Part shown: in pieces, positions 1-64,000 of the stretch
How positions within the stretch are numbered: position 1 is the stretch's first letter
How the letters are laid out: each line of letters opens with the position of its first letter
Source: Gardnerella vaginalis ATCC 14018 = JCM 11026
Lineage (GTDB): Bacteria > Actinomycetota > Actinomycetes > Actinomycetales > Bifidobacteriaceae
Assembly (NCBI RefSeq): GCF_001042655.1
Contig: NZ_AP012332.1
Span: forward strand, 1-64,000
DNA length: 64,000 bases
Direction: 5' to 3'
Translations under genes and position numbers: made by a program
The notes under the pieces: model-generated
What the model was told of the DNA's origin: nothing
The model's input: only the letters and a program-made list of their open reading frames with translations
The model's database searches: none

Positions 1-1608
1 ATGTCTGAAGCCTTTGAGGATCCTAGTGCTCAAGCCGCCATAGTATGGTCTAATACTCTCGCCGTGTTGCGCCATAATGCACTTCTAAGCAATCGGGATA
101 AAAGTTGGTTTGAGAGTGTAAAACCTGAAGCTATTTTTGGAACAACAATTGTTTTATGCGTTTCTAATATTGAGACTCAGCAAGCTCTGCAAAACGAACT
201 TAGTTCTGCTCTGCTAACTTCTTTGAAAATTTGTACTGGAAAAGACATGTTTCCAGCATTTAAAATTATCCAAAATAGTGAGAAAGAGAATAACAATACT
301 TTACAAAATGTAAGTAATACTTCAAAAACTTCTCAATCGCTAGATAATACTACAAATAATAATTCTGATTCGTCAGATTCTAATGATTCTTCTGATCCTA
401 AAAAAGTTGAATCTTTTTTGGACGATTCTTATGATTCAATTCCTGTACAGAAAGATTTTGATTACGCAACTGGTTTGAAAACCATGCAAAATACAAATCT
501 CAATGTGCAATCTATTAATCAAAAGCAGACAAATATACCTGCATCAGTTAATAGAGATCCAACAACTCATTTGAATACTTATGCCACTTTTGACACGTTT
601 GTTCCTGGCGATTCCAATCGTTTTGCTCGCACAGTAGCATTGGCAGTTGCAGAAGGCTCAGGACGCGATTTTAATCCTTTGTGTATTTACGGTGGATCTG
701 GTCTTGGCAAAACACATTTGCTTAACGCAATTGGAAATTATGCGCTTGTTAAAGATTCTTCCCTTAAAGTTCGATATATTACAAGCGAAGAGTTTACTAA
801 TGAATTTATTGAGGCTTTACAAAATACAAGTCAAAATCAAGGTCAGATTGCTAACTTTAATAGAAGATACCGCGAAGTTGACGTTCTACTAATCGATGAT
901 ATTCAATTTTTAGGTGGTAAAGAAGCAACTCTTGAACAATTTTTCCATACTTTTAACGCTTTATATCAGGCTAATAAAAGAATCGTAATAGCTTCTGATG
1001 TTGCTCCTAAAAATCTTAGAGGATTTGAATCTAGACTTATTTCTAGATTTGAATCTGGTTTAACAGTAGATATTAAACCGCCTGATTTAGAAACTCGTAT
1101 TGCTATTTTACGAATGATGGCTTCTATGAATGGGTCCAATGTTCCTAGTGATGTTTTGGATCTTATTGCGGAACGTTTTACTGAAAATATTCGCGAACTT
1201 GAAGGCGCTTTAACTCGTGTTACGGCGGTTGCTTCTCTTAGTAACCAACCAGTTAGTAAGGCTTTAGCTGAGCAAGCTTTACAGGACTTTTTTGCATCCG
1301 ATATTGAAGTTAGACCAACAGATATTATCGGTCAGGTTGCTCAATATTTCCATATGACTTTTGATGAGATGGTTGGAAGATCAAGAACTAAAAATGTTGC
1401 TTTAGCTCGTCAAATTGCAATGTATTTAGCTAGAGAAATGACTAGCATGAGCTTGGTTGATATTGGAGAAGTTTTTGGTGGAAGAGATCATACCACTGTT
1501 ATGCATGCTTATACCAGAATTAGTGGCGAAATGCAGGAAAAGCAAGAAATTTATAACTATGTTATGGAATTGACTGTTCGTTTGAAACAAAATCCTTCCA
1601 AAAAATAG
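1..1608 (+). CDS. dnaA: Chromosomal replication initiator DnaA
   Basis: DnaA binds DnaA boxes at oriC and melts the origin to start replication. The 535-residue protein shows the expected order: N-terminal domain I, a long low-complexity Asn/Ser/Asp-rich linker at about residues 95-190, an AAA+ core with Walker [10 protein letters not shown] near residue 231 and Walker B LLIDDIQF near 297, and a C-terminal helix-turn-helix with the box-binding signature [11 protein letters not shown] near 493. The window starts exactly at its ATG, as is usual when a chromosome is numbered from dnaA. The gene is followed by oriC and dnaN, the standard actinobacterial order. The Asn-rich linker is longer and more skewed than in many homologues, matching the low GC content of this genome. 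Confidence 0.98.
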
Positions 1609-2033
1609 AGTTTTGCACAAGTTTATTCATAATTTGTTTATTAAAGTAAATAAAGTTATCCACATAGTTAGTAACAAATGTGGGCAAAAGCTGCGAATAA
1701 CTGGTGGAAAACGCCGTTTAAAAAGTGAATAAACTGTTTTTAACTACGGTAAAAATGTTAATAATCTAAAAATTAGAAAATTATGTGGATAACTTCAGCA
1801 TTTATGCACATACTTCTCTTTGTGTTGTCAACATTTTTAAATTGTGGATAAAGGCTCTAAATCAGCAGTTCTTTAACTTTATCCACATGTTAACAACCTT
1901 TATTACTTTTACTATTTTATTTTTATCTAATATTCATATTTAATTACTTACTCAACTAACTTTCATAAAATATGATTTTTAATTGGCAGCATGATATAGA
2001 ATAAAACACAGATTTAAACAGAAATGAGGAAAA
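1609..2033. other. oriC: Chromosomal origin oriC (dnaA-dnaN intergenic region)
   Basis: This 425-bp gap carries four perfect DnaA boxes: TTATCCACA at 1656-1664 and 1879-1887, and the reverse TGTGGATAA at 1784-1792 and 1843-1851. Weaker variants lie between them. The boxes are followed by a very AT-rich stretch at about 1900-1990 that would suit a duplex-unwinding element. Position between dnaA and dnaN is the classic actinobacterial origin site. The dnaN promoter must also lie here, but I cannot assign it with certainty. Confidence 0.93.
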
Positions 2034-3152
2034 ATGAAAGTTGAAGTTAATTCCGCTTCTTTTGCTGATGCAGTAGCTTGGACAACTAGAGTCATAGATT
2101 CTAGACCAGCTAATCCTATTCTTGCAGGACTAAAACTAGAAGCAAAAGATGGAATTCTTCAACTTTCTGCTTTTAACTATCAGCTCTCTAGCAGACATCA
2201 TGTTGAAGCTGGAATAGATGAGCAGGGTAGTGTACTCGTATTAGGCAAATTGATGGCAGATATAACTAAATCTTTACCATCAGAAAAAACCTATTTATCC
2301 TCTAATGAAACTACTCTTACTATTTCTTCTGGAAAATCAACTTTCACACTCCAACTAATGCCTGAAGGAGAATATCCTGATTTACCACAAATTCCTGAAA
2401 AACTTGGTCAGGTAGATGCTCCTACTTTTGTTCAGGCAGTAGTACAAGCTTCTGTGGCTGTTTCAAGAGAAGAAGATAGACCTGTTTTGACTGGAATTCA
2501 TGCTCATTTTGAAGATGATTCTGTTACTTTCACTGCTACAGACAGATATCGTCTTGCAAGATCAACTTTTAAGTGGACACCAGAACATTTTGACATAAAT
2601 ACTTCTACTCTAATCAAAGGAAGCATTCTTAGAGATATTTCTCGATCAATAGATGAACATCAAAATGTTATTGTAAACCTAAATGATAAAGAACCATCTA
2701 TTCTTGGTTTTGAAAATTCTGGTAGAGTAAGTACTTCTCAACTAATTGATGGAGAATTTCCTTCTGTAGATCGACTTTTTGTTGATGAATATCCTATTCA
2801 TGCAATTATTAATCGAACAATGCTTATTAATGCTATTAAGCGAGTTGCACTTGTTGCAGAAAAAGATGCTCCTATTTACATGTCTTTCTCTGGGGATGAA
2901 TTAACTTTAAGTGCTGGAAATGATTCAGAATCTCAAGCAAAAGAACTTATCGATATAGACATGGACGGTCAAGATATTATAGTTGCTTTTAATCCTAATT
3001 ATTTAATTGAAGGTTTAAGCGCTATAAGCGAGCCATTTGTTCATGCAAAAATCACATCTGCAGTTAAGCCTGTTGAATTTAATGGTCAGCAGGAAGCTGA
3101 TGGCGATGAGTCTATGAATTACAGATATCTTGTTGTTCCAATGCATCCTTAA
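2034..3152 (+). CDS. dnaN: DNA polymerase III sliding clamp (beta subunit)
   Basis: The 372-residue protein matches the length and three-domain fold of the beta clamp, the ring that tethers DNA polymerase III to DNA. Family signatures visible include TDRYRLA in the second domain and the C-terminal YLVVPMHP ending that resembles the conserved peptide-binding tail. The ATG at 2034 follows a GAGGA ribosome site. It sits between oriC and recF, and recF starts only 10 bases after its stop, so the two are probably co-transcribed. Confidence 0.97.
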   Translation: MKVEVNSASFADAVAWTTRVIDSRPANPILAGLKLEAKDGILQLSAFNYQLSSRHHVEAGIDEQGSVLVLGKLMADITKSLPSEKTYLSSNETTLTISSGKSTFTLQLMPEGEYPDLPQIPEKLGQVDAPTFVQAVVQASVAVSREEDRPVLTGIHAHFEDDSVTFTATDRYRLARSTFKWTPEHFDINTSTLIKGSILRDISRSIDEHQNVIVNLNDKEPSILGFENSGRVSTSQLIDGEFPSVDRLFVDEYPIHAIINRTMLINAIKRVALVAEKDAPIYMSFSGDELTLSAGNDSESQAKELIDIDMDGQDIIVAFNPNYLIEGLSAISEPFVHAKITSAVKPVEFNGQQEADGDESMNYRYLVVPMHP

Positions 3153-3162
3153 AGATAAATAA

Positions 3163-4431
3163 ATGTATGTTTCAAGACTTGTACTAGATCATTTTCGTTC
3201 TTGGAGTAGTTGTGTATTAGACTTTTCTCCAAAAATTAATGTTCTATTTGGCTCAAATGGTTTAGGTAAAACTAATATTGTTGAAGCTATAGAAGTTATA
3301 TCTACTGGAACAAGTCATAGAATATCATCTTTGATGCCACTGATAGAGTGCAATAACAGTTGTGCTACCATACGACTTAATACTAAAAATTTTGATAATA
3401 ATGATTTAGATGAAACTACATATGAGCTTACGATTAATTCAAAAGGAGCTAACAGAGCAAGAATTAATAGTGGAAAATCATTGTATATGAAGGACATAAT
3501 TGGATTAGTTAAATCCATTTCTTTCACTCCAAGAGATCAAAATTTGATTTTTTCAGATCCTAATATTCGTAGGACTTTCATAGATCAAGCTGGAGCACTA
3601 TTAATACCAAATTATTTACAAGTTTTACAAGAATATAATCATATTGCAAAACAACGTGCATATCTTCTTAAAAGTCTATCTAATAATAATTTAGCTAGTT
3701 CAACAAATGGATATAATCCTATATCTGATTTGGAAATATGGACGGGTAAATTCATTGAATCAGGAATAATTCTTACAAAAAATCGAAAAAAAATAATAAA
3801 TTTGTTAAATGAAATTTTTCCTAAAATAGTAGATAAACTTTCCCGATCTTCTAATTTTGCTTCGATACAATATAATCCGTCTTTTGAAGAGTTAGAAGTT
3901 GAATCAAAAGAAGATTATTTTCCGCAAACGGCTATAAGCGAGCATTTTCAACGAATTTATGCTGGGGAAGTTGCTAGAGGATACAACCTAATAGGTCCTC
4001 ATAGAGATGATTTTACAATATTAATAAATAATCATCCTGCAAAAGAATTTGCTTCTAATGGTGAAGCATGGACTCTAGCATTAGCTTTAAAAATGGCTTT
4101 ATTTAAGACTTTAGAAGAAAAAAATAATCAAAAACCAATAGTTATTTTGGATGATGTTTTTTCACAATTAGATGAATCTAGAAGAAAACAAATTTTAGAG
4201 TTTGCAAAAGAACAAGAACAAGTTTTTATTACAGTTGCATCCTTAAGTGATATACCAAAAGATGATAATCTTTCAGAAGAATCATTTATTGATATATCTA
4301 AAATAGTAGAAAAAAATAATAATCAAGATGAAAATTTCTTTAATAATAATCTTGACTCTAATCATAAAGATCTACTAAAAGATATTATTAATAATCGAAA
4401 AAATAATATCGAGAATAATTCTAATAGTTAA
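3163..4431 (+). CDS. recF: DNA replication/repair protein RecF
   Basis: RecF loads RecA at gaps in damaged DNA. The protein begins with the typical MYVSRLVLDHFRSW strand, has Walker A GSNGLGKT at about residues 30-37 and the ABC-type signature and Walker B near the C-terminus (VILDDVFSQLD). The 422-residue length is usual for actinobacteria, but the last 55 residues form an Asn/Asp/Lys-rich tail without known motifs. It is followed 10 bases later by the DciA-like gene, as in other actinobacteria. Base composition is noticeably AT-rich, especially in the tail. Confidence 0.96.
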   Translation: MYVSRLVLDHFRSWSSCVLDFSPKINVLFGSNGLGKTNIVEAIEVISTGTSHRISSLMPLIECNNSCATIRLNTKNFDNNDLDETTYELTINSKGANRARINSGKSLYMKDIIGLVKSISFTPRDQNLIFSDPNIRRTFIDQAGALLIPNYLQVLQEYNHIAKQRAYLLKSLSNNNLASSTNGYNPISDLEIWTGKFIESGIILTKNRKKIINLLNEIFPKIVDKLSRSSNFASIQYNPSFEELEVESKEDYFPQTAISEHFQRIYAGEVARGYNLIGPHRDDFTILINNHPAKEFASNGEAWTLALALKMALFKTLEEKNNQKPIVILDDVFSQLDESRRKQILEFAKEQEQVFITVASLSDIPKDDNLSEESFIDISKIVEKNNNQDENFFNNNLDSNHKDLLKDIINNRKNNIENNSNS

Positions 4432-4441
4432 GGGGAAAATA

Positions 4442-4933
4442 ATGAAAATTCCCGTAAATAAATTATTAAAATTAGACACTAGAAAGCTTCCTGAGATTGT
4501 TTTTTCTCCTATAGAAAAAAGGGGAGAAAAGAAAACAATAAACGAGCAAAACGCTTATAAAGCTTGGGAAAGTTTTGGAAAACCTGGTAGGGATCCACAA
4601 AATCTTTATTCGTTGCTAGGTAATTTTGCTAATAAAAAACATTGGAATGAGCCGCTTGCTATAGCAAGAATGCGAGAAGATTGGTGGAAAATAGTTGGTA
4701 AAAGTGCATCTTTAAATTGTTATATAGATCAAATAAAAGACGGTATTTTAATAGTTAGAACAAAATCAAACGTTTGGTATACACAACTTAGCTACTGCAA
4801 ACCTATGCTTGAGAAAAAAATATTTGAATATTCAAAAAATATTAATATTAAAGAAGTCAAAATAGTTGGTCCATCTTTGCAAAAAACAGGCAAAAAATCA
4901 ATAAATAGTAGGTTTAATATTAAGAATCACTAA
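4442..4933 (+). CDS. DciA-like protein (DUF721), putative helicase loader/operator
   Basis: A 163-residue protein of the DUF721 family, which in actinobacteria lies between recF and gyrB. Members include DciA, a factor that helps load the replicative helicase DnaB in bacteria lacking DnaC or DnaI. The central segment with the conserved DWWKIVG motif (about residues 79-85) and the following strand pattern fit the family; the basic ends are variable. Assignment rests on this motif, the size and the gene order. A GGGGAAA ribosome site precedes the ATG, and the gene is probably the last of the dnaN-recF transcript. Confidence 0.85.
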   Translation: MKIPVNKLLKLDTRKLPEIVFSPIEKRGEKKTINEQNAYKAWESFGKPGRDPQNLYSLLGNFANKKHWNEPLAIARMREDWWKIVGKSASLNCYIDQIKDGILIVRTKSNVWYTQLSYCKPMLEKKIFEYSKNINIKEVKIVGPSLQKTGKKSINSRFNIKNH

Positions 4934-5083
4934 TAACGGCTCTTAATAAAGAGCGGTCATTATGCATGTGTAGAATGTTATGTAATATAGTTAAATCGCT
5001 AGAAACCCCTTTTTTGTGCTTTCTAGCGTGTATCGACCTCGTAAATGCCTCTTGGCATGAGGTAATACGGGAAGGGATCTAAA
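4934..5083 (+). promoter_or_regulatory. gyrB leader with three hairpins
   Basis: Between the DciA-like gene and gyrB are three stem-loops. An imperfect one at about 4931-4960 (GCTCTT/AAGAGC) may end the upstream transcript. A perfect 9-bp stem CGCTAGAAA/TTTCTAGCG spans 4997-5028. A two-part hairpin (CCTC/GAGG outside, ATGCC/GGCAT inside) spans 5037-5062, just before the GAAGG ribosome site. The last two probably belong to the gyrB leader. The function of the hairpins is not known to me. Confidence 0.55.
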
Positions 5084-7159
5084 GTGTTAAACACTGAAGA
5101 TAATTCAATGGAAAATTCTGTTGAAGAACATAAACTCGATGACGCTCAGCTTGATGATTCACTTTCTCCTGAACATTATGATGCTAGCGATCTTCGCGTT
5201 CTCGAAGGATTAGAAGCAGTCCGAATCAGACCAGGTATGTACATTGGTTCAACTGGTCCAAGAGGCTTACACCACCTTGTATACGAGATTGTAGATAATT
5301 CGGTTGATGAGGCTTTGGCTGGTTATGCTTCTCACATTGAAGTGACAATATTGCCAGACAATGCAATAAAAGTTGTAGATGATGGTAGAGGCATTCCAGT
5401 TGACGAAGTACCAGGAGAAGGCGTTTCTGGTGTTGAAACGGTTATGACTAAGCTTCATGCTGGTGGAAAGTTTGGCGGCGGCGGATACGCCGTTTCTGGT
5501 GGTTTGCATGGCGTTGGTATATCCGTTGTTAACGCACTTTCTACACGCGTAGAAATTGAAGTTCGTCGTCAAGGGTTCCATTGGACTCAAACGTATGTAG
5601 ATCAGCATCCAACAGCACCATTGGAAAAAGGAAAGCCAATGGAAGAAGGTGAATCTACTGGTACATCCGTAACATTCTGGCCAGATGGTGCTATTTTTGA
5701 AACAACTACATACGATTTTGAAACTTTGCGATCTAGATTCCAGCAGATGGCTTTCTTAAACAAAGGATTGAAGATCTCTTTAACTGATTTGCGCAAGCCT
5801 GATGAAGCAGGGGACGAAGTCACAGGAGAAAATGAATCAACTAGTGAAGAAAAGCATCAAAGCGTTAGCTACAAGTATGATCACGGAATTAAAGATTACG
5901 TTGACTACTTGGTTAAATCTCGAAAAGCTGTTCCTGTAGAGCCAGATGTTATTGATTTTGAGGCGGAAGATCTTGAAATTGGTATTTCTGCCGAAATTGC
6001 TATGCAATGGACTGTTGCATATTCGGAAGCAGTTCACACTTTTGCTAACACTATTTCAACTACTGAAGGTGGTACTCACGAAGAAGGATTCCGAGCTGCA
6101 CTTACATCTCTTGTAAATCGTTATGCTCGAGAAAAGAATATCTTAAAAGAAAAAGATACTAATCTTTCTGGTGACGATGTTCGAGAAGGCTTAACAGCAG
6201 TTGTTTCAGTAAAGCTTACAACTCCACAGTTTGAAGGTCAGACTAAAACCAAGCTTGGCAATTCTGAAGCTAAAACCTTTGTTCAGCGAGTAATGACTGA
6301 AAAGCTTGGAGATTGGTTCGACGCTCATCCAAGTGAAGCAAAGAACATTATTCAAAAAGCAATTGAAGCATCGCGTGCGCGTATTGCAGCTAAGAAAGCT
6401 CGCGAAAATACGCGTAGAAAGTCAATCTTTGAAACTGCTGGAATGCCAGATAAATTGAAGGATTGCCAGTCTAATAATCCAGAAGAATGCGAGCTGTTTA
6501 TAGTTGAGGGTGATTCCGCAGGTGGCTCCGCAATTCAAGGACGAGATCCTATTACTCAAGCGATTTTGCCTTTGCGCGGTAAGATTTTGAATACTGAGCG
6601 CGCTTCAATTGATCGAATGATGAAGTCGGAAACTATTGAATCCTTAATAACTGCTGTTGGAGGCGGTTATGGTGAAGACTTCGATTTAAGTAAGGTTCGA
6701 TATCACAAAGTCATTATTATGGCTGATGCTGATGTTGACGGCGCTCATATTGCTACATTGAATTTAACACTGTTCTTCCGTTATATGCGTCCAATGATTA
6801 CAGCAGGATACATTTACGTTGCTATGCCGCCTCTTTACCGTTTGAAGTGGAGCAAGGGAGCACATGACTTTGTTTATACCGATGCTGAGCGTGATCGAGT
6901 TCTTGCAGAAGGTAAAGCTGCAGGCAGACAACTTCCTAAAGGCGAAGGTATTCAGCGATACAAGGGCTTGGGTGAGATGAGCTATCAGGAGCTGTGGGAA
7001 ACAACGATGGACCCTGAACACAGAATCTTAAAGCAAATTCATATTGAAGATGCTGCTCGAGCTGATGAGACATTCTCAATGCTTATGGGAGACGAAGTGG
7101 AACCTCGTAGGCTCTTTATTCAACGTAATGCTCATGATGCAAGATTTATTGATGCTTAA
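5084..7159 (+). CDS. gyrB: DNA gyrase subunit B
   Basis: GyrB is the ATPase subunit of gyrase, which introduces negative supercoils. The 691-residue protein has the GHKL ATP-binding elements (EIVDNSVDEALAG, DDGRGIP, GLHGVG) in the first 150 residues, the TOPRIM motif EGDSAGGSA near residue 475 and the metal-binding ADADVDG near 546. I take the GTG at 5084 as start because GAAGG lies about eight bases upstream; an in-frame ATG at 5108 is the alternative. It is followed by gyrA after 69 bases. Confidence 0.97.
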   Translation: MLNTEDNSMENSVEEHKLDDAQLDDSLSPEHYDASDLRVLEGLEAVRIRPGMYIGSTGPRGLHHLVYEIVDNSVDEALAGYASHIEVTILPDNAIKVVDDGRGIPVDEVPGEGVSGVETVMTKLHAGGKFGGGGYAVSGGLHGVGISVVNALSTRVEIEVRRQGFHWTQTYVDQHPTAPLEKGKPMEEGESTGTSVTFWPDGAIFETTTYDFETLRSRFQQMAFLNKGLKISLTDLRKPDEAGDEVTGENESTSEEKHQSVSYKYDHGIKDYVDYLVKSRKAVPVEPDVIDFEAEDLEIGISAEIAMQWTVAYSEAVHTFANTISTTEGGTHEEGFRAALTSLVNRYAREKNILKEKDTNLSGDDVREGLTAVVSVKLTTPQFEGQTKTKLGNSEAKTFVQRVMTEKLGDWFDAHPSEAKNIIQKAIEASRARIAAKKARENTRRKSIFETAGMPDKLKDCQSNNPEECELFIVEGDSAGGSAIQGRDPITQAILPLRGKILNTERASIDRMMKSETIESLITAVGGGYGEDFDLSKVRYHKVIIMADADVDGAHIATLNLTLFFRYMRPMITAGYIYVAMPPLYRLKWSKGAHDFVYTDAERDRVLAEGKAAGRQLPKGEGIQRYKGLGEMSYQELWETTMDPEHRILKQIHIEDAARADETFSMLMGDEVEPRRLFIQRNAHDARFIDA

Positions 7160-7228
7160 AAATAGTTAATAAATCAACGTAAAAATAAAGCAAAATAAAC
7201 TTTAAAATATAAATAAGAAGGAATAGCA

Positions 7229-9868
7229 GTGGTAGACGAAATAAACGCCGCTAATGATGGTGAATATAGAGATCAGTTGCCTGATGGGTCTATGGAACCA
7301 CAAAGTCCGCAAGAATCAGATAATACTGATTACGGCTTAATGAAAGGTGCTCGCGTAAAACACATGGATTTGCAGCAGGAAATGCGCGAATCATATCTTG
7401 CTTATGCACTTTCTGTTATTGTTGAGCGCGCTTTACCAGATGTTCGAGATGGCTTAAAACCAGTGCATCGTCGTGTTATTTACGCTATGTATGATGGCGG
7501 CTATAGGCCAGATAGAGGGTATAACAAGTGCTCTCGCGTTGTTGGCGACGTTATGGGTAAGTATCATCCTCATGGTGATTCTGCTATCTATGACACTTTG
7601 GTTCGTATGGCTCAATCTTGGTCAATGAGATACATGCTTGTTGATGGTCAAGGAAACTTTGGTTCCCCAGGTGATGATCCTGCAGCAGCAATGCGTTATA
7701 CGGAATGCCGTATGGCGCCTCTTGCTATGGAAATGGTTCGAGATATTGACAAAGATACTGTTGATTTCTTGCCAAACTACGATGGTAAAACTCAAGAGCC
7801 AACAGTTTTGCCAGCTCGTTTCCCGAATCTTTTAGTTAATGGTTCTGCTGGTATTGCTGTTGGTATGGCAACAAATATTCCACCTCATAATATGCGTGAG
7901 GTTGCCGATGGTGTACATTGGGCTTTGGACCACCCAGATGCTAGTAATTCTGAGCTTCTTGAAGCTTTAATTCAGCGAATTAAAGGTCCTGATTTTCCTA
8001 CTGGAGCAACAATCTTAGGTCACAAGGGAATTGAGCAAGCGTACCGCACTGGTCGCGGCTTAATTACAATGCGCGCTGTTGTTAATACCGAAGAAATTAA
8101 GGGACGTATGTGCTTGGTGGTCACCGAGCTTCCATACCAAGTTAATCCTGATCGCTTAGCTGCCTCTATTAGGGAAGCTGTGCGAGATGGAAAGATTCAA
8201 GGCATTGCAGATATGCGCGATGAAACGTCTGGTCGTACTGGTCAGCGTTTAGTGCTTGTTCTTAAAAGAGATGCTGTTCCAAAAGTTGTTTTGAACAACT
8301 TGTATAAGCATTCGCAATTGCAGCAAACTTTCGGCGCTAACATGCTTGCGCTTGTTGATGGTGTGCCGCGCACTTTGAGTTTGGATGCGTTTATTCGTCA
8401 TTGGGTAAGTCATCAGCTTGAAGTAATTGATAGGCGTACACGCTACTTAAAGCGAGAGGCTGAAGAGCGAGATCATATTTTGCAAGGCTACTTAAAAGCT
8501 TTGGATATGATTGATGAAGTTGTTGCTTTAATTCGTTCATCTAAAGATGTTGATACTGCTCGCACTGGTTTGATGAATTTGCTTGATGTTGATGATGTTC
8601 AAGCAGATGCTATTCTTGCAATGCAGCTTCGTAGACTTGCAGCTTTGGAACGTCAGAAGATTCTCGACGAACATGAAGAATTAATGCGCAAGATTGAAGA
8701 TTACAATGATATTCTTGCAAGCCCAGAACGTCAGCGCAAGATTGTTGGCGATGAGCTTGATGAAATTGTTGCTAAATATGGCGATGAGCGCAGAACTAGA
8801 ATTCTTCCATTCTCTGGTGAAATGAATGTTGAAGATCTTATTGCCGAAGAAAATGTTGTTGTTACAGTAACTCGCGCAGGCTATATTAAGCGTACTAAGG
8901 CAGACGAGTATCGTGCTCAGCATCGCGGTGGTAAAGGAATTAAAGGCGCTAAATTGCGTGAAGATGATGTAGTTGATCACTTCTTCTTAACTTCTACACA
9001 CAATTGGTTGTTGTTCTTTACTAATCGCGGACGAGTTTATCGCATTAAAGCTTATGAACTTCCAGAAGGATCAAGAGATTCTAAAGGACAGCATGTTGCT
9101 AATTTGCTTCAGTTTACTCCTGGAGAAACAATTCAAGCAGTGTTATCGATTCCAAATTATGATGTTGCTAAATATTTGGTTTTGGCAACTCGTTCTGGAA
9201 AAGTTAAGAAAACTGCTTTACAAGAATATGATTCTCCACGTCAAGGTGGTTTGATTGCTGTTCGACTAATGACTAATGAAGAAACAGGCGAACCTGCTGA
9301 TGAGTTGATTGGTGCAGCTTTGTGCAATTCAGAAGATGACATTATTCTTGTTTCTAAGCTTGGAATGAGCTTGAAGTTTAGAGCAGATGATGAGCAACTT
9401 CGACCAATGGGTCGCCAAACTGCAGGCGTTCAAGGCATGCGATTTAGAGAAGACGATGAATTACTTGATATGGATGTTGTATCTGTAGAAACAAGTAAAG
9501 ATCTTCTCGTTGTTACAAACGAAGGATTTGCTAAGCGAACTGCTATTGAAGAGTATCGTTTGCAAGGAAGAAACGGATACGGTGTTAAAGCTGTTCAACT
9601 TGCAGAAGGTCGCGGTTCTTTGGTTGGTGCCTTGATTGTTGAAGAAACAGATCAAGTAATGGCAATTATGAAGTCTGGTAAGGTAATTCGCTCTGATGTT
9701 AACGAGGTTAAGCGTACTGGTAGAACAACTCAAGGCGTGACTTTAGCTAAGCCAGATAAGGGTGACGAAATCATCTCTATAGCTCGTAATGAGGAAAGAG
9801 ATGATGAAAGTGACAATAAGAATGAAGAAGTAGAAGAAAATACTAGCAGAAGGAACTTAGATGAGTGA
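7229..9868 (+). CDS. gyrA: DNA gyrase subunit A
   Basis: GyrA carries out DNA cleavage and religation in gyrase. The 879-residue protein begins at a GTG preceded by AAGGAA. The catalytic tyrosine is Tyr157 in [10 protein letters not shown]. The quinolone-resistance region reads [10 protein letters not shown], with the sensitive-type Ser118 and Asp122 (equivalent to E. coli Ser83 and Asp87). The C-terminal half has the repeating blades of the beta-pinwheel, and the tail is acidic (about 35 residues rich in Glu, Asp and Asn). Its stop overlaps the start of the DUF3566 gene, so the two are translationally coupled. Confidence 0.97.
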
Positions 9869-10352
9869 GGATTTTGAAACATCCAATAGCAAAGTTAATG
9901 GCGAACCTAACACTAATTTTCCAAGAACAATTGGTGGAACAGCTAGTTTTGAATCTAATGGTTATACCAAGAGAAAAACTAGTCAGCCGCGTGCTAGAAG
10001 AATGAGTCTTTCCTTAGTTAGGGTAGATGCGTGGTCTGTTGCAAAAGTTACTTTTCTTCTTAGCGTAGCTGGAGGAATAATTCAAGTAATTGCAGCAGGA
10101 TTAGTTTGGCTATTTCTAAACATGGTTGGTGTCTTTGATCAAGTAACTCAGATTGTTTCGTCAACAGGTTTGAATAGCAACGGTTTTAATCTTGCTGATG
10201 TATTCTCTCTTCCAACAATTTTAAGTGCTGTAACAATTCTTTCTGTTGTGGAAATAGTTATTTTAACACTACTTTCTGCAATTGGTGCTTTGCTATATAA
10301 CGTTGTTGGTTCATTAGTTGGTGGAATCCATCTAACTCTTGGCGATGATTAA
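9861..10352 (+). CDS. DUF3566 membrane protein downstream of gyrA
   Basis: A 163-residue protein of the DUF3566 family, found directly after gyrA in many actinobacteria. A hydrophilic N-terminus of about 50 residues leads into the conserved [20 protein letters not shown] segment, then two membrane helices at about residues 65-95 and 120-150. The start codon overlaps the gyrA stop by 8 bases. The molecular function is unknown; the conserved link with gyrase genes is the only contextual clue. Confidence 0.88.
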
Positions 10353-10376
10353 AATAAGTGATTTAAAATAAAATAA

Positions 10377-10424
10377 TCAAAAATTCCCCCGTTAATCTTA
10401 TTTAGACTAGCGGGGGAATTTTTA
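10377..10424. terminator. Bidirectional terminator between DUF3566 gene and mscL
   Basis: AAATTCCCCCG at 10381-10391 pairs with CGGGGGAATTT at 10411-10421. A T-run follows on the plus strand and an A-run precedes it, so it can stop both converging transcripts. Confidence 0.9.
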
Positions 10425-10443
10425 AATTAAAATCAAAGCATTT

Positions 10444-10851
10444 TTACTTAGAAACAGAATCTCTAATATCTTCCAATACTTTAATCATTTTTTCTTCACG
10501 TTCCTTGCGTTTTTCTTCATCTGTTTTTTCTTTTTCAATATTTAAGAAATTAACACCCATTTCTCTCAATTTATTAATAGGCAAAACTATGAAAAAGTAA
10601 ACAGCTACAGCAATAATAAGGAAATTTAATACAGATACAATAACAGCACCAAACGAAATAGTTGCACCATTTATTGTTATTGTTAGAACACCATCTAAAT
10701 CTGGTTTTCCACAAATTATTGCTATAAGAGGATTAATAATATTTTTAACTATTGAATTAACAACTGCTGTAACAGCACCGCCCATAACAACACCGACTGC
10801 CATGTCGATAACGCTGCCACGAGCAATAAATTTTTTAAAACCATTAAACAT
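10444..10851 (-). CDS. mscL: Large-conductance mechanosensitive channel MscL
   Basis: MscL opens under membrane tension and releases solutes during hypo-osmotic shock. The 135-residue length and the N-terminal GFKKFIARGSVIDMAVGVVMG, with the first helix lining the pore, are diagnostic. A second membrane helix (about residues 68-92) and a charged C-terminal bundle helix rich in Lys and Glu follow. The start codon lies 13 bases from the end of the upstream PAP2 gene, so the two minus-strand genes are likely co-transcribed. Confidence 0.95.
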   Translation of the reverse strand: MFNGFKKFIARGSVIDMAVGVVMGGAVTAVVNSIVKNIINPLIAIICGKPDLDGVLTITINGATISFGAVIVSVLNFLIIAVAVYFFIVLPINKLREMGVNFLNIEKEKTDEEKRKEREEKMIKVLEDIRDSVSK

Positions 10852-10864
10852 TGTTTATTTACCT

Positions 10865-11545
10865 TTATCTTTTTAATATTTTTCTATTAATAAAACTACT
10901 GTTTTTAAAGAAATCAAGATTATACATAACTAATATTGGATACATTATTGCAGAAGTTATAACGTCAGTAGGGAAGTGAGCTGCAACAACAAGCCTAGAA
11001 AGAGCCACTATTACAACAACAACAATGCTTATTATCAAGCCAAGTTTTAACAATGATTTATTAGATACATAAAGAATCATAAGAATCATAGCGCAAATCG
11101 CAACAGCTGCTGCAGTATGACCACTTGGAAAACTTGGATCTGGTGGAAGTTTAACCTTTACTCCAATAAAAGGCCTAGGTCTATGAACTATGAATTTAAT
11201 TGCAAAAATATAAACCATAGGCAAAAGAGAAATAACAAGTTGTGTAAGAGTTATACGCCAATTTCTTTTAATAAAGTAAGAAATAATAGATAAAACAAGA
11301 AGTATGACTATGCAACATTTTGTAGAAAAAATTATTGCGAGAATCTTTGAAATAGACATTATGAAAGATGGGGAATAATTGTGGAAAAATGCAACTATGC
11401 CTGTTTCTAAAGATCTTTCCTCACTCATAACAAGCACCCCTTTACCAATGCAAGGGATTAAAATGGCAAGAAGTAAAACAATAGAAGACTTTTTATTATC
11501 TACTATTTTTTGCCAAAAGTCATAAAACTGATTTTTTTGATTCAT
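10865..11545 (-). CDS. PAP2-family membrane phosphatase
   Basis: A 226-residue integral membrane protein of the phosphatidic acid phosphatase type 2 superfamily. The three catalytic blocks are visible: KFIVHRPRP (near residue 114), PSGHTAAA (near 138) and SRLVVAAHFPTDV (near 185), with the Arg and His residues that handle the phosphate. About six membrane helices surround them. The substrate could be undecaprenyl pyrophosphate, phosphatidylglycerol phosphate or another lipid phosphate; sequence alone does not decide. It probably forms an operon with mscL. Confidence 0.88.
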   Translation of the reverse strand: MNQKNQFYDFWQKIVDNKKSSIVLLLAILIPCIGKGVLVMSEERSLETGIVAFFHNYSPSFIMSISKILAIIFSTKCCIVILLVLSIISYFIKRNWRITLTQLVISLLPMVYIFAIKFIVHRPRPFIGVKVKLPPDPSFPSGHTAAAVAICAMILMILYVSNKSLLKLGLIISIVVVVIVALSRLVVAAHFPTDVITSAIMYPILVMYNLDFFKNSSFINRKILKR

Positions 11546-11746
11546 AGTTAAAGATTACACTTAGAAATATATATGATAAATATGTATTATGAGTATGCGT
11601 GTTTATTTATTTAAATGGATGATTTGATGGATGATTTTGTAATATAAAAGAATATTGATTAAAACAAGTATTAACATACGAATGTAATAAGTTGAACACC
11701 GTACGAGGTGACGAGTAATATGAGGAAAAGATAGAAAGGGTTTACA

Positions 11747-12439
11747 ATGAGCATGCTTGACCGACTTGAGAAGAGCGTTGAAGGTGCAATGAACGGGGTC
11801 TTCGCAAAATTCGGCTCTAAAGACTTGCAGCTTGTTGATCTTTCCAGTGCATTAGAGCGAGAGATTGATAATCAATCTATGCCAATTGATCGCGATCGTA
11901 CAGTTGCTCCGAATGAATATCACTTTAAACTGAGTACGCCAGATTTTGATCAGCTTGGTAGTGAAGCGTTAGCTAACGAGCTTGCAGATAATCTTACACA
12001 ATATGCAAAAAGTCAGCATTATGCATTTGTTGGACCTGTTGCAGTTATTTTTGAAGAAGACACAGATCTTGCTAAAGGTAATTTCAATTTGATTTCTGAC
12101 TCTGTTCCAGGAAATGCTGTTCCTGTAACAACTCAAGAACAGTCAGAAAATCATCCAATGCTTGAAATTAATGGAAATAGATATTTGTTAACAAAAGATC
12201 GCACGATATTAGGCAGAGGATCTGGCTGCGATATTGTTATTGACGATCCTGGTATTTCTCGTCGACATCTTGGAATAGATATTACGCCTGATGGTGTTAT
12301 TGCTAGAGATCTTGGTTCTACTAATGGAACTTATGTTGAAGGACATCAGACTCCAGCAGCAACACTTTTAGATGGAAATACTATAACTATCGGACGTACT
12401 CGTATTTTCTATTGGGCTTCATCACAGGATCAGGAGTAA
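11747..12439 (+). CDS. fhaA: FhaA: DUF3662 and FHA domain protein
   Basis: In mycobacteria FhaA binds phosphothreonine on partner proteins through its FHA domain and links PknA/PknB signalling to peptidoglycan synthesis. This 230-residue protein has the N-terminal DUF3662 domain (MSMLDRLEKSVEGAMNGVF) and a C-terminal FHA domain at about residues 140-228 with the GRGSGCDIVIDD, SRRHL and STNGTYVEG motifs. It starts the cluster that runs through pknB; an AAAGG ribosome site precedes the ATG. The linker between the domains is short compared with mycobacterial FhaA. Confidence 0.94.
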   Translation: MSMLDRLEKSVEGAMNGVFAKFGSKDLQLVDLSSALEREIDNQSMPIDRDRTVAPNEYHFKLSTPDFDQLGSEALANELADNLTQYAKSQHYAFVGPVAVIFEEDTDLAKGNFNLISDSVPGNAVPVTTQEQSENHPMLEINGNRYLLTKDRTILGRGSGCDIVIDDPGISRRHLGIDITPDGVIARDLGSTNGTYVEGHQTPAATLLDGNTITIGRTRIFYWASSQDQE

Positions 12440-12472
12440 TAGACGAATACATAAAGAGATACGAGTACGCGC

Positions 12473-12997
12473 ATGATATTAACCGAGTTAACTTTTGCTA
12501 TACTTAAGTACAGTTTCTTAGTACTTTTGTGGGTATTCGTGTGGTTTGCTGTTCGTTCTCTTCGTAGAGATATTGAGATTTTTAGTCCTAAAAAGTCTCG
12601 TTCTTTTAAGACTAAGTATCGTCGTAAGCCAAATAATTCAAGTAGTGAAAATAATCAAAATAATATAGTTTCTAGGAATGAAGAATCTAATAAACTTTCA
12701 GAAAATCCTACTTTACTTGTTATTATTGATGGTCCTTTGGCTGGATCATCCTTCCCTCTTGAACCATCTGGTGTAACTCTTGGAAGATCAGCAAACAATA
12801 CTGTAGTTTTAAATGACGAATTTGTATCGTCTCATCATGCTCGTGTTTATTTTAATCAATCTGTAAAATCTTGGGTACTCGAAGATTTGGGCAGTACTAA
12901 TGGAACTATGATTGGTCATAATAGAGTTAATGAACCAGTCGTTTTGCAACCACGCACTTCTGTGCGAATTGGCGCAACAATGTTTGAATTGAGGTGA
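12473..12997 (+). CDS. fhaB: FhaB (FipA-like): membrane-anchored FHA domain protein
   Basis: A 174-residue protein with one N-terminal membrane helix (about residues 7-26), a basic and Asn-rich linker, and a C-terminal FHA domain with GRSANNTVVLND, SSHHARV and STNGTMIG. In mycobacteria the orthologue binds phosphorylated division proteins. It lies 33 bases after fhaA and 4 bases before the phosphatase gene, so it is in the same operon. The ribosome site is weak, suggesting coupling to fhaA translation. Confidence 0.92.
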   Translation: MILTELTFAILKYSFLVLLWVFVWFAVRSLRRDIEIFSPKKSRSFKTKYRRKPNNSSSENNQNNIVSRNEESNKLSENPTLLVIIDGPLAGSSFPLEPSGVTLGRSANNTVVLNDEFVSSHHARVYFNQSVKSWVLEDLGSTNGTMIGHNRVNEPVVLQPRTSVRIGATMFELR

Positions 12998-13001
12998 TTA
13001 T

Positions 13002-14681
13002 ATGACACAATTAGATTCAGACATTGATAGTAGAAATTCCGATACTGTATATAATTCTTTAAATAATAAAAACACTAATCGAGATAAAGAAAATAATTTT
13101 AATAAAGCTTCATTTATTGATAAAGCGTTGTTTATGTATTCCACGGCTGTTAGTGATGTTGGTACAGTTCGTAGTAATAATCAAGACTCAGCGTTCGCAG
13201 GAGAGCGTTTAGCATCTATTTGTGACGGTATGGGTGGCCATGCTGGTGGAGATACGGCGTCCACTATTGCAATAAGATCTTTAGCTCATATTGAGCAGGA
13301 TTCAAGACCAAATGATGTAAAAGCTGTTTCTTCTATGATGGAAACGTCAATTATGGCAGCTCACGACGCGATTGTTGGAAAAGCTAAGCGTGAAAGACGA
13401 CTTGCTGGCATGGGAACGACAGTAACAGCTGTTTCTTTAGTAAACGGATACTGGGTTCTTGCACATTTAGGTGATTCTAGAGCCTACTTGTTGCGAGATA
13501 ATCATCTTATAAGAATGACTTGTGACCATAGTTATGTTCAACATTTAATTGATACTGGTCATATTACTCCAGAAGAAGCAAGAAATCATCCGCAACGCAA
13601 TGTTGTTATGCGAGTATTAGGTGATTTTGATATTGATCCACGCCCAGATATGGCAATTCGATTAGCTCATCCTTCAGATCGCTGGTTGCTTTGTTCAGAT
13701 GGAGTATGTGGAGTATTAGAAGATTCCACTATTCAAGAAGTTATGAGCAGTGTATCTAATCAAGAAGAATGTGCTCAAAAACTTGTTTCAATGGCTCTTA
13801 AAGCTGGAAGTACCGATAATGCCACAGCTGTTATTGCAGATGCGACTTTGGCACTAGACGCAGATGCTTTTGATTTACCTCACCAAACACCATTGATTGG
13901 CGGTGCTGCAAGTAAGGATTTGGAATCGATAGCAGATATTGTTAATAAAGCAGTATCTTCCACACCAGTGTTGCGAGAAGGTAAAAATTCACCTGCTCAA
14001 AGAGCCGCTGCTCTTATACAAGATGGTGAAAAGTCGAGTGAAAAAGATGTTGAAAAAGTTGAAACAACTCGTTTAGTTCAGCCTTCTCACTTAAGAAATG
14101 AAGAAGAACTTAGGTCTACAGATACAAATGAGATTCCTATTGTAAAAAAGAAGAATGGAAGAATCTCAACTGATCCTAGAGATCCAGATGTTGCTAGAGC
14201 TGTAAAAAGAGAACAAGCTGAAGCGCACAAAGCAAATAAGATTAGAAAAAGATGGATGAGAATAGGAGTTGCTTTCGCAATACTTGTAATATGCTCTATT
14301 GTTGCTTCTGGAGCATATCTTGTATATTCGTGGACTCAAAAGCAGTATTACATTGGTAAAGGTAACGATAGAGTAGTTATTTACCAAGGTGTTCCTACAA
14401 ATATTTTTGGTTTAGAACTTTCTCATCAGATCGAAGAAACAGATATTAGAGTAAAAAAACTAGATAAATCTTGGCAAGATCAACTCGATGAAGGAATAAG
14501 TTTTAGCAGTCTTAAAGAAGCTAGAGGACACGCAAAATTAATAAGACGTGAAATGCGTGCTAGAGAAATTGAAAAACACAGTAATAAACAAAAAAGCGCT
14601 AAATCTAGTTTAGACGATAAAGATGGCAATAATAGTGGAGTTGTAAATTCAGACTCTGATTCAGGGGGTAAAACCTCATGA
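13002..14681 (+). CDS. pstP: PP2C-family Ser/Thr phosphatase (PstP-like)
   Basis: This phosphatase would reverse phosphorylation by PknA and PknB. The cytoplasmic PP2C domain (about residues 45-280) has the metal-ligand motifs CDGMGGHAGGD near residue 74, GDSRAYLL and SDGVCGVL, and DNATAVI near the domain end. A charged juxtamembrane linker follows, then a single membrane helix at about residues 424-446 and an extracellular tail of about 110 residues rich in Lys and Ser. The 559-residue length and topology match actinobacterial PstP. Its stop overlaps the next start by 4 bases. Confidence 0.95.
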   Translation: MTQLDSDIDSRNSDTVYNSLNNKNTNRDKENNFNKASFIDKALFMYSTAVSDVGTVRSNNQDSAFAGERLASICDGMGGHAGGDTASTIAIRSLAHIEQDSRPNDVKAVSSMMETSIMAAHDAIVGKAKRERRLAGMGTTVTAVSLVNGYWVLAHLGDSRAYLLRDNHLIRMTCDHSYVQHLIDTGHITPEEARNHPQRNVVMRVLGDFDIDPRPDMAIRLAHPSDRWLLCSDGVCGVLEDSTIQEVMSSVSNQEECAQKLVSMALKAGSTDNATAVIADATLALDADAFDLPHQTPLIGGAASKDLESIADIVNKAVSSTPVLREGKNSPAQRAAALIQDGEKSSEKDVEKVETTRLVQPSHLRNEEELRSTDTNEIPIVKKKNGRISTDPRDPDVARAVKREQAEAHKANKIRKRWMRIGVAFAILVICSIVASGAYLVYSWTQKQYYIGKGNDRVVIYQGVPTNIFGLELSHQIEETDIRVKKLDKSWQDQLDEGISFSSLKEARGHAKLIRREMRAREIEKHSNKQKSAKSSLDDKDGNNSGVVNSDSDSGGKTS

Positions 14682-16102
14682 ATATGTTGAGTATTAGAAT
14701 TAAACAAATTTCTCTACTTCTGTTTTCCATAATTATATCTTCATTAGCATTTTTGCAGATGTTTTTGAGGATTAATGGATATATTCCAGCAGATTATATT
14801 GGAATGCTTACTTTTACAACAGCCTTATACTTGGTTCTATGGGGAGTTTTAATAGTAAAAAAACCTTATTGTAGTCAAGTTATATTGCCATGTATGCTTC
14901 TGCTTACAACTATCGGCACAGTAATGATTGCTAGGATAGATAAACAGCACAATACAGATATTGCTATGAAACAGCTTATATGGGTTTGTGTTGCTCTTGT
15001 TTTGTCAATAATTTTTGTGCTCGTTCTTGAAGATTACAGAATACTTAGACGTTTCTCGTATGTAAGCATGATAATAGGTTTTATATTGTTACTATCTCCA
15101 ATGCTTCCTATAGTTGGTAAGGAAATTGGCGGAGCAAGAATATGGATTGGTTTTGGTAACCACACTCTTCAACCTGGAGAATTTGCAAAGTTATTCTTAG
15201 CATTCTTCTTTGCAGCATATTTGTTTGACCATAGAGACAGGCTTGCTGTTGGCGGAAAAAAGATTTTAGGCGTGCATCTTCCGCGATTTAAAGACATGGG
15301 TCCTATTGCACTTGTTTGGGCTGCATCAATGTGCGTTCTTGTTGTACAACATGATTTAGGAACATCTTTAATGTTCTTTGCAATGTTTGTTTCTATGTTG
15401 TATGTTGCTACAGGCAGAAAAGGTTGGCTTGCAATTGGATTTATAGCATTCATGATTGGATGCTTTGTAGCTGTTAAATTATTTGCTCACGTGCAGTATA
15501 GAGTAGATGCTTGGCTTAATCCGTATGACCCAGTTATTTACAATAGATTCCCAGGTGGTTCTGCTCAGATTGTTACAGGATTATTTGGATTGGCAGCTGG
15601 TGGTGTTACAGGAACAGGATTAGGGCAAGGTCACCCATCTTTGACACCTCTTGCTAATTCTGATTTTATTTACGCTTCAGTGGGTGAAGAATTAGGATTG
15701 ACTGGGTTGTTCATAGTATTAATGCTTTACTTGATTATTATTGCTTCTGGTATGATAACGGCAATGAAAATCAAGGATGGTTTTGGAAAACTCCTTGCAT
15801 CTGGTTTAGTTTTTACAATGGCTTTCCAAGTTTTTACTGTTGTTGGAGGTATTACTCTTGTAATTCCTTTAACTGGTTTAACAATGCCATATATGGCTGC
15901 TGGAGGATCATCATTAGTGGCAAATTATTTGCTTGCTGCTATTTTGATTGTTATCTCTAATGCTGCAAATAAGCCTGAAACTGCTGTTATGTCTGATACT
16001 TTCCAATACGAAGCTTTAGCTGCATTAAGAGAACGAGAACTTAGGGAGAGAGAAAATAAAGCCTCTGATCTTAAAGAAGATGGAGGTGAAAGTTATGAAT
16101 AA
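14678..16102 (+). CDS. rodA: FtsW/RodA/SpoVE-family peptidoglycan polymerase
   Basis: A SEDS-family glycosyltransferase that polymerises lipid II. The 474-residue protein has about ten membrane helices and the conserved GGARIWIGFG and QPGEFAKL motifs, PGGSAQIVTG and the late GLTMPYMAAGGSS segment. It is immediately followed by a class B penicillin-binding protein, the usual SEDS-bPBP pair. RodA and FtsW cannot be separated by motif alone; the position next to pbpA, pknA and pknB favours RodA, as in mycobacteria. The start overlaps the pstP stop. Confidence 0.93.
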   Translation: MNMLSIRIKQISLLLFSIIISSLAFLQMFLRINGYIPADYIGMLTFTTALYLVLWGVLIVKKPYCSQVILPCMLLLTTIGTVMIARIDKQHNTDIAMKQLIWVCVALVLSIIFVLVLEDYRILRRFSYVSMIIGFILLLSPMLPIVGKEIGGARIWIGFGNHTLQPGEFAKLFLAFFFAAYLFDHRDRLAVGGKKILGVHLPRFKDMGPIALVWAASMCVLVVQHDLGTSLMFFAMFVSMLYVATGRKGWLAIGFIAFMIGCFVAVKLFAHVQYRVDAWLNPYDPVIYNRFPGGSAQIVTGLFGLAAGGVTGTGLGQGHPSLTPLANSDFIYASVGEELGLTGLFIVLMLYLIIIASGMITAMKIKDGFGKLLASGLVFTMAFQVFTVVGGITLVIPLTGLTMPYMAAGGSSLVANYLLAAILIVISNAANKPETAVMSDTFQYEALAALRERELRERENKASDLKEDGGESYE

Positions 16103-17561
16103 ATGTTTAAAAGAGCTTTTTACTGCAGTAATAATATTATTCGTAATACTTTGTGTTTCTAGTACTTACATAACTTCTATAAAATCAAACGAGTTAAATT
16201 CAGACCCTAGAAATAGACGAGCACTATACCATGAATTTGGGTCTCCTAGAGGAGCAATACTTGCGTCTGATGGAACAGTATTAGCAAAATCTGATCCATC
16301 TAAAGATGCTTTTGTTTATCAGCGCTCATATTTCAATGGTGAAGTTTATGCTCCGATTACAGGATATTATTCAATAAGTCAAAGAGCTGATAGAGGAATA
16401 GAAGCGTCAAGGAATGAGCTTTTAAGTGGACAGTCAGATGCTTTATTCCTTCAAAAGTTTAAGTCATTGTTTACTGGAGCAGAAAATAGGGGTGCTTCAA
16501 TAGAAACATCTATTAACACTAAGCTTCAGACTCTTGCATATAATCTACTAAAAAATAAAGAAGGCGCTTTAGTTGCTATAGAGCCAAAAACTGGACGAAT
16601 ACTAGCAATGGTTAGCACTCCAAGTTACAATCCTTCTCTTCTTGCTTCTCACAATGTTGCTTCTGTAAATAGGTCTTACAAGGATCTTATATCTAATATT
16701 TATAATCCGATGCTTAATCGTTCCATTTCTGAACTGTATGCACCGGGATCTACTTTAAAAACACTTATTGCTGCTGCAGCGTTAGAATCTGGAAAATATG
16801 ATTTAAATACTCAGATTCCAGCTGGATCAAGCTACACTCTTCCTGGAACTCGAACACATTTAACAAATGTTGTTGTTCCCGCAAATGGAGTTAACGGACA
16901 AATATCATTTGAAGATGCCTTAGCTTATTCTTCAAATACTGCTTTTGCGCAGTTAGGAATATCGTTAGGGTCTGACGCAATAATAAAGCAAGCTAAGAAA
17001 TTTGGATTCTTTAGCTCATTTACTTTAGATGGATCAGATTCAACTGGTTTCCCTATGAGAGTAGTAACATCATTACTTTCTACTAAACCATCTCAAGATA
17101 AATTAGCTCTAGAATCTATAGGTCAAGGAGATGCAAAGATTACTACGCTTCAAAATGCTATGATTGCGTCGGCTATAGCTAATAATGGAACTCTTATGAA
17201 ACCAACTTTGGTTGATTGCGTAAGATCTAGTGATTTGTCTGTTATATCGCAAACAAGTCCTACTGTTATGAGCCAATCTATTAGTGCACAGACAGCTGCA
17301 AAACTTAATAGTATGATGCAAAGTGTAGTAGTTAAAGAAAATTCAAATCTTTCTCTACCAAATATCCATGTTGCAGCAAAAACTGGAACAGCGCAGATTG
17401 GTGTAAAAAATCAGTCTGCAAATGGGTGGGTAATTGGATTTGCCCCAGCAGAAGACCCTAAAATAGCTATAGCAGTAGTAGTTCATAATGCGAACACATA
17501 TGGAACTTATACTGCAGGACCTATTATGAAGCAGGTGATGAAGGAGGCTCTTAAGCAATGA
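16095..17561 (+). CDS. pbpA: Class B penicillin-binding protein (PbpA)
   Basis: A monofunctional transpeptidase that crosslinks peptidoglycan with its RodA partner. After an N-terminal membrane anchor (about residues 5-27) come a dimerisation domain and the transpeptidase domain with the serine motif SELYAPGSTLKT (Ser219), YSSNTAF as the SxN motif and AAKTGTAQ as the KTG motif. I choose the ATG at 16095 because a GGAGG site lies 8 bases before it; a longer reading from 16080 would place the start on the ribosome site. It overlaps the rodA stop by 8 bases. Confidence 0.94.
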   Translation: MNKCLKELFTAVIILFVILCVSSTYITSIKSNELNSDPRNRRALYHEFGSPRGAILASDGTVLAKSDPSKDAFVYQRSYFNGEVYAPITGYYSISQRADRGIEASRNELLSGQSDALFLQKFKSLFTGAENRGASIETSINTKLQTLAYNLLKNKEGALVAIEPKTGRILAMVSTPSYNPSLLASHNVASVNRSYKDLISNIYNPMLNRSISELYAPGSTLKTLIAAAALESGKYDLNTQIPAGSSYTLPGTRTHLTNVVVPANGVNGQISFEDALAYSSNTAFAQLGISLGSDAIIKQAKKFGFFSSFTLDGSDSTGFPMRVVTSLLSTKPSQDKLALESIGQGDAKITTLQNAMIASAIANNGTLMKPTLVDCVRSSDLSVISQTSPTVMSQSISAQTAAKLNSMMQSVVVKENSNLSLPNIHVAAKTGTAQIGVKNQSANGWVIGFAPAEDPKIAIAVVVHNANTYGTYTAGPIMKQVMKEALKQ

Positions 17562-18523
17562 AACTTGTTGAAGGACAGTTAGTTCATCATCGATATAGGT
17601 TAGATAGACGTCTTGCACAAGGCGGTATGGGCGAAGTATGGAAAGGTTTTGACATACAGCTTGGCAGAATTGTAGCAATTAAAGCTCTTAGAACAGACAC
17701 TAACAATGTTGAAGCTAAATTGCGTAGACTTCGCGCAGAAGCACATAATTCAGCCAATTTAGCGCATCCTAATATTGCGGCATTATTTGATTATTATGAG
17801 CATGATGGTATTGGCTTCCTGATTATGGAGTATGTGCCTAGTAAATCTTTAGCAGATTTGTATCATAAAGAAAAAACTGTGGAACCAACTCGTTTGCTTC
17901 CTATTCTTATTCAAACAGCTAGAGGTCTTTTTGTAGCTCATTCTCATGGTGTTATACACAGAGACGTTAAACCAGCAAACATTATGGTTTCTGATACTGG
18001 AAGTGTAAAAATAACAGATTTTGGTGTTTCTTATTCTAGTGATCAAGAACAAATAACTCAGGATGGAATGGTAGTAGGAACGGCTCAATATATTTCTCCA
18101 GAACAAGCTCAAGGAGAACAAGCTACTGCTCAATCTGACATATATTCTCTCGGAGTTGTTGCTTACGAAGGACTTTGTGGACACAGACCATTTACTGGAG
18201 CTACGCCTGTAGATATTGCAGCAGCTCATGTTAACGATCCTGTTCCACCTCTTCCAGATAGTGTTGATATCCAATTAAGACAGTTTGTAATGTCAATGCT
18301 TTCTAAAAATCCAAAAGACAGACCTAAAGATGCTCTAGTAGTGTCAAAAGTTCTTTCGAAAATAGAAAGAAGACTTTTAGATCAACAAACAGCATTTAAT
18401 AATAAAAACTCAGTACCTTCTTCCGCTGTTCAGCGTCCTGCTCGTAGCGTGAGAAGTGTTCCAAAAACTCAAGTGAATATTATTAACATTTTAAACAATA
18501 ACAACCGCAAGGAGCAGCAATGA
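17558..18523 (+). CDS. pknA: Serine/threonine protein kinase PknA
   Basis: A Hanks-type kinase of 321 residues. Visible motifs are the glycine loop AQGGMGEVW, the lysine VAIKAL, catalytic HRDVKPANIMV, the DFGVS magnesium loop and the activation segment GTAQYISPEQAQGE. Unlike mycobacterial PknA, I see no membrane helix or extracellular domain: the protein ends in a basic and Asn-rich tail soon after the kinase fold, so it is probably cytoplasmic. Four-base overlaps with pbpA and pknB show tight translational coupling. Confidence 0.95.
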   Translation: MKLVEGQLVHHRYRLDRRLAQGGMGEVWKGFDIQLGRIVAIKALRTDTNNVEAKLRRLRAEAHNSANLAHPNIAALFDYYEHDGIGFLIMEYVPSKSLADLYHKEKTVEPTRLLPILIQTARGLFVAHSHGVIHRDVKPANIMVSDTGSVKITDFGVSYSSDQEQITQDGMVVGTAQYISPEQAQGEQATAQSDIYSLGVVAYEGLCGHRPFTGATPVDIAAAHVNDPVPPLPDSVDIQLRQFVMSMLSKNPKDRPKDALVVSKVLSKIERRLLDQQTAFNNKNSVPSSAVQRPARSVRSVPKTQVNIINILNNNNRKEQQ

Positions 18524-20604
18524 GTAACACAATGCCTACCTCATTAGCGAATGGACGGTATCAATTAGGTGAATTAATTGGTCGTGGCGGAATGGCCGAG
18601 GTGAGAATCGCAGAAGATAAACGTCTTGGTCGTACTGTTGCGGTTAAAATTATGCGTTCTGATCTGGCAAATGATGAGATTTTCTTATCTAGATTCCGCA
18701 GAGAGGCACATTCAATTGCTCAGATGAACAATCCTAACATAGTTAATATTTATGATTCTGGAGAAGAATCTGTAGAAGATGACAATGGTGTAGAAGAGCA
18801 TCTGCCATATCTTGTTATGGAATATGTTAAGGGTAAAACTTTACGCGATATTCTTAAAATGAATGGTGCTTTGAGTCAAAGAGATTCTGAACAAGTTATG
18901 CTCGGAGTTCTTAATGCTCTTGAGTATTCGCACAGAATGGGTGTAATTCATAGGGATATTAAGCCTGGAAATATTATGATTTCCGAGCAGGGCATTGTTA
19001 AAGTTATGGATTTTGGAATCGCTAGGGCATTGGACGATTCTGCAACAACAATGACACAATCACAGGGTGTGGTTGGAACTGCTCAATACTTGTCTCCTGA
19101 ACAGGCTCGTGGAGAACAAGTAGATATGAGATCTGACTTATATTCTGCTGGCTGTGTTTTATATGAGATGCTAACTGGTAGACCTCCTTTTACAGGTGAT
19201 TCAGCTGTTGCAATTGCGTATCAGCATGTGTCTGAGGTTGCAACGCCATTAAGTACGCTTGTTCCTGGTCTTCCTGTTATGTGGGATAAGATTTGTGCCA
19301 AAGCAATGGCGAAGGACCGTCAGAATAGGTATGCAACTGCCGCAGAATTTAAAAATGACATATTGGCTTTTATGAATGGTGGTGTTCCTGTTGCTGCAGC
19401 ATTTAATCCTCTGACGGATTTGGCTAATATGCGTGCTAGAAAGCAGGCTGAGCAGAATGCTGCAACACAAGCAATGAACAATGCTGATACCGCATCAACT
19501 CAAAGCTTTGGTGCTATTACAGGTCAATTTGAGCCTTATACTCAAAATACTGGTTATAACACTAGAGCAGCGCAGCTTGCAGCTAATAGAGCAAAAAGAA
19601 GCAAGAGAATTGTTATTACTTCCGTTATATCTGCTGTAGTTTGCGCAATTATTGTTGCTGGAATTTTATTTGTTTTGAATCGCAGTAAACTTGCTGGAGA
19701 AGTTGTAGTTCCTACATTTACAGAAACAACAACGCAGGATGCCGCTCGCGAAAAGTTGCGAGCTCTTGGTCTTATCCCAGATATTTTGGAAGATGATAAA
19801 TCTTCTCAACCAGAAGGAACTTTTACAAAACAGCTTCCTAAAGGTGGAGCTAAAGTTTCTTCAGGATCTAGAGTAAGCGTATGGTTCTCTGTAGGTCCAC
19901 AGTCTACTAAGATTCCAGATGTTACTGGTAAATCGCAAGATGTAGCACGTAAAGCTCTTGAACGTGCTGGATTTAAGATATCTAATGTTCGTGTAGAAGA
20001 TAGCACGGAAGTTAAGAAGAATCATGTTACTCGTACAGATCCTTCTGCAGATTCGTTTGCAGACAAGGGGTCTATGGTTACCTTATACATTTCTTCTGGT
20101 CTTACAAAGATCCCTGATGGTTTAGTTGGACAATCTAAGGATGTTGTAACAAGCGAATTGCAAAATCTTGGTTTTACTGTAAATGTTGTTGAGGAAGAAT
20201 CTGATACTGCATCTGAAGGAACTGTGACCAAGATGAACCCATCTTCTGGTGCTGCAGTAAAGCCTCATAGCTCTGTAACAGTATATGTTTCTAAAGGAAA
20301 GCCTAAAGTTGAAGTTCCTCGTTTGGCTGTTGGCACTGTAACTTTCAAGCAGGCTAAACAAGTATTGGAAGCAAAAGGCTTTAAGGTTGTTGCATCTGAT
20401 GCATCAGCTAAAGATGATGACATAGTTACTGGAATGTCTGAAAAAGAAGGAGCAAAGATTGACAAAGGTTCAACAATCACTTTGACTGTGAAATCTGCTA
20501 CTCCTCCATCGGACCTTACAAAGCCAGGTACGGGATTAGATTTGAATAAACCTTCTACTGAAGCCCCATCTACATCTACTACAACAACAGATACAGGTTT
20601 GTAA
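18520..20604 (+). CDS. pknB: Serine/threonine protein kinase PknB with four PASTA domains
   Basis: The 694-residue protein has an N-terminal kinase domain (GRGGMAEV loop, HRDIKPGNIM, DFGIA, GTAQYLSPEQARGE), a juxtamembrane stretch, one membrane helix at about residues 368-390 and four extracellular PASTA repeats of about 65-70 residues each, ending in a Thr/Ser/Pro tail. PASTA domains bind muropeptides or lipid II and tell the kinase about cell-wall state. Likely targets, by analogy with mycobacteria, are proteins bound by FhaA and FhaB from the same operon. It is the last gene before a strong terminator. Confidence 0.97.
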   Translation: MSNTMPTSLANGRYQLGELIGRGGMAEVRIAEDKRLGRTVAVKIMRSDLANDEIFLSRFRREAHSIAQMNNPNIVNIYDSGEESVEDDNGVEEHLPYLVMEYVKGKTLRDILKMNGALSQRDSEQVMLGVLNALEYSHRMGVIHRDIKPGNIMISEQGIVKVMDFGIARALDDSATTMTQSQGVVGTAQYLSPEQARGEQVDMRSDLYSAGCVLYEMLTGRPPFTGDSAVAIAYQHVSEVATPLSTLVPGLPVMWDKICAKAMAKDRQNRYATAAEFKNDILAFMNGGVPVAAAFNPLTDLANMRARKQAEQNAATQAMNNADTASTQSFGAITGQFEPYTQNTGYNTRAAQLAANRAKRSKRIVITSVISAVVCAIIVAGILFVLNRSKLAGEVVVPTFTETTTQDAAREKLRALGLIPDILEDDKSSQPEGTFTKQLPKGGAKVSSGSRVSVWFSVGPQSTKIPDVTGKSQDVARKALERAGFKISNVRVEDSTEVKKNHVTRTDPSADSFADKGSMVTLYISSGLTKIPDGLVGQSKDVVTSELQNLGFTVNVVEEESDTASEGTVTKMNPSSGAAVKPHSSVTVYVSKGKPKVEVPRLAVGTVTFKQAKQVLEAKGFKVVASDASAKDDDIVTGMSEKEGAKIDKGSTITLTVKSATPPSDLTKPGTGLDLNKPSTEAPSTSTTTTDTGL

Positions 20605-20616
20605 AAAGCAAAGCAT

Positions 20617-20651
20617 AAAGCCAGTAAGTTTAATAAGCTTACTGGCTTTTT
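20617..20651 (+). terminator. Terminator of the fhaA-pknB operon
   Basis: AAAGCCAGTAAG at 20617-20628 pairs with CTTACTGGCTTT at 20638-20649, followed by T residues. It ends the plus-strand operon. Confidence 0.92.
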
Positions 20652-20753
20652 ATATTAATTAAATGCATATGTTAATTAAGTGCATGCTTAATGTCCACGT
20701 GTTTTAGTTAGTTCTTGTACATAAACCAAAAGTAGATTATCTAATCTTATACG

Positions 20754-20794
20754 AAAAAATCAGGGTTAAGAAATCATCCTAACCCTGATTTTTA
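20754..20794. terminator. Terminator of the sortase operon (bidirectional)
   Basis: AAAAATCAGGGTTA at 20755-20768 pairs with TAACCCTGATTTTT at 20780-20793. T-runs on both strands let it stop the minus-strand sortase transcript and any read-through from pknB. Confidence 0.9.
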
Positions 20795-20837
20795 TTATTT
20801 ATTAATCTTATCTACTTACTTATTATCTACTTACCCC

Positions 20838-21953
20838 TTAGTAAGGCGTTGCTGTGTATGCAGACATTTCTCTTAAGAATGGTATATTTGCCGAAACAAA
20901 CGGGTATACCCATTGCATAAGTATCATAATGCATATTAGGTAGATAATTAAGGAGAGAATTAATCTCACTGGAAGAATTCCAGGCTGTAGCCTCATGAGT
21001 CCGCCAAAGATGCTGAATTCAGGCTTTGGCTTTAGACCTGCTTTAATCTCGCGTCTTAATGGCCACTGCCATGCAATAGCTCCAGCAGCAAAGATAATCA
21101 AATAAACTATCAGCGCGCCAATCATAAGCGGAACAAGCGAATCGAGATGAGAGATCAAAGATTGTTGCTCGTTATTAACAAACTTAACTTTTCCGTTTTC
21201 ATCTAAAGTAGAAAGCTCTTTTGGAATACCGTCAGAAACTTTAGCCCAATAGTCAAGCTCTCCAAAGCTAACAAAGCGGAACTTAGGTGTAGAGAACTTA
21301 GGTTCGCATGTAATAATGGTGATCATGCGTTTCTTTGGCTCTTTACTATGGTTTATTGGATCTGGGTCAAGAACCTCAACCTGTTCTGGTCTAACAATCT
21401 TGTGAGTAATGTATTTGTAAACGAACCAATAATCTTTAGTTCGAAGAATAATAGAATCTCCCTTTTGGAACCTATCAACATCCGCAAGAGGCTGACCATA
21501 ACCATTGCGGTGACCAATAATTGTAATGTTTCCGATTTCTCCAGGCAACTCAGTTTTAGGATAATGACCTAATCCTCGACGATTAAGTATCTCCATATCT
21601 ACACCTTCAATAACATTACGCTCCCATTGATCACCGAAGCGTGGAATATAGATTCGTGCTAGAAGATCTCCATGTTTAACGCCCTGTAATTTAGGAGGAT
21701 TGTCTACTTGAGGAAGAGCAATTTTTGTTTTAGGACCAGCAGCAGGGTTTGTCCAAGAAACAGATTGACGTGTTTCAACTTGTATATGTTCAGCTTGTGC
21801 ACCCGTCCACCACATCTGCCAGACAATATACAGTGCACAAATAACAGCGAAAGAAATAAGAAGTTCTCCTACAACACCAACTGCTTGCCAGATAATACTG
21901 GTTTTGCCGTGTTTAGTTTCGCTACGTTCGTGCATATTGTTAGAACGCTTCAT
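20838..21953 (-). CDS. Class E sortase
   Basis: A membrane-bound transpeptidase of 371 residues. An N-terminal membrane helix (about residues 25-46) precedes the sortase domain with the catalytic His in IGHRNGYG, the Cys in MITIITCEP and an Arg in PKFRFVS. Two further membrane helices lie in the C-terminal third, an arrangement seen in class E sortases of bifidobacteria. The AAAGGAG site before the ATG supports the start. It lies 9 bases after the DUF881 gene. The housekeeping role would be to attach LPxTG/LAxTG proteins such as the one at 51795. Confidence 0.9.
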   Translation of the reverse strand: MKRSNNMHERSETKHGKTSIIWQAVGVVGELLISFAVICALYIVWQMWWTGAQAEHIQVETRQSVSWTNPAAGPKTKIALPQVDNPPKLQGVKHGDLLARIYIPRFGDQWERNVIEGVDMEILNRRGLGHYPKTELPGEIGNITIIGHRNGYGQPLADVDRFQKGDSIILRTKDYWFVYKYITHKIVRPEQVEVLDPDPINHSKEPKKRMITIITCEPKFSTPKFRFVSFGELDYWAKVSDGIPKELSTLDENGKVKFVNNEQQSLISHLDSLVPLMIGALIVYLIIFAAGAIAWQWPLRREIKAGLKPKPEFSIFGGLMRLQPGILPVRLILSLIIYLICIMILMQWVYPFVSANIPFLREMSAYTATPY

Positions 21954-21962
21954 GTTACTCCT

Positions 21963-22760
21963 TTATTGCCTGTTGGAATGGTGTTGTGGCGAAATATTAC
22001 TACTAATAAAATCGGCATCTTTTGGAACCGAAGCATATCGTAGCGGCTGTAAAAGTGCAGAAGATTCTGCGAATTTTAGATTACTCTTTTTTTCCACTTT
22101 CCATCCCAACCCAAAACCGCTGACATAGTCTTTATATGTTCGAATTGCTGGAGAGTCATCCAGCGCATCTACCATGTCTTCGATTGAGCCAATAGCAGAT
22201 ATTCTATACGGTGGCGAGTACTGATGACCTTGTAGCATAAGCACATTTCCGATACAAACAACAGCAGAATTGAATAGTATGCGTTGGTCTTGGATTGTTA
22301 TTGCCTCTGCTCCGCCTCTCCAAAGGGCATTTACCACCGCTTCTATGTCTTGTTGGTGTATTACGTAGTCATTTATGTTTGCGGAGCTTCCAGACCCGTT
22401 TACGGCTGTTTTCCACAGTGGTGAATCGTTTAGTGTAACACTAATTCCAGGTCCCTGTATTGCTGGGAGTATTGTGCTAGCACCAGTATCGTCGGAAGAA
22501 TCTGCATCATTTGTATTATTCGTTAAAGTTTTGTTTAGAAGATTTACCTGTGAATCTAGCTCTTTAACATCTTCTCTTAAGCTTTTTGCTCTTTGAGAAT
22601 TTCTTTCTACCATCTGACCGGTGTCTGATGTAACAAACGCTGTACGATTAATACGCAAGTTAGTAATAAATAAATATCCTGTAAAAGAGATAGCTAATGC
22701 CACAGCAATGCTTCCCAACAGCGATTTTTTAGCGCTGTGTTTACCTGTTTGTCTAGCCAT
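21963..22760 (-). CDS. DUF881 family protein
   Basis: A 265-residue protein with an N-terminal membrane helix (about residues 15-35), a coiled-coil segment (REDVKELDSQVNLLNKTL) and the DUF881 domain with GPGISVTLND and WRGGAEAITIQDQRI motifs. In actinobacteria and firmicutes DUF881 proteins lie beside division or sporulation genes such as crgA or ylxW/ylxX. The position here, between crgA and a sortase, is the conserved actinobacterial arrangement. Its biochemical role is not known. Confidence 0.9.
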   Translation of the reverse strand: MARQTGKHSAKKSLLGSIAVALAISFTGYLFITNLRINRTAFVTSDTGQMVERNSQRAKSLREDVKELDSQVNLLNKTLTNNTNDADSSDDTGASTILPAIQGPGISVTLNDSPLWKTAVNGSGSSANINDYVIHQQDIEAVVNALWRGGAEAITIQDQRILFNSAVVCIGNVLMLQGHQYSPPYRISAIGSIEDMVDALDDSPAIRTYKDYVSGFGLGWKVEKKSNLKFAESSALLQPLRYASVPKDADFISSNISPQHHSNRQ

Positions 22761-22836
22761 AGCATCCAGTCTTCTTATTGCGTTCGAGTGTAACTATTAT
22801 TATAGCGTGTAGCCGATTGATTGGAGAGTTACTGTT

Positions 22837-23238
22837 ATGGCTGACGAAGAATTAAACACATTGAATGCTGCTTCATCTGCCGATGCTGGCGAAGCAAAAG
22901 AATCTTCTAAAGAAGATTTGTATGGCGTGCCTATGGAGCAGGTTGAAGCTGTGCTGAATGCGACTGCGGACAAAGATTCTTTGTCTCCGCAGATACAGCG
23001 AATGATGAAGCGTCAAGAAGAAAATACTCGTAGAGTTGAAGAGTCAATTAAAGGAACAAAGGCTAATGCTGGTTGGTTTGTTCCGCTTTTCTGCACGCTT
23101 ATGATTGTTGGTTTGTTCTGGGCGGTTGTTTACTACCTGAATCCTTCTCTACCAATTCCTGGAATTGGAGCATTTAATCTTTTGATTGCAGCATGCTTGG
23201 TTATGGCTGGATTCTTAATGACAATGTGCTGGAGATAA
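22837..23238 (+). CDS. crgA: Cell division protein CrgA
   Basis: CrgA is a small septal protein that interacts with FtsZ and division PBPs in actinobacteria. The 133-residue protein has a charged N-terminal region of about 75 residues and two membrane helices (about residues 80-99 and 108-130) separated by the short external loop YLNPSLPIPGIG. The helices start with NAGWFVPLFC, typical of the family. It is divergent from the DUF881 gene, with a TTGGAGAG ribosome site. The N-terminal extension is longer than in mycobacteria. Confidence 0.93.
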   Translation: MADEELNTLNAASSADAGEAKESSKEDLYGVPMEQVEAVLNATADKDSLSPQIQRMMKRQEENTRRVEESIKGTKANAGWFVPLFCTLMIVGLFWAVVYYLNPSLPIPGIGAFNLLIAACLVMAGFLMTMCWR

Positions 23239-23266
23239 AAAGTTAATAGAACTTTTTAAATCTTGA

Positions 23267-23310
23267 TTAATGGCTGCGTGCATGAGTGCGCAGCCATTAA
23301 TTTATTTATT
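23267..23310. terminator. Bidirectional terminator between crgA and the methyltransferase gene
   Basis: TTAATGGCTGCG at 23267-23278 pairs perfectly with CGCAGCCATTAA at 23289-23300, followed by TTTATTTATT. It separates convergent genes and just reaches the end of the minus-strand gene. Confidence 0.88.
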
Positions 23311-24609
23311 GTATATTATCTGTTTATCTGTTACTTGACTTGCTCTAATAATTACGTGCTGGTTTTTACTATCCGTAGTAGCCAGAATTCTAGTTGTACC
23401 ACCATCTTTTAATTTAAGTTTTTTCTTCAAATCATTAACACTAATTGGAAAATTGTACGTGGCTATATTCGCGTACTCTAAGTCTGAAATAATTTGCTTG
23501 ATTTCTTTTTTATTCATGCTGCAGACTCCTTCTATTTTCCAAATTTTTCCAGGAAAATCAGAGTTACAATTTTCTGAAATAAAAATGTGGCTGTTGCTTG
23601 CGATTTGATAAACACCATATTTTTGTATTAAGAGATTGAAACATCCTGCTTTCATAATAGATGCGTTTGGCTCATAAACATATTTAGCTAAATTTCTCCA
23701 ATTTTCCATAACATTTGTGACATTATTTGAAATCTCGTAAGATTCTTCAACCTTGTGTAAAGACGAATCATATTTTGCGCAAAAAACAGTAATATTTTCA
23801 TTGTTAACGCAATGAATCTCAATAATGTTATGTAAATTTGCGTCCAATACTAAAAGTAATTCTTTGCATTCATTGTTGTGAGAAATTATGTGTACCTGAC
23901 TAACGTTTCCGTTAAAATCACATATAGCTTTTCTCCAATCAAGCATTGGGGATAGTTTTATAATCACAAATTTTGAAGCATCTAGCATCTGTGACTTTAG
24001 GTTTATAACATTCGGAGTGCAATCTTCTATAGCGTATGTTCTGGATCCTTTTTGGTCGCGTCTTGCGGGATCAATGTAAATAATGGTAGCTGAATTTACG
24101 TTATTTAATACTTCAGAGCTTGTGCAATTTACGCAATGAACATTTTTTAATCCCATTACAATCATATTGTGCTGGCTAATAGCAGATAATTCTTCTTGTT
24201 TTTCTGCGCAAATAGATTCACTGAATTCTTTGCTCATTATTGCGCAATCTACGCCAAATCCGCCAGTTAAATCAATTAGTGTAGTGTTAGACTTGTTTAA
24301 GTTATTATCTTTTATAAGATTATGAACTATCTGCGCCTTATATTGTGCGGTTGCTTGCGATGAACATTGTTCCATCGAAATGTGAGCTGGATATATTACT
24401 TGTTTATTCATATACCAATTAGGCAGTTTTGTTTTTGCAATCTGTTTTCCGCTTATTTGATTAACGGCAAATAAAACATTGATTTTGGGATTATTAGATG
24501 CTTTTAAAGCAGCATCTTCAGGGTTAGCATCTTGATTTTCCTTAATAAAATCAAGTGTTTCTTGGCTTTGTGGATTTAGATGTTTTGGATGATTGAATTT
24601 AGATTGCAT
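23302..24609 (-). CDS. Class I SAM-dependent methyltransferase, THUMP-like
   Basis: A 435-residue protein with a Rossmann-type methyltransferase core: motif I reads LIDLTGGFGVDCAIMS, and motif IV reads IYIDPARRDQKGSR, typical of the DPARR-containing family. The C-terminal part resembles the THUMP-like domain found in these proteins. An RNA substrate is plausible from the family but unproven. The gene is AT-rich, has a weak ribosome site, and lies between a terminator and a cluster of DnaA boxes. Confidence 0.8.
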   Translation of the reverse strand: MQSKFNHPKHLNPQSQETLDFIKENQDANPEDAALKASNNPKINVLFAVNQISGKQIAKTKLPNWYMNKQVIYPAHISMEQCSSQATAQYKAQIVHNLIKDNNLNKSNTTLIDLTGGFGVDCAIMSKEFSESICAEKQEELSAISQHNMIVMGLKNVHCVNCTSSEVLNNVNSATIIYIDPARRDQKGSRTYAIEDCTPNVINLKSQMLDASKFVIIKLSPMLDWRKAICDFNGNVSQVHIISHNNECKELLLVLDANLHNIIEIHCVNNENITVFCAKYDSSLHKVEESYEISNNVTNVMENWRNLAKYVYEPNASIMKAGCFNLLIQKYGVYQIASNSHIFISENCNSDFPGKIWKIEGVCSMNKKEIKQIISDLEYANIATYNFPISVNDLKKKLKLKDGGTTRILATTDSKNQHVIIRASQVTDKQIIYNK

Positions 24610-24649
24610 AATTTTATTTCTTATTAAGATTGGAGAAAATCACAATTTA

Positions 24650-24800
24650 TAAAAAATGTGGATAACTTTTATGCACTTGTTAACAGGTTTTAAAAGACTG
24701 AGTTATCAACGTTTGTGTACAACATTGTGGATAACGTGAGCAGATATTCCCATGTTATACCCAAGTTATCCACTTTTGTGTCCACAATTGTGGAGAACTA
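24650..24800. promoter_or_regulatory. Second cluster of DnaA boxes
   Basis: Two perfect boxes (TGTGGATAA at 24657-24665 and 24726-24734), one single-mismatch box (TTATCCACT at 24766-24774) and a perfect palindrome TCCACAATTGTGGA at 24781-24794 that contains one more near-match (TGTGGAGAA) are packed in 140 bp. The region lies between two minus-strand genes. It could titrate DnaA, regulate the flanking genes, or assist initiation. Confidence 0.75.
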
Positions 24801-24822
24801 CATACGTGTAATTTAAAGTTGA

Positions 24823-25524
24823 TTAGCATATACATAACATGCAAATAGATAGGAGCACAATAAGAATCAGTAAAGAATATATAGCAAAACGTTCATTAAA
24901 AGATGCTTTTTTAAGAATCGGATTATTAACTCCAAGCAAAGTAGCCAAAATTGTTCCAGTGATAAGACCACCAACATGAGCCTGCCAAGCAATATTTGGA
25001 ATAATAATAGGCATAGCTAGAGTTAAAGCAATCCATATCAAAGTTCCTCGAGTATTTTCACCGAGTCTCCATTGAGCTACAAGAAGTGCCCCTATAAGCC
25101 CCATAATTGCACCTGATGCACCATAAGCCGACAAGAACCAGTTTCCTGTAATTTTGCAGTAAAGTAGGGTTGCAACGCATCCTCCTAGTCCTGAAATGGC
25201 ATATAGGAAGAAGAACTTCCACCTGCCAAAGAATTTCTCTAATTCTATTCCGAGAGAATATAAGCAGAGCATGTTGAAAAATATGTGGCTAAATCCAGGA
25301 GAATGGACAAACATAGATGTAAACCAAGTCCAAATAGATTTTTTAATCAAAAATGGAGAAAATGCTGTATTCTCAATAAGTACTTGATACAAGTTTGGCG
25401 AAAAAGTATGAAGAATAATTTCAACAAGCCAAACAAACACACAAATATAAATGAGTGAATATGTAGCGCTTTTACAATTAATCTTAAAACGCCTAATAAT
25501 ATTTTTTACATCAAAATTGTTCAT
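24823..25524 (-). CDS. Rhomboid-family intramembrane serine protease
   Basis: A 233-residue membrane protein with six or seven helices. The catalytic Ser is in GASGAIMGLIGA (fourth core helix), the His in WQAHVGGLITG, and the preceding HIFFNMLCLYSLG carries the conserved HxxxN. Rhomboid proteases cut membrane-spanning substrates inside the bilayer. Actinobacterial genomes often carry a rhomboid gene near crgA, as here. The substrate is unknown. Confidence 0.93.
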   Translation of the reverse strand: MNNFDVKNIIRRFKINCKSATYSLIYICVFVWLVEIILHTFSPNLYQVLIENTAFSPFLIKKSIWTWFTSMFVHSPGFSHIFFNMLCLYSLGIELEKFFGRWKFFFLYAISGLGGCVATLLYCKITGNWFLSAYGASGAIMGLIGALLVAQWRLGENTRGTLIWIALTLAMPIIIPNIAWQAHVGGLITGTILATLLGVNNPILKKASFNERFAIYSLLILIVLLSICMLCIC

Positions 25525-25694
25525 AAAATAACATTATCTAATCGCATACACAAAGTTTAAATATTTGTAACCAATCTATATGATAAAAAAGATGCGAGTA
25601 TTGAAAAAAATCACTATGATAGTGAGTACGCGAGTGAAACTCGATATAAATTGTTGACTTGGACGAGCAGGTCAGCTTGACGAAAGGAGCCATC

Positions 25695-25907
25695 ATGGAG
25701 AACAGGTCCTCTGGCGGTTGGAAGTTCTTTGCACTGCTCTTTGGAGCACTGCTCGCAGGTATTGCAGCATTGTATGTATACAAGCAGCATAATCCTGATT
25801 ATGATCCATGGGAGCAGCCATGGGAGAACAGCTCTTCACCAATCGATTTAGGTGCTGAAAAAACAGATAAGGAAGAATCTGAAGTAGCTAAGCCAGTTGA
25901 GGCTTAG
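25695..25907 (+). CDS. Small conserved membrane protein (70 residues)
   Basis: The ATG at 25695 lies 5 bases after an AAAGGAGC ribosome site, so the gene is short: one membrane helix (WKFFALLFGALLAGIAALYV) near the N-terminus, then a hydrophilic tail with two PWE repeats and acidic residues. I do not recognise a named family, but good ribosome site, terminator and codon use indicate a real gene. It stands alone between divergent rhomboid and convergent glgP genes. Confidence 0.75.
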   Translation: MENRSSGGWKFFALLFGALLAGIAALYVYKQHNPDYDPWEQPWENSSSPIDLGAEKTDKEESEVAKPVEA

Positions 25908-25944
25908 ATAGAATTAAAATTCTTATACTCAGATTTTTAGCTAT

Positions 25945-26000
25945 ATAAGGTGTGAAGTTCTGCACTTATAGTGCATAGTTTCACACCTTATTTTTTTTTT
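25945..26000 (+). terminator. Terminator after the small membrane protein gene
   Basis: AAGGTGTGAA at 25947-25956 pairs with TTCACACCTT at 25980-25989, with an inner TGCAC/GTGCA stem, and a run of ten T follows. Confidence 0.93.
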
Positions 26001-26034
26001 ATTTTGATATTTATTTTTAATTATTTTTATAAAT

Positions 26035-26076
26035 AAAAAAGGCTGTGACCAACAAACGCTAGTCACAGCCTTTTTT
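26035..26076. terminator. Terminator of glgP (bidirectional)
   Basis: GGCTGTGAC at 26041-26049 pairs with GTCACAGCC at 26062-26070, flanked by A-run and T-run, so it can stop the minus-strand glgP transcript. Confidence 0.9.
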
Positions 26077-26108
26077 ATTAAAGCAATTTTTAAAATGCTT
26101 TTACATAA

Positions 26109-28592
26109 TTATTCAGCAGTTGGAAGAGCGCCAGTGTGCCAAATGCGATCGAGGTAATCTTCGATAGAGCGATCAGAAGAGAAGTAACCAGAGTTGGCTA
26201 CGTTCAAAACTGCCATGCGAGCCCACTTCATAGGATCGCGGTAAGTTTCCTCAATTTGAGCTTGAATATCCATGTAAGAGCTAAAGTCAGCCATTGCCAT
26301 GAAGTAATCGTGAGTAAGCCAATCATTAACGAGTGGCTCATACGCGCTCTTGTCACCATTGGAGAATGTGCCGTCAGCAACCATGTCTACAGCAGTCTTC
26401 AATCGAGGATCAGACTCGTAGTACTTGCGGGAGTCGCCGTGATCGTAGCCTTCAGCATAGAGCTTCTCAACCTCGTCAACAGTCATACCAAAGAGGAAGA
26501 AGTTCTCAGCGCCAACGCGTTCACGAATCTCAACGTTTGCACCGTCGAGAGTACCAACAGTCAAAGCACCGTTCAAAGCGAACTTCATGTTACCAGTACC
26601 GGAAGCTTCCTTACCGGCCTGAGAAATCTGCTCATCCAAATCGGTTGCAGGAATCAAGTTCATAGCAAGTTCAATGTTGTAGTTCTCTGGGAAGAACACT
26701 GCGAGCTTGCCCTTGCATGCTGGATCGTTGTTCACAACGCGAGCAACATTGTTGATGAGCTGAATCGTAAGCTTTGCCATAGCATAGCCTGGAGCGGACT
26801 TAGCGCCGAAGAACACGGTGCGTGGAAGCATCTTGTCTACGTCGATTGTGCCATTCTTGATTCCAGCGTATGTGGAGATAACCTGGAGGATCTTCATGGA
26901 CTGGCGCTTGTACTCGTGCAAACGCTTAACAATGGTGTTAAACATAGTGTCTGGGTTGATTTCAAAGCCATACTTGTGCTTTGCAAAATCAACAAAGGCA
27001 AGCTTATTCTGCTTCTTAACTTCAGCAAACTTCTTAACGAATGCTGGATCGTCAGCCAATGGCTTCAAACCTTCAAGAAGCTCCAAATCACCCTGCCATG
27101 CGTCAGTGCCCAAGCCCTCAGTAATAAGAGCAGACATGCGTGGGTTGCTCAAGCGCACGAAGCGACGAGGAGTTACGCCGTTAGTAACGTTCTTGAACTT
27201 ATCTGGGTAAACGTTGGAGAAGTCCTTCAAAGTGACATCCTTCAACAACTCAGAGTGAAGCTCAGCAACACCGTTAACATAAGAACCACCGTAGGTAGCC
27301 AAGTAAGCCATGCGAACTACAGCACCTTCGCCATTTTCGTCGGCGTCGGTAGCGATACGCATGCGCTCAACCTGATCCTCAGCAACGCCTTTACCGCGAA
27401 GCTCATTGCGGAACTGCTCGCTAATGCCTTGAATAATCTCAAGGTGGCGTGGCAAAAGTTCGCCAATAAGCTTTGCTGGCCAAACTTCCAAAGCTTCTGG
27501 AAGAAGCGTGTGGCAAGTGTAGTTGAAGGTCTTGGTGGTAATGCCCCAAGCGGTGTTCCAATCGTAGCCGTACTCGTCCATAAGAACGCGCATAAGCTCT
27601 GGAATACCGATAACTGGGTGAGTATCGTTCAACTGGAAGTTGATTTTGCTTGGGAAGGTGGTGAGATCCGGCTTATCCTGACCTGGATAGAATACGCGGA
27701 TAGCATCATGAATAGAAGCAGCTACGAAGAAGTACTGCTGCTCAAGACGCAAAGCCTTGCCTTCTGGAGTGGAATCTTCTGGGTAAAGAATCTTAGAAAT
27801 GTTTTCTGCTGCAACCTGTGGCTTAACAGCATCCAAGTACTCAGACTTGTTGAAGGTGAGCAAATCAAATTCGTCGTAAGACTTTGCAGTCCACAAGCGA
27901 AGAGTGTTTACGCGACCAGAGTTGTATCCTGGAACCATGTAATCAACTGGAACTGCGCGAACAGACCAAGCTGGTTTCCAAACGCGCTTACCGTTTTCTT
28001 CAACAACTTCGCCGCCGAAGTTAACGCGCTGATCTCGACCGTAATCGATGTGACCCCATGGCTCTTCGTTGCTAAGCCAGTAATCAGGGGTTTCTACCTG
28101 CTTACCATCTTCGTCGAAGCGCTGCTTAAAAATTCCGTAACGATACTGGATGCCGTAGCCAAATGCTGGCACGCCGATAGAGGCGAGCGAATCGATGAAG
28201 CAGGCTGCGAGACGACCCAAACCGCCGTTACCTAAACCTGGCTCATACTCAGCATCGATAACAGCTTTTGGATCGAAACCAAGCTTAGTTACAGCCTTGT
28301 TGAACTGGTCAGTAAGACCAGCGTTAAGCAAAGCGTTCTCAAGCTGCTTGCCCATCAAGAACTCTGCGCTCAAATAGCCCACAGCCTTGGTGTTGCCGTT
28401 AATCATGTCATGCTGGGTCTGCATCCAAGAGTCCATCAAGTGGCGACGGACCGCGGTAGCAGCGGCAACATACACATCAGCCGTAGTGGCCTGTTCTGGC
28501 GTGACACCTTGAGTGTACTTCAGATGTTCTTGAAGTTCTTTGGCAAATGTCGCCGCAGTTGTCTTGGCTTTCGGCGCGACGTGTTTAGTCAT
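26109..28592 (-). CDS. glgP: Glycogen/starch/maltodextrin phosphorylase
   Basis: A glycosyltransferase family 35 enzyme that releases glucose-1-phosphate from alpha-1,4-glucans. The 827-residue length is standard. The pyridoxal phosphate lysine lies in EASGTGNMKFALNG near residue 660, and the N-terminal KAVGYLSAEFLMG and RLAACFIDSLA blocks are typical. Codon use is biased and GC content higher than in neighbours, which suggests high expression. In Gardnerella, glycogen breakdown products are a main carbon source in the vaginal niche. An AAGGAGT ribosome site precedes the ATG. Confidence 0.97.
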   Translation of the reverse strand: MTKHVAPKAKTTAATFAKELQEHLKYTQGVTPEQATTADVYVAAATAVRRHLMDSWMQTQHDMINGNTKAVGYLSAEFLMGKQLENALLNAGLTDQFNKAVTKLGFDPKAVIDAEYEPGLGNGGLGRLAACFIDSLASIGVPAFGYGIQYRYGIFKQRFDEDGKQVETPDYWLSNEEPWGHIDYGRDQRVNFGGEVVEENGKRVWKPAWSVRAVPVDYMVPGYNSGRVNTLRLWTAKSYDEFDLLTFNKSEYLDAVKPQVAAENISKILYPEDSTPEGKALRLEQQYFFVAASIHDAIRVFYPGQDKPDLTTFPSKINFQLNDTHPVIGIPELMRVLMDEYGYDWNTAWGITTKTFNYTCHTLLPEALEVWPAKLIGELLPRHLEIIQGISEQFRNELRGKGVAEDQVERMRIATDADENGEGAVVRMAYLATYGGSYVNGVAELHSELLKDVTLKDFSNVYPDKFKNVTNGVTPRRFVRLSNPRMSALITEGLGTDAWQGDLELLEGLKPLADDPAFVKKFAEVKKQNKLAFVDFAKHKYGFEINPDTMFNTIVKRLHEYKRQSMKILQVISTYAGIKNGTIDVDKMLPRTVFFGAKSAPGYAMAKLTIQLINNVARVVNNDPACKGKLAVFFPENYNIELAMNLIPATDLDEQISQAGKEASGTGNMKFALNGALTVGTLDGANVEIRERVGAENFFLFGMTVDEVEKLYAEGYDHGDSRKYYESDPRLKTAVDMVADGTFSNGDKSAYEPLVNDWLTHDYFMAMADFSSYMDIQAQIEETYRDPMKWARMAVLNVANSGYFSSDRSIEDYLDRIWHTGALPTAE

Positions 28593-28868
28593 ATTTGACT
28601 CCTTGTGCCGTGAATAATATATTTACCTAAAATGTGCGAATAGCAACCCCTGATTATGTTGGTTGTAGCCGCGCCAAATTGCACTTAACAAGACGGTACG
28701 CGGCAATGCACACGTTTTCATTGTTGATGATATCACAACCCCAAACACTTATTAAGAATTATTCACAATATGACTTTTATTAAACTTTTATCTAGCTTTG
28801 ATTTAGCTTTAATAAAACGCTACTAAAAATACAGATAATAGTCATGTAATTCATGAGATAATTCAAAT

Positions 28869-29312
28869 ATGACAGTTATAAGAGAAAAAGATATAAATCG
28901 CGCTAAAGAATCATTTAAATTATGGGAAAATAAGGCGAAGGCGTATGTGAAATCTTTGCAAGATAAGGAAAATTTCACATGTATTAACAGCAAAACTCTT
29001 GAAGTTAGTAGAGATGATGAAGCAATGGCTGTTAGGTATTCTCTTTATGTTTTGGAATCAATAGCGCCTGGATTTGCTGTAGAGGTAAGAGTAGCGCCCT
29101 GGGGAGCTATAAAAATCCTAGAAGGTCCACAATCAGATCCACACAATCTAACGCCGCCTGATGTTATAGAACTAGACCCAGATGTTTGGTTGCGGCTTTC
29201 CTGTGGAATAACAAAATGGAATTACGAGCAGCAAATTGGCAACATAAGTGCAATTGGAGAGCGAGATAACCTAAGCAATCTGCTGCCCGAACTCACAAAA
29301 TCTCTTGCATGA
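28869..29312 (+). CDS. Sterol carrier family protein (bacterial SCP orthologue)
   Basis: A 147-residue protein resembling the SCP2-like family of actinobacteria, with the segments VEVRVAPWGAIKIL and PDVIELDPDVWLRLSCG characteristic of this group. Function is unproven; SCP2 folds bind hydrophobic ligands. A weak ribosome site precedes the ATG. The 276-bp gap upstream holds the glgP promoter region and shows no further gene. Assignment is by motif and size only. Confidence 0.72.
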   Translation: MTVIREKDINRAKESFKLWENKAKAYVKSLQDKENFTCINSKTLEVSRDDEAMAVRYSLYVLESIAPGFAVEVRVAPWGAIKILEGPQSDPHNLTPPDVIELDPDVWLRLSCGITKWNYEQQIGNISAIGERDNLSNLLPELTKSLA

Positions 29313-29366
29313 GAATAATTTAATTCAACAATTTAATTCAACAATTACTTGTTTATTATTTTTAAA

Positions 29367-29774
29367 TTACTTCTTATGCATAAAATTCGGCATAGGCATA
29401 GGAATATGGTGGTGGACCGTGCCAGAATTGCCGGACGATTTATCTTTGTTAGCTGCAGACGCAGCTGCTTCAGCAGCCCACTTAGCGTAATCGTCTAAAT
29501 CGTCATCGTTGCAAGGAACAGAATCGCACGAGTCTTGCTCTTCATTAGCGTCTTTAGAATCGCTATCATCAGCAAAATCAGACGAATCTTCTTCCTTATC
29601 AAGATAATCTTTAGATTCATCATAATTATCAGATTCAAACGGATCGAAGGATCCCTGACCAGGCTCGTGAGTATTAAGCTCCTTAGCAAGCTCGTCATAA
29701 TCCGTATCGGTCGTCAGGTATTTGAGCTTACGGGCAATTTTCTGTTGCTTTGCCTTCTGTCGTCCGCGGCCCAT
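29367..29774 (-). CDS. DUF3073 domain protein
   Basis: A 135-residue protein starting with the DUF3073 signature MGRGRQKAKQQKIARKLKYL, a basic segment seen in a small actinobacterial family, followed by a strongly acidic middle (Asp/Glu/Ser-rich, residues 45-105) and an Ala-rich end. Function is unknown; the basic head suggests nucleic acid contact. It is convergent with the SCP-like gene and divergent from trpS. Confidence 0.85.
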   Translation of the reverse strand: MGRGRQKAKQQKIARKLKYLTTDTDYDELAKELNTHEPGQGSFDPFESDNYDESKDYLDKEEDSSDFADDSDSKDANEEQDSCDSVPCNDDDLDDYAKWAAEAAASAANKDKSSGNSGTVHHHIPMPMPNFMHKK

Positions 29775-29930
29775 CTGACCCCCTCATATTTACCGAAACA
29801 ATCAATTCATCACACAAGAGCGTACCACTGTGCCGCAACCGAGTATATTGTCTGAGTGAACTTTTACCATAAAAGCCATATTTTTAGGCTTAAAAATCGC
29901 AAGAAAAATCGCGTGCGTAAGGAGTTAGAA

Positions 29931-31022
29931 ATGTCAGAAGAAGCACAAGTTACGGCTGCTGGAAACGAGATAAGCGCAAGCTTTGTAGCAGCTCAAAAAC
30001 GTTCAGACGCAACGCTTGAGAAGCTAAAAGCAAATCCTAGCTCCTTTACAATGCTTACGGGAGATAGGCCAACAGGAAGACTTCACTTAGGTCATTATTT
30101 TGGTTCGATTCGCGAGCGTGTCGCAATGCAAAATCTTGGCGTAAACACAAACGTGATTATTGCAGACTATCAGGTGATTACAGATAGAGACACTGTTGAA
30201 CACGTAGAAGATAATGTACTAAATCTTGTTCTTGATTATATGGCTGCTGGAATTGATCCTAAGAAAACAATGATTTTTACACACTCCGCTGTTCCTGCAG
30301 AAAATCAGCTTATGCTGCCATTTTTGTCTTTAGTTACAGAAGCCGAATTGCATAGAAATCCTACTGTTAAAGCCGAAATGGAGGCTTCGGGTCATGCTTT
30401 AACAGGACTTTTGCTTACGTACCCAGTGCATCAAGCTTGCGATATTTTGTTCTGCAAAGCAAATGTTGTGCCAATTGGAAAAGATAATTTGCCACATATT
30501 GAGATTACGCGTACGATTGCTCGCAGATTTAACGAGCGTTATGCAAAGAAGAATCCTGTTTTCCCAGAGCCAGCTGCGATTCTTTCGGATACGCCAGAAA
30601 TCCCAGGATTAGACGGACGCAAAATGAGTAAGTCTTACGGAAACTCGATTATGCTGGGCGCAACTGCAGAAGAAACAGCGAAGCTGATTAAGAAAAGCCC
30701 AACTGATTCTGAGCGCACAATTACATTCGACCCAGTGGCTCGCCCACAGGTTTCTGCTCTTTTAACTACCGCTGGATTGGTTACAGGCAGAGATCCAAAA
30801 GATATTGCGCAAGAAATTGGCAACGCTGGCGCAGGAGCATTAAAAGCGTATGTTATTGAATCTGTAAACAACTTCCTTGCTCCACACCGCGAGCGTCGTG
30901 CGGAATTGGCAAAAGATATGGACGCTGTGAGAGATATTTTGCACGATGGAAATGCAAGAGCTGCTGCGATTGCGCAAGAAACACTTGATCAAGTACGCGA
31001 AGCAATGAACATGAAGTACTGA
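29931..31022 (+). CDS. trpS: Tryptophanyl-tRNA synthetase
   Basis: A class I aminoacyl-tRNA synthetase that charges tRNA-Trp. The HIGH-type motif reads GRLHLGHYFGS and the KMSKS loop GRKMSKSYGNS. I place the start at ATG 29931, which follows AAGGAG by 6 bases, giving 363 residues; an in-frame upstream ATG at 29856 would add a basic tail without a ribosome site. A terminator follows directly. Confidence 0.95.
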   Translation: MSEEAQVTAAGNEISASFVAAQKRSDATLEKLKANPSSFTMLTGDRPTGRLHLGHYFGSIRERVAMQNLGVNTNVIIADYQVITDRDTVEHVEDNVLNLVLDYMAAGIDPKKTMIFTHSAVPAENQLMLPFLSLVTEAELHRNPTVKAEMEASGHALTGLLLTYPVHQACDILFCKANVVPIGKDNLPHIEITRTIARRFNERYAKKNPVFPEPAAILSDTPEIPGLDGRKMSKSYGNSIMLGATAEETAKLIKKSPTDSERTITFDPVARPQVSALLTTAGLVTGRDPKDIAQEIGNAGAGALKAYVIESVNNFLAPHRERRAELAKDMDAVRDILHDGNARAAAIAQETLDQVREAMNMKY

Positions 31023-31082
31023 TTAGCAATATTGATTAGCAATAATTAAATCTGATTAATTCTTGCTTGATTGCATACAAAT

Positions 31083-31112
31083 AAAACGCCCAGTAGTCGC
31101 TGGGCGTTTTTG
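31083..31112. terminator. Terminator between trpS and the ThrE-type exporter gene
   Basis: AAAACGCCCAG at 31083-31093 pairs with CTGGGCGTTTT at 31100-31110 around a six-base loop; the A- and T-runs make it bidirectional for the convergent genes. Confidence 0.93.
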
Positions 31113-31148
31113 TTTAGGTTTATACTATTTTGTTTATTTTCGATATTA

Positions 31149-32921
31149 CTAAATGTCGTATCGCCAGCTTTTATCTGTTATAACTCGCGCAACAGCAAGT
31201 CCTAATGGCAAGCAAATAATCACCATAAACGCGCGGAAAGTCCAATCTAAAGCAGGAAGAGTATTAAACTGTCCAAGATAAAACATTGCGCGATACATAT
31301 AAAGTCCAGGAACCATAATCACAATAGATGGAACAGTAAGACCAATACGCGGATAGCCCAAATATTGAGGCGCCCAACCCCTATGAACTACAGATCGCCA
31401 AGCAGAAGCCAAAAGACCAGCAAGCAAAGCGCCAGTAAATGCTGCGATTTCTGCAGCAATACCAAAATCAGCCATAGTTAAGCGCAAAGTATCGGTAATC
31501 GCGCCGATTATTCCAGCAACGAAACACATTCTTTGAGGAGAATTAAACAGAACGGAGAATCCCCACACGCCTGCAAACGCTGTAATCATTCTAAGAACAG
31601 CATTAAGCCAAGGATTTAAGCCCAGTGGAGTAAAGCCTTGGGGATTAAGTTGAACAAGGCTTGCAACCATCCAGCCAGCAAGAGTACCCATTAGAATAAT
31701 CGCCATTGTGTAGCAAAGTCGCTGAATGCCAGAAGGAAAATCAATCTTAGCAATATCTAAGCCGCCTGTAATAAGAGGAAAACCTGGAATTACAAACAAA
31801 ACAGACCCAATATAAGCTGTATTATGATGCAAAGCAGCAGGATCAAAACATCCAACAAGTCGAAGAGAAGCAATGCAACTCAAAGCGCCAACAGCAACAG
31901 CAATAAACGTTACAACAAATTGGTTTAGATGATGCATAAACATGCGTCTTCTAACATAATGACCAATGCCAGCTCCAATAAAAGCACCAAGCATATCGTA
32001 AGCGCCGCCGCCGAGCAAAAATGCGAAGGACGCGCACGCCACAGCAGACGCAAGACCCGCAAACCAAGGCTTATAAAGAGGCTTACGATTTTTAATTAAA
32101 TCGAGACGGTCGTGAACTTGACGAACAGTAAGCGGCGCGGAAGAATCGCAAGCGGGATTTTGATTAGATAAAGCGGCGGAATTGTTTTTAAGATCTAAAT
32201 TCAAATTATTTTGAGAATTTTGAACATTTTTGACATTTTGAACGTGAGAAAAATGCTCAGCATACGTTCTTTCTGGTTGAAGCGCAAAAATCCCGCGAGG
32301 TTTTTCTTTGCGAATCGCCTCTTGAATTGCCATTTTTTCTTCGACTTTTGCAGCGTGCTCCTCCGACTGCTTAGCTGTTTGAACAATCGCATTCTCATTG
32401 CTGCTAGCTTGAAGAGTGTCCACCAACTCCTTAGAAACAGCTGCCTTTGAATGATATAAGGAATCATTTCCAAGTTTAACATTAAACCAATCTGCAAAAT
32501 GTTCGAGAAGCCAAATTCTCTCCGTATTTACGCCAGTAGTAGGCAGATCAACAACTTCGGTAATGCGCTCATGCTTATCTGTGCAAGTAGCCTCAATATC
32601 GGTTAAATTAACGTCTGCACGAACATTTACACCCATAGGTTCGCCAACGCGGTGCATAAGCTCGCGAACGCGGTAGCTTCCAGTTCCTGCGCCTAAGCCA
32701 AGAGCACCAACTCGAATAATAATGCTGGATTTTGCTGCAATCCCAGCTTCCGTAACTGGTTTATCCCAATCGCGCTCAACATCTTCCATATCTAGCGGAA
32801 TCGCGTGCGTTTGGAATCTTCCAGAAGGTTTTCCTACTATATGACCAGTCGGAAGTATTTGTGGAGTATTGCCTATATTACTGTTTGAATTACTATCAGC
32901 GTTATTCTCTTCTATGCTCAC
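31149..32921 (-). CDS. ThrE-family threonine/serine exporter
   Basis: A 590-residue membrane protein combining both parts of the ThrE (DUF1212/DUF3815) exporter in one chain. A soluble N-terminal part contains VGALGLGAGTGSYRVRELMHR, and the membrane part (about residues 285-585) has ten or so helices with the PGFPLITGGLDI motif. Between them lies an unusual hydrophilic linker at about residues 175-265 rich in Asn, Gln and Glu. The GTG start is preceded by a weak ribosome site. The family exports Thr and Ser in Corynebacterium; the substrate here is inferred. Confidence 0.88.
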   Translation of the reverse strand: MSIEENNADSNSNSNIGNTPQILPTGHIVGKPSGRFQTHAIPLDMEDVERDWDKPVTEAGIAAKSSIIIRVGALGLGAGTGSYRVRELMHRVGEPMGVNVRADVNLTDIEATCTDKHERITEVVDLPTTGVNTERIWLLEHFADWFNVKLGNDSLYHSKAAVSKELVDTLQASSNENAIVQTAKQSEEHAAKVEEKMAIQEAIRKEKPRGIFALQPERTYAEHFSHVQNVKNVQNSQNNLNLDLKNNSAALSNQNPACDSSAPLTVRQVHDRLDLIKNRKPLYKPWFAGLASAVACASFAFLLGGGAYDMLGAFIGAGIGHYVRRRMFMHHLNQFVVTFIAVAVGALSCIASLRLVGCFDPAALHHNTAYIGSVLFVIPGFPLITGGLDIAKIDFPSGIQRLCYTMAIILMGTLAGWMVASLVQLNPQGFTPLGLNPWLNAVLRMITAFAGVWGFSVLFNSPQRMCFVAGIIGAITDTLRLTMADFGIAAEIAAFTGALLAGLLASAWRSVVHRGWAPQYLGYPRIGLTVPSIVIMVPGLYMYRAMFYLGQFNTLPALDWTFRAFMVIICLPLGLAVARVITDKSWRYDI

Positions 32922-33038
32922 AATTTTTAGTATACGCAGCGCGTAGCCTATAAGAAATTTATAGAAAAAATCAGTCCTAAGGTCGGTTCACAATTATTTT
33001 GGAATCTCGCTGGGAACAAAGGCTGTGGGCTTGCAACT

Positions 33039-33077
33039 TTTGACCTAAATAACCGCGGAGGAGCCGCGGAAGTCAAA
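33039..33077 (+). promoter_or_regulatory. Hairpin in the ppc leader
   Basis: Upstream of ppc, TTTGAC at 33039-33044 pairs with GTCAAA at 33072-33077, and inside it CCGCGG at 33053-33058 pairs with CCGCGG at 33064-33069. The five-base loop AGGAG (33059-33063) looks like a ribosome site. The real ribosome site AAGGAGG lies about 30 bases downstream. No T-run follows, so it is not a simple terminator. Confidence 0.6.
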
Positions 33078-33114
33078 TGACCAAGCAACCTTATGACTAG
33101 CACAAGGAGGTCTG

Positions 33115-35871
33115 ATGACAACTCAAAATCAACAGGTGACTCCAGCAGACGCAACAATAGTTACGTCTGGACTAGGACGAAAAGGACCTGAAGAGCGCGA
33201 ACTGCCAGCATCGCTTAAGCAAGACATGGATTTATGCTTACATATTCTGCGCGATGTATTAGGCGAATTTGATGAAAAACTATTAACCGTATTCGACGAA
33301 GTGCGATTAAACGCGGTAAACGCAAGCACAGCACACTTCGCACAAATGGTTGATGCACAAGGAACAGAAGACGACGGGCTAAACAAAGCTGTAGAAAAAA
33401 TCAACGGCATGGATTTGCCAGATATGCAGCTTCTTGCGCGTGCGTTTGCTACATACTTCCACTTAGCAAACCTGTGCGAAGAAAACTACAGGGTCTCCGT
33501 GCTGCACCAACGCGAATGCGAAGTAGAAGAATCTAATCCCGTAGACCCAGTTAACGAGCTAACATGCGCATACCACAAGTTGCTCACGGAAATGAGCCCT
33601 GCGCAAGCTAAGGAACTGCTAAATAAACTTGAATTCCATCCAGTTTTCACAGCGCATCCAACCGAAGCGAGACGAAAAGCTGTAGCTGGTAAAATCCGCA
33701 GAATATCAAAGCTTCTAAGCAAACACAATAGGCTAGGAGGATCAGACAAGCGCGAAAACTACAGGCGTCTATACAACGAGATAGACGCATTGCTCCGCAC
33801 ATCGCCTATTGCTCTTAAAAAACCAACACCAGTTGAAGAAGCAGACACAATACTAGATATATTCGACGCAACATTATTCAACACAATTCCGTTGGTTTAT
33901 CGCAGATTTGACGATTGGCTTTTGGGCAAAAAAGCTGGATTAGTGCCACCGCGCTGCCCAGCATTCTTCCACCCAGGAAGCTGGATTGGATCCGATAGAG
34001 ACGGAAATCCAAACGTTACAGCAAAGGTAAGTAGGCAGGTTGCGAGCAAGTTTAGCAACCACGTTTTGAAAGCGCTGGAAGAACGCACGCGCGAAGTTGG
34101 CAAATGCCTGACTATGGAAACACGCACAACGCCTCCAAGCGTTGAACTGCTGGAACTTTGGAACCGCCAGAGGGAAATGAGCGAGCAGCTCACTGAAAAC
34201 GCGTCCGACGTATCTAACAGCGAGCCGCATAGAGCCGTTATGCTTGTGATGGCAGATCGACTACACCACACGATTAGCCGCAATACAGACTTGATGTATC
34301 ATTCTTGCGAAGAGTTCATTGAAGATTTGCGGATAGTGCAACGTTCGCTTGCTGAGGCTGGAGATGCTCGAGCAGCATATGGACCATTGCAGGATTTGAT
34401 CTGGCAGGCGCAAACCTTTGGATTCCACATGGTGGAGATGGAGTTCCGTCAGCATTCGCTCGTGCATTCGCGCGCATTGGAAGATATTCGTGAGCATGGA
34501 TTACACGGGGAGCGTGGCCCTCTGCAACCGATGACTCGTGAAGTTCTTGACACTTTCCGCGCTTTGGGAGCAATTCAAAAGCGCAACGGTATGCGTGCAG
34601 CTCGCCGCTACATTATTTCGTTTGCAAAGTCTGCTCAGCATGTTCGCGATGTATTTGAGCTTAATCGCCTTGCGTTTGCGCATCCACAGGATGCTCCAAC
34701 AATTGACGTAATACCACTTTTTGAGCAGCTAGAAGATTTGCAGAATTCGGTTAATGTTCTTGAGGAAATCATTAAGATTCCAGAAGTTCAGGCTAGACTG
34801 AAGGCTACTGGTCGCAAGATGGAAGTTATGCTCGGCTACTCCGATTCTTCCAAAGACGCAGGTCCTACTTCTGCAACACTTGCATTACATTCTGCTCAAG
34901 AACGTATTGCACAGTGGGCTAAAGATCATGACATTGATTTGACACTATTCCACGGCAGAGGAGGAGCTGTTGGACGAGGCGGTGGTCCTGCAAACCGTGC
35001 TGTTCTTGCTCAACCAGTTGGTTCAGTAAATTGCCGATTTAAGCTTACTGAACAAGGTGAGGTTATTTTTGCTCGCTACGGAAACCCAATTCTTGCCATT
35101 CGTCACTTGGAATCAGTAGCTGCAGCAACTTTGCTTCAATCTGCTCCAAGCGTTGAGAAAACCAACACGGAAATGACTCATAAGTATGCGGATATGGCTC
35201 AAAAGCTTGATGTTGCAGCGCATAATCGTTTTATTGATTTGCTTCAAACAGATGACTTTACGCCTTGGTTCTCAACCGTTACTCCGCTTAGTGAGATTGG
35301 TTTGCTCCCAATCGGATCTCGCCCTGCAAAGCGCGGTCTTGGTGCAAAGTCTTTGGACGATTTGCGCACAATCCCGTGGGTTTTCTCTTGGGCGCAAGCT
35401 CGAATCAACTTGGCAGCGTGGTACGGCTTGGGTACAGCTTGCGAAAAGTTTGGCGACTTGGAAACTTTGCGCAGAGCTTACGAAGAATGGCCGCTGTTTA
35501 GTACTTTTATTGACAATATTGAGATGTCTTTGGCTAAAACAGACGAGCGAATTGCTCGCATGTATCTAAGCCTTGGAGATCGCGAAGATTTAAGCGATAA
35601 AGTGCTTTCGGAAATGCAGCTTACGCGCAAGTGGGTTTTGCAAATTGTTGGTGACAAGTGGCCGCTGCAACATCGTCATGTGCTTGGTCAAGCGATTCGC
35701 GTGCGCTCGCCTTACGTGGACGCGCTTTCTGTAATTCAGTCACTTGCTTTGCATAAGCTTCGCAACAAGGTGGATAAGGAAGAATTGAGCGAAAGCCAGC
35801 AAGCAGAGTTCATCTACCTGATTCTCTGCACTGTTTCCGGTGTTGCTGCAGGCTTGCAAAACACTGGATGA
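33115..35871 (+). CDS. ppc: Phosphoenolpyruvate carboxylase
   Basis: The enzyme adds bicarbonate to PEP to form oxaloacetate, the anaplerotic step in bifidobacterial metabolism. The 918-residue protein has the catalytic His motif FTAHPTEARRK near residue 178, the FHGRGGAVGRGGGP glycine loop near 616 and the C-terminal QNTG. An AAGGAGG site precedes ATG 33115. A carbonic anhydrase gene follows, which may supply its bicarbonate. Confidence 0.97.
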   Translation: MTTQNQQVTPADATIVTSGLGRKGPEERELPASLKQDMDLCLHILRDVLGEFDEKLLTVFDEVRLNAVNASTAHFAQMVDAQGTEDDGLNKAVEKINGMDLPDMQLLARAFATYFHLANLCEENYRVSVLHQRECEVEESNPVDPVNELTCAYHKLLTEMSPAQAKELLNKLEFHPVFTAHPTEARRKAVAGKIRRISKLLSKHNRLGGSDKRENYRRLYNEIDALLRTSPIALKKPTPVEEADTILDIFDATLFNTIPLVYRRFDDWLLGKKAGLVPPRCPAFFHPGSWIGSDRDGNPNVTAKVSRQVASKFSNHVLKALEERTREVGKCLTMETRTTPPSVELLELWNRQREMSEQLTENASDVSNSEPHRAVMLVMADRLHHTISRNTDLMYHSCEEFIEDLRIVQRSLAEAGDARAAYGPLQDLIWQAQTFGFHMVEMEFRQHSLVHSRALEDIREHGLHGERGPLQPMTREVLDTFRALGAIQKRNGMRAARRYIISFAKSAQHVRDVFELNRLAFAHPQDAPTIDVIPLFEQLEDLQNSVNVLEEIIKIPEVQARLKATGRKMEVMLGYSDSSKDAGPTSATLALHSAQERIAQWAKDHDIDLTLFHGRGGAVGRGGGPANRAVLAQPVGSVNCRFKLTEQGEVIFARYGNPILAIRHLESVAAATLLQSAPSVEKTNTEMTHKYADMAQKLDVAAHNRFIDLLQTDDFTPWFSTVTPLSEIGLLPIGSRPAKRGLGAKSLDDLRTIPWVFSWAQARINLAAWYGLGTACEKFGDLETLRRAYEEWPLFSTFIDNIEMSLAKTDERIARMYLSLGDREDLSDKVLSEMQLTRKWVLQIVGDKWPLQHRHVLGQAIRVRSPYVDALSVIQSLALHKLRNKVDKEELSESQQAEFIYLILCTVSGVAAGLQNTG

Positions 35872-35897
35872 TTTTAATAAATTACTGAATCAAGAAG

Positions 35898-35935
35898 GCT
35901 CTCGTATTTGCGAATTGCAATACGGGAGCTTTTTT
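35898..35935 (+). terminator. Terminator of ppc
   Basis: GCTCTCGTATT at 35898-35908 pairs with AATACGGGAGC at 35919-35929, with one G-T pair, followed by six T. Confidence 0.9.
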
Positions 35936-36059
35936 GATAATAGGCTTATATTCTTAAACAAAATTCTTATTTACTACGAAAGATACAATATATTCTAAGT
36001 CAAAAATTTTAAACTTTAAGCAACTGAAAATATTGCCAATGCCAGTGTAGGAGATAATA

Positions 36060-36719
36060 ATGCAAGAAGAAGTCAGCGAAGATTTTGCTAATGAAGATTC
36101 AGTTTTAGCTACATCGGTATTAAGCGCAATGCTTGCAGGGAATCGCAAATTTGCAGACGGCAATTCAGCGCATGCAGGCGTAAATTCAGAATCGCGCATG
36201 AAACTTATTGACGGTCAGCATCCTGGAGCTGTTGTGCTTTCGTGCGCAGATTCGCGAGTTGCTCCAGAATTTATATTCGACGCCGGTTTGGGCGTTATTT
36301 TTTCTGTTCGCACAGCTGGAGAAGTGTTGGATGATGCCGTAATAGCTTCGCTAGAATACGCTGTAAGTGATTTGGGAGTAAAAGTGTTGGTTGTGCTTGG
36401 GCATGAGCATTGCGGCGCCGTAAAGGCTGTTTTGCCGAACGTGCAAAAGCTGGTTTCTGAATACGGCGAAGATAAAACAAGCGAAATAATTGAGTCGAGC
36501 GAGTTAATATTGCTGCGTTCTTTAGGGCCTGCTGTGCTCGCAGGTGTTGAGGAAAATTTAGATACAGATGATATTGAACGTATTCACGTGTCTAATATTT
36601 TGGCTGAAATTTGTGAAAAATCACAAATAATTCGCGAAGCTGTTTTCAAAGACGCTTTGATGCTTGTTGGAGCAAGGTATCGAATGAGTGACGGCTTGGT
36701 GGAAGTGTTGTCATGCTAA
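36060..36719 (+). CDS. Beta-class carbonic anhydrase
   Basis: A zinc enzyme interconverting CO2 and bicarbonate. The 219-residue protein shows the zinc ligands in SCADSRVAPE (CxDxR, near residue 62) and GHEHCGAVKA (HxxC, near 114). AGGAGA lies 6 bases before the ATG. Its stop overlaps the start of the DUF318-type permease by 7 bases, so it heads a three-gene operon. The adjacency to ppc suggests bicarbonate supply, while the coupling to the permease pair suggests a further role. Confidence 0.93.
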   Translation: MQEEVSEDFANEDSVLATSVLSAMLAGNRKFADGNSAHAGVNSESRMKLIDGQHPGAVVLSCADSRVAPEFIFDAGLGVIFSVRTAGEVLDDAVIASLEYAVSDLGVKVLVVLGHEHCGAVKAVLPNVQKLVSEYGEDKTSEIIESSELILLRSLGPAVLAGVEENLDTDDIERIHVSNILAEICEKSQIIREAVFKDALMLVGARYRMSDGLVEVLSC

Positions 36720-37807
36720 AAACAGAAACCGAAGCAAAAACAACGAGCCAAGTAGAAAAAGCAAGTAAAGCAGAACAAGCAAATTCTGCAAACTATCTAT
36801 ATTTGATTATAGGGATTCCTTTTATTTCTTTGATTATTGCAATGTTTCCAGCGTTGCAAGCGCGCAACCCTTGGATGCCTGTAAACACTATTATTATGGG
36901 TGTTGCTGGGCTGCTTTTACAAGCTGTTCCTTTTACGCTAATTGGCGTGCTTGTTTCTGCTGCTGTAGAAACGTGGATTACGGCAGATTTTATTGAAAAA
37001 CACGCTCCAAAGTCTATTGCAAACGGCTTTTTGGCTGCAATTCTTGCTGGAGTCTGTGTGCCAGTATGTGATTGTGTTGTTGTTCCAACGTTTTCTCGTC
37101 TTGTTGCGCGAAAGCTGCCATTGCCTTGTGCTGTGACATTTCTATGCGCTGTGCCAGTGGTAAATCCTGTTTCTATTTGGGCTACTTGGTACGCATTTGC
37201 GGACGTTCCAGCAGTTGCTGTGACTCGAGTGGCTTTGGGTGTTGGTGTGGCTCTTTTAGTGGGAATTAGTTTTGTGATTTTTCCTGTAAAATCACAAGTT
37301 TTAAGGGAAAAATTTTTCATAAAATCATGTGGATCAACATGTGATTCATGTGATTTTGACAATAATGTTGGGCCTTTAATAAGTTTTAAAGATCATTTAA
37401 AAATTTATGCTCATCACGTCTATGCGGATTTTATGCGATTAATGCCAATAATATTGTTTGGAACAACTGTAGCTTCGATTATTCGCGTTTGGCTTGGCGC
37501 AGATCCTGCATCAAAAATAAACACAACAACAGTTTTTGTGGCGATTCCAGCAATGATGCTAATAGCATACGCAAGCTCCTTATGTTCAAGCTCCGACGCA
37601 GTAATTGCGCGCTCTTTGGCTGCTTCTCTTCCAATGAGTTCAGTAATTGTTTTTCTGCTTTTTGGGCCAATGCTAGACATAAAAAACACTCTTATGCTTA
37701 TTGAAGATTTTAAAGGGAAATTTGTGATACGTCTAACAGCAACTATTGTTGTTATTTGCTTACTCGCAGCGCTTCTTGTTCACCTTGCATGGGGTGTGAT
37801 GCTATGA
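36713..37807 (+). CDS. Permease of the DUF318/YraQ family
   Basis: A 364-residue membrane protein with about eight helices. The family motif appears as GVCVPVCDCVVVPTFSRL (residues about 115-132), with three Cys, and again in the second half as YASSLCSSSDAVIARS. A Cys-rich cytoplasmic segment KSCGSTCDSCDF lies near residue 205. The family is linked to metal or metalloid handling in some bacteria; the substrate is not known here. It overlaps both the carbonic anhydrase and the TIGR03943 gene. Confidence 0.83.
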   Translation: MLKTETEAKTTSQVEKASKAEQANSANYLYLIIGIPFISLIIAMFPALQARNPWMPVNTIIMGVAGLLLQAVPFTLIGVLVSAAVETWITADFIEKHAPKSIANGFLAAILAGVCVPVCDCVVVPTFSRLVARKLPLPCAVTFLCAVPVVNPVSIWATWYAFADVPAVAVTRVALGVGVALLVGISFVIFPVKSQVLREKFFIKSCGSTCDSCDFDNNVGPLISFKDHLKIYAHHVYADFMRLMPIILFGTTVASIIRVWLGADPASKINTTTVFVAIPAMMLIAYASSLCSSSDAVIARSLAASLPMSSVIVFLLFGPMLDIKNTLMLIEDFKGKFVIRLTATIVVICLLAALLVHLAWGVML

Positions 37808-38634
37808 GTAGTGTAAATGTTGTATGCAATGTTGATTGTAATAATGCAGATTGCAAGCAAACTAAGCATAAAATTACTTTTGCTCATATTGCGCAATCGT
37901 TGTGTTTGATTTGCTTTTCAGCCACACTAATGTGGAGCGCATTAAGCGGATGCTACACAATCCTTACCACTCCGCGCGCATTCGTATACCTTATTTTTGC
38001 TGCGATTTTGCTTTTTGTTTTGGGAATTTGCTCGCTTTTTGGTATTATTCCAGTTTTTGCAAAAGATTCTAAACGCATTCTTGTTTCCCTAATAATTCCA
38101 ATGCTCGTGATTTTAATTCCACTTCAAATGTCAAAATCAGCATTAGATCAAGGTTTTACAAAGTCTGCAGGTTTTGACGAGTACGCCTCTGGGCGCGCAA
38201 TAGCAATCGCGTCTAATCGTAAAAATAATAAAAAAACTTTAAGAGGACTAGACGTAGCTAATAAAAAAATTATTATTTCAGACGATGATTTTGGAAATTG
38301 GTATGACGAAATTGACCATAATTTAGAGAAATACCAGGGATATGAAATTGTGGTAAAAGGTTTTATAAGTCGAGAAAACACGCTTTCTAAAAATCAGGTT
38401 CGCATATCTAGACAATTTATGTCTTGCTGCATTCTAGATATGTCTCCGTTTGGGTTTGTTGCAGATTTTTCTAAAAACTTACGATTTAAAAATCACCAAT
38501 GGGTGATTGTAAAAGCTAATATCTCACTTGGGAATATTGGTGTTAGTGGATATTCACACAAAGGTGTGGTTCTTAAAGTTGAATCCATTAAAGAGATAAG
38601 TAAAGCTCCATCCGGTTATTTTTATAGAACCTGA
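37804..38634 (+). CDS. TIGR03943 family protein (YcgQ-like), partner of the permease
   Basis: A 276-residue protein in the family typically encoded next to DUF318 permeases (YcgQ with YcgR in Bacillus). The start is taken as ATG 37804, which overlaps the permease stop in ATGA; reading further upstream would enter the permease gene. The N-terminus is Cys-rich (VVCNVDCNNADC), then two or three membrane helices (about residues 30-115) and an extracellular domain of about 160 residues with FISRENTLSKNQ-VRISRQFM-SCC. Its function is unproven. Confidence 0.82.
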   Translation: MSSVNVVCNVDCNNADCKQTKHKITFAHIAQSLCLICFSATLMWSALSGCYTILTTPRAFVYLIFAAILLFVLGICSLFGIIPVFAKDSKRILVSLIIPMLVILIPLQMSKSALDQGFTKSAGFDEYASGRAIAIASNRKNNKKTLRGLDVANKKIIISDDDFGNWYDEIDHNLEKYQGYEIVVKGFISRENTLSKNQVRISRQFMSCCILDMSPFGFVADFSKNLRFKNHQWVIVKANISLGNIGVSGYSHKGVVLKVESIKEISKAPSGYFYRT

Positions 38635-38676
38635 TTGTGTATATTATTCCGATATTAAGCACAAAGCTTTTTATAT

Positions 38677-40005
38677 ATGTTAAATTCAACTAAGATAGCA
38701 AGTATGTCGTTGGGTTTTAACATTGCACTCATTGTTGTGTTCCTTTTGTTTGGTTCCATATTTGCAGCAACCGAACTTGCGCTTGTTAATTTGCGATCGT
38801 CGCAATTAGACCGCATGGAAACGCAGGATGCTCGTGGGAAAAGAGTTGCAAAAATAGCTCGAGATCCAAACACTTTTCTTTCCACTCTTCAAATCGGAGT
38901 TACGCTTTCGGGATTTCTTTCGGCGTCTTTTGGCGAATCTGCAATCGCGCCTCATATTGTGCCAATTGTAAAGTCTTGGGGAGTTCCAGATCATGTTGCT
39001 GGACCATTAACGACTATTGTTTTAACGCTTATAATATCGTATTTTTCAATAGTAATTTCTGAACTTGTGCCAAAGAGAATAGCAATGCAGCGCTCTGAGC
39101 AAATCGCTCGAGCAGTTGTTCCAGCAGTAGATATATTCTCCAAAATATGCAAGCCTTTAATATGGTTGATTGCTAAGAACACCAACGGTTTTGTGAGACT
39201 TCTTGGATTCGATCCAAACGAAAAGGAAAGTGAAGTTTCCGACGAAGAGCTACGTGTTTTAGTTAACTCGAATAAAAAGCTTAGCCAAGATGAGCGAACA
39301 ATTTTAGACGATGTTTTTGATGCTTCTGAAACGATTGTTGCCGAAGTTATGCGTCCTCGTGCAGACGTTGAGTTTTTGGACGGATCTTTAAGTCTTGAAG
39401 AAGCTGCTGCAAAAATTAGAGAATTGCCATATTCTAGATATCCTGTAACAGGCAAAGATTTTGACGATGTTATTGGATTTGTGCATGTACGCGATTTGTT
39501 AGATGTTAGAGATCCTAATGCTAAAACAGTTGCAGATGTAACTCGAGAAGGAATAAGTCTTCCTGGAACGTCTAAATTGCTTCCAAGCTTGGAGCTGCTT
39601 AGAAAACGCGGAATACATCTTGCTGTTGTTATTGACGAGTATGGCGGAACGGATGGCATCGTGACTCTTGAAGACATGACCGAGGAATTGGTTGGAGATA
39701 TTAGAGATGAATACGATTTGCCAGACGAGTCAGATTTGAAGCGTGATAGTAAAGCTACTGTGTTTGTAAACGGGGTTGCTACAGTTGACGGTGGAATGAC
39801 TATAGAAGATTTCGCAGATGTGACTGGAATTGAGCTAGAGGATGGACCTTATGAAACTGTTGCAGGCTATTTCCTTGCTCACACTGGCTCAATGGGCAAG
39901 GTTGGAGCTATTTTGCACGATGCGGATGGCTACGATATGACAGTTACGGAGGTTGATGGGCGTAGAATAGCTACGATTGAAGTCAGAAAAACCGAAGTAA
40001 ATTAA
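38677..40005 (+). CDS. HlyC/CorC-type protein with CNNM and CBS domains
   Basis: A 442-residue membrane protein of the CNNM/MpfA group, linked to magnesium export in Staphylococcus. It has an N-terminal CNNM domain with three or four helices, two CBS domains (about residues 200-330, with VMRPRADVEFLD and EYGGTDGIVTLEDMTEELVG) and a C-terminal CorC_HlyC domain. The name hemolysin seen for some homologues is historical. Ribosome site is weak; ATG 38704 is an alternative start. Confidence 0.9.
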   Translation: MLNSTKIASMSLGFNIALIVVFLLFGSIFAATELALVNLRSSQLDRMETQDARGKRVAKIARDPNTFLSTLQIGVTLSGFLSASFGESAIAPHIVPIVKSWGVPDHVAGPLTTIVLTLIISYFSIVISELVPKRIAMQRSEQIARAVVPAVDIFSKICKPLIWLIAKNTNGFVRLLGFDPNEKESEVSDEELRVLVNSNKKLSQDERTILDDVFDASETIVAEVMRPRADVEFLDGSLSLEEAAAKIRELPYSRYPVTGKDFDDVIGFVHVRDLLDVRDPNAKTVADVTREGISLPGTSKLLPSLELLRKRGIHLAVVIDEYGGTDGIVTLEDMTEELVGDIRDEYDLPDESDLKRDSKATVFVNGVATVDGGMTIEDFADVTGIELEDGPYETVAGYFLAHTGSMGKVGAILHDADGYDMTVTEVDGRRIATIEVRKTEVN

Positions 40006-40055
40006 AGATTTGAATAAAATTAAACAAAAATAAACAAAAAATGGAGGATACTAAT

Positions 40056-40535
40056 ATGGCTTTAACTCATATTGTGCCAGGTCTTGACGAATCGGCTAGT
40101 GAGAAAGCAATCGATATTTTGCAGAATCGCTTAAGCCATGAGCAGGAAGCTGCTTTAGTCTTAAAGCATGCACATTGGAATGTTACGGGTCCAGACTTTA
40201 TTGCGGTTCATGAAATGCTTGATCCTCAGGTTGCAGAAGTTTTAGCTCAAGCCGATGAAACAGCTGAGCGAATTGCAACGCTTGGTGGATCTCCACTTGG
40301 TCGCGCAGACGATGTTGTAGCTTCGCGCACTTGGAAGCGTTTTGCTCTTAGCGGTAGAAAGTCCACCAAAGAGTATTTGCAAGCATTAATTGAGTATTAC
40401 AACGATATGATTGCAGATGATCGTAAGGCAATTTCTCAGCTTGATGATCTTGATATTGTTAGCTCTAATATTATTCAAGATCATGTTCAGCAGCTTGAAA
40501 AGTTCCAGTGGTTTATGCGCAGTCATTTAGAGTAA
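40056..40535 (+). CDS. dps: Dps-family ferritin-like DNA-protecting protein
   Basis: Dps stores iron and protects DNA under oxidative stress. The 159-residue protein contains the ferroxidase motif HAHWNVTGPDFIAVHEMLD and the downstream DETAERI. I choose ATG 40056 because GGAGG lies 8 bases upstream; an ATG at 40041 would lie on top of that site. For an anaerobe in the vaginal niche facing hydrogen peroxide this is an expected gene. Confidence 0.93.
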   Translation: MALTHIVPGLDESASEKAIDILQNRLSHEQEAALVLKHAHWNVTGPDFIAVHEMLDPQVAEVLAQADETAERIATLGGSPLGRADDVVASRTWKRFALSGRKSTKEYLQALIEYYNDMIADDRKAISQLDDLDIVSSNIIQDHVQQLEKFQWFMRSHLE

Positions 40536-40574
40536 TTTTGTAGAATAATTTTGCGACACGCTTAGATTTGCTAT

Positions 40575-40602
40575 TTGACATTTTTGTTTCATGTGCTAAT
40601 CT
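40575..40602 (+). promoter_or_regulatory. Promoter of the tRNA-Ile/tRNA-Ala operon
   Basis: TTGACA at 40575-40580 is followed after 16 bases by TAATCT at 40597-40602, with a TG extension before it. The first tRNA starts 31 bases downstream. Confidence 0.65.
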
Positions 40603-40632
40603 AACTACTTGTATGTTTTCGACATACAAGTT

Positions 40633-40706
40633 GGGCCCGTAGCTCAGGTGGTTAGAGCGCATCCCTGATAAGGATGAGGTCGGAGGTTCAAGTCCTCCCG
40701 GGCCCA
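40633..40706 (+). tRNA. tRNA-Ile (anticodon GAT)
   Basis: A 74-base cloverleaf: acceptor GGGCCCG/CGGGCCC, anticodon stem CATCC/GGATG around loop CTGATAA, T-arm GGAGG TTCAAGT CCTCC, discriminator A. No CCA is encoded. It is followed by tRNA-Ala, a common pair. Confidence 0.96.
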
Positions 40707-40738
40707 CGAAATTGAGCATTTTGTTCTTTTTCTCCAAT

Positions 40739-40811
40739 GGGGCTATGGCGCAGCTGGTAGCGCATCTGCTTTGCAAGCAGAGGGTCAGGAGTTCGAGTCT
40801 CCTTAGCTCCA
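40739..40811 (+). tRNA. tRNA-Ala (anticodon TGC)
   Basis: A 73-base cloverleaf: acceptor GGGGCTA/TAGCTCC, anticodon loop TTTGCAA on stem CTGCT/AGCAG, T-arm with GTTCGAGTC. CCA is not encoded. A terminator follows 8 bases later, so it is the last gene of the tRNA operon. Confidence 0.96.
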
Positions 40812-40818
40812 CAAATAG

Positions 40819-40849
40819 GGTTTCTAGCCAATCGCTAGAAACCTTTTTT
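40819..40849 (+). terminator. Terminator after the tRNA pair
   Basis: GGTTTCTAGC at 40819-40828 pairs with GCTAGAAACC at 40834-40843 and is followed by six T. The 11-base core CGCTAGAAACC also occurs in the gyrB leader at 4997. Confidence 0.93.
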
Positions 40850-41084
40850 CATATATTCGTATTATCGTCTTCTTTCGTGTGTTTCTTGTTCTTGCGCGCA
40901 TTTTGTTATATGAGAATGTTTCTCATCAAGGTGTTTTGCTAAACTGAATACCAATAAATGAATATAGATATCTTTACGCCGTGTATTGCGCATGCTTAAG
41001 TGGATGCTCAATGGGTTAACAAGGCGTGAAATCGTGTGTTAGCAGCGTCTTAAGCGGTTAGCCTGATCAGCGTAAGGAAAGTGT

Positions 41085-43457
41085 ATGCGTAAACTTTTAT
41101 CGTATTGCCGTCGTGCTCCTCAATTAGTAATAGTTTTAGTTTTGTTCCCGTTTATTGCGGTGTTTTATTCTAGAAATCTGACTTTTATACTCGATTTTTG
41201 CAAAGTTATAAGCAAGACGTTTACTTTCCTACTTTCGTTAATAAATTTTGATTTTAATGTGCAAATAAGCCTTACAATCGGGCAAAGTATAATAACATGT
41301 TTAGTTTTATATACATGCGTTAAGTCGCTTTTAAGTATGATTGATGATTTGGCGCATGGCACACTTGGAATTGACTTGCTTGCGTTTGTTGCATTGCTTG
41401 CAACGCTTTGTATAGGCGAATTTTGGGCAAGTTATTTGATTGTTGTAATGGTGTTTACAGGCGAAGCAATCGAAGACTTTGCGCAAGATGCAGCGCAGAA
41501 AAATCTATCTCTTTTAGTAAATGCGTCTCCTCAAACCGCACATTTAATGACACTTCCTGGAATAGTGTGCGGTGAATCTTGTGAGCAATGTGCTCTGCTT
41601 GATCATAGTCATTTTAGAAAAGTCAGCGATGAATCTTCGCTAGAGGCATTGCAAGAACATAAAGATTTTACTAGTTGTGAATCGTGTAAAAAATGTCACA
41701 ATAACTCTAAAGAATGCCCAATATTGCAAGAGGTAAAGTCTTCTAGCCAATTACAAAGATACAAAACAGTTCCAGTTGAAGATCTAAAAATCGGCAATGT
41801 AATAGTTGTTCTTCCAGGAGAAACAGTTCCTGTAGACGGTGAGCTTTTAAGCGGTTCCGCTGTTCTAGACACAAGCGCAATAAATGGCGAGTCGCTTCCG
41901 CGTGAAGTGTTTGCTGGCGCGCAAGTGTTGTCTGGATGCGTAAATGGCGGTGTTGTGTTGATTATGCGCGTAACTAAGTTATCGCAAAATTCGCAATATC
42001 AAAAAATCATGAAGTTGGTTGAATCTGCAAGATCTTCTAAAGCTGCAGTAGTGCGATTTGCGGATATGCTTTCTGTGCCTTTTACTGTGCTTTCATTTGT
42101 TATTGCAGGCGTTGCTTGGGCTGCATCTGGTCAGGCTTTAAGATTTGCGCAAGTTTTGGTGCTAGCTACTCCTTGCCCGCTCTTGATAGCTGTTCCAGTG
42201 GCGTTTATGGCAGGAACAGGAAGACTTGCAAAACTTGGTATTGTGGTAAAAAGCCAAGATGTTTTAGAGCAGCTAAGCCGAGTAACAGATGTGTTCTTTG
42301 ACAAAACGGGAACGCTTACTGTTAAACAGCCTCAAGTTGTTAGAGTGGATTTAGCGAATCATCAAGATAGCGAAAATCAGGAAAATCAAGAAAATAGTGG
42401 GTTGCAAAATAGGATACTAATGTTTGCTGGTGTCCTGGAAACATACTCACAGCACATTCTTGCAGGAGGAATTGCAAAAGCTGGATCGGATCTTTGGCAA
42501 AACACGCATCCATCTGCCGTTCCGCAACTTCCGAGCGTGCGTGAATACCCAGTTATAAGCGGTGTTAAAGAAACTGCTGGTCAAGGTATATGTGCAAGTG
42601 TGGATGGTGTAAACGTTAGAGTAGGTCGCAAAAAATACGTTTTGCAGGCGTCAGCTGGCAATCCCGAGGATGAGTCGCAAGCAACCGAAGATAAAGCCAA
42701 ACGTGCAAATGTAGAAAATATATCAAAAATAGAAAGCAATTTTGAAGAGCTTTCTGCCGACGAAATGGCGACATACGTTTCTTTTGATGGCAAACTTGTT
42801 GGGCGAATCGTTCTAAAAGACGTGCCTCGAGAAAATGCAAAATCTACGATTCAAAAACTAAAGGAGTTTGGTGTTCGTTCAATAAGCATGCTTACTGGAG
42901 ATGGTCTGCAAGCGGCTCAAACAATAGCAAAAAGCGTTGGAATCGAGCATGTGAAAGCGAATTTGCTTCCAGAAGACAAGCTTGAGTGCGTAAAACAGCA
43001 CTATAAGAATACGGATAGTGTTAATGCGGATAATAAGTATTCGGAAGGTAGCACAAGCTTACTGAGCACGGATGCTTTCGACTTTTCTGGCGGAAAAACA
43101 CAAAAATGTAGCATAACGATGATGGTTGGAGATGGCGTAAACGATGCACCAGTTTTGGCTGCAGCAAACATTGGTGTGGCTTTGACTGATGGCACCGATA
43201 CAGCGGCTTCGGAGTGCGCGCAAGTTGTGATTATGAACAACAACATTTATGCTGTAGCAAACGCTGTAAGTGTTGCAAAACACACGAAGCGTGTTATGGT
43301 TCAAGCTGTTATGTTGGGAATTGGATTAGCTGTTATAAGCATGATTGCGGCGGCTTTTGGGCTGATTCCTGCGGTTCTTGGAGCTATGATGCAAGAGATG
43401 ATTGATGTTGTGTCAATTTTATGGGCGCTTACAGCGTTGAAAGGAAAGCGCGCGTAA
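41085..43457 (+). CDS. Heavy-metal translocating P-type ATPase with Cys-rich insert
   Basis: A P1B-type ATPase of 790 residues: membrane helices in the first 130 residues, actuator domain with NGESLP (near 267), the metal-site motif TPCPLL (near 361), phosphorylation site DKTGTLT (near 406) and hinge GDGVNDAPVL. It lacks an N-terminal HMA domain. Instead, about 70 residues (about 155-226) with Cys162, 166, 169, 198, 201, 204 and 211 interrupt the chain just before the actuator domain. The metal is uncertain; TPC in place of CPC hints at specificity unlike classical copper pumps. AAGGAAAG precedes the ATG. Confidence 0.9.
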   Translation: MRKLLSYCRRAPQLVIVLVLFPFIAVFYSRNLTFILDFCKVISKTFTFLLSLINFDFNVQISLTIGQSIITCLVLYTCVKSLLSMIDDLAHGTLGIDLLAFVALLATLCIGEFWASYLIVVMVFTGEAIEDFAQDAAQKNLSLLVNASPQTAHLMTLPGIVCGESCEQCALLDHSHFRKVSDESSLEALQEHKDFTSCESCKKCHNNSKECPILQEVKSSSQLQRYKTVPVEDLKIGNVIVVLPGETVPVDGELLSGSAVLDTSAINGESLPREVFAGAQVLSGCVNGGVVLIMRVTKLSQNSQYQKIMKLVESARSSKAAVVRFADMLSVPFTVLSFVIAGVAWAASGQALRFAQVLVLATPCPLLIAVPVAFMAGTGRLAKLGIVVKSQDVLEQLSRVTDVFFDKTGTLTVKQPQVVRVDLANHQDSENQENQENSGLQNRILMFAGVLETYSQHILAGGIAKAGSDLWQNTHPSAVPQLPSVREYPVISGVKETAGQGICASVDGVNVRVGRKKYVLQASAGNPEDESQATEDKAKRANVENISKIESNFEELSADEMATYVSFDGKLVGRIVLKDVPRENAKSTIQKLKEFGVRSISMLTGDGLQAAQTIAKSVGIEHVKANLLPEDKLECVKQHYKNTDSVNADNKYSEGSTSLLSTDAFDFSGGKTQKCSITMMVGDGVNDAPVLAAANIGVALTDGTDTAASECAQVVIMNNNIYAVANAVSVAKHTKRVMVQAVMLGIGLAVISMIAAAFGLIPAVLGAMMQEMIDVVSILWALTALKGKRA

Positions 43458-43668
43458 GAGTAAATGTGCATATGTGCATAAGTCACAAGTTACAAGCACG
43501 CATAAGCAAAATGTATATAAGTGACAATATTCACTTTGGTCTTTTCTTGAATGAGTCAAGGCGCTAGTCTAAGTAGTGGAGCATTTAAGGAAGCGACTTA
43601 TAAAACAGTTTACAAAAGAGTTCAAAAATGCTTAAGAATGCTTGAAATACTCAATATGGGGAAATTTT

Positions 43669-45150
43669 ATGGAAACGAATTATAATGCGGATGCGAGCGA
43701 ATTGCGAATCGCAGTTATTGGCGCGGGGCCTGCTGGAATATACTCGTCAGATATTTTTCTTCGTCAGCTTAAAAAATTGGGTGACGAAATGGGATTAGGT
43801 ACGAGCGCTAGAATCGATTTATTTGAAAAACTACCAGTTCCATTCGGGCTGGTTCGATATGGAGTTGCGCCAGACCATCCGAGCATAAAATTCATTGCAG
43901 ATGCTTTGGCTAAAACGCTTGATAATCCAAATATTCACTTGTATGCGAATGTTGAATTTGGCAAAGATATTACGCTAGAAGATTTATTGCCTCGCTACGA
44001 TGCAATTCTGTTTGCTACGGGCGCTGTAGAAGATAAGCCGCTTAGTATTCCAGGAGCATCGTTAAACGGCGTGTATGGCGCTGCAAAATTTGTGGAATGG
44101 TACGACGGATATCCTACCAGTGAGTGCACGTGGCCGCTTGATGCAAGCGAAGTGGCTGTTATTGGTGGCGGAAACGTTGCTATGGATGTTGCGCGCGAGC
44201 TTTTGCGAGACGCGAATTATCTTAGAGAACACACGGACATTTCCGACGACGTTTACAATGGTTTGCTTAAAAACCAGGCTAAAACATTGCACTTGTTTAT
44301 TCGACGAGGCGTTGCTCAAGCTAAATTCTCTGTGCAAGAATTGCGCGAGATGGAAAAGCTTTCTGGCGTGCAAATAGTTGTAAATGAAAACGATTTTGAC
44401 TTGGATGACGAAACGATTGATGTTGCTGGAAAAGACAAATTGACTCGTCAAATGGTAGAAGAACTTTTTGCTATACGCGATTTGAGCGAAGATATGGAAG
44501 ATAGTGGAAACGTTGACTTTGAAGGCAATCCTGCAAATCGACGCTATATTATTCACTTCAATTCTGATCCAGTTGAAATTCTGGGAGAAGATGGGCGAGT
44601 GTGCGCTATTCGAGTAGAGCGTACAGTTACAAGCGCGGACGGGAAAATGACTCGTACTGGAGAGTTTGAAGAATACCCTGTTCAAGCGGTTTACCATGCG
44701 ATTGGATATAAGCCTGCTAAGGTTTCTGGCGTTGCTTACGATGAGAACAAAACTCTTCTTGCGAATAAAGATGGTCGCATAGTAACTGATCCAGATGGTG
44801 ATGTTGTGCGTCCACGCTTGTATGCAACTGGCTGGGCTAAGCGAGGACCTGTTGGATTAATTGGTTCCACAAAGTCAGACGCTTTGCAAATAGTGGCAAA
44901 TATGTTGGAAGATTTATCAAAAAGCTCGCTCGAAGAATGTGAATCCGCACTTCCTGGCAGATTGGCAATAGATAGAGAGCCTAAATCTATCGAAAATCTT
45001 CTCGCTTCCAGAGGCGTGGATGTAGTTGATTTTGATGGGTGGAAAAGAGTTGACGATTTTGAAGTTGAATCTGGTATGGCAGAAAATCGCGCTCGCAAAA
45101 AAGTTGTATCTAAGCAAATGCTTATAGATATAGCGAATCATCAACAATAG
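43669..45150 (+). CDS. FAD-dependent ferredoxin-NADP reductase-like oxidoreductase (FprA type)
   Basis: A 493-residue flavoprotein resembling mycobacterial FprA and mammalian adrenodoxin reductase. The FAD motif reads VIGAGPAGIYSSD near residue 17, the substrate segment LPVPFGLVRYGVAPDHP is diagnostic, and the NADP motif is GGGNVAMDVAREL near 166. I take ATG 43669 after GGGGA as the start; an upstream ATG at 43642 would add nine residues. The enzyme would pass electrons between NADPH and ferredoxin. It stands alone between the ATPase and htpX genes. Confidence 0.92.
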   Translation: METNYNADASELRIAVIGAGPAGIYSSDIFLRQLKKLGDEMGLGTSARIDLFEKLPVPFGLVRYGVAPDHPSIKFIADALAKTLDNPNIHLYANVEFGKDITLEDLLPRYDAILFATGAVEDKPLSIPGASLNGVYGAAKFVEWYDGYPTSECTWPLDASEVAVIGGGNVAMDVARELLRDANYLREHTDISDDVYNGLLKNQAKTLHLFIRRGVAQAKFSVQELREMEKLSGVQIVVNENDFDLDDETIDVAGKDKLTRQMVEELFAIRDLSEDMEDSGNVDFEGNPANRRYIIHFNSDPVEILGEDGRVCAIRVERTVTSADGKMTRTGEFEEYPVQAVYHAIGYKPAKVSGVAYDENKTLLANKDGRIVTDPDGDVVRPRLYATGWAKRGPVGLIGSTKSDALQIVANMLEDLSKSSLEECESALPGRLAIDREPKSIENLLASRGVDVVDFDGWKRVDDFEVESGMAENRARKKVVSKQMLIDIANHQQ

Positions 45151-45163
45151 TTTGTTAATTTTT

Positions 45164-45210
45164 AGTGGTCGCTTACGTTATGCACATTTGCAAAACGTTT
45201 AGTGACCACT
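45164..45210 (+). terminator. Hairpin after the FprA-like gene
   Basis: AGTGGTCGCT at 45164-45173 pairs with AGTGACCACT at 45201-45210 (one G-T pair), with a further ACGTT/AACGT inner stem. A U-run is lacking, so it is a probable rather than certain terminator. Confidence 0.6.
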
Positions 45211-45326
45211 TGTTAACAGATTATAAATCTTAAATACACTAATTAGCATTAATCTTAAACATATTAATTATAAATATACAGTTTTCATTCAGCAAAATTA
45301 CAGTTCCGATTATTAGAATCGTAAAC

Positions 45327-46400
45327 ATGTTCAGCAATATAGGAATGCGATGCCGCAATTATCTGAAAACAGCAGCACTGTTCTCAGTAATCTGGTTGAT
45401 TCTTGCCTTAATTTGGGCTGCCTGTGGATTGCGCTTGCCTATGCTGATTTGGTTTGTAGTTTTAGGAATAATTCTCAGTGTGTGCGCGTATTGGCTTTCT
45501 AGCAAGCTCGCAATTCGCATGGTGAATGCTATAGAAGTCAGTGAAGATGAAGAGCCAGTCTTGTATGGTATTGTTCGCGAGATTTCTGCGAGAATCGAAA
45601 GACCGATGCCGCATCTTTACGTTGCTCCAATGGATAGTCCTAATGTTTTTGCAATTGGTCGCAGTGAAAGACATGCTGTTATTTGTTGTACGCGTGGACT
45701 CTTAAACATTCTGAACGAGCGTGAGTTGCGTGGAGTTGTAAGTCATGAGCTGATTCATATTTATAATCATGATATTTTGAATTCCACTATTGCTTCAGCT
45801 ATTGCGACAATTATGACTTATGTTGGCTATGTTCTTACGTATTCCAAAAAGAAGCATACTGCTGATAGTGAGTTTGCTGTTAGATCAGAATCTTCTAAAA
45901 GCCGTTGCCCAGTGTTAAAGATTGTTGGTCAAGTTTTAAATGTGATTTTTGTGCCAGTTGGAGCATTGATGATTAAGCTGGTGGTTTCTAGAAGCCGCGA
46001 ATTTGACGCAGATAAAAGCGCTGGAATGCTTACGGGAGATCCTGCAGCTTTGGCTTCTGCTCTAAATAAAATTTCTTACGGTGCAAAAATACATGAGATG
46101 AGTAGAGCCGATGGATTGCAGGCAATGTCTTCGCTGATGATTGTAAATCCATTTGAAGATGATAAATCAAAATTATTGAAGATGTTTTCTCATCAGTCAG
46201 CTGTTAAAGAGCGAGTTAACTTCTTGAGACTAATGGCTAAGTCGCAAGAGGATAATGCTGAGTATTCTGGGTATGCGGAAATGTCTTATGAAAATGAAGC
46301 TGCTGCAAAATCAGATGAATTTGATAAGTCTGAATCTGTATTCAACATCCGATATGGGAGAAGATTCCCTAGTGGAGTTGTAGCCGTAAGCGGAGCATGA
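45327..46400 (+). CDS. htpX: M48-family membrane metalloprotease HtpX
   Basis: A zinc protease that degrades damaged membrane proteins. The 357-residue protein has two N-terminal helices (about residues 15-60), the zinc motif HELIH near 141 (SHELIHIYNHDI), two more helices and the third ligand in SREFDADKSAG. A charged C-terminal tail of about 60 residues follows. No strong ribosome site is visible. Confidence 0.93.
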   Translation: MFSNIGMRCRNYLKTAALFSVIWLILALIWAACGLRLPMLIWFVVLGIILSVCAYWLSSKLAIRMVNAIEVSEDEEPVLYGIVREISARIERPMPHLYVAPMDSPNVFAIGRSERHAVICCTRGLLNILNERELRGVVSHELIHIYNHDILNSTIASAIATIMTYVGYVLTYSKKKHTADSEFAVRSESSKSRCPVLKIVGQVLNVIFVPVGALMIKLVVSRSREFDADKSAGMLTGDPAALASALNKISYGAKIHEMSRADGLQAMSSLMIVNPFEDDKSKLLKMFSHQSAVKERVNFLRLMAKSQEDNAEYSGYAEMSYENEAAAKSDEFDKSESVFNIRYGRRFPSGVVAVSGA

Positions 46401-46474
46401 TATCCTTATATGGTTTGTTGTCTAGATTGATTAATCGAGTCATTTGAAGGTATTAATCGCCAGCAGCCGAACAT

Positions 46475-46548
46475 GCGGACATAGTTCATCGGTAGAATGG
46501 AAGCTTCCCAAGCTTCAGAGGCGGGTTCGATTCCCGTTGTCCGCTCCA
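46475..46548 (+). tRNA. tRNA-Gly (anticodon CCC) with encoded CCA
   Basis: Acceptor GCGGACA/TGTCCGC, anticodon stem GAAGC/GCTTC around loop TTCCCAA, T-arm CGGG TTCGATT CCCG. Discriminator T is followed by encoded CCA at 46546-46548. Accessory genes begin directly downstream. Confidence 0.95.
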
Positions 46549-46729
46549 CCGTGATGTATAAGTGGAATATGAGGGCGTATACGCTGATGCATCATGCTCA
46601 TACCAACAGTTCAGACCTCTAGTCGTGTGAGTAGGAGGGCTGGATTTCTTGAGAATTGATTCCCAACCACATTCGTAGGTATTGTGTCTGCTGAGTATTT
46701 TCTCACATGTCGACAGGTTTTATAAGCAC

Positions 46730-46757
46730 TTGACTGGTACGCGTGTTATCATAGTAA
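46730..46757 (+). promoter_or_regulatory. Putative promoter for the Abi_2 leader
   Basis: TTGACT at 46730-46735 and TAGTAA at 46752-46757, 16 bases apart, would start transcription at about 46764, the first base of the structured element. The -10 match is weak. Confidence 0.45.
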
Positions 46758-46764
46758 ACAACAA

Positions 46765-46807
46765 GACCAGTTCCGCTACCCACTTCGGTGGGAGTCCAGG
46801 GCTGGTC
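46765..46807 (+). ncRNA. Structured leader RNA upstream of the Abi_2 gene
   Basis: An outer stem GACCAG (46765-46770) with CTGGTC (46802-46807) encloses a second stem CCCAC (46779-46783) with GTGGG (46788-46792) closed by a TTCG tetraloop. Bases between the two stems are unpaired and could contact protein or RNA. The Abi_2 gene starts 20 bases after the element. Some AbiF-like genes are accompanied by a structured RNA; whether this one is homologous cannot be told here. Confidence 0.45.
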
Positions 46808-46826
46808 CTTTTCGTCGGGAGGAGTT

Positions 46827-47081
46827 GTGACCAGTAAACCGATTAAGCCTTATAAAAGTTATACTGATCAGGTAGCTCTTTTATGCTCACGTGGCATGGA
46901 GATTAAAAATGTTGCACAGGCGACTCACGTGCTTTCGACACGTAACTACTACCGACTTTCGGGGTACTGGTATTCGGCACGCATTATTGATTTTGCTTCT
47001 GGTAAACCCACAGATAATTTTCAACCTGGTACATCTTTGGATTTATGTACTGAATTGTATACTTATGTTTACAAAAGGTAG
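46827..47081 (+). pseudogene. Truncated Abi_2 (AbiD/AbiF-type) abortive infection gene
   Basis: The 84 codons read KPIKPYKSYTDQVALLCSRG and NYYRLSGYWY, the N-terminal signature of Abi_2 proteins, which normally reach about 300 residues. The frame stops after TELYTYVYKR, so the catalytic HEPN motifs are missing. The GTG start follows GGGAGGAG closely. Downstream sequence reads a different short membrane protein and no remaining Abi_2 sequence, so the rest was deleted rather than frameshifted. Abi_2 proteins act in phage-induced abortive infection; this fragment is probably inactive. Confidence 0.8.
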
Positions 47082-47085
47082 TGAG

Positions 47086-47301
47086 ATGGGTCGTCATCTG
47101 GGCCTTTTTGGTAGTGTGTTTTTTGATGCGCATGAAACAAGTTCAGGGTTTATTATGGTGGGATTTGGATTACAAAACCCATGGATATTAACTTTAATAT
47201 TTCTAGTTCTATTTGTTTTTTCTCTTGTATTTTTTATTATTTTATCTGCATTGCAAAAAAGAAAGAAAATGTTGGAGGCGCTATCAAAGAATAAAATCTA
47301 A
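47086..47301 (+). CDS. Small predicted membrane protein (71 residues)
   Basis: From ATG 47086 the frame encodes a short hydrophilic head, one long hydrophobic helix (about residues 33-55) and a basic tail with KKR and KNK. AAAGGT upstream is a poor ribosome site. It follows the Abi_2 fragment by 4 bases. I do not recognise the family; it may be a fragment or a chance reading frame. Confidence 0.4.
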   Translation: MGRHLGLFGSVFFDAHETSSGFIMVGFGLQNPWILTLIFLVLFVFSLVFFIILSALQKRKKMLEALSKNKI

Positions 47302-47459
47302 TGAAAATGTTTAGAATTTGGAGCCTATGTGTTCAGGTATTCTATGGCTTTTTGAAGTCGTATATGTTTATTATGACGATTTTCCAATTAATGATTGATT
47401 ATTATGATAGATATGCTAAAGCATTAACAATTGTCTACTTTACTCAACATATTTTAGTA

Positions 47460-47489
47460 TTGACACGAAAATCTTAGTTAAATTAAAAT
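47460..47489 (+). promoter_or_regulatory. Promoter for the DUF2599 gene
   Basis: TTGACA at 47460-47465 and TAAAAT at 47484-47489 are separated by 18 bases. The gene start lies 48 bases downstream. Confidence 0.6.
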
Positions 47490-47536
47490 TATATTGTACA
47501 TGCTATGGCAGCATATACATGATGTTAGGAGGTTTT

Positions 47537-48094
47537 ATGAAAAAATGTAGTTTTATAATCAGCTCATCGATATTAGCTATTTCTATGTTGTTTGCTATAC
47601 CCGTTGCTAGTGGAAATAGTATAAATAAAAATGATGCAAGTTTGTTTAATGAAACTGGAATGACGTCTTCACAAATTGATAGTTGGGTGAATGATCCAAA
47701 ACAGAATATTTATGGTCATAGTAGAGAAGATGTTATAGCTTATTTGAGGGCGAATTACAATCCATCATATAGTTTTATGTCTGAAAGTAAGTCATCAACT
47801 TGGAGTAATAGGTGGTTTTCTAGTGGCAAGTGGATTAACAGATCTGGGCTAGTTTCTTTGTCTTTAATGCCAACAGATTGGGTTACTGTTCCTCACGCCG
47901 CTCATGCCACTGGTCCTAAGGCTTGGGAAACGGTAAAGAGTAGATTTGGCAATGACAAAGAGTGGAGGAAGTATCCTTGGGCAGATGAATCAATGCTCGG
48001 ACAGTTTAAGTGTCATGTAGGATATGGAAAGCTAAAAGTTCCATATAATTTAGAACCATCAAGAGAGCATTTTAATCCAATAACATGTAATTGA
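47537..48094 (+). CDS. Secreted DUF2599-domain protein
   Basis: The 185-residue protein has a signal peptide (MKKCSFIISSSILAISMLF, cleavage probably after VASG) and a C-terminal region matching DUF2599: GLVSLSLMPTDWV, KAWETVKSRFG, MLGQFKCHVGYGKLK and NLEPSREHFNPITCN with conserved Cys. The start is ATG 47537 after TTAGGAGG. DUF2599 occurs in actinobacterial secreted proteins of unknown function. It is followed 17 bases later by a small membrane protein gene with the same type of ribosome site, so the two form an operon. Confidence 0.78.
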   Translation: MKKCSFIISSSILAISMLFAIPVASGNSINKNDASLFNETGMTSSQIDSWVNDPKQNIYGHSREDVIAYLRANYNPSYSFMSESKSSTWSNRWFSSGKWINRSGLVSLSLMPTDWVTVPHAAHATGPKAWETVKSRFGNDKEWRKYPWADESMLGQFKCHVGYGKLKVPYNLEPSREHFNPITCN

Positions 48095-48111
48095 GAAAAT
48101 AGGAGGGTTTT

Positions 48112-48423
48112 ATGTTAGATATGTTGTTTGCATTTGTTGCTGTTGCATCAATGTTAATAGGTTTGGTTTTGTCTGTAATGCTTTGGGTTAAAAGCAGCAA
48201 GTCAGTTAAAGAATTGTATAAAAACGCATATGCGTATGCAATTATTGATGTTGTATTAGGCGTATTGTCGTATATATCTTATGCTGCGACTATCAATTCT
48301 GTAGACATTGATGTGCGTGAGTTCTACACAAATTATTTCACGGCGCCATTGATTGTTCTTGCTGTTCTTGTTGTAAGTATTGCTGCTATAGCTATTTTTA
48401 AGAGTAAAAAAATAGCTATGTAA
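48112..48423 (+). CDS. Small three-helix membrane protein
   Basis: A 103-residue protein with three hydrophobic helices (about residues 3-25, 42-63 and 77-98) and little else. It starts at ATG 48112 after AGGAGG, 17 bases after the DUF2599 gene. I do not recognise a family. Its pairing with a secreted protein could mean immunity, secretion or anchoring, which is inference only. Confidence 0.6.
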   Translation: MLDMLFAFVAVASMLIGLVLSVMLWVKSSKSVKELYKNAYAYAIIDVVLGVLSYISYAATINSVDIDVREFYTNYFTAPLIVLAVLVVSIAAIAIFKSKKIAM

Positions 48424-48455
48424 AATAACTAGATTAAACAGTTTATCAAATAATA

Positions 48456-48496
48456 ATAGCCTCCTGAGTTTAATTAAAATTCAGAAGGCTATGTTT
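48456..48496 (+). terminator. Terminator of the DUF2599 operon
   Basis: ATAGCCT at 48456-48462 pairs with AGGCTAT at 48486-48492, and CTGA with TCAG inside. The T-run is short. Confidence 0.65.
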
Positions 48497-48529
48497 GTTA
48501 TATGTTGTGTTTGGTTTGATTGTGATTTG

Positions 48530-48650
48530 TTGATTTCAGTCTGAAGTGTGTGTGATATTAGACAAAAGATGCATAAATCGTATTTTTTGTACATTGGATG
48601 TATAAAAAATTGTACATTGAATGTACAAAAAATATGTTTTTTGTGTATAC
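48530..48650. repeat. Direct repeat copy 1 with tandem operators (121 bp)
   Basis: Nearly identical to 49971-50093, about 1.44 kb away. It contains two tandem 17-base palindromes: TGTACATTGGATGTATA at 48588-48604 (imperfect) and TGTACATTGAATGTACA at 48611-48627 (perfect apart from its centre), 23 bases centre to centre. No intact gene is downstream. The next 165 bases (48651-48815) hold a 15-base match to the fic coding sequence on the minus strand but no reading frame I can support. Confidence 0.85.
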
Positions 48651-48815
48651 AAATTTTATAATCGCGCGCTTACAACGCAATGCATTTGAGTTATAGGTCA
48701 AACAGAATCTGTGACCAAGTCGGAGATTCGACCACAGTACTGTCAATAATTCAGTCAACTATCTGAGAGAATAACAGTAAAGACAATTGCGCGTAGCTTT
48801 AATTAAAAATGACCA

Positions 48816-49706
48816 TTACTCTAAAATAGACAAATACAAATCAAGTCTTTGATTTAAATATCTTGCAAACAAGTTTGCCATGGCAGACACGTTATGCTTT
48901 GCGTGATACTCATCAAAAGCTTCATAATATTTCAAGCGATCAGTAAATTTTATATCTATTGGTGGGTACCCTGCTTTCATCAACTCCAAATTGACCAGCA
49001 GTCTTCCTGTTCTTCCATTTCCATCAATAAAAGGATGAATGCTTTCGAATTCTATATGAAAACGAGCAAGTTTAGTAACAATATCTTCATCGCTGTTTTT
49101 GTATTTTTTCAATAATTCTTCCATTTTTGAAGCGATTAAATATGGTTGTGGTGGCTCATGTGTAGATCCCATAATTCGAACGGGAACTTTTCTATAAACG
49201 CCTCTATCTTTTCTCTTATTGGCTAAAACTAAATAATGTATGTCTTTTATAACTTTTTCATTTATCTGCTTATTTTCGCTAACAAGCTGCTTTACGTAAT
49301 CAAAGGCTTCTTTGTGTCCAATAACTTCTAGGTGCTCTTTTAATGATTTTTGATCAACAGTAAGCCCTCTAAGAACCATGTCTGTTTCGCGCAGTGTTAA
49401 AGTATTTCCCTCAATTGCATTTGAGTTATATGTATATTCTATTAGAAATTCTTCATTAAGTCTTTCTAATTCTCCCTCAGTTAAGGGTCTTCTTGTTTTA
49501 AGGGTTTCTAATTTAGTTTTTATGATTGGAATTAGAGATTCACTAATTTTATATCTTCCGTCGGTTGGCTTTGATGCGTCATGTGGTATTTTCCAGGATC
49601 TTCCTTCCCGATATGCTCCTGGAATTTTTCCTTCGGAGCATAGAATTCTTACTCTTCTATCTGATATGCCCCATTTTTCAGCAGCTTGGTTTACTGTTAT
49701 ATACAT
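48816..49706 (-). CDS. Fic-family protein with N-terminal helix-turn-helix
   Basis: A 296-residue Fic (AMPylase-type) protein. An N-terminal MerR/excisionase-like HTH (AAEKWGISDRRVRIL, residues about 8-22) is followed by the self-inhibitory motif SNAIEG near residue 97 and the catalytic motif HPFIDGNGRTGR near 228, all residues intact. Such proteins usually transfer AMP to target proteins; inhibition by the N-terminal helix keeps them silent. The HTH suggests DNA binding and autoregulation. It is flanked by the two 121-bp repeats and lies divergent to the ATPase gene. Confidence 0.93.
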   Translation of the reverse strand: MYITVNQAAEKWGISDRRVRILCSEGKIPGAYREGRSWKIPHDASKPTDGRYKISESLIPIIKTKLETLKTRRPLTEGELERLNEEFLIEYTYNSNAIEGNTLTLRETDMVLRGLTVDQKSLKEHLEVIGHKEAFDYVKQLVSENKQINEKVIKDIHYLVLANKRKDRGVYRKVPVRIMGSTHEPPQPYLIASKMEELLKKYKNSDEDIVTKLARFHIEFESIHPFIDGNGRTGRLLVNLELMKAGYPPIDIKFTDRLKYYEAFDEYHAKHNVSAMANLFARYLNQRLDLYLSILE

Positions 49707-49751
49707 AAAATACCCTTAATCATTGTTGCATTTTATTATATTTTAACGTTT

Positions 49752-49804
49752 TATCGGAATAATATAAACTGTATCGGAATAACATATTTAATTTATCGGA
49801 ACAA
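49752..49804. promoter_or_regulatory. Three direct TATCGGAAYAA sites upstream of fic
   Basis: TATCGGAATAA occurs at 49752-49762 and 49772-49782 and as TATCGGAACAA at 49794-49804, with spacings of 20 and 22 bases, about two helical turns each. They start 46 bases before the fic start, in its promoter zone. They could be operator sites for the HTH of Fic or for another repressor. Confidence 0.55.
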
Positions 49805-49840
49805 TAGTGATTGATAAAACCAGTAACGTGAAGCTGTGTT

Positions 49841-49970
49841 AAATATTGGGATATCTTTGTTTAGAATGATTTTGCAAGTAAAGAATAAGCACATTTGATA
49901 CGCTATAAGCCTCACTGCAACAAGGGCTATGAGTTTATTTTTTTTTACACACTTTTGGCGTTTTGGACCC
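49841..49970. repeat. Dispersed repeat, copy A
   Basis: About 130 bases similar by eye to 52736-52860. Shared islands include TTGCAAGTAAAGAATA (or TGTGCAAGTAAAGAATA) and TTACACA followed by TTTTGGC. It ends exactly where the 121-bp repeat copy 2 begins. Confidence 0.55.
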
Positions 49971-50093
49971 TTGATTTCAGTCTGAATTCTGTGTGTGATA
50001 TTTAGACAAAAGATGTATAAATTGTATTTTTTGTACATTGGATGTATAAAAAATTGTACATTGAATGTACAAAAAATACGTTTTTGTGTATAC
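49971..50093. repeat. Direct repeat copy 2 with tandem operators (123 bp)
   Basis: The second copy carries the same two palindromes at 50032-50048 and 50055-50071. Here the repeat leads into a -10 box TATACT at 50089-50094 and the ATPase gene, so the palindromes are placed to control that promoter. Confidence 0.85.
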
Positions 50094-50101
50094 TTATATT
50101 T
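50089..50101 (+). promoter_or_regulatory. Probable leaderless start of the ATPase gene
   Basis: TATACT at 50089-50094 would place the transcription start at about the ATG at 50102. No ribosome site is seen upstream, which suggests leaderless translation. A convincing -35 box is not visible. Confidence 0.4.
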
Positions 50102-51358
50102 ATGAGCGCTTATTTTCCTAGACCAATTGCTGATTCTATTCTTCAATCAAAACGAAAAGTCGTGATTCTTGAAGGCGCAAGAGCTGTGGGAAAAACTATG
50201 ATGTCAAAGCGTCAGCTTGTGTCTAAAGGATTCTCATACGTGAGCCTTGCGGATGAAAATACGTTTGCGCTTGCTTCAACAGATTTATATGGTTGGTTAA
50301 AAAATCTTAGTACTCCAGTTGTTATTGACGAAGCGCAAAGACTGCCAAATTTGCCTCTTGCAATAAAAGAAATAGTCGATAATTCAACGGAAAACAGTTT
50401 GCAATATGTTTTAACAGGTAGTGCACTTATAAATCGCAATGGACTAGATGGTCAAGATCCTCTTGCTAGACGCGCTCAGCACTTTACAATGAGTCCTCTT
50501 ACGCAGTGTGAAATTACTCAAAATAGTAGAAATATTGTAGATAGTCTTATAGAAAGTAATCCAAATCTTAAATATGAAAAAGAAATAAGCAGAGAAGAAG
50601 TATATAAAATTATGGCTGCAGGAGGATTCCCAGAATATCAGCAATCGTATGATTCTTACGAGGCTTGGGAGCGAGAAAAGCTTGTTTCAAACGATATTCT
50701 TGCAGTGTTGGGAGATACCATTCTTCCAGGAGAACGATTAGACAGAAGCATGGCTGTTAGCATACTTAATAAGTTGTTATGTATGCCTGGCGGGATTCTT
50801 AATACGAGTTCAATAGGTCAAGATCTTGCTTTAGATAGGCGAACCATTGAGCGTTACGTTAGTGTATTCTTGCGTAGATTCTTAATAAATTATCTACCGA
50901 ATATAAAAACTGCGCCCAATCGCCAGACTTTTACTAGAGCCAAAATACACCCAGTCGATACGTCTTTAAGCATTCAAACAATGATTAGTAAGGGTCATAA
51001 TCCTTTGGAAGATCCCGTTATGTATGGGAATCTGCTAGAAAGTTTTGTTGTAAATCAGATTATGCCTGCTGTGCAATGGTCTAAAACGCATCCAGATTGC
51101 TTCTACTGGCGTGAACCTGGTAGCAGCCCTAAAGAGGTTGACCTTGTGCTAAGCTTCCGTGGAAATCTGGTTGGAGTGGAAGTAAAAAGCTCTAGCATGG
51201 TGAATCGTAACGATTTTAAGGGACTTGTAGCTCTTTCGCAAAAACCTGAATTTAAGCGCGGATATGTTGTTTACATGGGTCAAAAAATTATGCAGTGGGA
51301 GGATAATTTGTGGGCAATACCGTTAAGCGCTCTGTGGGAATGCGATGCGTTTGAGTGA
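50102..51358 (+). CDS. AAA ATPase of the DUF4143 family
   Basis: A 418-residue ATPase with Walker A GARAVGKT near residue 27, Walker B PVVIDEAQRLP near 78 and a C-terminal DUF4143 domain with a restriction-endonuclease-like core (EVDLVL then GVEVKSS). I choose ATG 50102 over the in-frame ATG at 50042, which would translate the operator region. Members are common orphan genes in Bifidobacteriaceae; the substrate is unknown. The promoter lies in the second copy of the 121-bp repeat. Confidence 0.88.
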   Translation: MSAYFPRPIADSILQSKRKVVILEGARAVGKTMMSKRQLVSKGFSYVSLADENTFALASTDLYGWLKNLSTPVVIDEAQRLPNLPLAIKEIVDNSTENSLQYVLTGSALINRNGLDGQDPLARRAQHFTMSPLTQCEITQNSRNIVDSLIESNPNLKYEKEISREEVYKIMAAGGFPEYQQSYDSYEAWEREKLVSNDILAVLGDTILPGERLDRSMAVSILNKLLCMPGGILNTSSIGQDLALDRRTIERYVSVFLRRFLINYLPNIKTAPNRQTFTRAKIHPVDTSLSIQTMISKGHNPLEDPVMYGNLLESFVVNQIMPAVQWSKTHPDCFYWREPGSSPKEVDLVLSFRGNLVGVEVKSSSMVNRNDFKGLVALSQKPEFKRGYVVYMGQKIMQWEDNLWAIPLSALWECDAFE

Positions 51359-51640
51359 TATTGCATAAGTCTTGGGGAATAATCCGCGTTGGCTCCTTCA
51401 AAGCGTGATTTTCATCACCGAGATTCTCGATTTTGCGCAACCTTGTAGTGCGTTTGTTGTGCGACACGCGCGAAAAGCCTTTCCTTAAAAAAACCTGGGA
51501 AAATTCTTCAAAAACCTTGAAATGCGTATTTTTACGGTTTAAGTGTTGTTTATCCACAAATTTTACGATGAGTGTTGCTTAATTGTGGATTAGTTTGTGT
51601 GTGACATTATTTTTTTCTGTTTGTTTTGTGTGGTTGCCTC
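51359..51640. other. Non-coding stretch with DnaA-like boxes
   Basis: I see no gene in these 282 bases. One perfect TTATCCACA lies at 51550-51558, and a one-mismatch box TGTGGATTA at 51584-51592. T-rich sequence precedes the promoter of the surface protein gene. Confidence 0.5.
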
Positions 51641-51670
51641 TTGACTTTTTTAAACGGGGGGGGGTATGTT
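51641..51670 (+). promoter_or_regulatory. Promoter with poly-G(9) spacer, candidate phase-variable switch
   Basis: -35 TTGACT at 51641-51646 and -10 TATGTT at 51665-51670 are 18 bases apart, and the spacer ends in nine consecutive G (51656-51664). Loss of one G would give the ideal 17-base spacing; gain of one or more would weaken it. The start of the surface protein lies about 125 bases downstream. Confidence 0.65.
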
Positions 51671-51752
51671 AATAAGCAAACGCTAGCTGCTCCTAGTTTT
51701 GGCTGGTGTTTAAACCACTATCCATATGTTGTGGATTGTGGAGCAAATTTTT

Positions 51753-51773
51753 CTCTGCGCCCCTAACGCAGAG
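51753..51773 (+). promoter_or_regulatory. Hairpin in the leader of the surface protein gene
   Basis: CTCTGCG at 51753-51759 pairs with CGCAGAG at 51767-51773 around a seven-base loop. It directly precedes the purine-rich ribosome site of the gene at 51795 and may protect the mRNA 5' end or modulate translation. Confidence 0.55.
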
Positions 51774-51794
51774 GAGAAGAAGAAAGGAAATAAA

Positions 51795-52448
51795 ATGATG
51801 AATAAGAAGGCTATCGCCGCTTTCGCTGCTGGCGCAACTTTGCTCGCTGGCTTTGCAATGGCAACCCCAGCAATGGCATTTGATTTTAATGTTGGATTGA
51901 ATGATGACGGTTCTTGGGGTACTACTCAGAAGAAGGCTGCTAAGACTTATACTAAAGCTGAGATCTTGAAGCTCGAGGCTGCTGTTGCAGAAGCTGAGGC
52001 TACTGTTGCAGAGAAGACAAAGGCAGCAAATGATGCTCAGACAGCTGCCTATGCTGATGATACTGATGGTGCAAAGAAGAAGGCTGCTGTAGAGAAAGCT
52101 CAGAAGGAATTGAGCGAAGCTCAGGAGAAGCTTGAGAAAGCTCAGAAGGAATTGAATGACGCTAAGCCTGCTCCATCTGAAGCTGATCCAAAGAATCCTC
52201 AGGGCACAAAGCCAGTTGAGGCTTCTAAGGATGCAACAGTTCAGCCAGGCAAGCCAGGTGCTAAGCCAGGTCAGGCTGCTGGCCAGGCTGGCGCTAATGC
52301 TGCTGCTGGTGCTAAGACCACTGTGGTTGAGAAGAAGAAGGATGGCGGTAAGAAGTTGCCTACTACTGGTGTTGGTGTTGCTTTGACTGCTTTGGCTGCT
52401 TCTATGCTTGCTGGTATGGGTGCTGTTGTTCGCAAGGCTCGTCACTAA
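51795..52448 (+). CDS. LPTTG cell-wall anchored surface protein with coiled coil
   Basis: A 217-residue secreted protein: signal peptide (about residues 1-29, ending PAMA), Ala/Glu/Lys-rich coiled coil (about residues 50-118), a Pro/Gly/Lys-rich spacer, sortase motif LPTTG at residues 188-192, hydrophobic helix and basic tail RKARH. It starts at ATG 51795 after AAAGGA. Codon use is strongly biased and GC content higher than in neighbours, pointing to high expression. The sortase at 20838 or another would attach it. Its promoter contains the poly-G tract. The ligand is unknown. Confidence 0.9.
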   Translation: MMNKKAIAAFAAGATLLAGFAMATPAMAFDFNVGLNDDGSWGTTQKKAAKTYTKAEILKLEAAVAEAEATVAEKTKAANDAQTAAYADDTDGAKKKAAVEKAQKELSEAQEKLEKAQKELNDAKPAPSEADPKNPQGTKPVEASKDATVQPGKPGAKPGQAAGQAGANAAAGAKTTVVEKKKDGGKKLPTTGVGVALTALAASMLAGMGAVVRKARH

Positions 52449-52673
52449 GCATTGCGCGCGCACTGGTGTTCGCTGGTGCGCGTGTAAAAAATAGGCTTGC
52501 GTTAGGCGGCGGCGCGTGTTTTGTGCTGCAGCTTGCACACAGGTTTAGAGTTTGCTCGGTTTGCCGAAATTTCCTTTTCTTACCGTGTAGGTTCTTTATT
52601 CTGCTTGCGAGTGCTTAATGCTTGTTGCTAGAGATGGTTTTCCGCTAGGGACGGGATTCTGTTCTTTAGTTTT
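52449..52673 (+). other. GC-rich non-coding stretch downstream of the surface protein gene
   Basis: No gene is seen. A 7-bp stem CGCGCAC/GTGCGCG spans 52457-52482 just after the stop codon, and a terminator follows at 52674. The 200 bases between them are richer in G and C than other gaps and could be a long 3' UTR or a small RNA. Confidence 0.4.
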
Positions 52674-52706
52674 AAAGGCTTGTTAGGTTTCTAACAAGCC
52701 TTTTTC
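52674..52706 (+). terminator. Terminator downstream of the surface protein gene
   Basis: AAAGGCTTGTTAG at 52674-52686 pairs with CTAACAAGCCTTT at 52691-52703 around a four-base loop, followed by T residues. Confidence 0.93.
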
Positions 52707-52735
52707 TTTTCTGTGTTTTGTTGCTCAATGCGCTA

Positions 52736-52860
52736 AGTATTTGGATATTTTTGTTTTAGAGTGATTGTGCAAGTAAAGAATAGCCCAGATTCGATTGCTG
52801 CAAAACGCTTGTATCGCAAGGCCTAAGACATGATTTCTTACACAGTTTTGGCCTATAACC
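52736..52860. repeat. Dispersed repeat, copy B
   Basis: Similar by eye to 49841-49970. It keeps GCAAGTAAAGAATA and TTACACA followed by TTTTGGC but differs in the middle. No gene overlaps it. Confidence 0.55.
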
Positions 52861-52885
52861 CATATATTGGATTAATCAACATAAA

Positions 52886-52934
52886 AAGCGCTGACTTATT
52901 TATGCGTTAATACACATTTTGTAAGTCAGCGCTT
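52886..52934. terminator. Terminator of the lipase gene
   Basis: AAGCGCTGACTTA at 52886-52898 pairs perfectly with TAAGTCAGCGCTT at 52922-52934; A residues at 52883-52887 become the T-run on the minus strand. Confidence 0.85.
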
Positions 52935-53010
52935 AGTTTATTGTTAGTAAATTACACGCACCAGTTGCCTATTGCTAATTACAAATCACTAATTAACAAT
53001 TAGCAATAAA

Positions 53011-54201
53011 TTAGAACGTGCGAACATTGTAGAAATTATTAAGCTCTTCCATCCAACGCCCAGTACCAGATATATCTCCTCTAGTTCCTACGGTAAACCC
53101 TGGGAAATTGTTCATTCGTGGTTCAAAGTAGCTTCGAGAGCCATGCCCTTCTGCAGAATTGCCAACACTTATAGCTCCTGCAAAATTGCCGACAGAACGA
53201 ATAACTCTGTCGTTGTCTACTTTGTAATGAACAGCATAACCTTCGCGAGTCAGACGATTCCCTGCGTTTGCTGCAGTGCGAAGCCAACGGTTGAAGATAT
53301 TTCCCCAAATTTGAGGAGCATTGAAAGTGTAGATTTTCTTAAGCCAAGAATATCCTTTACCGTCTGCACGAATCAAAGCTCGTTGAGCCAAATAGCCTCC
53401 AAGAGAATGACCAGTAATATATAGATTATTTACAGTGTGTTCTCTGCCATAACGCTCAATAAGTTGTTCAACATCGTAAGCCTGATCTGGATTGCGACCT
53501 ACAGCTATTGCAAGATCATCGTCATAATCATTGAATTGAGAAGTTCCACGAATTGCAAGAACTTGAACAGTTCCTTGCTCTAAGAACGGATAAGGACTTA
53601 CATTTTCAAACAAGACAGCGTCAAAACCACCCCTATTGTGGTAGGTTTCTTTAACTTTCCAGAACGGGGCTATCTCATTGTGCATAAGACGATATTCATT
53701 GCGGTTCTTATAAATGTCATGAAGTGGTTTAGTGTAATCAAGAACCTTGTTTATATAACTATCATCGCGATAAGAAAGTTCAGAAAATAGCGTCATATCT
53801 CGTGGGCTTATATCCCATCTGCGAGGATTGCTGTCTTGATTATCTGGAATACCATCGCCATCGGTGTCATTCATCATAGGGTGAGAATTGTACCCATAAT
53901 AAGTTTTACCGTTTTTAGTATAAGTGTAAATTTCTTGTCTATTAGTTAAGCCGTCGCCATCTAAATCAGCATTTGGGTCTAAAGGCTTTTTATGATACAA
54001 AGCCATGTCTAAAGCTCCGGGAAGCTCCAGCTTTATATCTCCATTTGAAATCTGTTTAGCTGTTTTCTCTGTAAGAGGAGTGTGTCTTTCTGTAAGCTGC
54101 TCGTTTTGAGTATATGCCATCGCTGGTGTAGTGATGCTTAACATGCTTAGCATAAGACACAGGCTTGCAGATAAGCCTATTAGTTTGAAGCTTTTCTTCA
54201 T
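53011..54201 (-). CDS. Secreted class 3 lipase-like protein
   Basis: A 396-residue secreted protein: signal peptide ending in PAMA, then calcium-binding repeats like thrombospondin type 3 (DPNADLDGDGLTNRQE and NDTDGDGIPDNQD), then a lipase 3 domain with the nucleophile elbow GHSLGG (Ser near residue 266) and a putative catalytic Asp in DNDRVIRS and His in GHGS. The ATG at 54201 follows TAGGAGGA; an ATG at 54222 would sit upstream of that site. It would hydrolyse host or bacterial acyl esters outside the cell. Confidence 0.87.
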   Translation of the reverse strand: MKKSFKLIGLSASLCLMLSMLSITTPAMAYTQNEQLTERHTPLTEKTAKQISNGDIKLELPGALDMALYHKKPLDPNADLDGDGLTNRQEIYTYTKNGKTYYGYNSHPMMNDTDGDGIPDNQDSNPRRWDISPRDMTLFSELSYRDDSYINKVLDYTKPLHDIYKNRNEYRLMHNEIAPFWKVKETYHNRGGFDAVLFENVSPYPFLEQGTVQVLAIRGTSQFNDYDDDLAIAVGRNPDQAYDVEQLIERYGREHTVNNLYITGHSLGGYLAQRALIRADGKGYSWLKKIYTFNAPQIWGNIFNRWLRTAANAGNRLTREGYAVHYKVDNDRVIRSVGNFAGAISVGNSAEGHGSRSYFEPRMNNFPGFTVGTRGDISGTGRWMEELNNFYNVRTF

Positions 54202-54225
54202 GATTCCTCCTACTTTTGTCATTTA

Positions 54226-54265
54226 TTTTGGGAATTAACCCGAATTAACTCGTTTTGGGAATTAA
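54226..54265. repeat. Direct repeats upstream of the lipase gene
   Basis: The 13-base TTTTGGGAATTAA occurs at 54226-54238 and 54253-54265, with a third GAATTAA at 54242-54248. They lie 25-64 bases before the lipase start and could be regulator sites. The following 350 bases up to the nan promoter show no gene. Confidence 0.5.
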
Positions 54266-54619
54266 TCCTTTGTTTTTTACTATCTTGTTAGCGCGTTTTA
54301 CGCTTAAAAGCTACAAATAGCAAGTTATGTAAACTGCACCTTCGCTTAATTACAATTACAGTAATGCTTAATTTTCTTCAATAACTCTCTGCAATCAACT
54401 TTGACGATATGAGTTCGATTAAGAAAATCCTAGATGCTGCTAAGTGTTCTTATATGCTCAAATCCGCGCTTGATGTGCACAAATCTACGCTTGTATTGGT
54501 GTAGCTTATATGACCATGCTACAGCATTAATCAATTAAATACATCATTAATTAGCATAAAATAAGTGAAAATTGTTGTGTTAATGACATTATGACTTTAT
54601 GACATTAATCTGCTTTAGT

Positions 54620-54665
54620 TTGAAAACAATTTAGTCGCAAGTACAAAGATTTATCAGACGTCTGA
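54620..54665 (+). promoter_or_regulatory. Promoter and palindromic operator of the sialic acid cluster
   Basis: TTGAAA (54620-54625) and TACAAA (54642-54647) form a modest promoter with a 16-base spacer. The perfect palindrome TCAGACGTCTGA at 54654-54665 overlaps the expected transcription start, a repressor-like position. The site looks like those of GntR/FadR-type regulators, which is inference. Confidence 0.55.
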
Positions 54666-54695
54666 CGAATTGTAGTGATATTGGTGTAATCTACA

Positions 54696-54767
54696 AATCA
54701 AAAGACGAATCAAAAGACGAGTCGAGATACAAGTCGAAAGATAAGTCAAAAGATAAATCAGCTACGA
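54696..54767. repeat. 12-bp tandem repeats in the leader of the DUF4862 gene
   Basis: Five to six units of 12 bases: two identical AATCAAAAGACG, then AGTCGAGATACA, AGTCGAAAGATA, AGTCAAAAGATA and a partial unit. They lie between the operator and the AAGGAGG ribosome site of the DUF4862 gene. Confidence 0.75.
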
Positions 54768-54783
54768 TTTCAAGGAGGATATC

Positions 54784-55716
54784 ATGCTGAAAGCTAAATT
54801 TGTTGTAGGCGCATACGCATCGTTACCAAAAACTCGCGAAGATCAAGAAAAATACTACGATTTGCTGGGTAAACAAAGCTGGATTGCTGGAACAGAGATT
54901 CCGTACCCAGGAGATTTGGCAGATTCACAAAATCGCACGTGGCTAGCGTCGGCAATACCAGCGCATTGGCATGCAAACACTATAACCGCAATACCTGGGA
55001 CAATGAGGCACATAAACTTTGACCCAGATCCAGAATTTGGACTAGCAAGCCCAAGCGAAGAGGGCAGACATCGTGCGCTCGCATTCTTTAAGGATATTCG
55101 CGAAGCCATAGCTGATGTTGCAGATAAACGAGATAGTTGTGATATATCGCACGTGGAAATACACACAGCGCCAACTCGAATAGCACAAGCAGACGCAATG
55201 AAAAAGTCGTTGGAAGAACTAGCACAACTAGATTGGTGTGGAGCAAAACTGGTTATAGAACACTGCGATCGATATATCGAAGGACAGAATCCGGAAAAAG
55301 GATTCCTACCTCTAGAAGAAGAGATTCAAATTGCTAAAGATGCTGGGGTTGGAATCACAATAAACTGGGGAAGAAGCGTTGTAGAAGAGCGAAATGCTCA
55401 AGCTGCTATAGAACATGTGCGCGAAGCAAGGCAAGCAGGAGTATTGCAGGGATTAATGTTGTCGGGAGCTGGACCAGAAGCAACGCAATACGGATATGAG
55501 TGGATTGATGGTCATTTGCCAATGAACCCAGATGAGCCAACGTCATTAATGACGTCTAAAGAAATTCAAGAAACTACTCGCGAGGCACTAAAAGACGATT
55601 ATGCAATCGACTATTTGGGTGCAAAAGTGTGCGTTCCTCAAGACGCTAGCGTTGAAGAGCGCTTGGGATACCTATCGCGTATTCATGACGCTGTGAGCGC
55701 TGCGCAGGGCGAGTAA
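54784..55716 (+). CDS. DUF4862 family protein (TIM-barrel fold)
   Basis: A 310-residue protein resembling DUF4862 proteins, which are often found in nan clusters of actinobacteria and have a xylose-isomerase-like TIM barrel. Conserved acidic and His residues are seen in HVEIHTAPT, IEHCDRYIEG and GITINWGRSV. AAGGAGG precedes the ATG. Its reaction is not established; the position as first gene of the operon suggests a step on sialic acid or a derived amino sugar. Confidence 0.83.
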   Translation: MLKAKFVVGAYASLPKTREDQEKYYDLLGKQSWIAGTEIPYPGDLADSQNRTWLASAIPAHWHANTITAIPGTMRHINFDPDPEFGLASPSEEGRHRALAFFKDIREAIADVADKRDSCDISHVEIHTAPTRIAQADAMKKSLEELAQLDWCGAKLVIEHCDRYIEGQNPEKGFLPLEEEIQIAKDAGVGITINWGRSVVEERNAQAAIEHVREARQAGVLQGLMLSGAGPEATQYGYEWIDGHLPMNPDEPTSLMTSKEIQETTREALKDDYAIDYLGAKVCVPQDASVEERLGYLSRIHDAVSAAQGE

Positions 55717-55759
55717 ATAGGCAAAGTCGCAAACGCAAGAAAGAAAACGGAAACTACTT

Positions 55760-56758
55760 ATGAATGAAACAAAAGATTCTCGCCCTACATATCTTGCTTT
55801 TGACATAGGCGGAACAAAAATCGCCTATGGATTGGTGACTTTGCCAGATTCTAATATTCGCCAAGAAAATGCAGATTACGTATCTCCAACAGTGCAAGAG
55901 CATGGTTCAATGCTAACAGAAGCTGCAAAAGGTGGAGAAAGTATAAAGAATCGCTTAGTGGAAAAAGCGTCGCAAATCATAGAAGAAGCGCAGAAAAATG
56001 GCAAAACTATTAGCGGAATTGGAATAGCGGCTGCGGGAGTGCCAAATAGTAAAACTGGCGAAATTGTAGCTGCTACAGACATTCTGCCAGGTTGGCGAGG
56101 GCAGCGAATTTATGACGCATTTAAGAGCGTAACTGACTTGCCAGTTTATATGATTGGCGATGTTGGTGGACATGGTTTAGGCGAAGCAATTTACGGCGCG
56201 GGTCGCGGAAAGTCGATTGTATTTTCTGTTGGCATAGGCACTGGAATTGGTGGGGCGATTATTATAAACGGTAAGCTGTTTACAGGAGCGCACGGAGTTG
56301 CTGGGCATGCGGGTCACGTTGTTAGTGACTTGGGAGTAGGTTTTGACTGCTCTTGCGGAGCACATGCGGGCCACATTGAGCCAGTGGCTTCGGGAACGGG
56401 GCTTGCCACTCTTTACAATAGCAATCTTCCACAAGGCGCCGAGCTTGCGCAAAACGGCTATGAGATTTGTGTGCGCGCAAATTCTGGGCAGGATGCGCAC
56501 GCCAAAGAAACGCTTGCTAGAAGCGGCAAGGCCTTGGGAGAGTGCGTAGCTGGAATGGCGAATCTTATAGATCCAGATGTGATTGTGCTTTCTGGGTCTG
56601 TTGTAGAAGCTGGCGATATTTGGTGGAATGCTATGCGAAGCGGATTTGAAGATTCTGCTTTGACATTGATTAAGAATACGCCAATTTTAAAGGGTCAACT
56701 CGGAGGATCTGCTCCTTTGATTGGTGCTGCTTGGGCTGTTCACTCAAATCGCGTTTAA
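55760..56758 (+). CDS. nanK: ROK-family kinase, probable N-acetylmannosamine kinase
   Basis: A 332-residue sugar kinase of the ROK family: FDIGGTKIAYGLV phosphate loop at the start, and GHAGHVVSDL with the zinc motif CSCGAHAGHIEPVASG near residue 197. The zinc motif has one extra residue and a His in place of the usual third Cys. Lying between DUF4862 and nanE, it most likely phosphorylates ManNAc. Glucokinase or other sugar kinase activity cannot be excluded from sequence. Confidence 0.87.
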   Translation: MNETKDSRPTYLAFDIGGTKIAYGLVTLPDSNIRQENADYVSPTVQEHGSMLTEAAKGGESIKNRLVEKASQIIEEAQKNGKTISGIGIAAAGVPNSKTGEIVAATDILPGWRGQRIYDAFKSVTDLPVYMIGDVGGHGLGEAIYGAGRGKSIVFSVGIGTGIGGAIIINGKLFTGAHGVAGHAGHVVSDLGVGFDCSCGAHAGHIEPVASGTGLATLYNSNLPQGAELAQNGYEICVRANSGQDAHAKETLARSGKALGECVAGMANLIDPDVIVLSGSVVEAGDIWWNAMRSGFEDSALTLIKNTPILKGQLGGSAPLIGAAWAVHSNRV

Positions 56759-56820
56759 TCGCGTTTTATTGCGCTTAATTTTGTTTAGTTTAGTCATATT
56801 TTGAAAAAGGAGGAATCTAT

Positions 56821-57489
56821 ATGAATCCTGTGATTGAAAAAATCAAGGGCGGCCTAGTGGTTAGCTGCCAAGCTTATCCTGGAGAGCCGCTAAGACACCC
56901 AGAAACAATGGCACAAATGGCAATGGCTGCTGTAGAAGGCGGAGCTGTTGGCATTAGATGCCAAGGATTGTCGGATATTTCAGCGATTAAAGGGCAGGTA
57001 GATGTGCCTGTAATCGGAATCTGGAAAGACGGTCATGAAGGAGTTTATATTACGCCAACTTTGCGCCATGCACGCTGCTGTGCTGCTGCTGGGGCAGATA
57101 TTATTGCGATTGATGCTACGGATAGACCGCGTCCAGATGGTTTGACTTACGAGCAAACTGTTCGCGCTTTGCATGACGAAGGCATAGTGGTTATGGCTGA
57201 TTGCGGAAACTTTGATGACGCTAAGCGCGCGGCGGATTGTGGAACAGATATTATATCTACCACTTTGGCTGGCACTTCTCCCGGAAGGCCAAAGACTGAT
57301 GGTCCTGATTTTGAGCTTTTAGGTCAGATTTTGCAAGCTTTCCCAAACTATCCGATTATTTGCGAAGGTCGTATCCACACTCCTGATCAGTTGCATAAGG
57401 TTATGCAAATGGGAGCTTGGGCTGCGGTGGTTGGAACTGCAATTACACATCCAACGTCGATTACGCGCTGGTTTGCGGCAAAGTTGTAG
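56821..57489 (+). CDS. nanE: N-acetylmannosamine-6-phosphate 2-epimerase
   Basis: A 222-residue TIM-barrel enzyme converting ManNAc-6-P to GlcNAc-6-P. Family blocks visible are IKGGLVVSCQAYPGEPLR, GAVGIRCQG, PVIGIWK, DIIAIDATDR with the catalytic region, and ICEGRIHTPDQ. AAAGGAGG precedes the ATG. It completes the NanA-NanK-NanE route. Confidence 0.95.
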   Translation: MNPVIEKIKGGLVVSCQAYPGEPLRHPETMAQMAMAAVEGGAVGIRCQGLSDISAIKGQVDVPVIGIWKDGHEGVYITPTLRHARCCAAAGADIIAIDATDRPRPDGLTYEQTVRALHDEGIVVMADCGNFDDAKRAADCGTDIISTTLAGTSPGRPKTDGPDFELLGQILQAFPNYPIICEGRIHTPDQLHKVMQMGAWAAVVGTAITHPTSITRWFAAKL

Positions 57490-57652
57490 GCGGTGCATTG
57501 TAGGCGGATTGGTCGCCAGTAACCGTACTGGATAAAGTAAACAAATAAATAAAAGTATTGATTATATGTGTGTTGATTTTGTGCGATTTTGTGCTAATTT
57601 AATGACTTCAAAAATTAAATCAAAATTTTCACAAATTCGACACACTTATAAC

Positions 57653-57681
57653 TTGACATCAGACATCAGACCTCTTATGTT
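57653..57681 (+). promoter_or_regulatory. Promoter of the ABC transporter operon
   Basis: Consensus TTGACA at 57653-57658 and TATGTT at 57676-57681 are 17 bases apart. The spacer contains two direct TCAGAC copies (57659-57664, 57666-57671), the same half-site as the palindrome at 54654. Confidence 0.7.
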
Positions 57682-57722
57682 TAAAGTAACGCGAAAATAA
57701 CGCACGCGCTATAATTTAAAAC

Positions 57723-57756
57723 GTTTTCGCATTCGAGGATGAAATGCGAAGAAAAC
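57723..57756 (+). promoter_or_regulatory. Leader hairpin of the lipoprotein gene
   Basis: TTCGCATT at 57726-57733 pairs with AATGCGAA at 57743-57750, extended by GTT/AAC. It lies between the transcription start and the ribosome site GGTGAGGAG. Confidence 0.55.
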
Positions 57757-57778
57757 AACTCAATGGTGAGGAGAAAAT

Positions 57779-59344
57779 ATGGCACGAATTAACTCAAAGC
57801 TAACCGCGGTAATCGCTGCAGGTGTAGCCGCATTAATGATGCTTTCTGGCTGTGGTGGAGCAAAATCCCACAAGGCAGCAAAAGCAAAGACTGCTGTTAA
57901 AGATACAATCACAGCTCAAGTCGCATACGCAAGCCGTGACTTTGCGCCATCCACTACTTCGGGCGCATTGCCAATGGCAGCAAACTGGCATGTGACAGAG
58001 CCGCTCTATGCTCTTGATTACAGCAATTTTAAAGTCTTCAATGCTCTTGCAAAAGGTGAGCCAAAGAAGATTTCCGACACCGAATATGAGGTAACAATTC
58101 GCGATGCTGCAAAGTTCTCTGATGGAACTGAAGTAACAGCAGGAGACGTAGTATCTTCCTTCAAGCGCACAACTGCAAAAGGCAGCCTCTATATATCTAT
58201 GCTCGACTTTATTGATTCAGTTGAAGCAAAAGACAATCGTCATGTAATCTTCAAGCTAAAGAAAGCATTCCCACTGTTCAAGCAGCGTCTTGCTTTAATC
58301 CAGATTGTTCCAACAGCAAAGTCTGACGCAGATCTTAAGAACATGCCAATCGGCTCTGGTCCATGGAAGTATGTGTCCATTACAGATAACCAAGTAAAGT
58401 TTGAGCGCAACGATCTTTATAACGGCAAGTACAAGGCACAGACCAAGAAGATGGTTTGGAACGTAACCGTTGACGATACTGCTCGCGTAACAGCAATGCA
58501 AGGTGGAAAGACAGACGTAATGGAAATGGTTCCAGCACAAGCATTCAACACTTTGAAGGCGTCTGGTTCCGAGCTTAAGACCGCACAGGGCTTCACGCTT
58601 CCATTCGTTATGTTCAACACAAAGCAAAAGCCATTTGATGATAAGCGAGTTCGCCAAGCAGCTCTCTACGCGATTGATGTGAACAAGCTCATCACCAACC
58701 AAATGAGCGGTCAGGGCGAGCCAGCAACAAGCTTCTTGCCAAAGAACTATGCAAACTACCACAAGGCAAAGAACGTTTACACCAAGAACATTGCTAAGGC
58801 AAAGAGCTTGCTTAAGGAAGCTGGTGTAAGCGGTCCACTAAAGTTCACTCTTTACACAACAGACCACACTTGGATTACTCAGCTTGCTCCACAAATCAAG
58901 AACGATCTTGCGGAGATTGGTATGGATGTAGAAATCAAGTCCATGAAGTCTTCTGCTCTCTACCCACAGATTACCGACCGCGACGACGCAAACTACTCCA
59001 TGGTTCTTGCTCCAGGCGACCCATCTGTGTTCGGCAACGATCCAGATTTGCTTATGAGCTGGTGGTACGGCGACAATGCTTGGACTCGTCAGCGCACGTT
59101 CTGGAAGAACTCCGAAGGATACGCAAAGCTCCACAAGCTTATGGATGAAGCTCTTGAAGCGTCCAAGCCAGCAGATCGCCAGAAGTATTGGAACCAGTGC
59201 TTCGATTTAATTAGCGACGAAGTTCCTCTGTACCCACTCTTCCATCGTAAGACTACGACTGCTGTAAAGAAGGGCGCATTGGCTGAGTGGAACGCAATCG
59301 GCTCCACTGGCATCAACCTTGTAAAAGCAAAGCTAACAAAGTAG
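57779..59344 (+). CDS. ABC transporter substrate-binding lipoprotein (family 5)
   Basis: A 521-residue extracellular solute-binding protein of the oligopeptide/dipeptide (SBP_bac_5) family. Signal peptide with lipobox MLSGC, Cys25 as lipid anchor. Conserved blocks include YEVTIRDAAKFSDGTEVTAGDV and KPFDDKRVRQAALYAID. Codon use is biased and GC content is raised, indicating high expression. The nan context suggests it binds sialic acid, as family 5 proteins do in several bifidobacteria, though peptides remain possible. An attenuating hairpin follows before the permease. Confidence 0.92.
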   Translation: MARINSKLTAVIAAGVAALMMLSGCGGAKSHKAAKAKTAVKDTITAQVAYASRDFAPSTTSGALPMAANWHVTEPLYALDYSNFKVFNALAKGEPKKISDTEYEVTIRDAAKFSDGTEVTAGDVVSSFKRTTAKGSLYISMLDFIDSVEAKDNRHVIFKLKKAFPLFKQRLALIQIVPTAKSDADLKNMPIGSGPWKYVSITDNQVKFERNDLYNGKYKAQTKKMVWNVTVDDTARVTAMQGGKTDVMEMVPAQAFNTLKASGSELKTAQGFTLPFVMFNTKQKPFDDKRVRQAALYAIDVNKLITNQMSGQGEPATSFLPKNYANYHKAKNVYTKNIAKAKSLLKEAGVSGPLKFTLYTTDHTWITQLAPQIKNDLAEIGMDVEIKSMKSSALYPQITDRDDANYSMVLAPGDPSVFGNDPDLLMSWWYGDNAWTRQRTFWKNSEGYAKLHKLMDEALEASKPADRQKYWNQCFDLISDEVPLYPLFHRKTTTAVKKGALAEWNAIGSTGINLVKAKLTK

Positions 59345-59392
59345 GTGCAAGCTAAAAAATAACAAACTTCATTTTCCCTAACCTCTAACCGC

Positions 59393-59445
59393 AAAACCGG
59401 CCCGGCTGTTTACCTTTCTCGCCTTTGTGCAGATGGGCCGGTTTT
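59393..59445 (+). terminator. Intercistronic hairpin between lipoprotein and permease
   Basis: AAAACCGGCCC at 59393-59403 pairs with GGGCCGGTTTT at 59435-59445. It probably stops or limits transcription, giving more binding protein than permease. Confidence 0.85.
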
Positions 59446-59491
59446 GTTATGCCTTAATAACAAATTTCTTCAATGGATGTGTGGATGTCTT

Positions 59492-60448
59492 ATGAGTAAT
59501 TTTCTTAGACTTTTAGGTAGGCGATTAATCGCACTGCCATTCATGGCATTCGGTGTTACGTTCCTCGTATTCTTCCTTATGTCATTTTCAAAATATGATC
59601 CAGCAGTTGCAGCATTAGGTGAAAACTCATCGCCAGCAGCACTTGCCGCATTCCGCCATGAAATGGGTTACGATCGTCCGTGGTGGGAGCAGTTTGGATC
59701 TTACATAGTTGGACTATTCCAAGGAAACATGGGTGTTTACGGCGTAAACAAGGATTCTGTAGCTCAGAGAGTGGCAGATGCCTTCCCAATCACCTTGCAG
59801 CTAACCTTCATTGGTTTGTTGATAGCAATAATCTTTGCAGTAATCTTCGGCGTTTTTGCAGCTCTTTACCGCGACACTTGGGTTGACCAAACAGTCCGCG
59901 TGCTTTCGATTATTGCAATCGCAACTCCATCCTTCTGGCTCGGCGTTCTTTTGATTTACGTCTTGCAAATCAAGCTTGCATGGCTCCCAGGATCTGGCGA
60001 TTTTGTGCCGTTCTTTGAAGATCCAGAAGCTTACATCGCTAGAATGGCAATGCCTTGCTTTGCATTAGGTCTCCCAGTAGCAGGTCAACTTACGCGAATC
60101 ATACGAACCTCGATGGTAGAAGAATTGGATAAGGATTATGTGCGAACCGCAATCGGCGCAGGTATTCCAAAGAGTGTGGTGGTTGCTAGAAACGTGTTCC
60201 GCAACGCTCTGATTACACCAATCACGACTCTTGGTATGAAGATTGGTTACCTTATGGGTGGTGCAATCGTTATCGAAGTTATTTTTGCACTCCCAGGAAT
60301 GGGCACTGCAATGTTCGACGGCATTAATGGCAACCAACCAATGCTTGTTCAAGGTGTTGTTTTGGTTGTTGCAATTGCATTCATCTTCATAAACATTATT
60401 GTTGATTTGCTTTACGTGTTAATCAACCCAAGAATTAGGACGGTGTGA
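59492..60448 (+). CDS. ABC transporter permease (DppB/OppB type)
   Basis: A 318-residue membrane protein with six helices and the EAA-type loop near residue 215 (ELDKDYVRTAIGAGIPKS). I take ATG 59492 (MSNFLRLLGRRL) as start, because the reading from 59444 would begin in the hairpin. Ribosome site is weak. It is followed 1 base later by the fused gene. Confidence 0.93.
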   Translation: MSNFLRLLGRRLIALPFMAFGVTFLVFFLMSFSKYDPAVAALGENSSPAALAAFRHEMGYDRPWWEQFGSYIVGLFQGNMGVYGVNKDSVAQRVADAFPITLQLTFIGLLIAIIFAVIFGVFAALYRDTWVDQTVRVLSIIAIATPSFWLGVLLIYVLQIKLAWLPGSGDFVPFFEDPEAYIARMAMPCFALGLPVAGQLTRIIRTSMVEELDKDYVRTAIGAGIPKSVVVARNVFRNALITPITTLGMKIGYLMGGAIVIEVIFALPGMGTAMFDGINGNQPMLVQGVVLVVAIAFIFINIIVDLLYVLINPRIRTV

Positions 60449-60449
60449 C

Positions 60450-62474
60450 ATGCTATTCGGAAAGAATCAGGTAGTAGATGCCGCATCTAAGCCAGGTATC
60501 AAATTTAACAGATTTAAAAGCATGAGCTTAGGTTCTAAAATATCGCTTATTGTGATTGCAATACTGGCATTCTGCGCAGTATTCGCGCGATTCCTAGCTC
60601 CATGCGACCCAGTAAAGATTACGCAAAACTATCAGCCGCCAACAGGAGCGCACTGGTTTGGTACCGATAACCTTGGTAGAGACGTGTTCTCGCGCGTTAT
60701 GTATGGCGCTCGCTACTCGCTCGTAATTGGCTTGTCGTCTGTTATCTTTGCTTTGATAATGGGCGCAATAATCGGCGCAATCGCAGCTGTAAGCCGCACT
60801 TGGATATCTGAGCTTATAATGCGATTGATTGATATAGTAATGTCAATCCCAGGAATTGCATTAGCGGCTGTATGCCTTGCAATTCTTGGACAATCCATGA
60901 TTGGTATCATCATTTCCATTGGTGTGCTTTACGTTCCACAAATCGCAAGAATTGTGCGAGCAAACATAATAAGCGAATATGGAAAAGACTACGTTCGTGC
61001 AGTAATCGTTTCTGGTGCTCGCGCACCTTGGATTTTACTCAAGCACGTAACGCGTAATATTGCAGCTCCAGTTATGGTGTTCACAACGCTTTCTGTTGCA
61101 GACGCAATCGTGTTCGAAGCTTCTCTTAGCTTCATCAACGCTGGTATTCCAGAGCCAACGCCAACATGGGGCAACATTTTGTCTTCCGCTAAAGCAGGCG
61201 TTATCTTCGGATACTGGTGGCAGGCATTGTTCCCAGGCTTAGCAATCATGATTACTGTTTTGTGCCTAAACATTCTTTCTGAAGGCATTACGGACGCAAT
61301 GGTTGCTGCTCCAACTGCTCCAGTAGCTAAGAGCGCTGCAGATGCGGATGCAGCTCGCAAGGAAGATAGGATTCTCACCGACCCAGTGGCAGCTTACAAG
61401 GAGCAGCACGACGCTTTGGTTGAGTCTTTGGCAAAGCTTCGCGAGGCTGAGTTAAAGCGCACGGATCGCTTGCAGCCAACGTCTACTGAGCCTCCAGTTA
61501 TTGAAGTTAAAGACTTGTGCATTCAGTTCCCACGCTACGGCAGCGTAAATGTTGTAGATCACTTGAGCTTCTCTGTTCGTCCAGGCGAAACGATGGGCTT
61601 GGTTGGCGAATCTGGTTGCGGTAAGTCAATCACTTCGCTTGCGATTATGGGCTTGCTCGATCCAAAAGCTAAGATTAGCGGACAAATCCTCTTTAATGGC
61701 AAGGATCTTGTAAAGCTTAGCCCAAAGGAGCACAATGCTTTGCGCGGACACGAAATCGCAATGGTATACCAAGACGCGTTGTCTTCCTTAAACCCATCAA
61801 TGCTGATTAAAGCGCAGATGAAGCAGCTAACTTCTAGAGGTGGAACTCGTAGCGCCGAAGAGTTATTGGAGCTTGTAGGCTTGGATCCAAAGCGCACGCT
61901 TGAATCCTACCCACACGAGCTTTCTGGTGGTCAGCGTCAACGCGTGTTGATTGCAATGGCACTTACGCGAGATCCAAAGTTGATAATCGCAGATGAGCCA
62001 ACAACCGCTTTGGATGTTACTGTTCAAAAGCAAGTGATTGACCTTCTTAACGAATTGCGCGAAAAGCTTGGATTCGCAATGGTGTTTGTAAGCCACGATT
62101 TGGCTCTTGTTGCTAAGGTTGCGCACTCGATTACCGTAATGTACGCAGGTCAGGTTGTTGAGCAAGGCTCCACTAAGGAAATTCTCACCGATCCGCATCA
62201 TGAGTACACGCGCGGCTTGCTTGGCTCCGTAACCTCCATTGAGGCTGGTGCTCCAAGATTGCATCAGGTTCCAGGAACTGTTCCAAGCCCATCCGACTTC
62301 CCTAAGGGAGATCGATTCGCACCGCGTTCTTCTCATCCAGATCAAGGACTTGACGTGCGCCCAGTAATGAAGCGCATTCCAGGAACGTGGCACTTCTACG
62401 CTGCGCCTCCAGAGCCAGAATCGGATGTGCCTTCCGCAATTTTGACCAACTCCGATAAAGGAGATGTGCGATGA
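60450..62474 (+). CDS. Fused ABC permease and ATPase (DppC-DppD type)
   Basis: A 674-residue protein joining two usually separate subunits. Residues about 25-290 form the DppC-like permease with GTDNLGRDVFSRV and the loop EYGKDYVRAVIVSGA. A charged linker (about 290-345) leads to the ATPase with Walker A GESGCGKS near 388, signature LSGGQRQRV near 492 and Walker B IIADEPTTALD near 513, then the oligopeptide-type C-terminus. This fusion is known in bifidobacteria. The next gene overlaps by 4 bases. Confidence 0.94.
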   Translation: MLFGKNQVVDAASKPGIKFNRFKSMSLGSKISLIVIAILAFCAVFARFLAPCDPVKITQNYQPPTGAHWFGTDNLGRDVFSRVMYGARYSLVIGLSSVIFALIMGAIIGAIAAVSRTWISELIMRLIDIVMSIPGIALAAVCLAILGQSMIGIIISIGVLYVPQIARIVRANIISEYGKDYVRAVIVSGARAPWILLKHVTRNIAAPVMVFTTLSVADAIVFEASLSFINAGIPEPTPTWGNILSSAKAGVIFGYWWQALFPGLAIMITVLCLNILSEGITDAMVAAPTAPVAKSAADADAARKEDRILTDPVAAYKEQHDALVESLAKLREAELKRTDRLQPTSTEPPVIEVKDLCIQFPRYGSVNVVDHLSFSVRPGETMGLVGESGCGKSITSLAIMGLLDPKAKISGQILFNGKDLVKLSPKEHNALRGHEIAMVYQDALSSLNPSMLIKAQMKQLTSRGGTRSAEELLELVGLDPKRTLESYPHELSGGQRQRVLIAMALTRDPKLIIADEPTTALDVTVQKQVIDLLNELREKLGFAMVFVSHDLALVAKVAHSITVMYAGQVVEQGSTKEILTDPHHEYTRGLLGSVTSIEAGAPRLHQVPGTVPSPSDFPKGDRFAPRSSHPDQGLDVRPVMKRIPGTWHFYAAPPEPESDVPSAILTNSDKGDVR

Positions 62475-63331
62475 ACATGAATGTTAACGAAACAAACAAA
62501 ACTCAAAGCGAAAATGGCGATGTTCCAATCATCGAGTTGCGCGACGCCGAAGTGGTGTTCACTACTCGAGCAGGATCTGGCTTATTCCACAAGAACAAGA
62601 TTACAGCCGTAAACAAGGTGAATCTTAAGCTTATGCCAGGCAAGACGATTGGTATTGTTGGCGAATCTGGTTGCGGAAAGTCTACTACTGCAAACATTAT
62701 GTGCGGTCTTCAGCAAGTTACAAGCGGCAAGGTTTTGTTTAAAGGTCAAGACGTTACGCATAGAACTGCAAAAGAGCGCATGGATATTGGACGCGTGGTT
62801 TCCGTTGTGTTCCAGGATCCAGCAATGGCTTTGAATGCGCGCATGAGTGTGATTGACCAGTTGATTGACCCGCTTGTTGTGCACAAGATTGGAAGCAAAG
62901 CTGAGCGCGATGCTAGAGCCAAGGAACTAATACGAATGGTTGGTTTGCCTCACTCTGTTCTTGGCGCTTTGCCAGGTCAGCTTTCTGGCGGCCAGCGTCA
63001 GCGCGTGGCAATCGCTCGTGCGCTTTCGCTTAACCCAGATGCAATAATCGCAGATGAGCCAACTTCCGCTTTGGATGTTTCTGTGCGTGCTCAGATTTTG
63101 AATCTTCTTTCCGACTTAAAGAAGAAGCTGAATCTTTCCATGGTGTTTATTAGCCACGATATTCAAACAATTAGATACATATCCGACGAGGTTGTTGTTA
63201 TGAATCATGGAACGATTGTTGAGCGTGGCGAAACTCACCAGGTGATTAACAATCCGCAAGATGAGTACACAAAGATTTTGATGGGCGCGGCGCCTTCGCT
63301 GTTGCACCCAACGGAAGAAGAGTGCAAGTAG
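62471..63331 (+). CDS. ABC transporter ATP-binding protein (DppF/OppF type)
   Basis: A 286-residue ATPase with Walker A GESGCGKST near residue 65, signature LSGGQRQRV near 173 and Walker B IIADEPTSALD near 195, plus the H-loop FISHDIQ. It pairs with the ATPase half of the fused protein. Start overlaps the preceding stop (ATGA). Confidence 0.94.
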   Translation: MNMNVNETNKTQSENGDVPIIELRDAEVVFTTRAGSGLFHKNKITAVNKVNLKLMPGKTIGIVGESGCGKSTTANIMCGLQQVTSGKVLFKGQDVTHRTAKERMDIGRVVSVVFQDPAMALNARMSVIDQLIDPLVVHKIGSKAERDARAKELIRMVGLPHSVLGALPGQLSGGQRQRVAIARALSLNPDAIIADEPTSALDVSVRAQILNLLSDLKKKLNLSMVFISHDIQTIRYISDEVVVMNHGTIVERGETHQVINNPQDEYTKILMGAAPSLLHPTEEECK

Positions 63332-63381
63332 TGCAAGCAGTGCGAGCAAGCGCTAGTCGTTAGTCGCTAGCTTGAATGCGA

Positions 63382-63425
63382 GGGCGGTCTGTTAAGACCT
63401 TGCAGTAAATCCATGCAGGCCGCCC
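63382..63425 (+). terminator. Multi-stem hairpin before nanA
   Basis: GGGCGG at 63382-63387 pairs with CCGCCC at 63420-63425, enclosing a GGTCT/AGACC stem (63386-63399, competing with the base of the outer stem) and a TGCA/TGCA stem. No T-run follows, so it may be an RNA processing or attenuation site. Confidence 0.5.
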
Positions 63426-63502
63426 ATTAATTGCAAAATCTAAAGTCATAAGTCATAAATCAATAAGTCATAAATAATAAAAAATACGAAAGAAGTTTAA
63501 TC

Positions 63503-64000
63503 ATGGCAGAAAAATTCCACGGCGTTATTCCACCAGTAGTTACGCCATTAACGGCAGACGGCGAAGTAGACGTTGTTAGCTTTGAGCGTTCGCTTAACCG
63601 AATGATTGAAGCAGGCGTAGACGGCCTGTTTACGCTTGGATCTTCTGGCGAAGTTGCGTTTAGCACAGATAAGCGCCGTCGTGAAATCATTGAAACCGTA
63701 ATGCGCATTGTTGATGGTCGCGTGCCAGTGTTGGTTGGGTGCATCGATACGGAAACAGACCGTGTTATTGAGCATGCAAAAGAAGCTAAGGAGCTTGGAG
63801 CTGCTGCAATCGTTGCAACAGCGCCATTCTACGCACTCGGCGGCATGGCAGAAGTTGAGCGCCACTTCCGTCTTATTCACGAAGCTGTTCCAGATTTGCC
63901 ACTGTTCGCTTACGATATTCCAGTTTGCGTACACACAAAGCTACCAGGCGCTTTGCTTGTAAAGCTTGGTAAAGATGGCGTACTTGCAGGCGTTAAGGAT
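63503..64000 (+). CDS. nanA: N-acetylneuraminate lyase, partial (cut by window end)
   Basis: The first 166 codons of a NanA/DapA-family aldolase that splits N-acetylneuraminate into ManNAc and pyruvate. The active-site loop GSSGE lies at residues 46-50, Tyr137 in YDIP and Schiff-base Lys165 in AGVKD; these numbers coincide with E. coli NanA. AAAGAAG is a weak ribosome site. Only the first half is visible, so DapA-like activity cannot be fully excluded, but the cluster makes sialic acid lyase the best call. Confidence 0.9.
   Translation, partial: MAEKFHGVIPPVVTPLTADGEVDVVSFERSLNRMIEAGVDGLFTLGSSGEVAFSTDKRRREIIETVMRIVDGRVPVLVGCIDTETDRVIEHAKEAKELGAAAIVATAPFYALGGMAEVERHFRLIHEAVPDLPLFAYDIPVCVHTKLPGALLVKLGKDGVLAGVKD

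Follow-up and report, generated by a model that had tools for sequence, protein, structure and literature searches.

In several bacteria, promoter tracts made of a single repeated base go along with the expression of surface genes, as far as the available portions of the relevant papers describe them. In porA of Neisseria meningitidis, a poly-G tract lies between the -10 and -35 boxes, and the number of G residues in this spacer tracks transcription (PMC3899988). The Gardnerella locus analysed here likewise has poly-G between these boxes, whereas porA is one gene and here one to six near-identical promoters per genome were found, in an actinobacterium and in front of a structured leader. The related surface genes fim2 and fim3 of Bordetella pertussis likewise carry a homopolymer in their promoters, which fim expression follows, but this tract is poly-C and fim is additionally under the bvg locus (PMC2562373). 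The closest functional likeness is to vlp of Mycoplasma hyorhinis, a surface-antigen family whose members have their own promoter tracts and whose expression follows them (PMC10502178). This likeness is at the promoter level: the vlp tracts are poly-A and belong to a mycoplasma, whereas the tract described here is G, and the locus would work alike without being a member of the Vlp family. In Streptococcus pyogenes, the transcript of R28/Spy1337, a Gram-positive LPXTG surface protein, follows an upstream homopolymer of 9, 10 or 11 bases; however, that tract is poly-T, lies between divergent genes and concerns one locus (PMC7098570). The hif genes are a further published case of a promoter tract.

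Closer to Gardnerella, G-tract slippage in surface-structure genes was reported for the pilus of its relative Bifidobacterium breve (Penno 2022, PMC9187656), but the tracts studied there are coding and act by frameshift; promoter-spacer tracts are mentioned, without data, in the part of the paper available. In Gardnerella itself, tracts of at least 8 are abundant, about 70% of the G/C tracts lie upstream of genes, many are found at genes with surface-protein motifs (often LPXTG), and one tract was 9 or 10 long between colonies by Sanger sequencing, according to the available part of Garcia 2024 (PMC11287997). The tract tested in that work is not the promoter tract described below: primer mapping placed it at the coding tract 1305822 of the genome studied here, which has 11 G as assembled. 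Of 173 loci searched, L073 alone contains the primer pair, the two sites being 545 bp apart and flanking the tract at 1305822; six further loci match the forward primer only. The available text of Garcia 2024 (PMC11287997) does not contain the spacer position, the gene family, the tract-less sister gene or the leader, and that of an earlier Gardnerella genome paper (PMC2890570) mentions neither phase variation nor homopolymers. A tract in a Gardnerella sialidase gene is cited in the accessible part of a review. Judged by title and the start of the abstract, none of the open-access matches listed was a paper on this promoter family. The kind of mechanism is already known.

The analysed stretch of DNA (the window) comprises bases 1-64000 of the single 1,667,406-base contig of the genome (G000:C1). 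Gardnerella piotii UGent 18.01 and Gardnerella vaginalis GED7760B were the closest named relatives found, and we regard the genome as G. vaginalis in a broad sense. The features of the locus are the following.

51480-51877, + strand: conserved 5' block (upstream region, promoter, leader and signal peptide), found by blastn against four tract paralogs of the same genome
51641-51646, + strand: -35 box TTGACT, bases read directly
51656-51664, + strand: G9 tract, the 3' half of the 18-bp spacer; G9, G10 and G11 in other copies
51665-51670, + strand: -10 box TATGTT (TATCTT in some copies), bases read directly
51678-51711, + strand: leader hairpin H1, just past the putative transcription start; from folding and covariation, 9 of 9 counted pairs changed on both sides
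51715-51741, + strand: leader hairpin H2, from the fold of this single sequence
51748-51778, + strand: leader hairpin H3, adjoining the ribosome site; from folding and covariation, 5 of 7 counted pairs changed on both sides
51773-51787, + strand: purine stretch GGAGAAGAAGAAAGG, invariant, with the ribosome site; 43 occurrences across 11 of 12 Gardnerella-like genomes
51795-52448, + strand: secreted protein of 217 aa with a signal peptide at about residues 1-28, an A/K/E-rich body and LPTTG near the C-terminus
52674-52703, + strand: terminator-like hairpin followed by a T-rich tail, from a consensus scan (6 sites found, 2.3 expected)

A preliminary description of this DNA had reported nine G residues in an 18-base spacer between TTGACT and TATGTT, and had noticed no other long G tract. 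Both statements agree with the bases at 51641-51670 and with the run counts: the spacer occupies 51647-51664 with the G9 at its 3' end, no other run of at least 7 G is present on either strand of the window, and the remaining G runs on both strands are 1-5 long. The homopolymer therefore lies between the -35 and -10 boxes, as these are assigned by sequence. TATGTT shares only four of six bases with the consensus. The boxes alone are weak evidence, because a consensus scan of 51350-52760 gave three promoter-like sites, TTGACT-18-TATGTT among them, against a shuffle mean of 1.2. The strong evidence for a promoter is its copies elsewhere and not the boxes by themselves. Transcription would start at about 51677.

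These copies were collected with a loose pattern, fixed only at the boxes and the bases adjoining them and allowing any 3-24 bases between. It matched 35 places, distributed over 11 of 112 genomes of the genus, and all 35 intervals are pure G, with 9 residues in 10 copies, 10 in 23 and 11 in 2. The same pattern applied to viral contigs as a control gave 34 matches, none of them with a pure G interval and with a longest G run of 3. A search with 211 bp of promoter-region DNA, in which the boxes were not required, returned the same 11 of 112 genomes. In a twelfth genome (G022), left out of the counts, the tract is cut off by masked bases. These 12 genomes, of 1.5-1.8 Mb, are called Gardnerella-like here as carriers of the promoter or gene family, which has 1-6 near-identical tract promoters per genome. 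The predicted architecture, a G tract forming the 3' half of the promoter spacer of a surface gene, thus recurs well beyond the window.

Within the genome studied, five promoters share the whole sequence from TTGACT to TATGTTAATAA and differ only in the tract, which has 9 G at this locus and 10, 10, 11 and 10 G at the other four. In G009, two copies with identical flanks (150 bp upstream and 125 bp downstream, 275 bp in all) have 9 and 10 G, respectively; since the flanks are identical and the genes behind them start alike, the pair looks like a recent duplication. An invariant tract length, named at the outset as the result that would speak against a variable promoter, was not seen between copies (9, 10 and 11 G), all lengths being as assembled and open to homopolymer errors. 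A rule of a single 9-G copy in each genome, considered as a hint of mutual exclusion, holds in 6 of 11 genomes; shuffling gave P 0.24, and the rule was dismissed as not significant. A positional ortholog of the locus in the nearest species was also rejected: in 4 kb of G009 (L125) the cassette alone matches and its neighbours do not.

The whole genome contains 24 runs of at least 9 G (three of 9, nine of 10, seven of 11, four of 12 and one of 15), one run of exactly 7 and none of exactly 8. The absence of 8-G runs is not absolute in the group, since 6 of the 12 Gardnerella-like genomes have 1-3 each. Models of order 1, 3 and 4, based on the composition of the window, gave an expectation of 0.002-0.29 runs of at least 9 G; an order-5 model gave 5.1, a value derived from 9 contexts, most of them supplied by the tract itself. 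With 24 runs against fewer than 0.3 expected, the long tracts are unlikely to be due to chance. A high number of G tracts is not a trait of Gardnerella only, as several of the 112 genus genomes equal or exceed this number, with up to 74.

The 24 tracts were classed as 17 non-coding and 7 in or over genes; of the 17, two coincide in part with short open frames on their own strand and three with frames on the opposite strand. TA follows directly 3' of the tract in 13 of the 17 non-coding cases (the other four lack it) and in 8 of 12 when the five family copies are set aside, compared with 37 of 454 runs of at least 3 G in the window (P 7e-7 for 8/12 against this background). The eight additional tracts before TA are 10-15 long. 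The hexamers upstream of them resemble -35 boxes better than do those at random upstream positions, with 26 of 20,000 controls as good; the match is at least 4 of 6 bases in six of these putative promoters and only 3 of 6 in two, within a permitted distance range that was set after inspection. By eye, several tracts of the TA type precede long open frames with starts that look like secretion signals.

A gene without a tract provides an internal comparison. A search of the 12 Gardnerella-like genomes located the 15-base leader motif GGAGAAGAAGAAAGG at 43 places, spread over 11 of them; 35 of these places follow tract promoters and 8 lie at a tract-less sister gene, one each in 8 genomes. A ninth sister, in G014, was recognised despite a masked motif, and none was found in G112 and G132; nine of 11 genomes have one. 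All nine sisters carry TTGATT or TTGAGT, a 17-bp spacer and TATCTT or TAAGTT, with no G run longer than 5 upstream, as located with a pattern run without a control; in the G031 sister, the box pattern also matches at one further place besides the 17-bp one. As orthologs that fall into two sequence classes, the nine are not independent observations. They suggest a correct assignment of the boxes and 17 bp as a working distance, in which case the shortest tract, with 18 bp at this locus, would come nearest to the working spacing.

The stretch from the assumed start to the ATG (51677-51797, 121 bases) folds at -41.8 kcal/mol (z -4.59), with 0 of 200 shuffles as low, which bears out an earlier remark on a leader hairpin before the ribosome site. 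Over 33 distinct leaders, H1 and H3 together have standard pairs in 86.6% of cells and changes on both sides at 14 of 16 pairs; at any one pair, as many as 9 of the 33 rows are unpaired, in part because of misalignment. Their covariation score was 0.499. Shuffles scored 0.305, with none of 500 reaching the observed value, and sliding the structure, which had been defined after viewing the alignment, gave no more than 0.176. The number of further pair types in H1 and H3 was reached by 13 of 500 shuffles. An RNAalifold consensus recovered most of the H1 and H3 pairs, plus others. In folds of single sequences, the hairpin at the ribosome site appeared in 28 of 31 distinct leaders, sisters included, and was absent from L031, L033 and L034 within the short stretch folded. 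A search of the leader against Rfam gave a best E-value of 0.32, all four matches being far under the gathering scores. H1 starts 8 bases past the end of the -10 box, the position expected if it lies near the 5' end of the messenger.

The open reading frame starts with ATG at 51795, and its stop codon ends at 52448. In a blastn comparison of window positions 50000-54300 with the four tract paralogs of the same genome (L072, L077, L079 and L080), identity of 81-92% extended from 51480 to 51872-51877, and common DNA resumed from 52338-52366 onward; DNA in common with the sister of this genome was limited to 51743-51872 and the 3' end. Among six members of the genome (15 pairs), signal peptides had a mean identity of 92% (79-100) and the last 30 residues were 94% identical (83-100), whereas the bodies were 25% identical (15-55). 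Behind the leader motif lie 40 distinct gene starts, and all of them begin with M[M/L/F]NKK. The gene is complete and unmasked in 31 cases (7 were cut and 2 masked), and each of these 31 has a hydrophobic stretch followed by RK-x-RH at its end. The motif at the sorting position is LPTTG here (within 52338-52448) and LGNAG in the five other members of the genome; elsewhere, with alike C-termini (L031, L033, L049, L101 and L109 compared), it reads LPGTG, LAKTG, LSKTG or THTGTG. The anchor model PF00746 scored 17.1 bits on the 217-aa protein, against a cut-off of 20, and LPTTG was recognised by eye; in a Pfam search with three members of the genome, a below-cut-off anchor match was the sole noteworthy one. 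The predicted products of these genes are probably surface proteins. A coiled coil, also proposed in the preliminary description, was not confirmed: the basis for it is an A/K/E-rich stretch with one proline at residues 44-125.

We consider it likely that the locus is a slippage-driven phase-variable promoter, and predict, with good support from its copies, that it is part of a family-wide switch larger than was first apparent. The position and purity of the tract, the differences in length between copies (as assembled), the conserved boxes, the covarying leader and the tract-less sister are all supported by sequence; from these we infer slippage within clones, the start site and the active lengths. 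Addition or removal of a G by slippage would shift the boxes by one base per G and also rotate them relative to each other, and RNA polymerase would be expected to prefer the shorter spacing. As every family member would have its own switch, the set of surface proteins of a cell would vary at random, while the sister gene with its fixed 17-bp spacer would be expressed steadily. The 5' end of the messenger would carry the conserved hairpins and the ribosome site common to the family. The family copies, the G009 pair with 9 and 10 G and the nine sisters thus lend weight to the phase-variable reading put forward in the preliminary description, with switching itself as the inferred step.

The narrow spread of lengths, 9-11 G, counts against switching. 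Together with the strict purity in 35 of 35 copies and the conservation of neighbouring bases, it would fit a tract serving as a fixed structural or protein-binding spacer, either a stiff run of G or a site for a regulator, which would determine the strength of the promoter without switching it. However, copies with identical flanks differ in length, the sisters have equivalent boxes without a tract, and the eight other tracts before TA in this genome span 10-15 residues; we therefore regard a fixed spacer as unlikely. It is highly improbable that the tract is real but of constant length and that the differences come from sequencing or assembly noise: homopolymer lengths are error-prone, as the accessible parts of PMC11287997 and PMC9187656 warn, but noise leaves unexplained the excess of 24 runs of at least 9 G over fewer than 0.3 expected and their placement before TA, and another Gardnerella tract was 9 versus 10 long by Sanger sequencing (PMC11287997, in the part available). 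We give least credence to expression being controlled mainly after transcription through the structured leader, with a small effect of the tract. The covariation of H1 and H3 and the invariant 15-base purine stretch would suit such control, but the sister gene, which lacks the tract, shares the ribosome-site motif and the signal peptide and also has an H3-like hairpin; leader and tract are therefore separable.

The phase-variable promoter may also be one element of a genus-wide combinatorial coat, in which 1-6 exchangeable cassettes per genome, similar in leader, signal peptide and C-terminal end but not in body, stand behind near-identical switchable promoters, beside the tract-less sister found in 9 of 11 genomes; slippage would mix the cassettes, and new bodies would arise by recombination between the constant ends. 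We put this forward tentatively and lean slightly towards doubting it; if true, slippage alone would give many surface combinations. Gardnerella plays a central part in bacterial vaginosis, and the diversity of its clones is little understood. A switch common to a surface-protein family would predict which surface proteins vary independently and, with a tract-less control gene in the same genome, would provide one pattern that can be counted in reads from isolates or vaginal metagenomes.

Some further observations concern the remaining tracts of the genome (G000:C1). Those in or over open frames are at 616500, 619519, 625326, 627746, 1101795, 1305822 and 1508014; these seven coding tracts would act via frameshift and not via promoter spacing. 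Four of them cluster at 616-629 kb, in frames that by eye start like secretion signals. The G residues lie on the + strand in 11 of the 12 tracts below 821 kb, 616500 being the exception, and on the - strand in all 12 tracts above 1.03 Mb, suggesting that one replication strand or gene orientation is preferred. The tracts at 820889 and 1148510 (L027 and L069, respectively) have common flanking sequence. In L069, the G run lies inside a strong terminator-like hairpin followed by Ts, and the stretch folds at -38.7 kcal/mol; the predicted fold of L027 differs and is weaker (-14.9). These two tracts are possibly slippage-tuned terminators.
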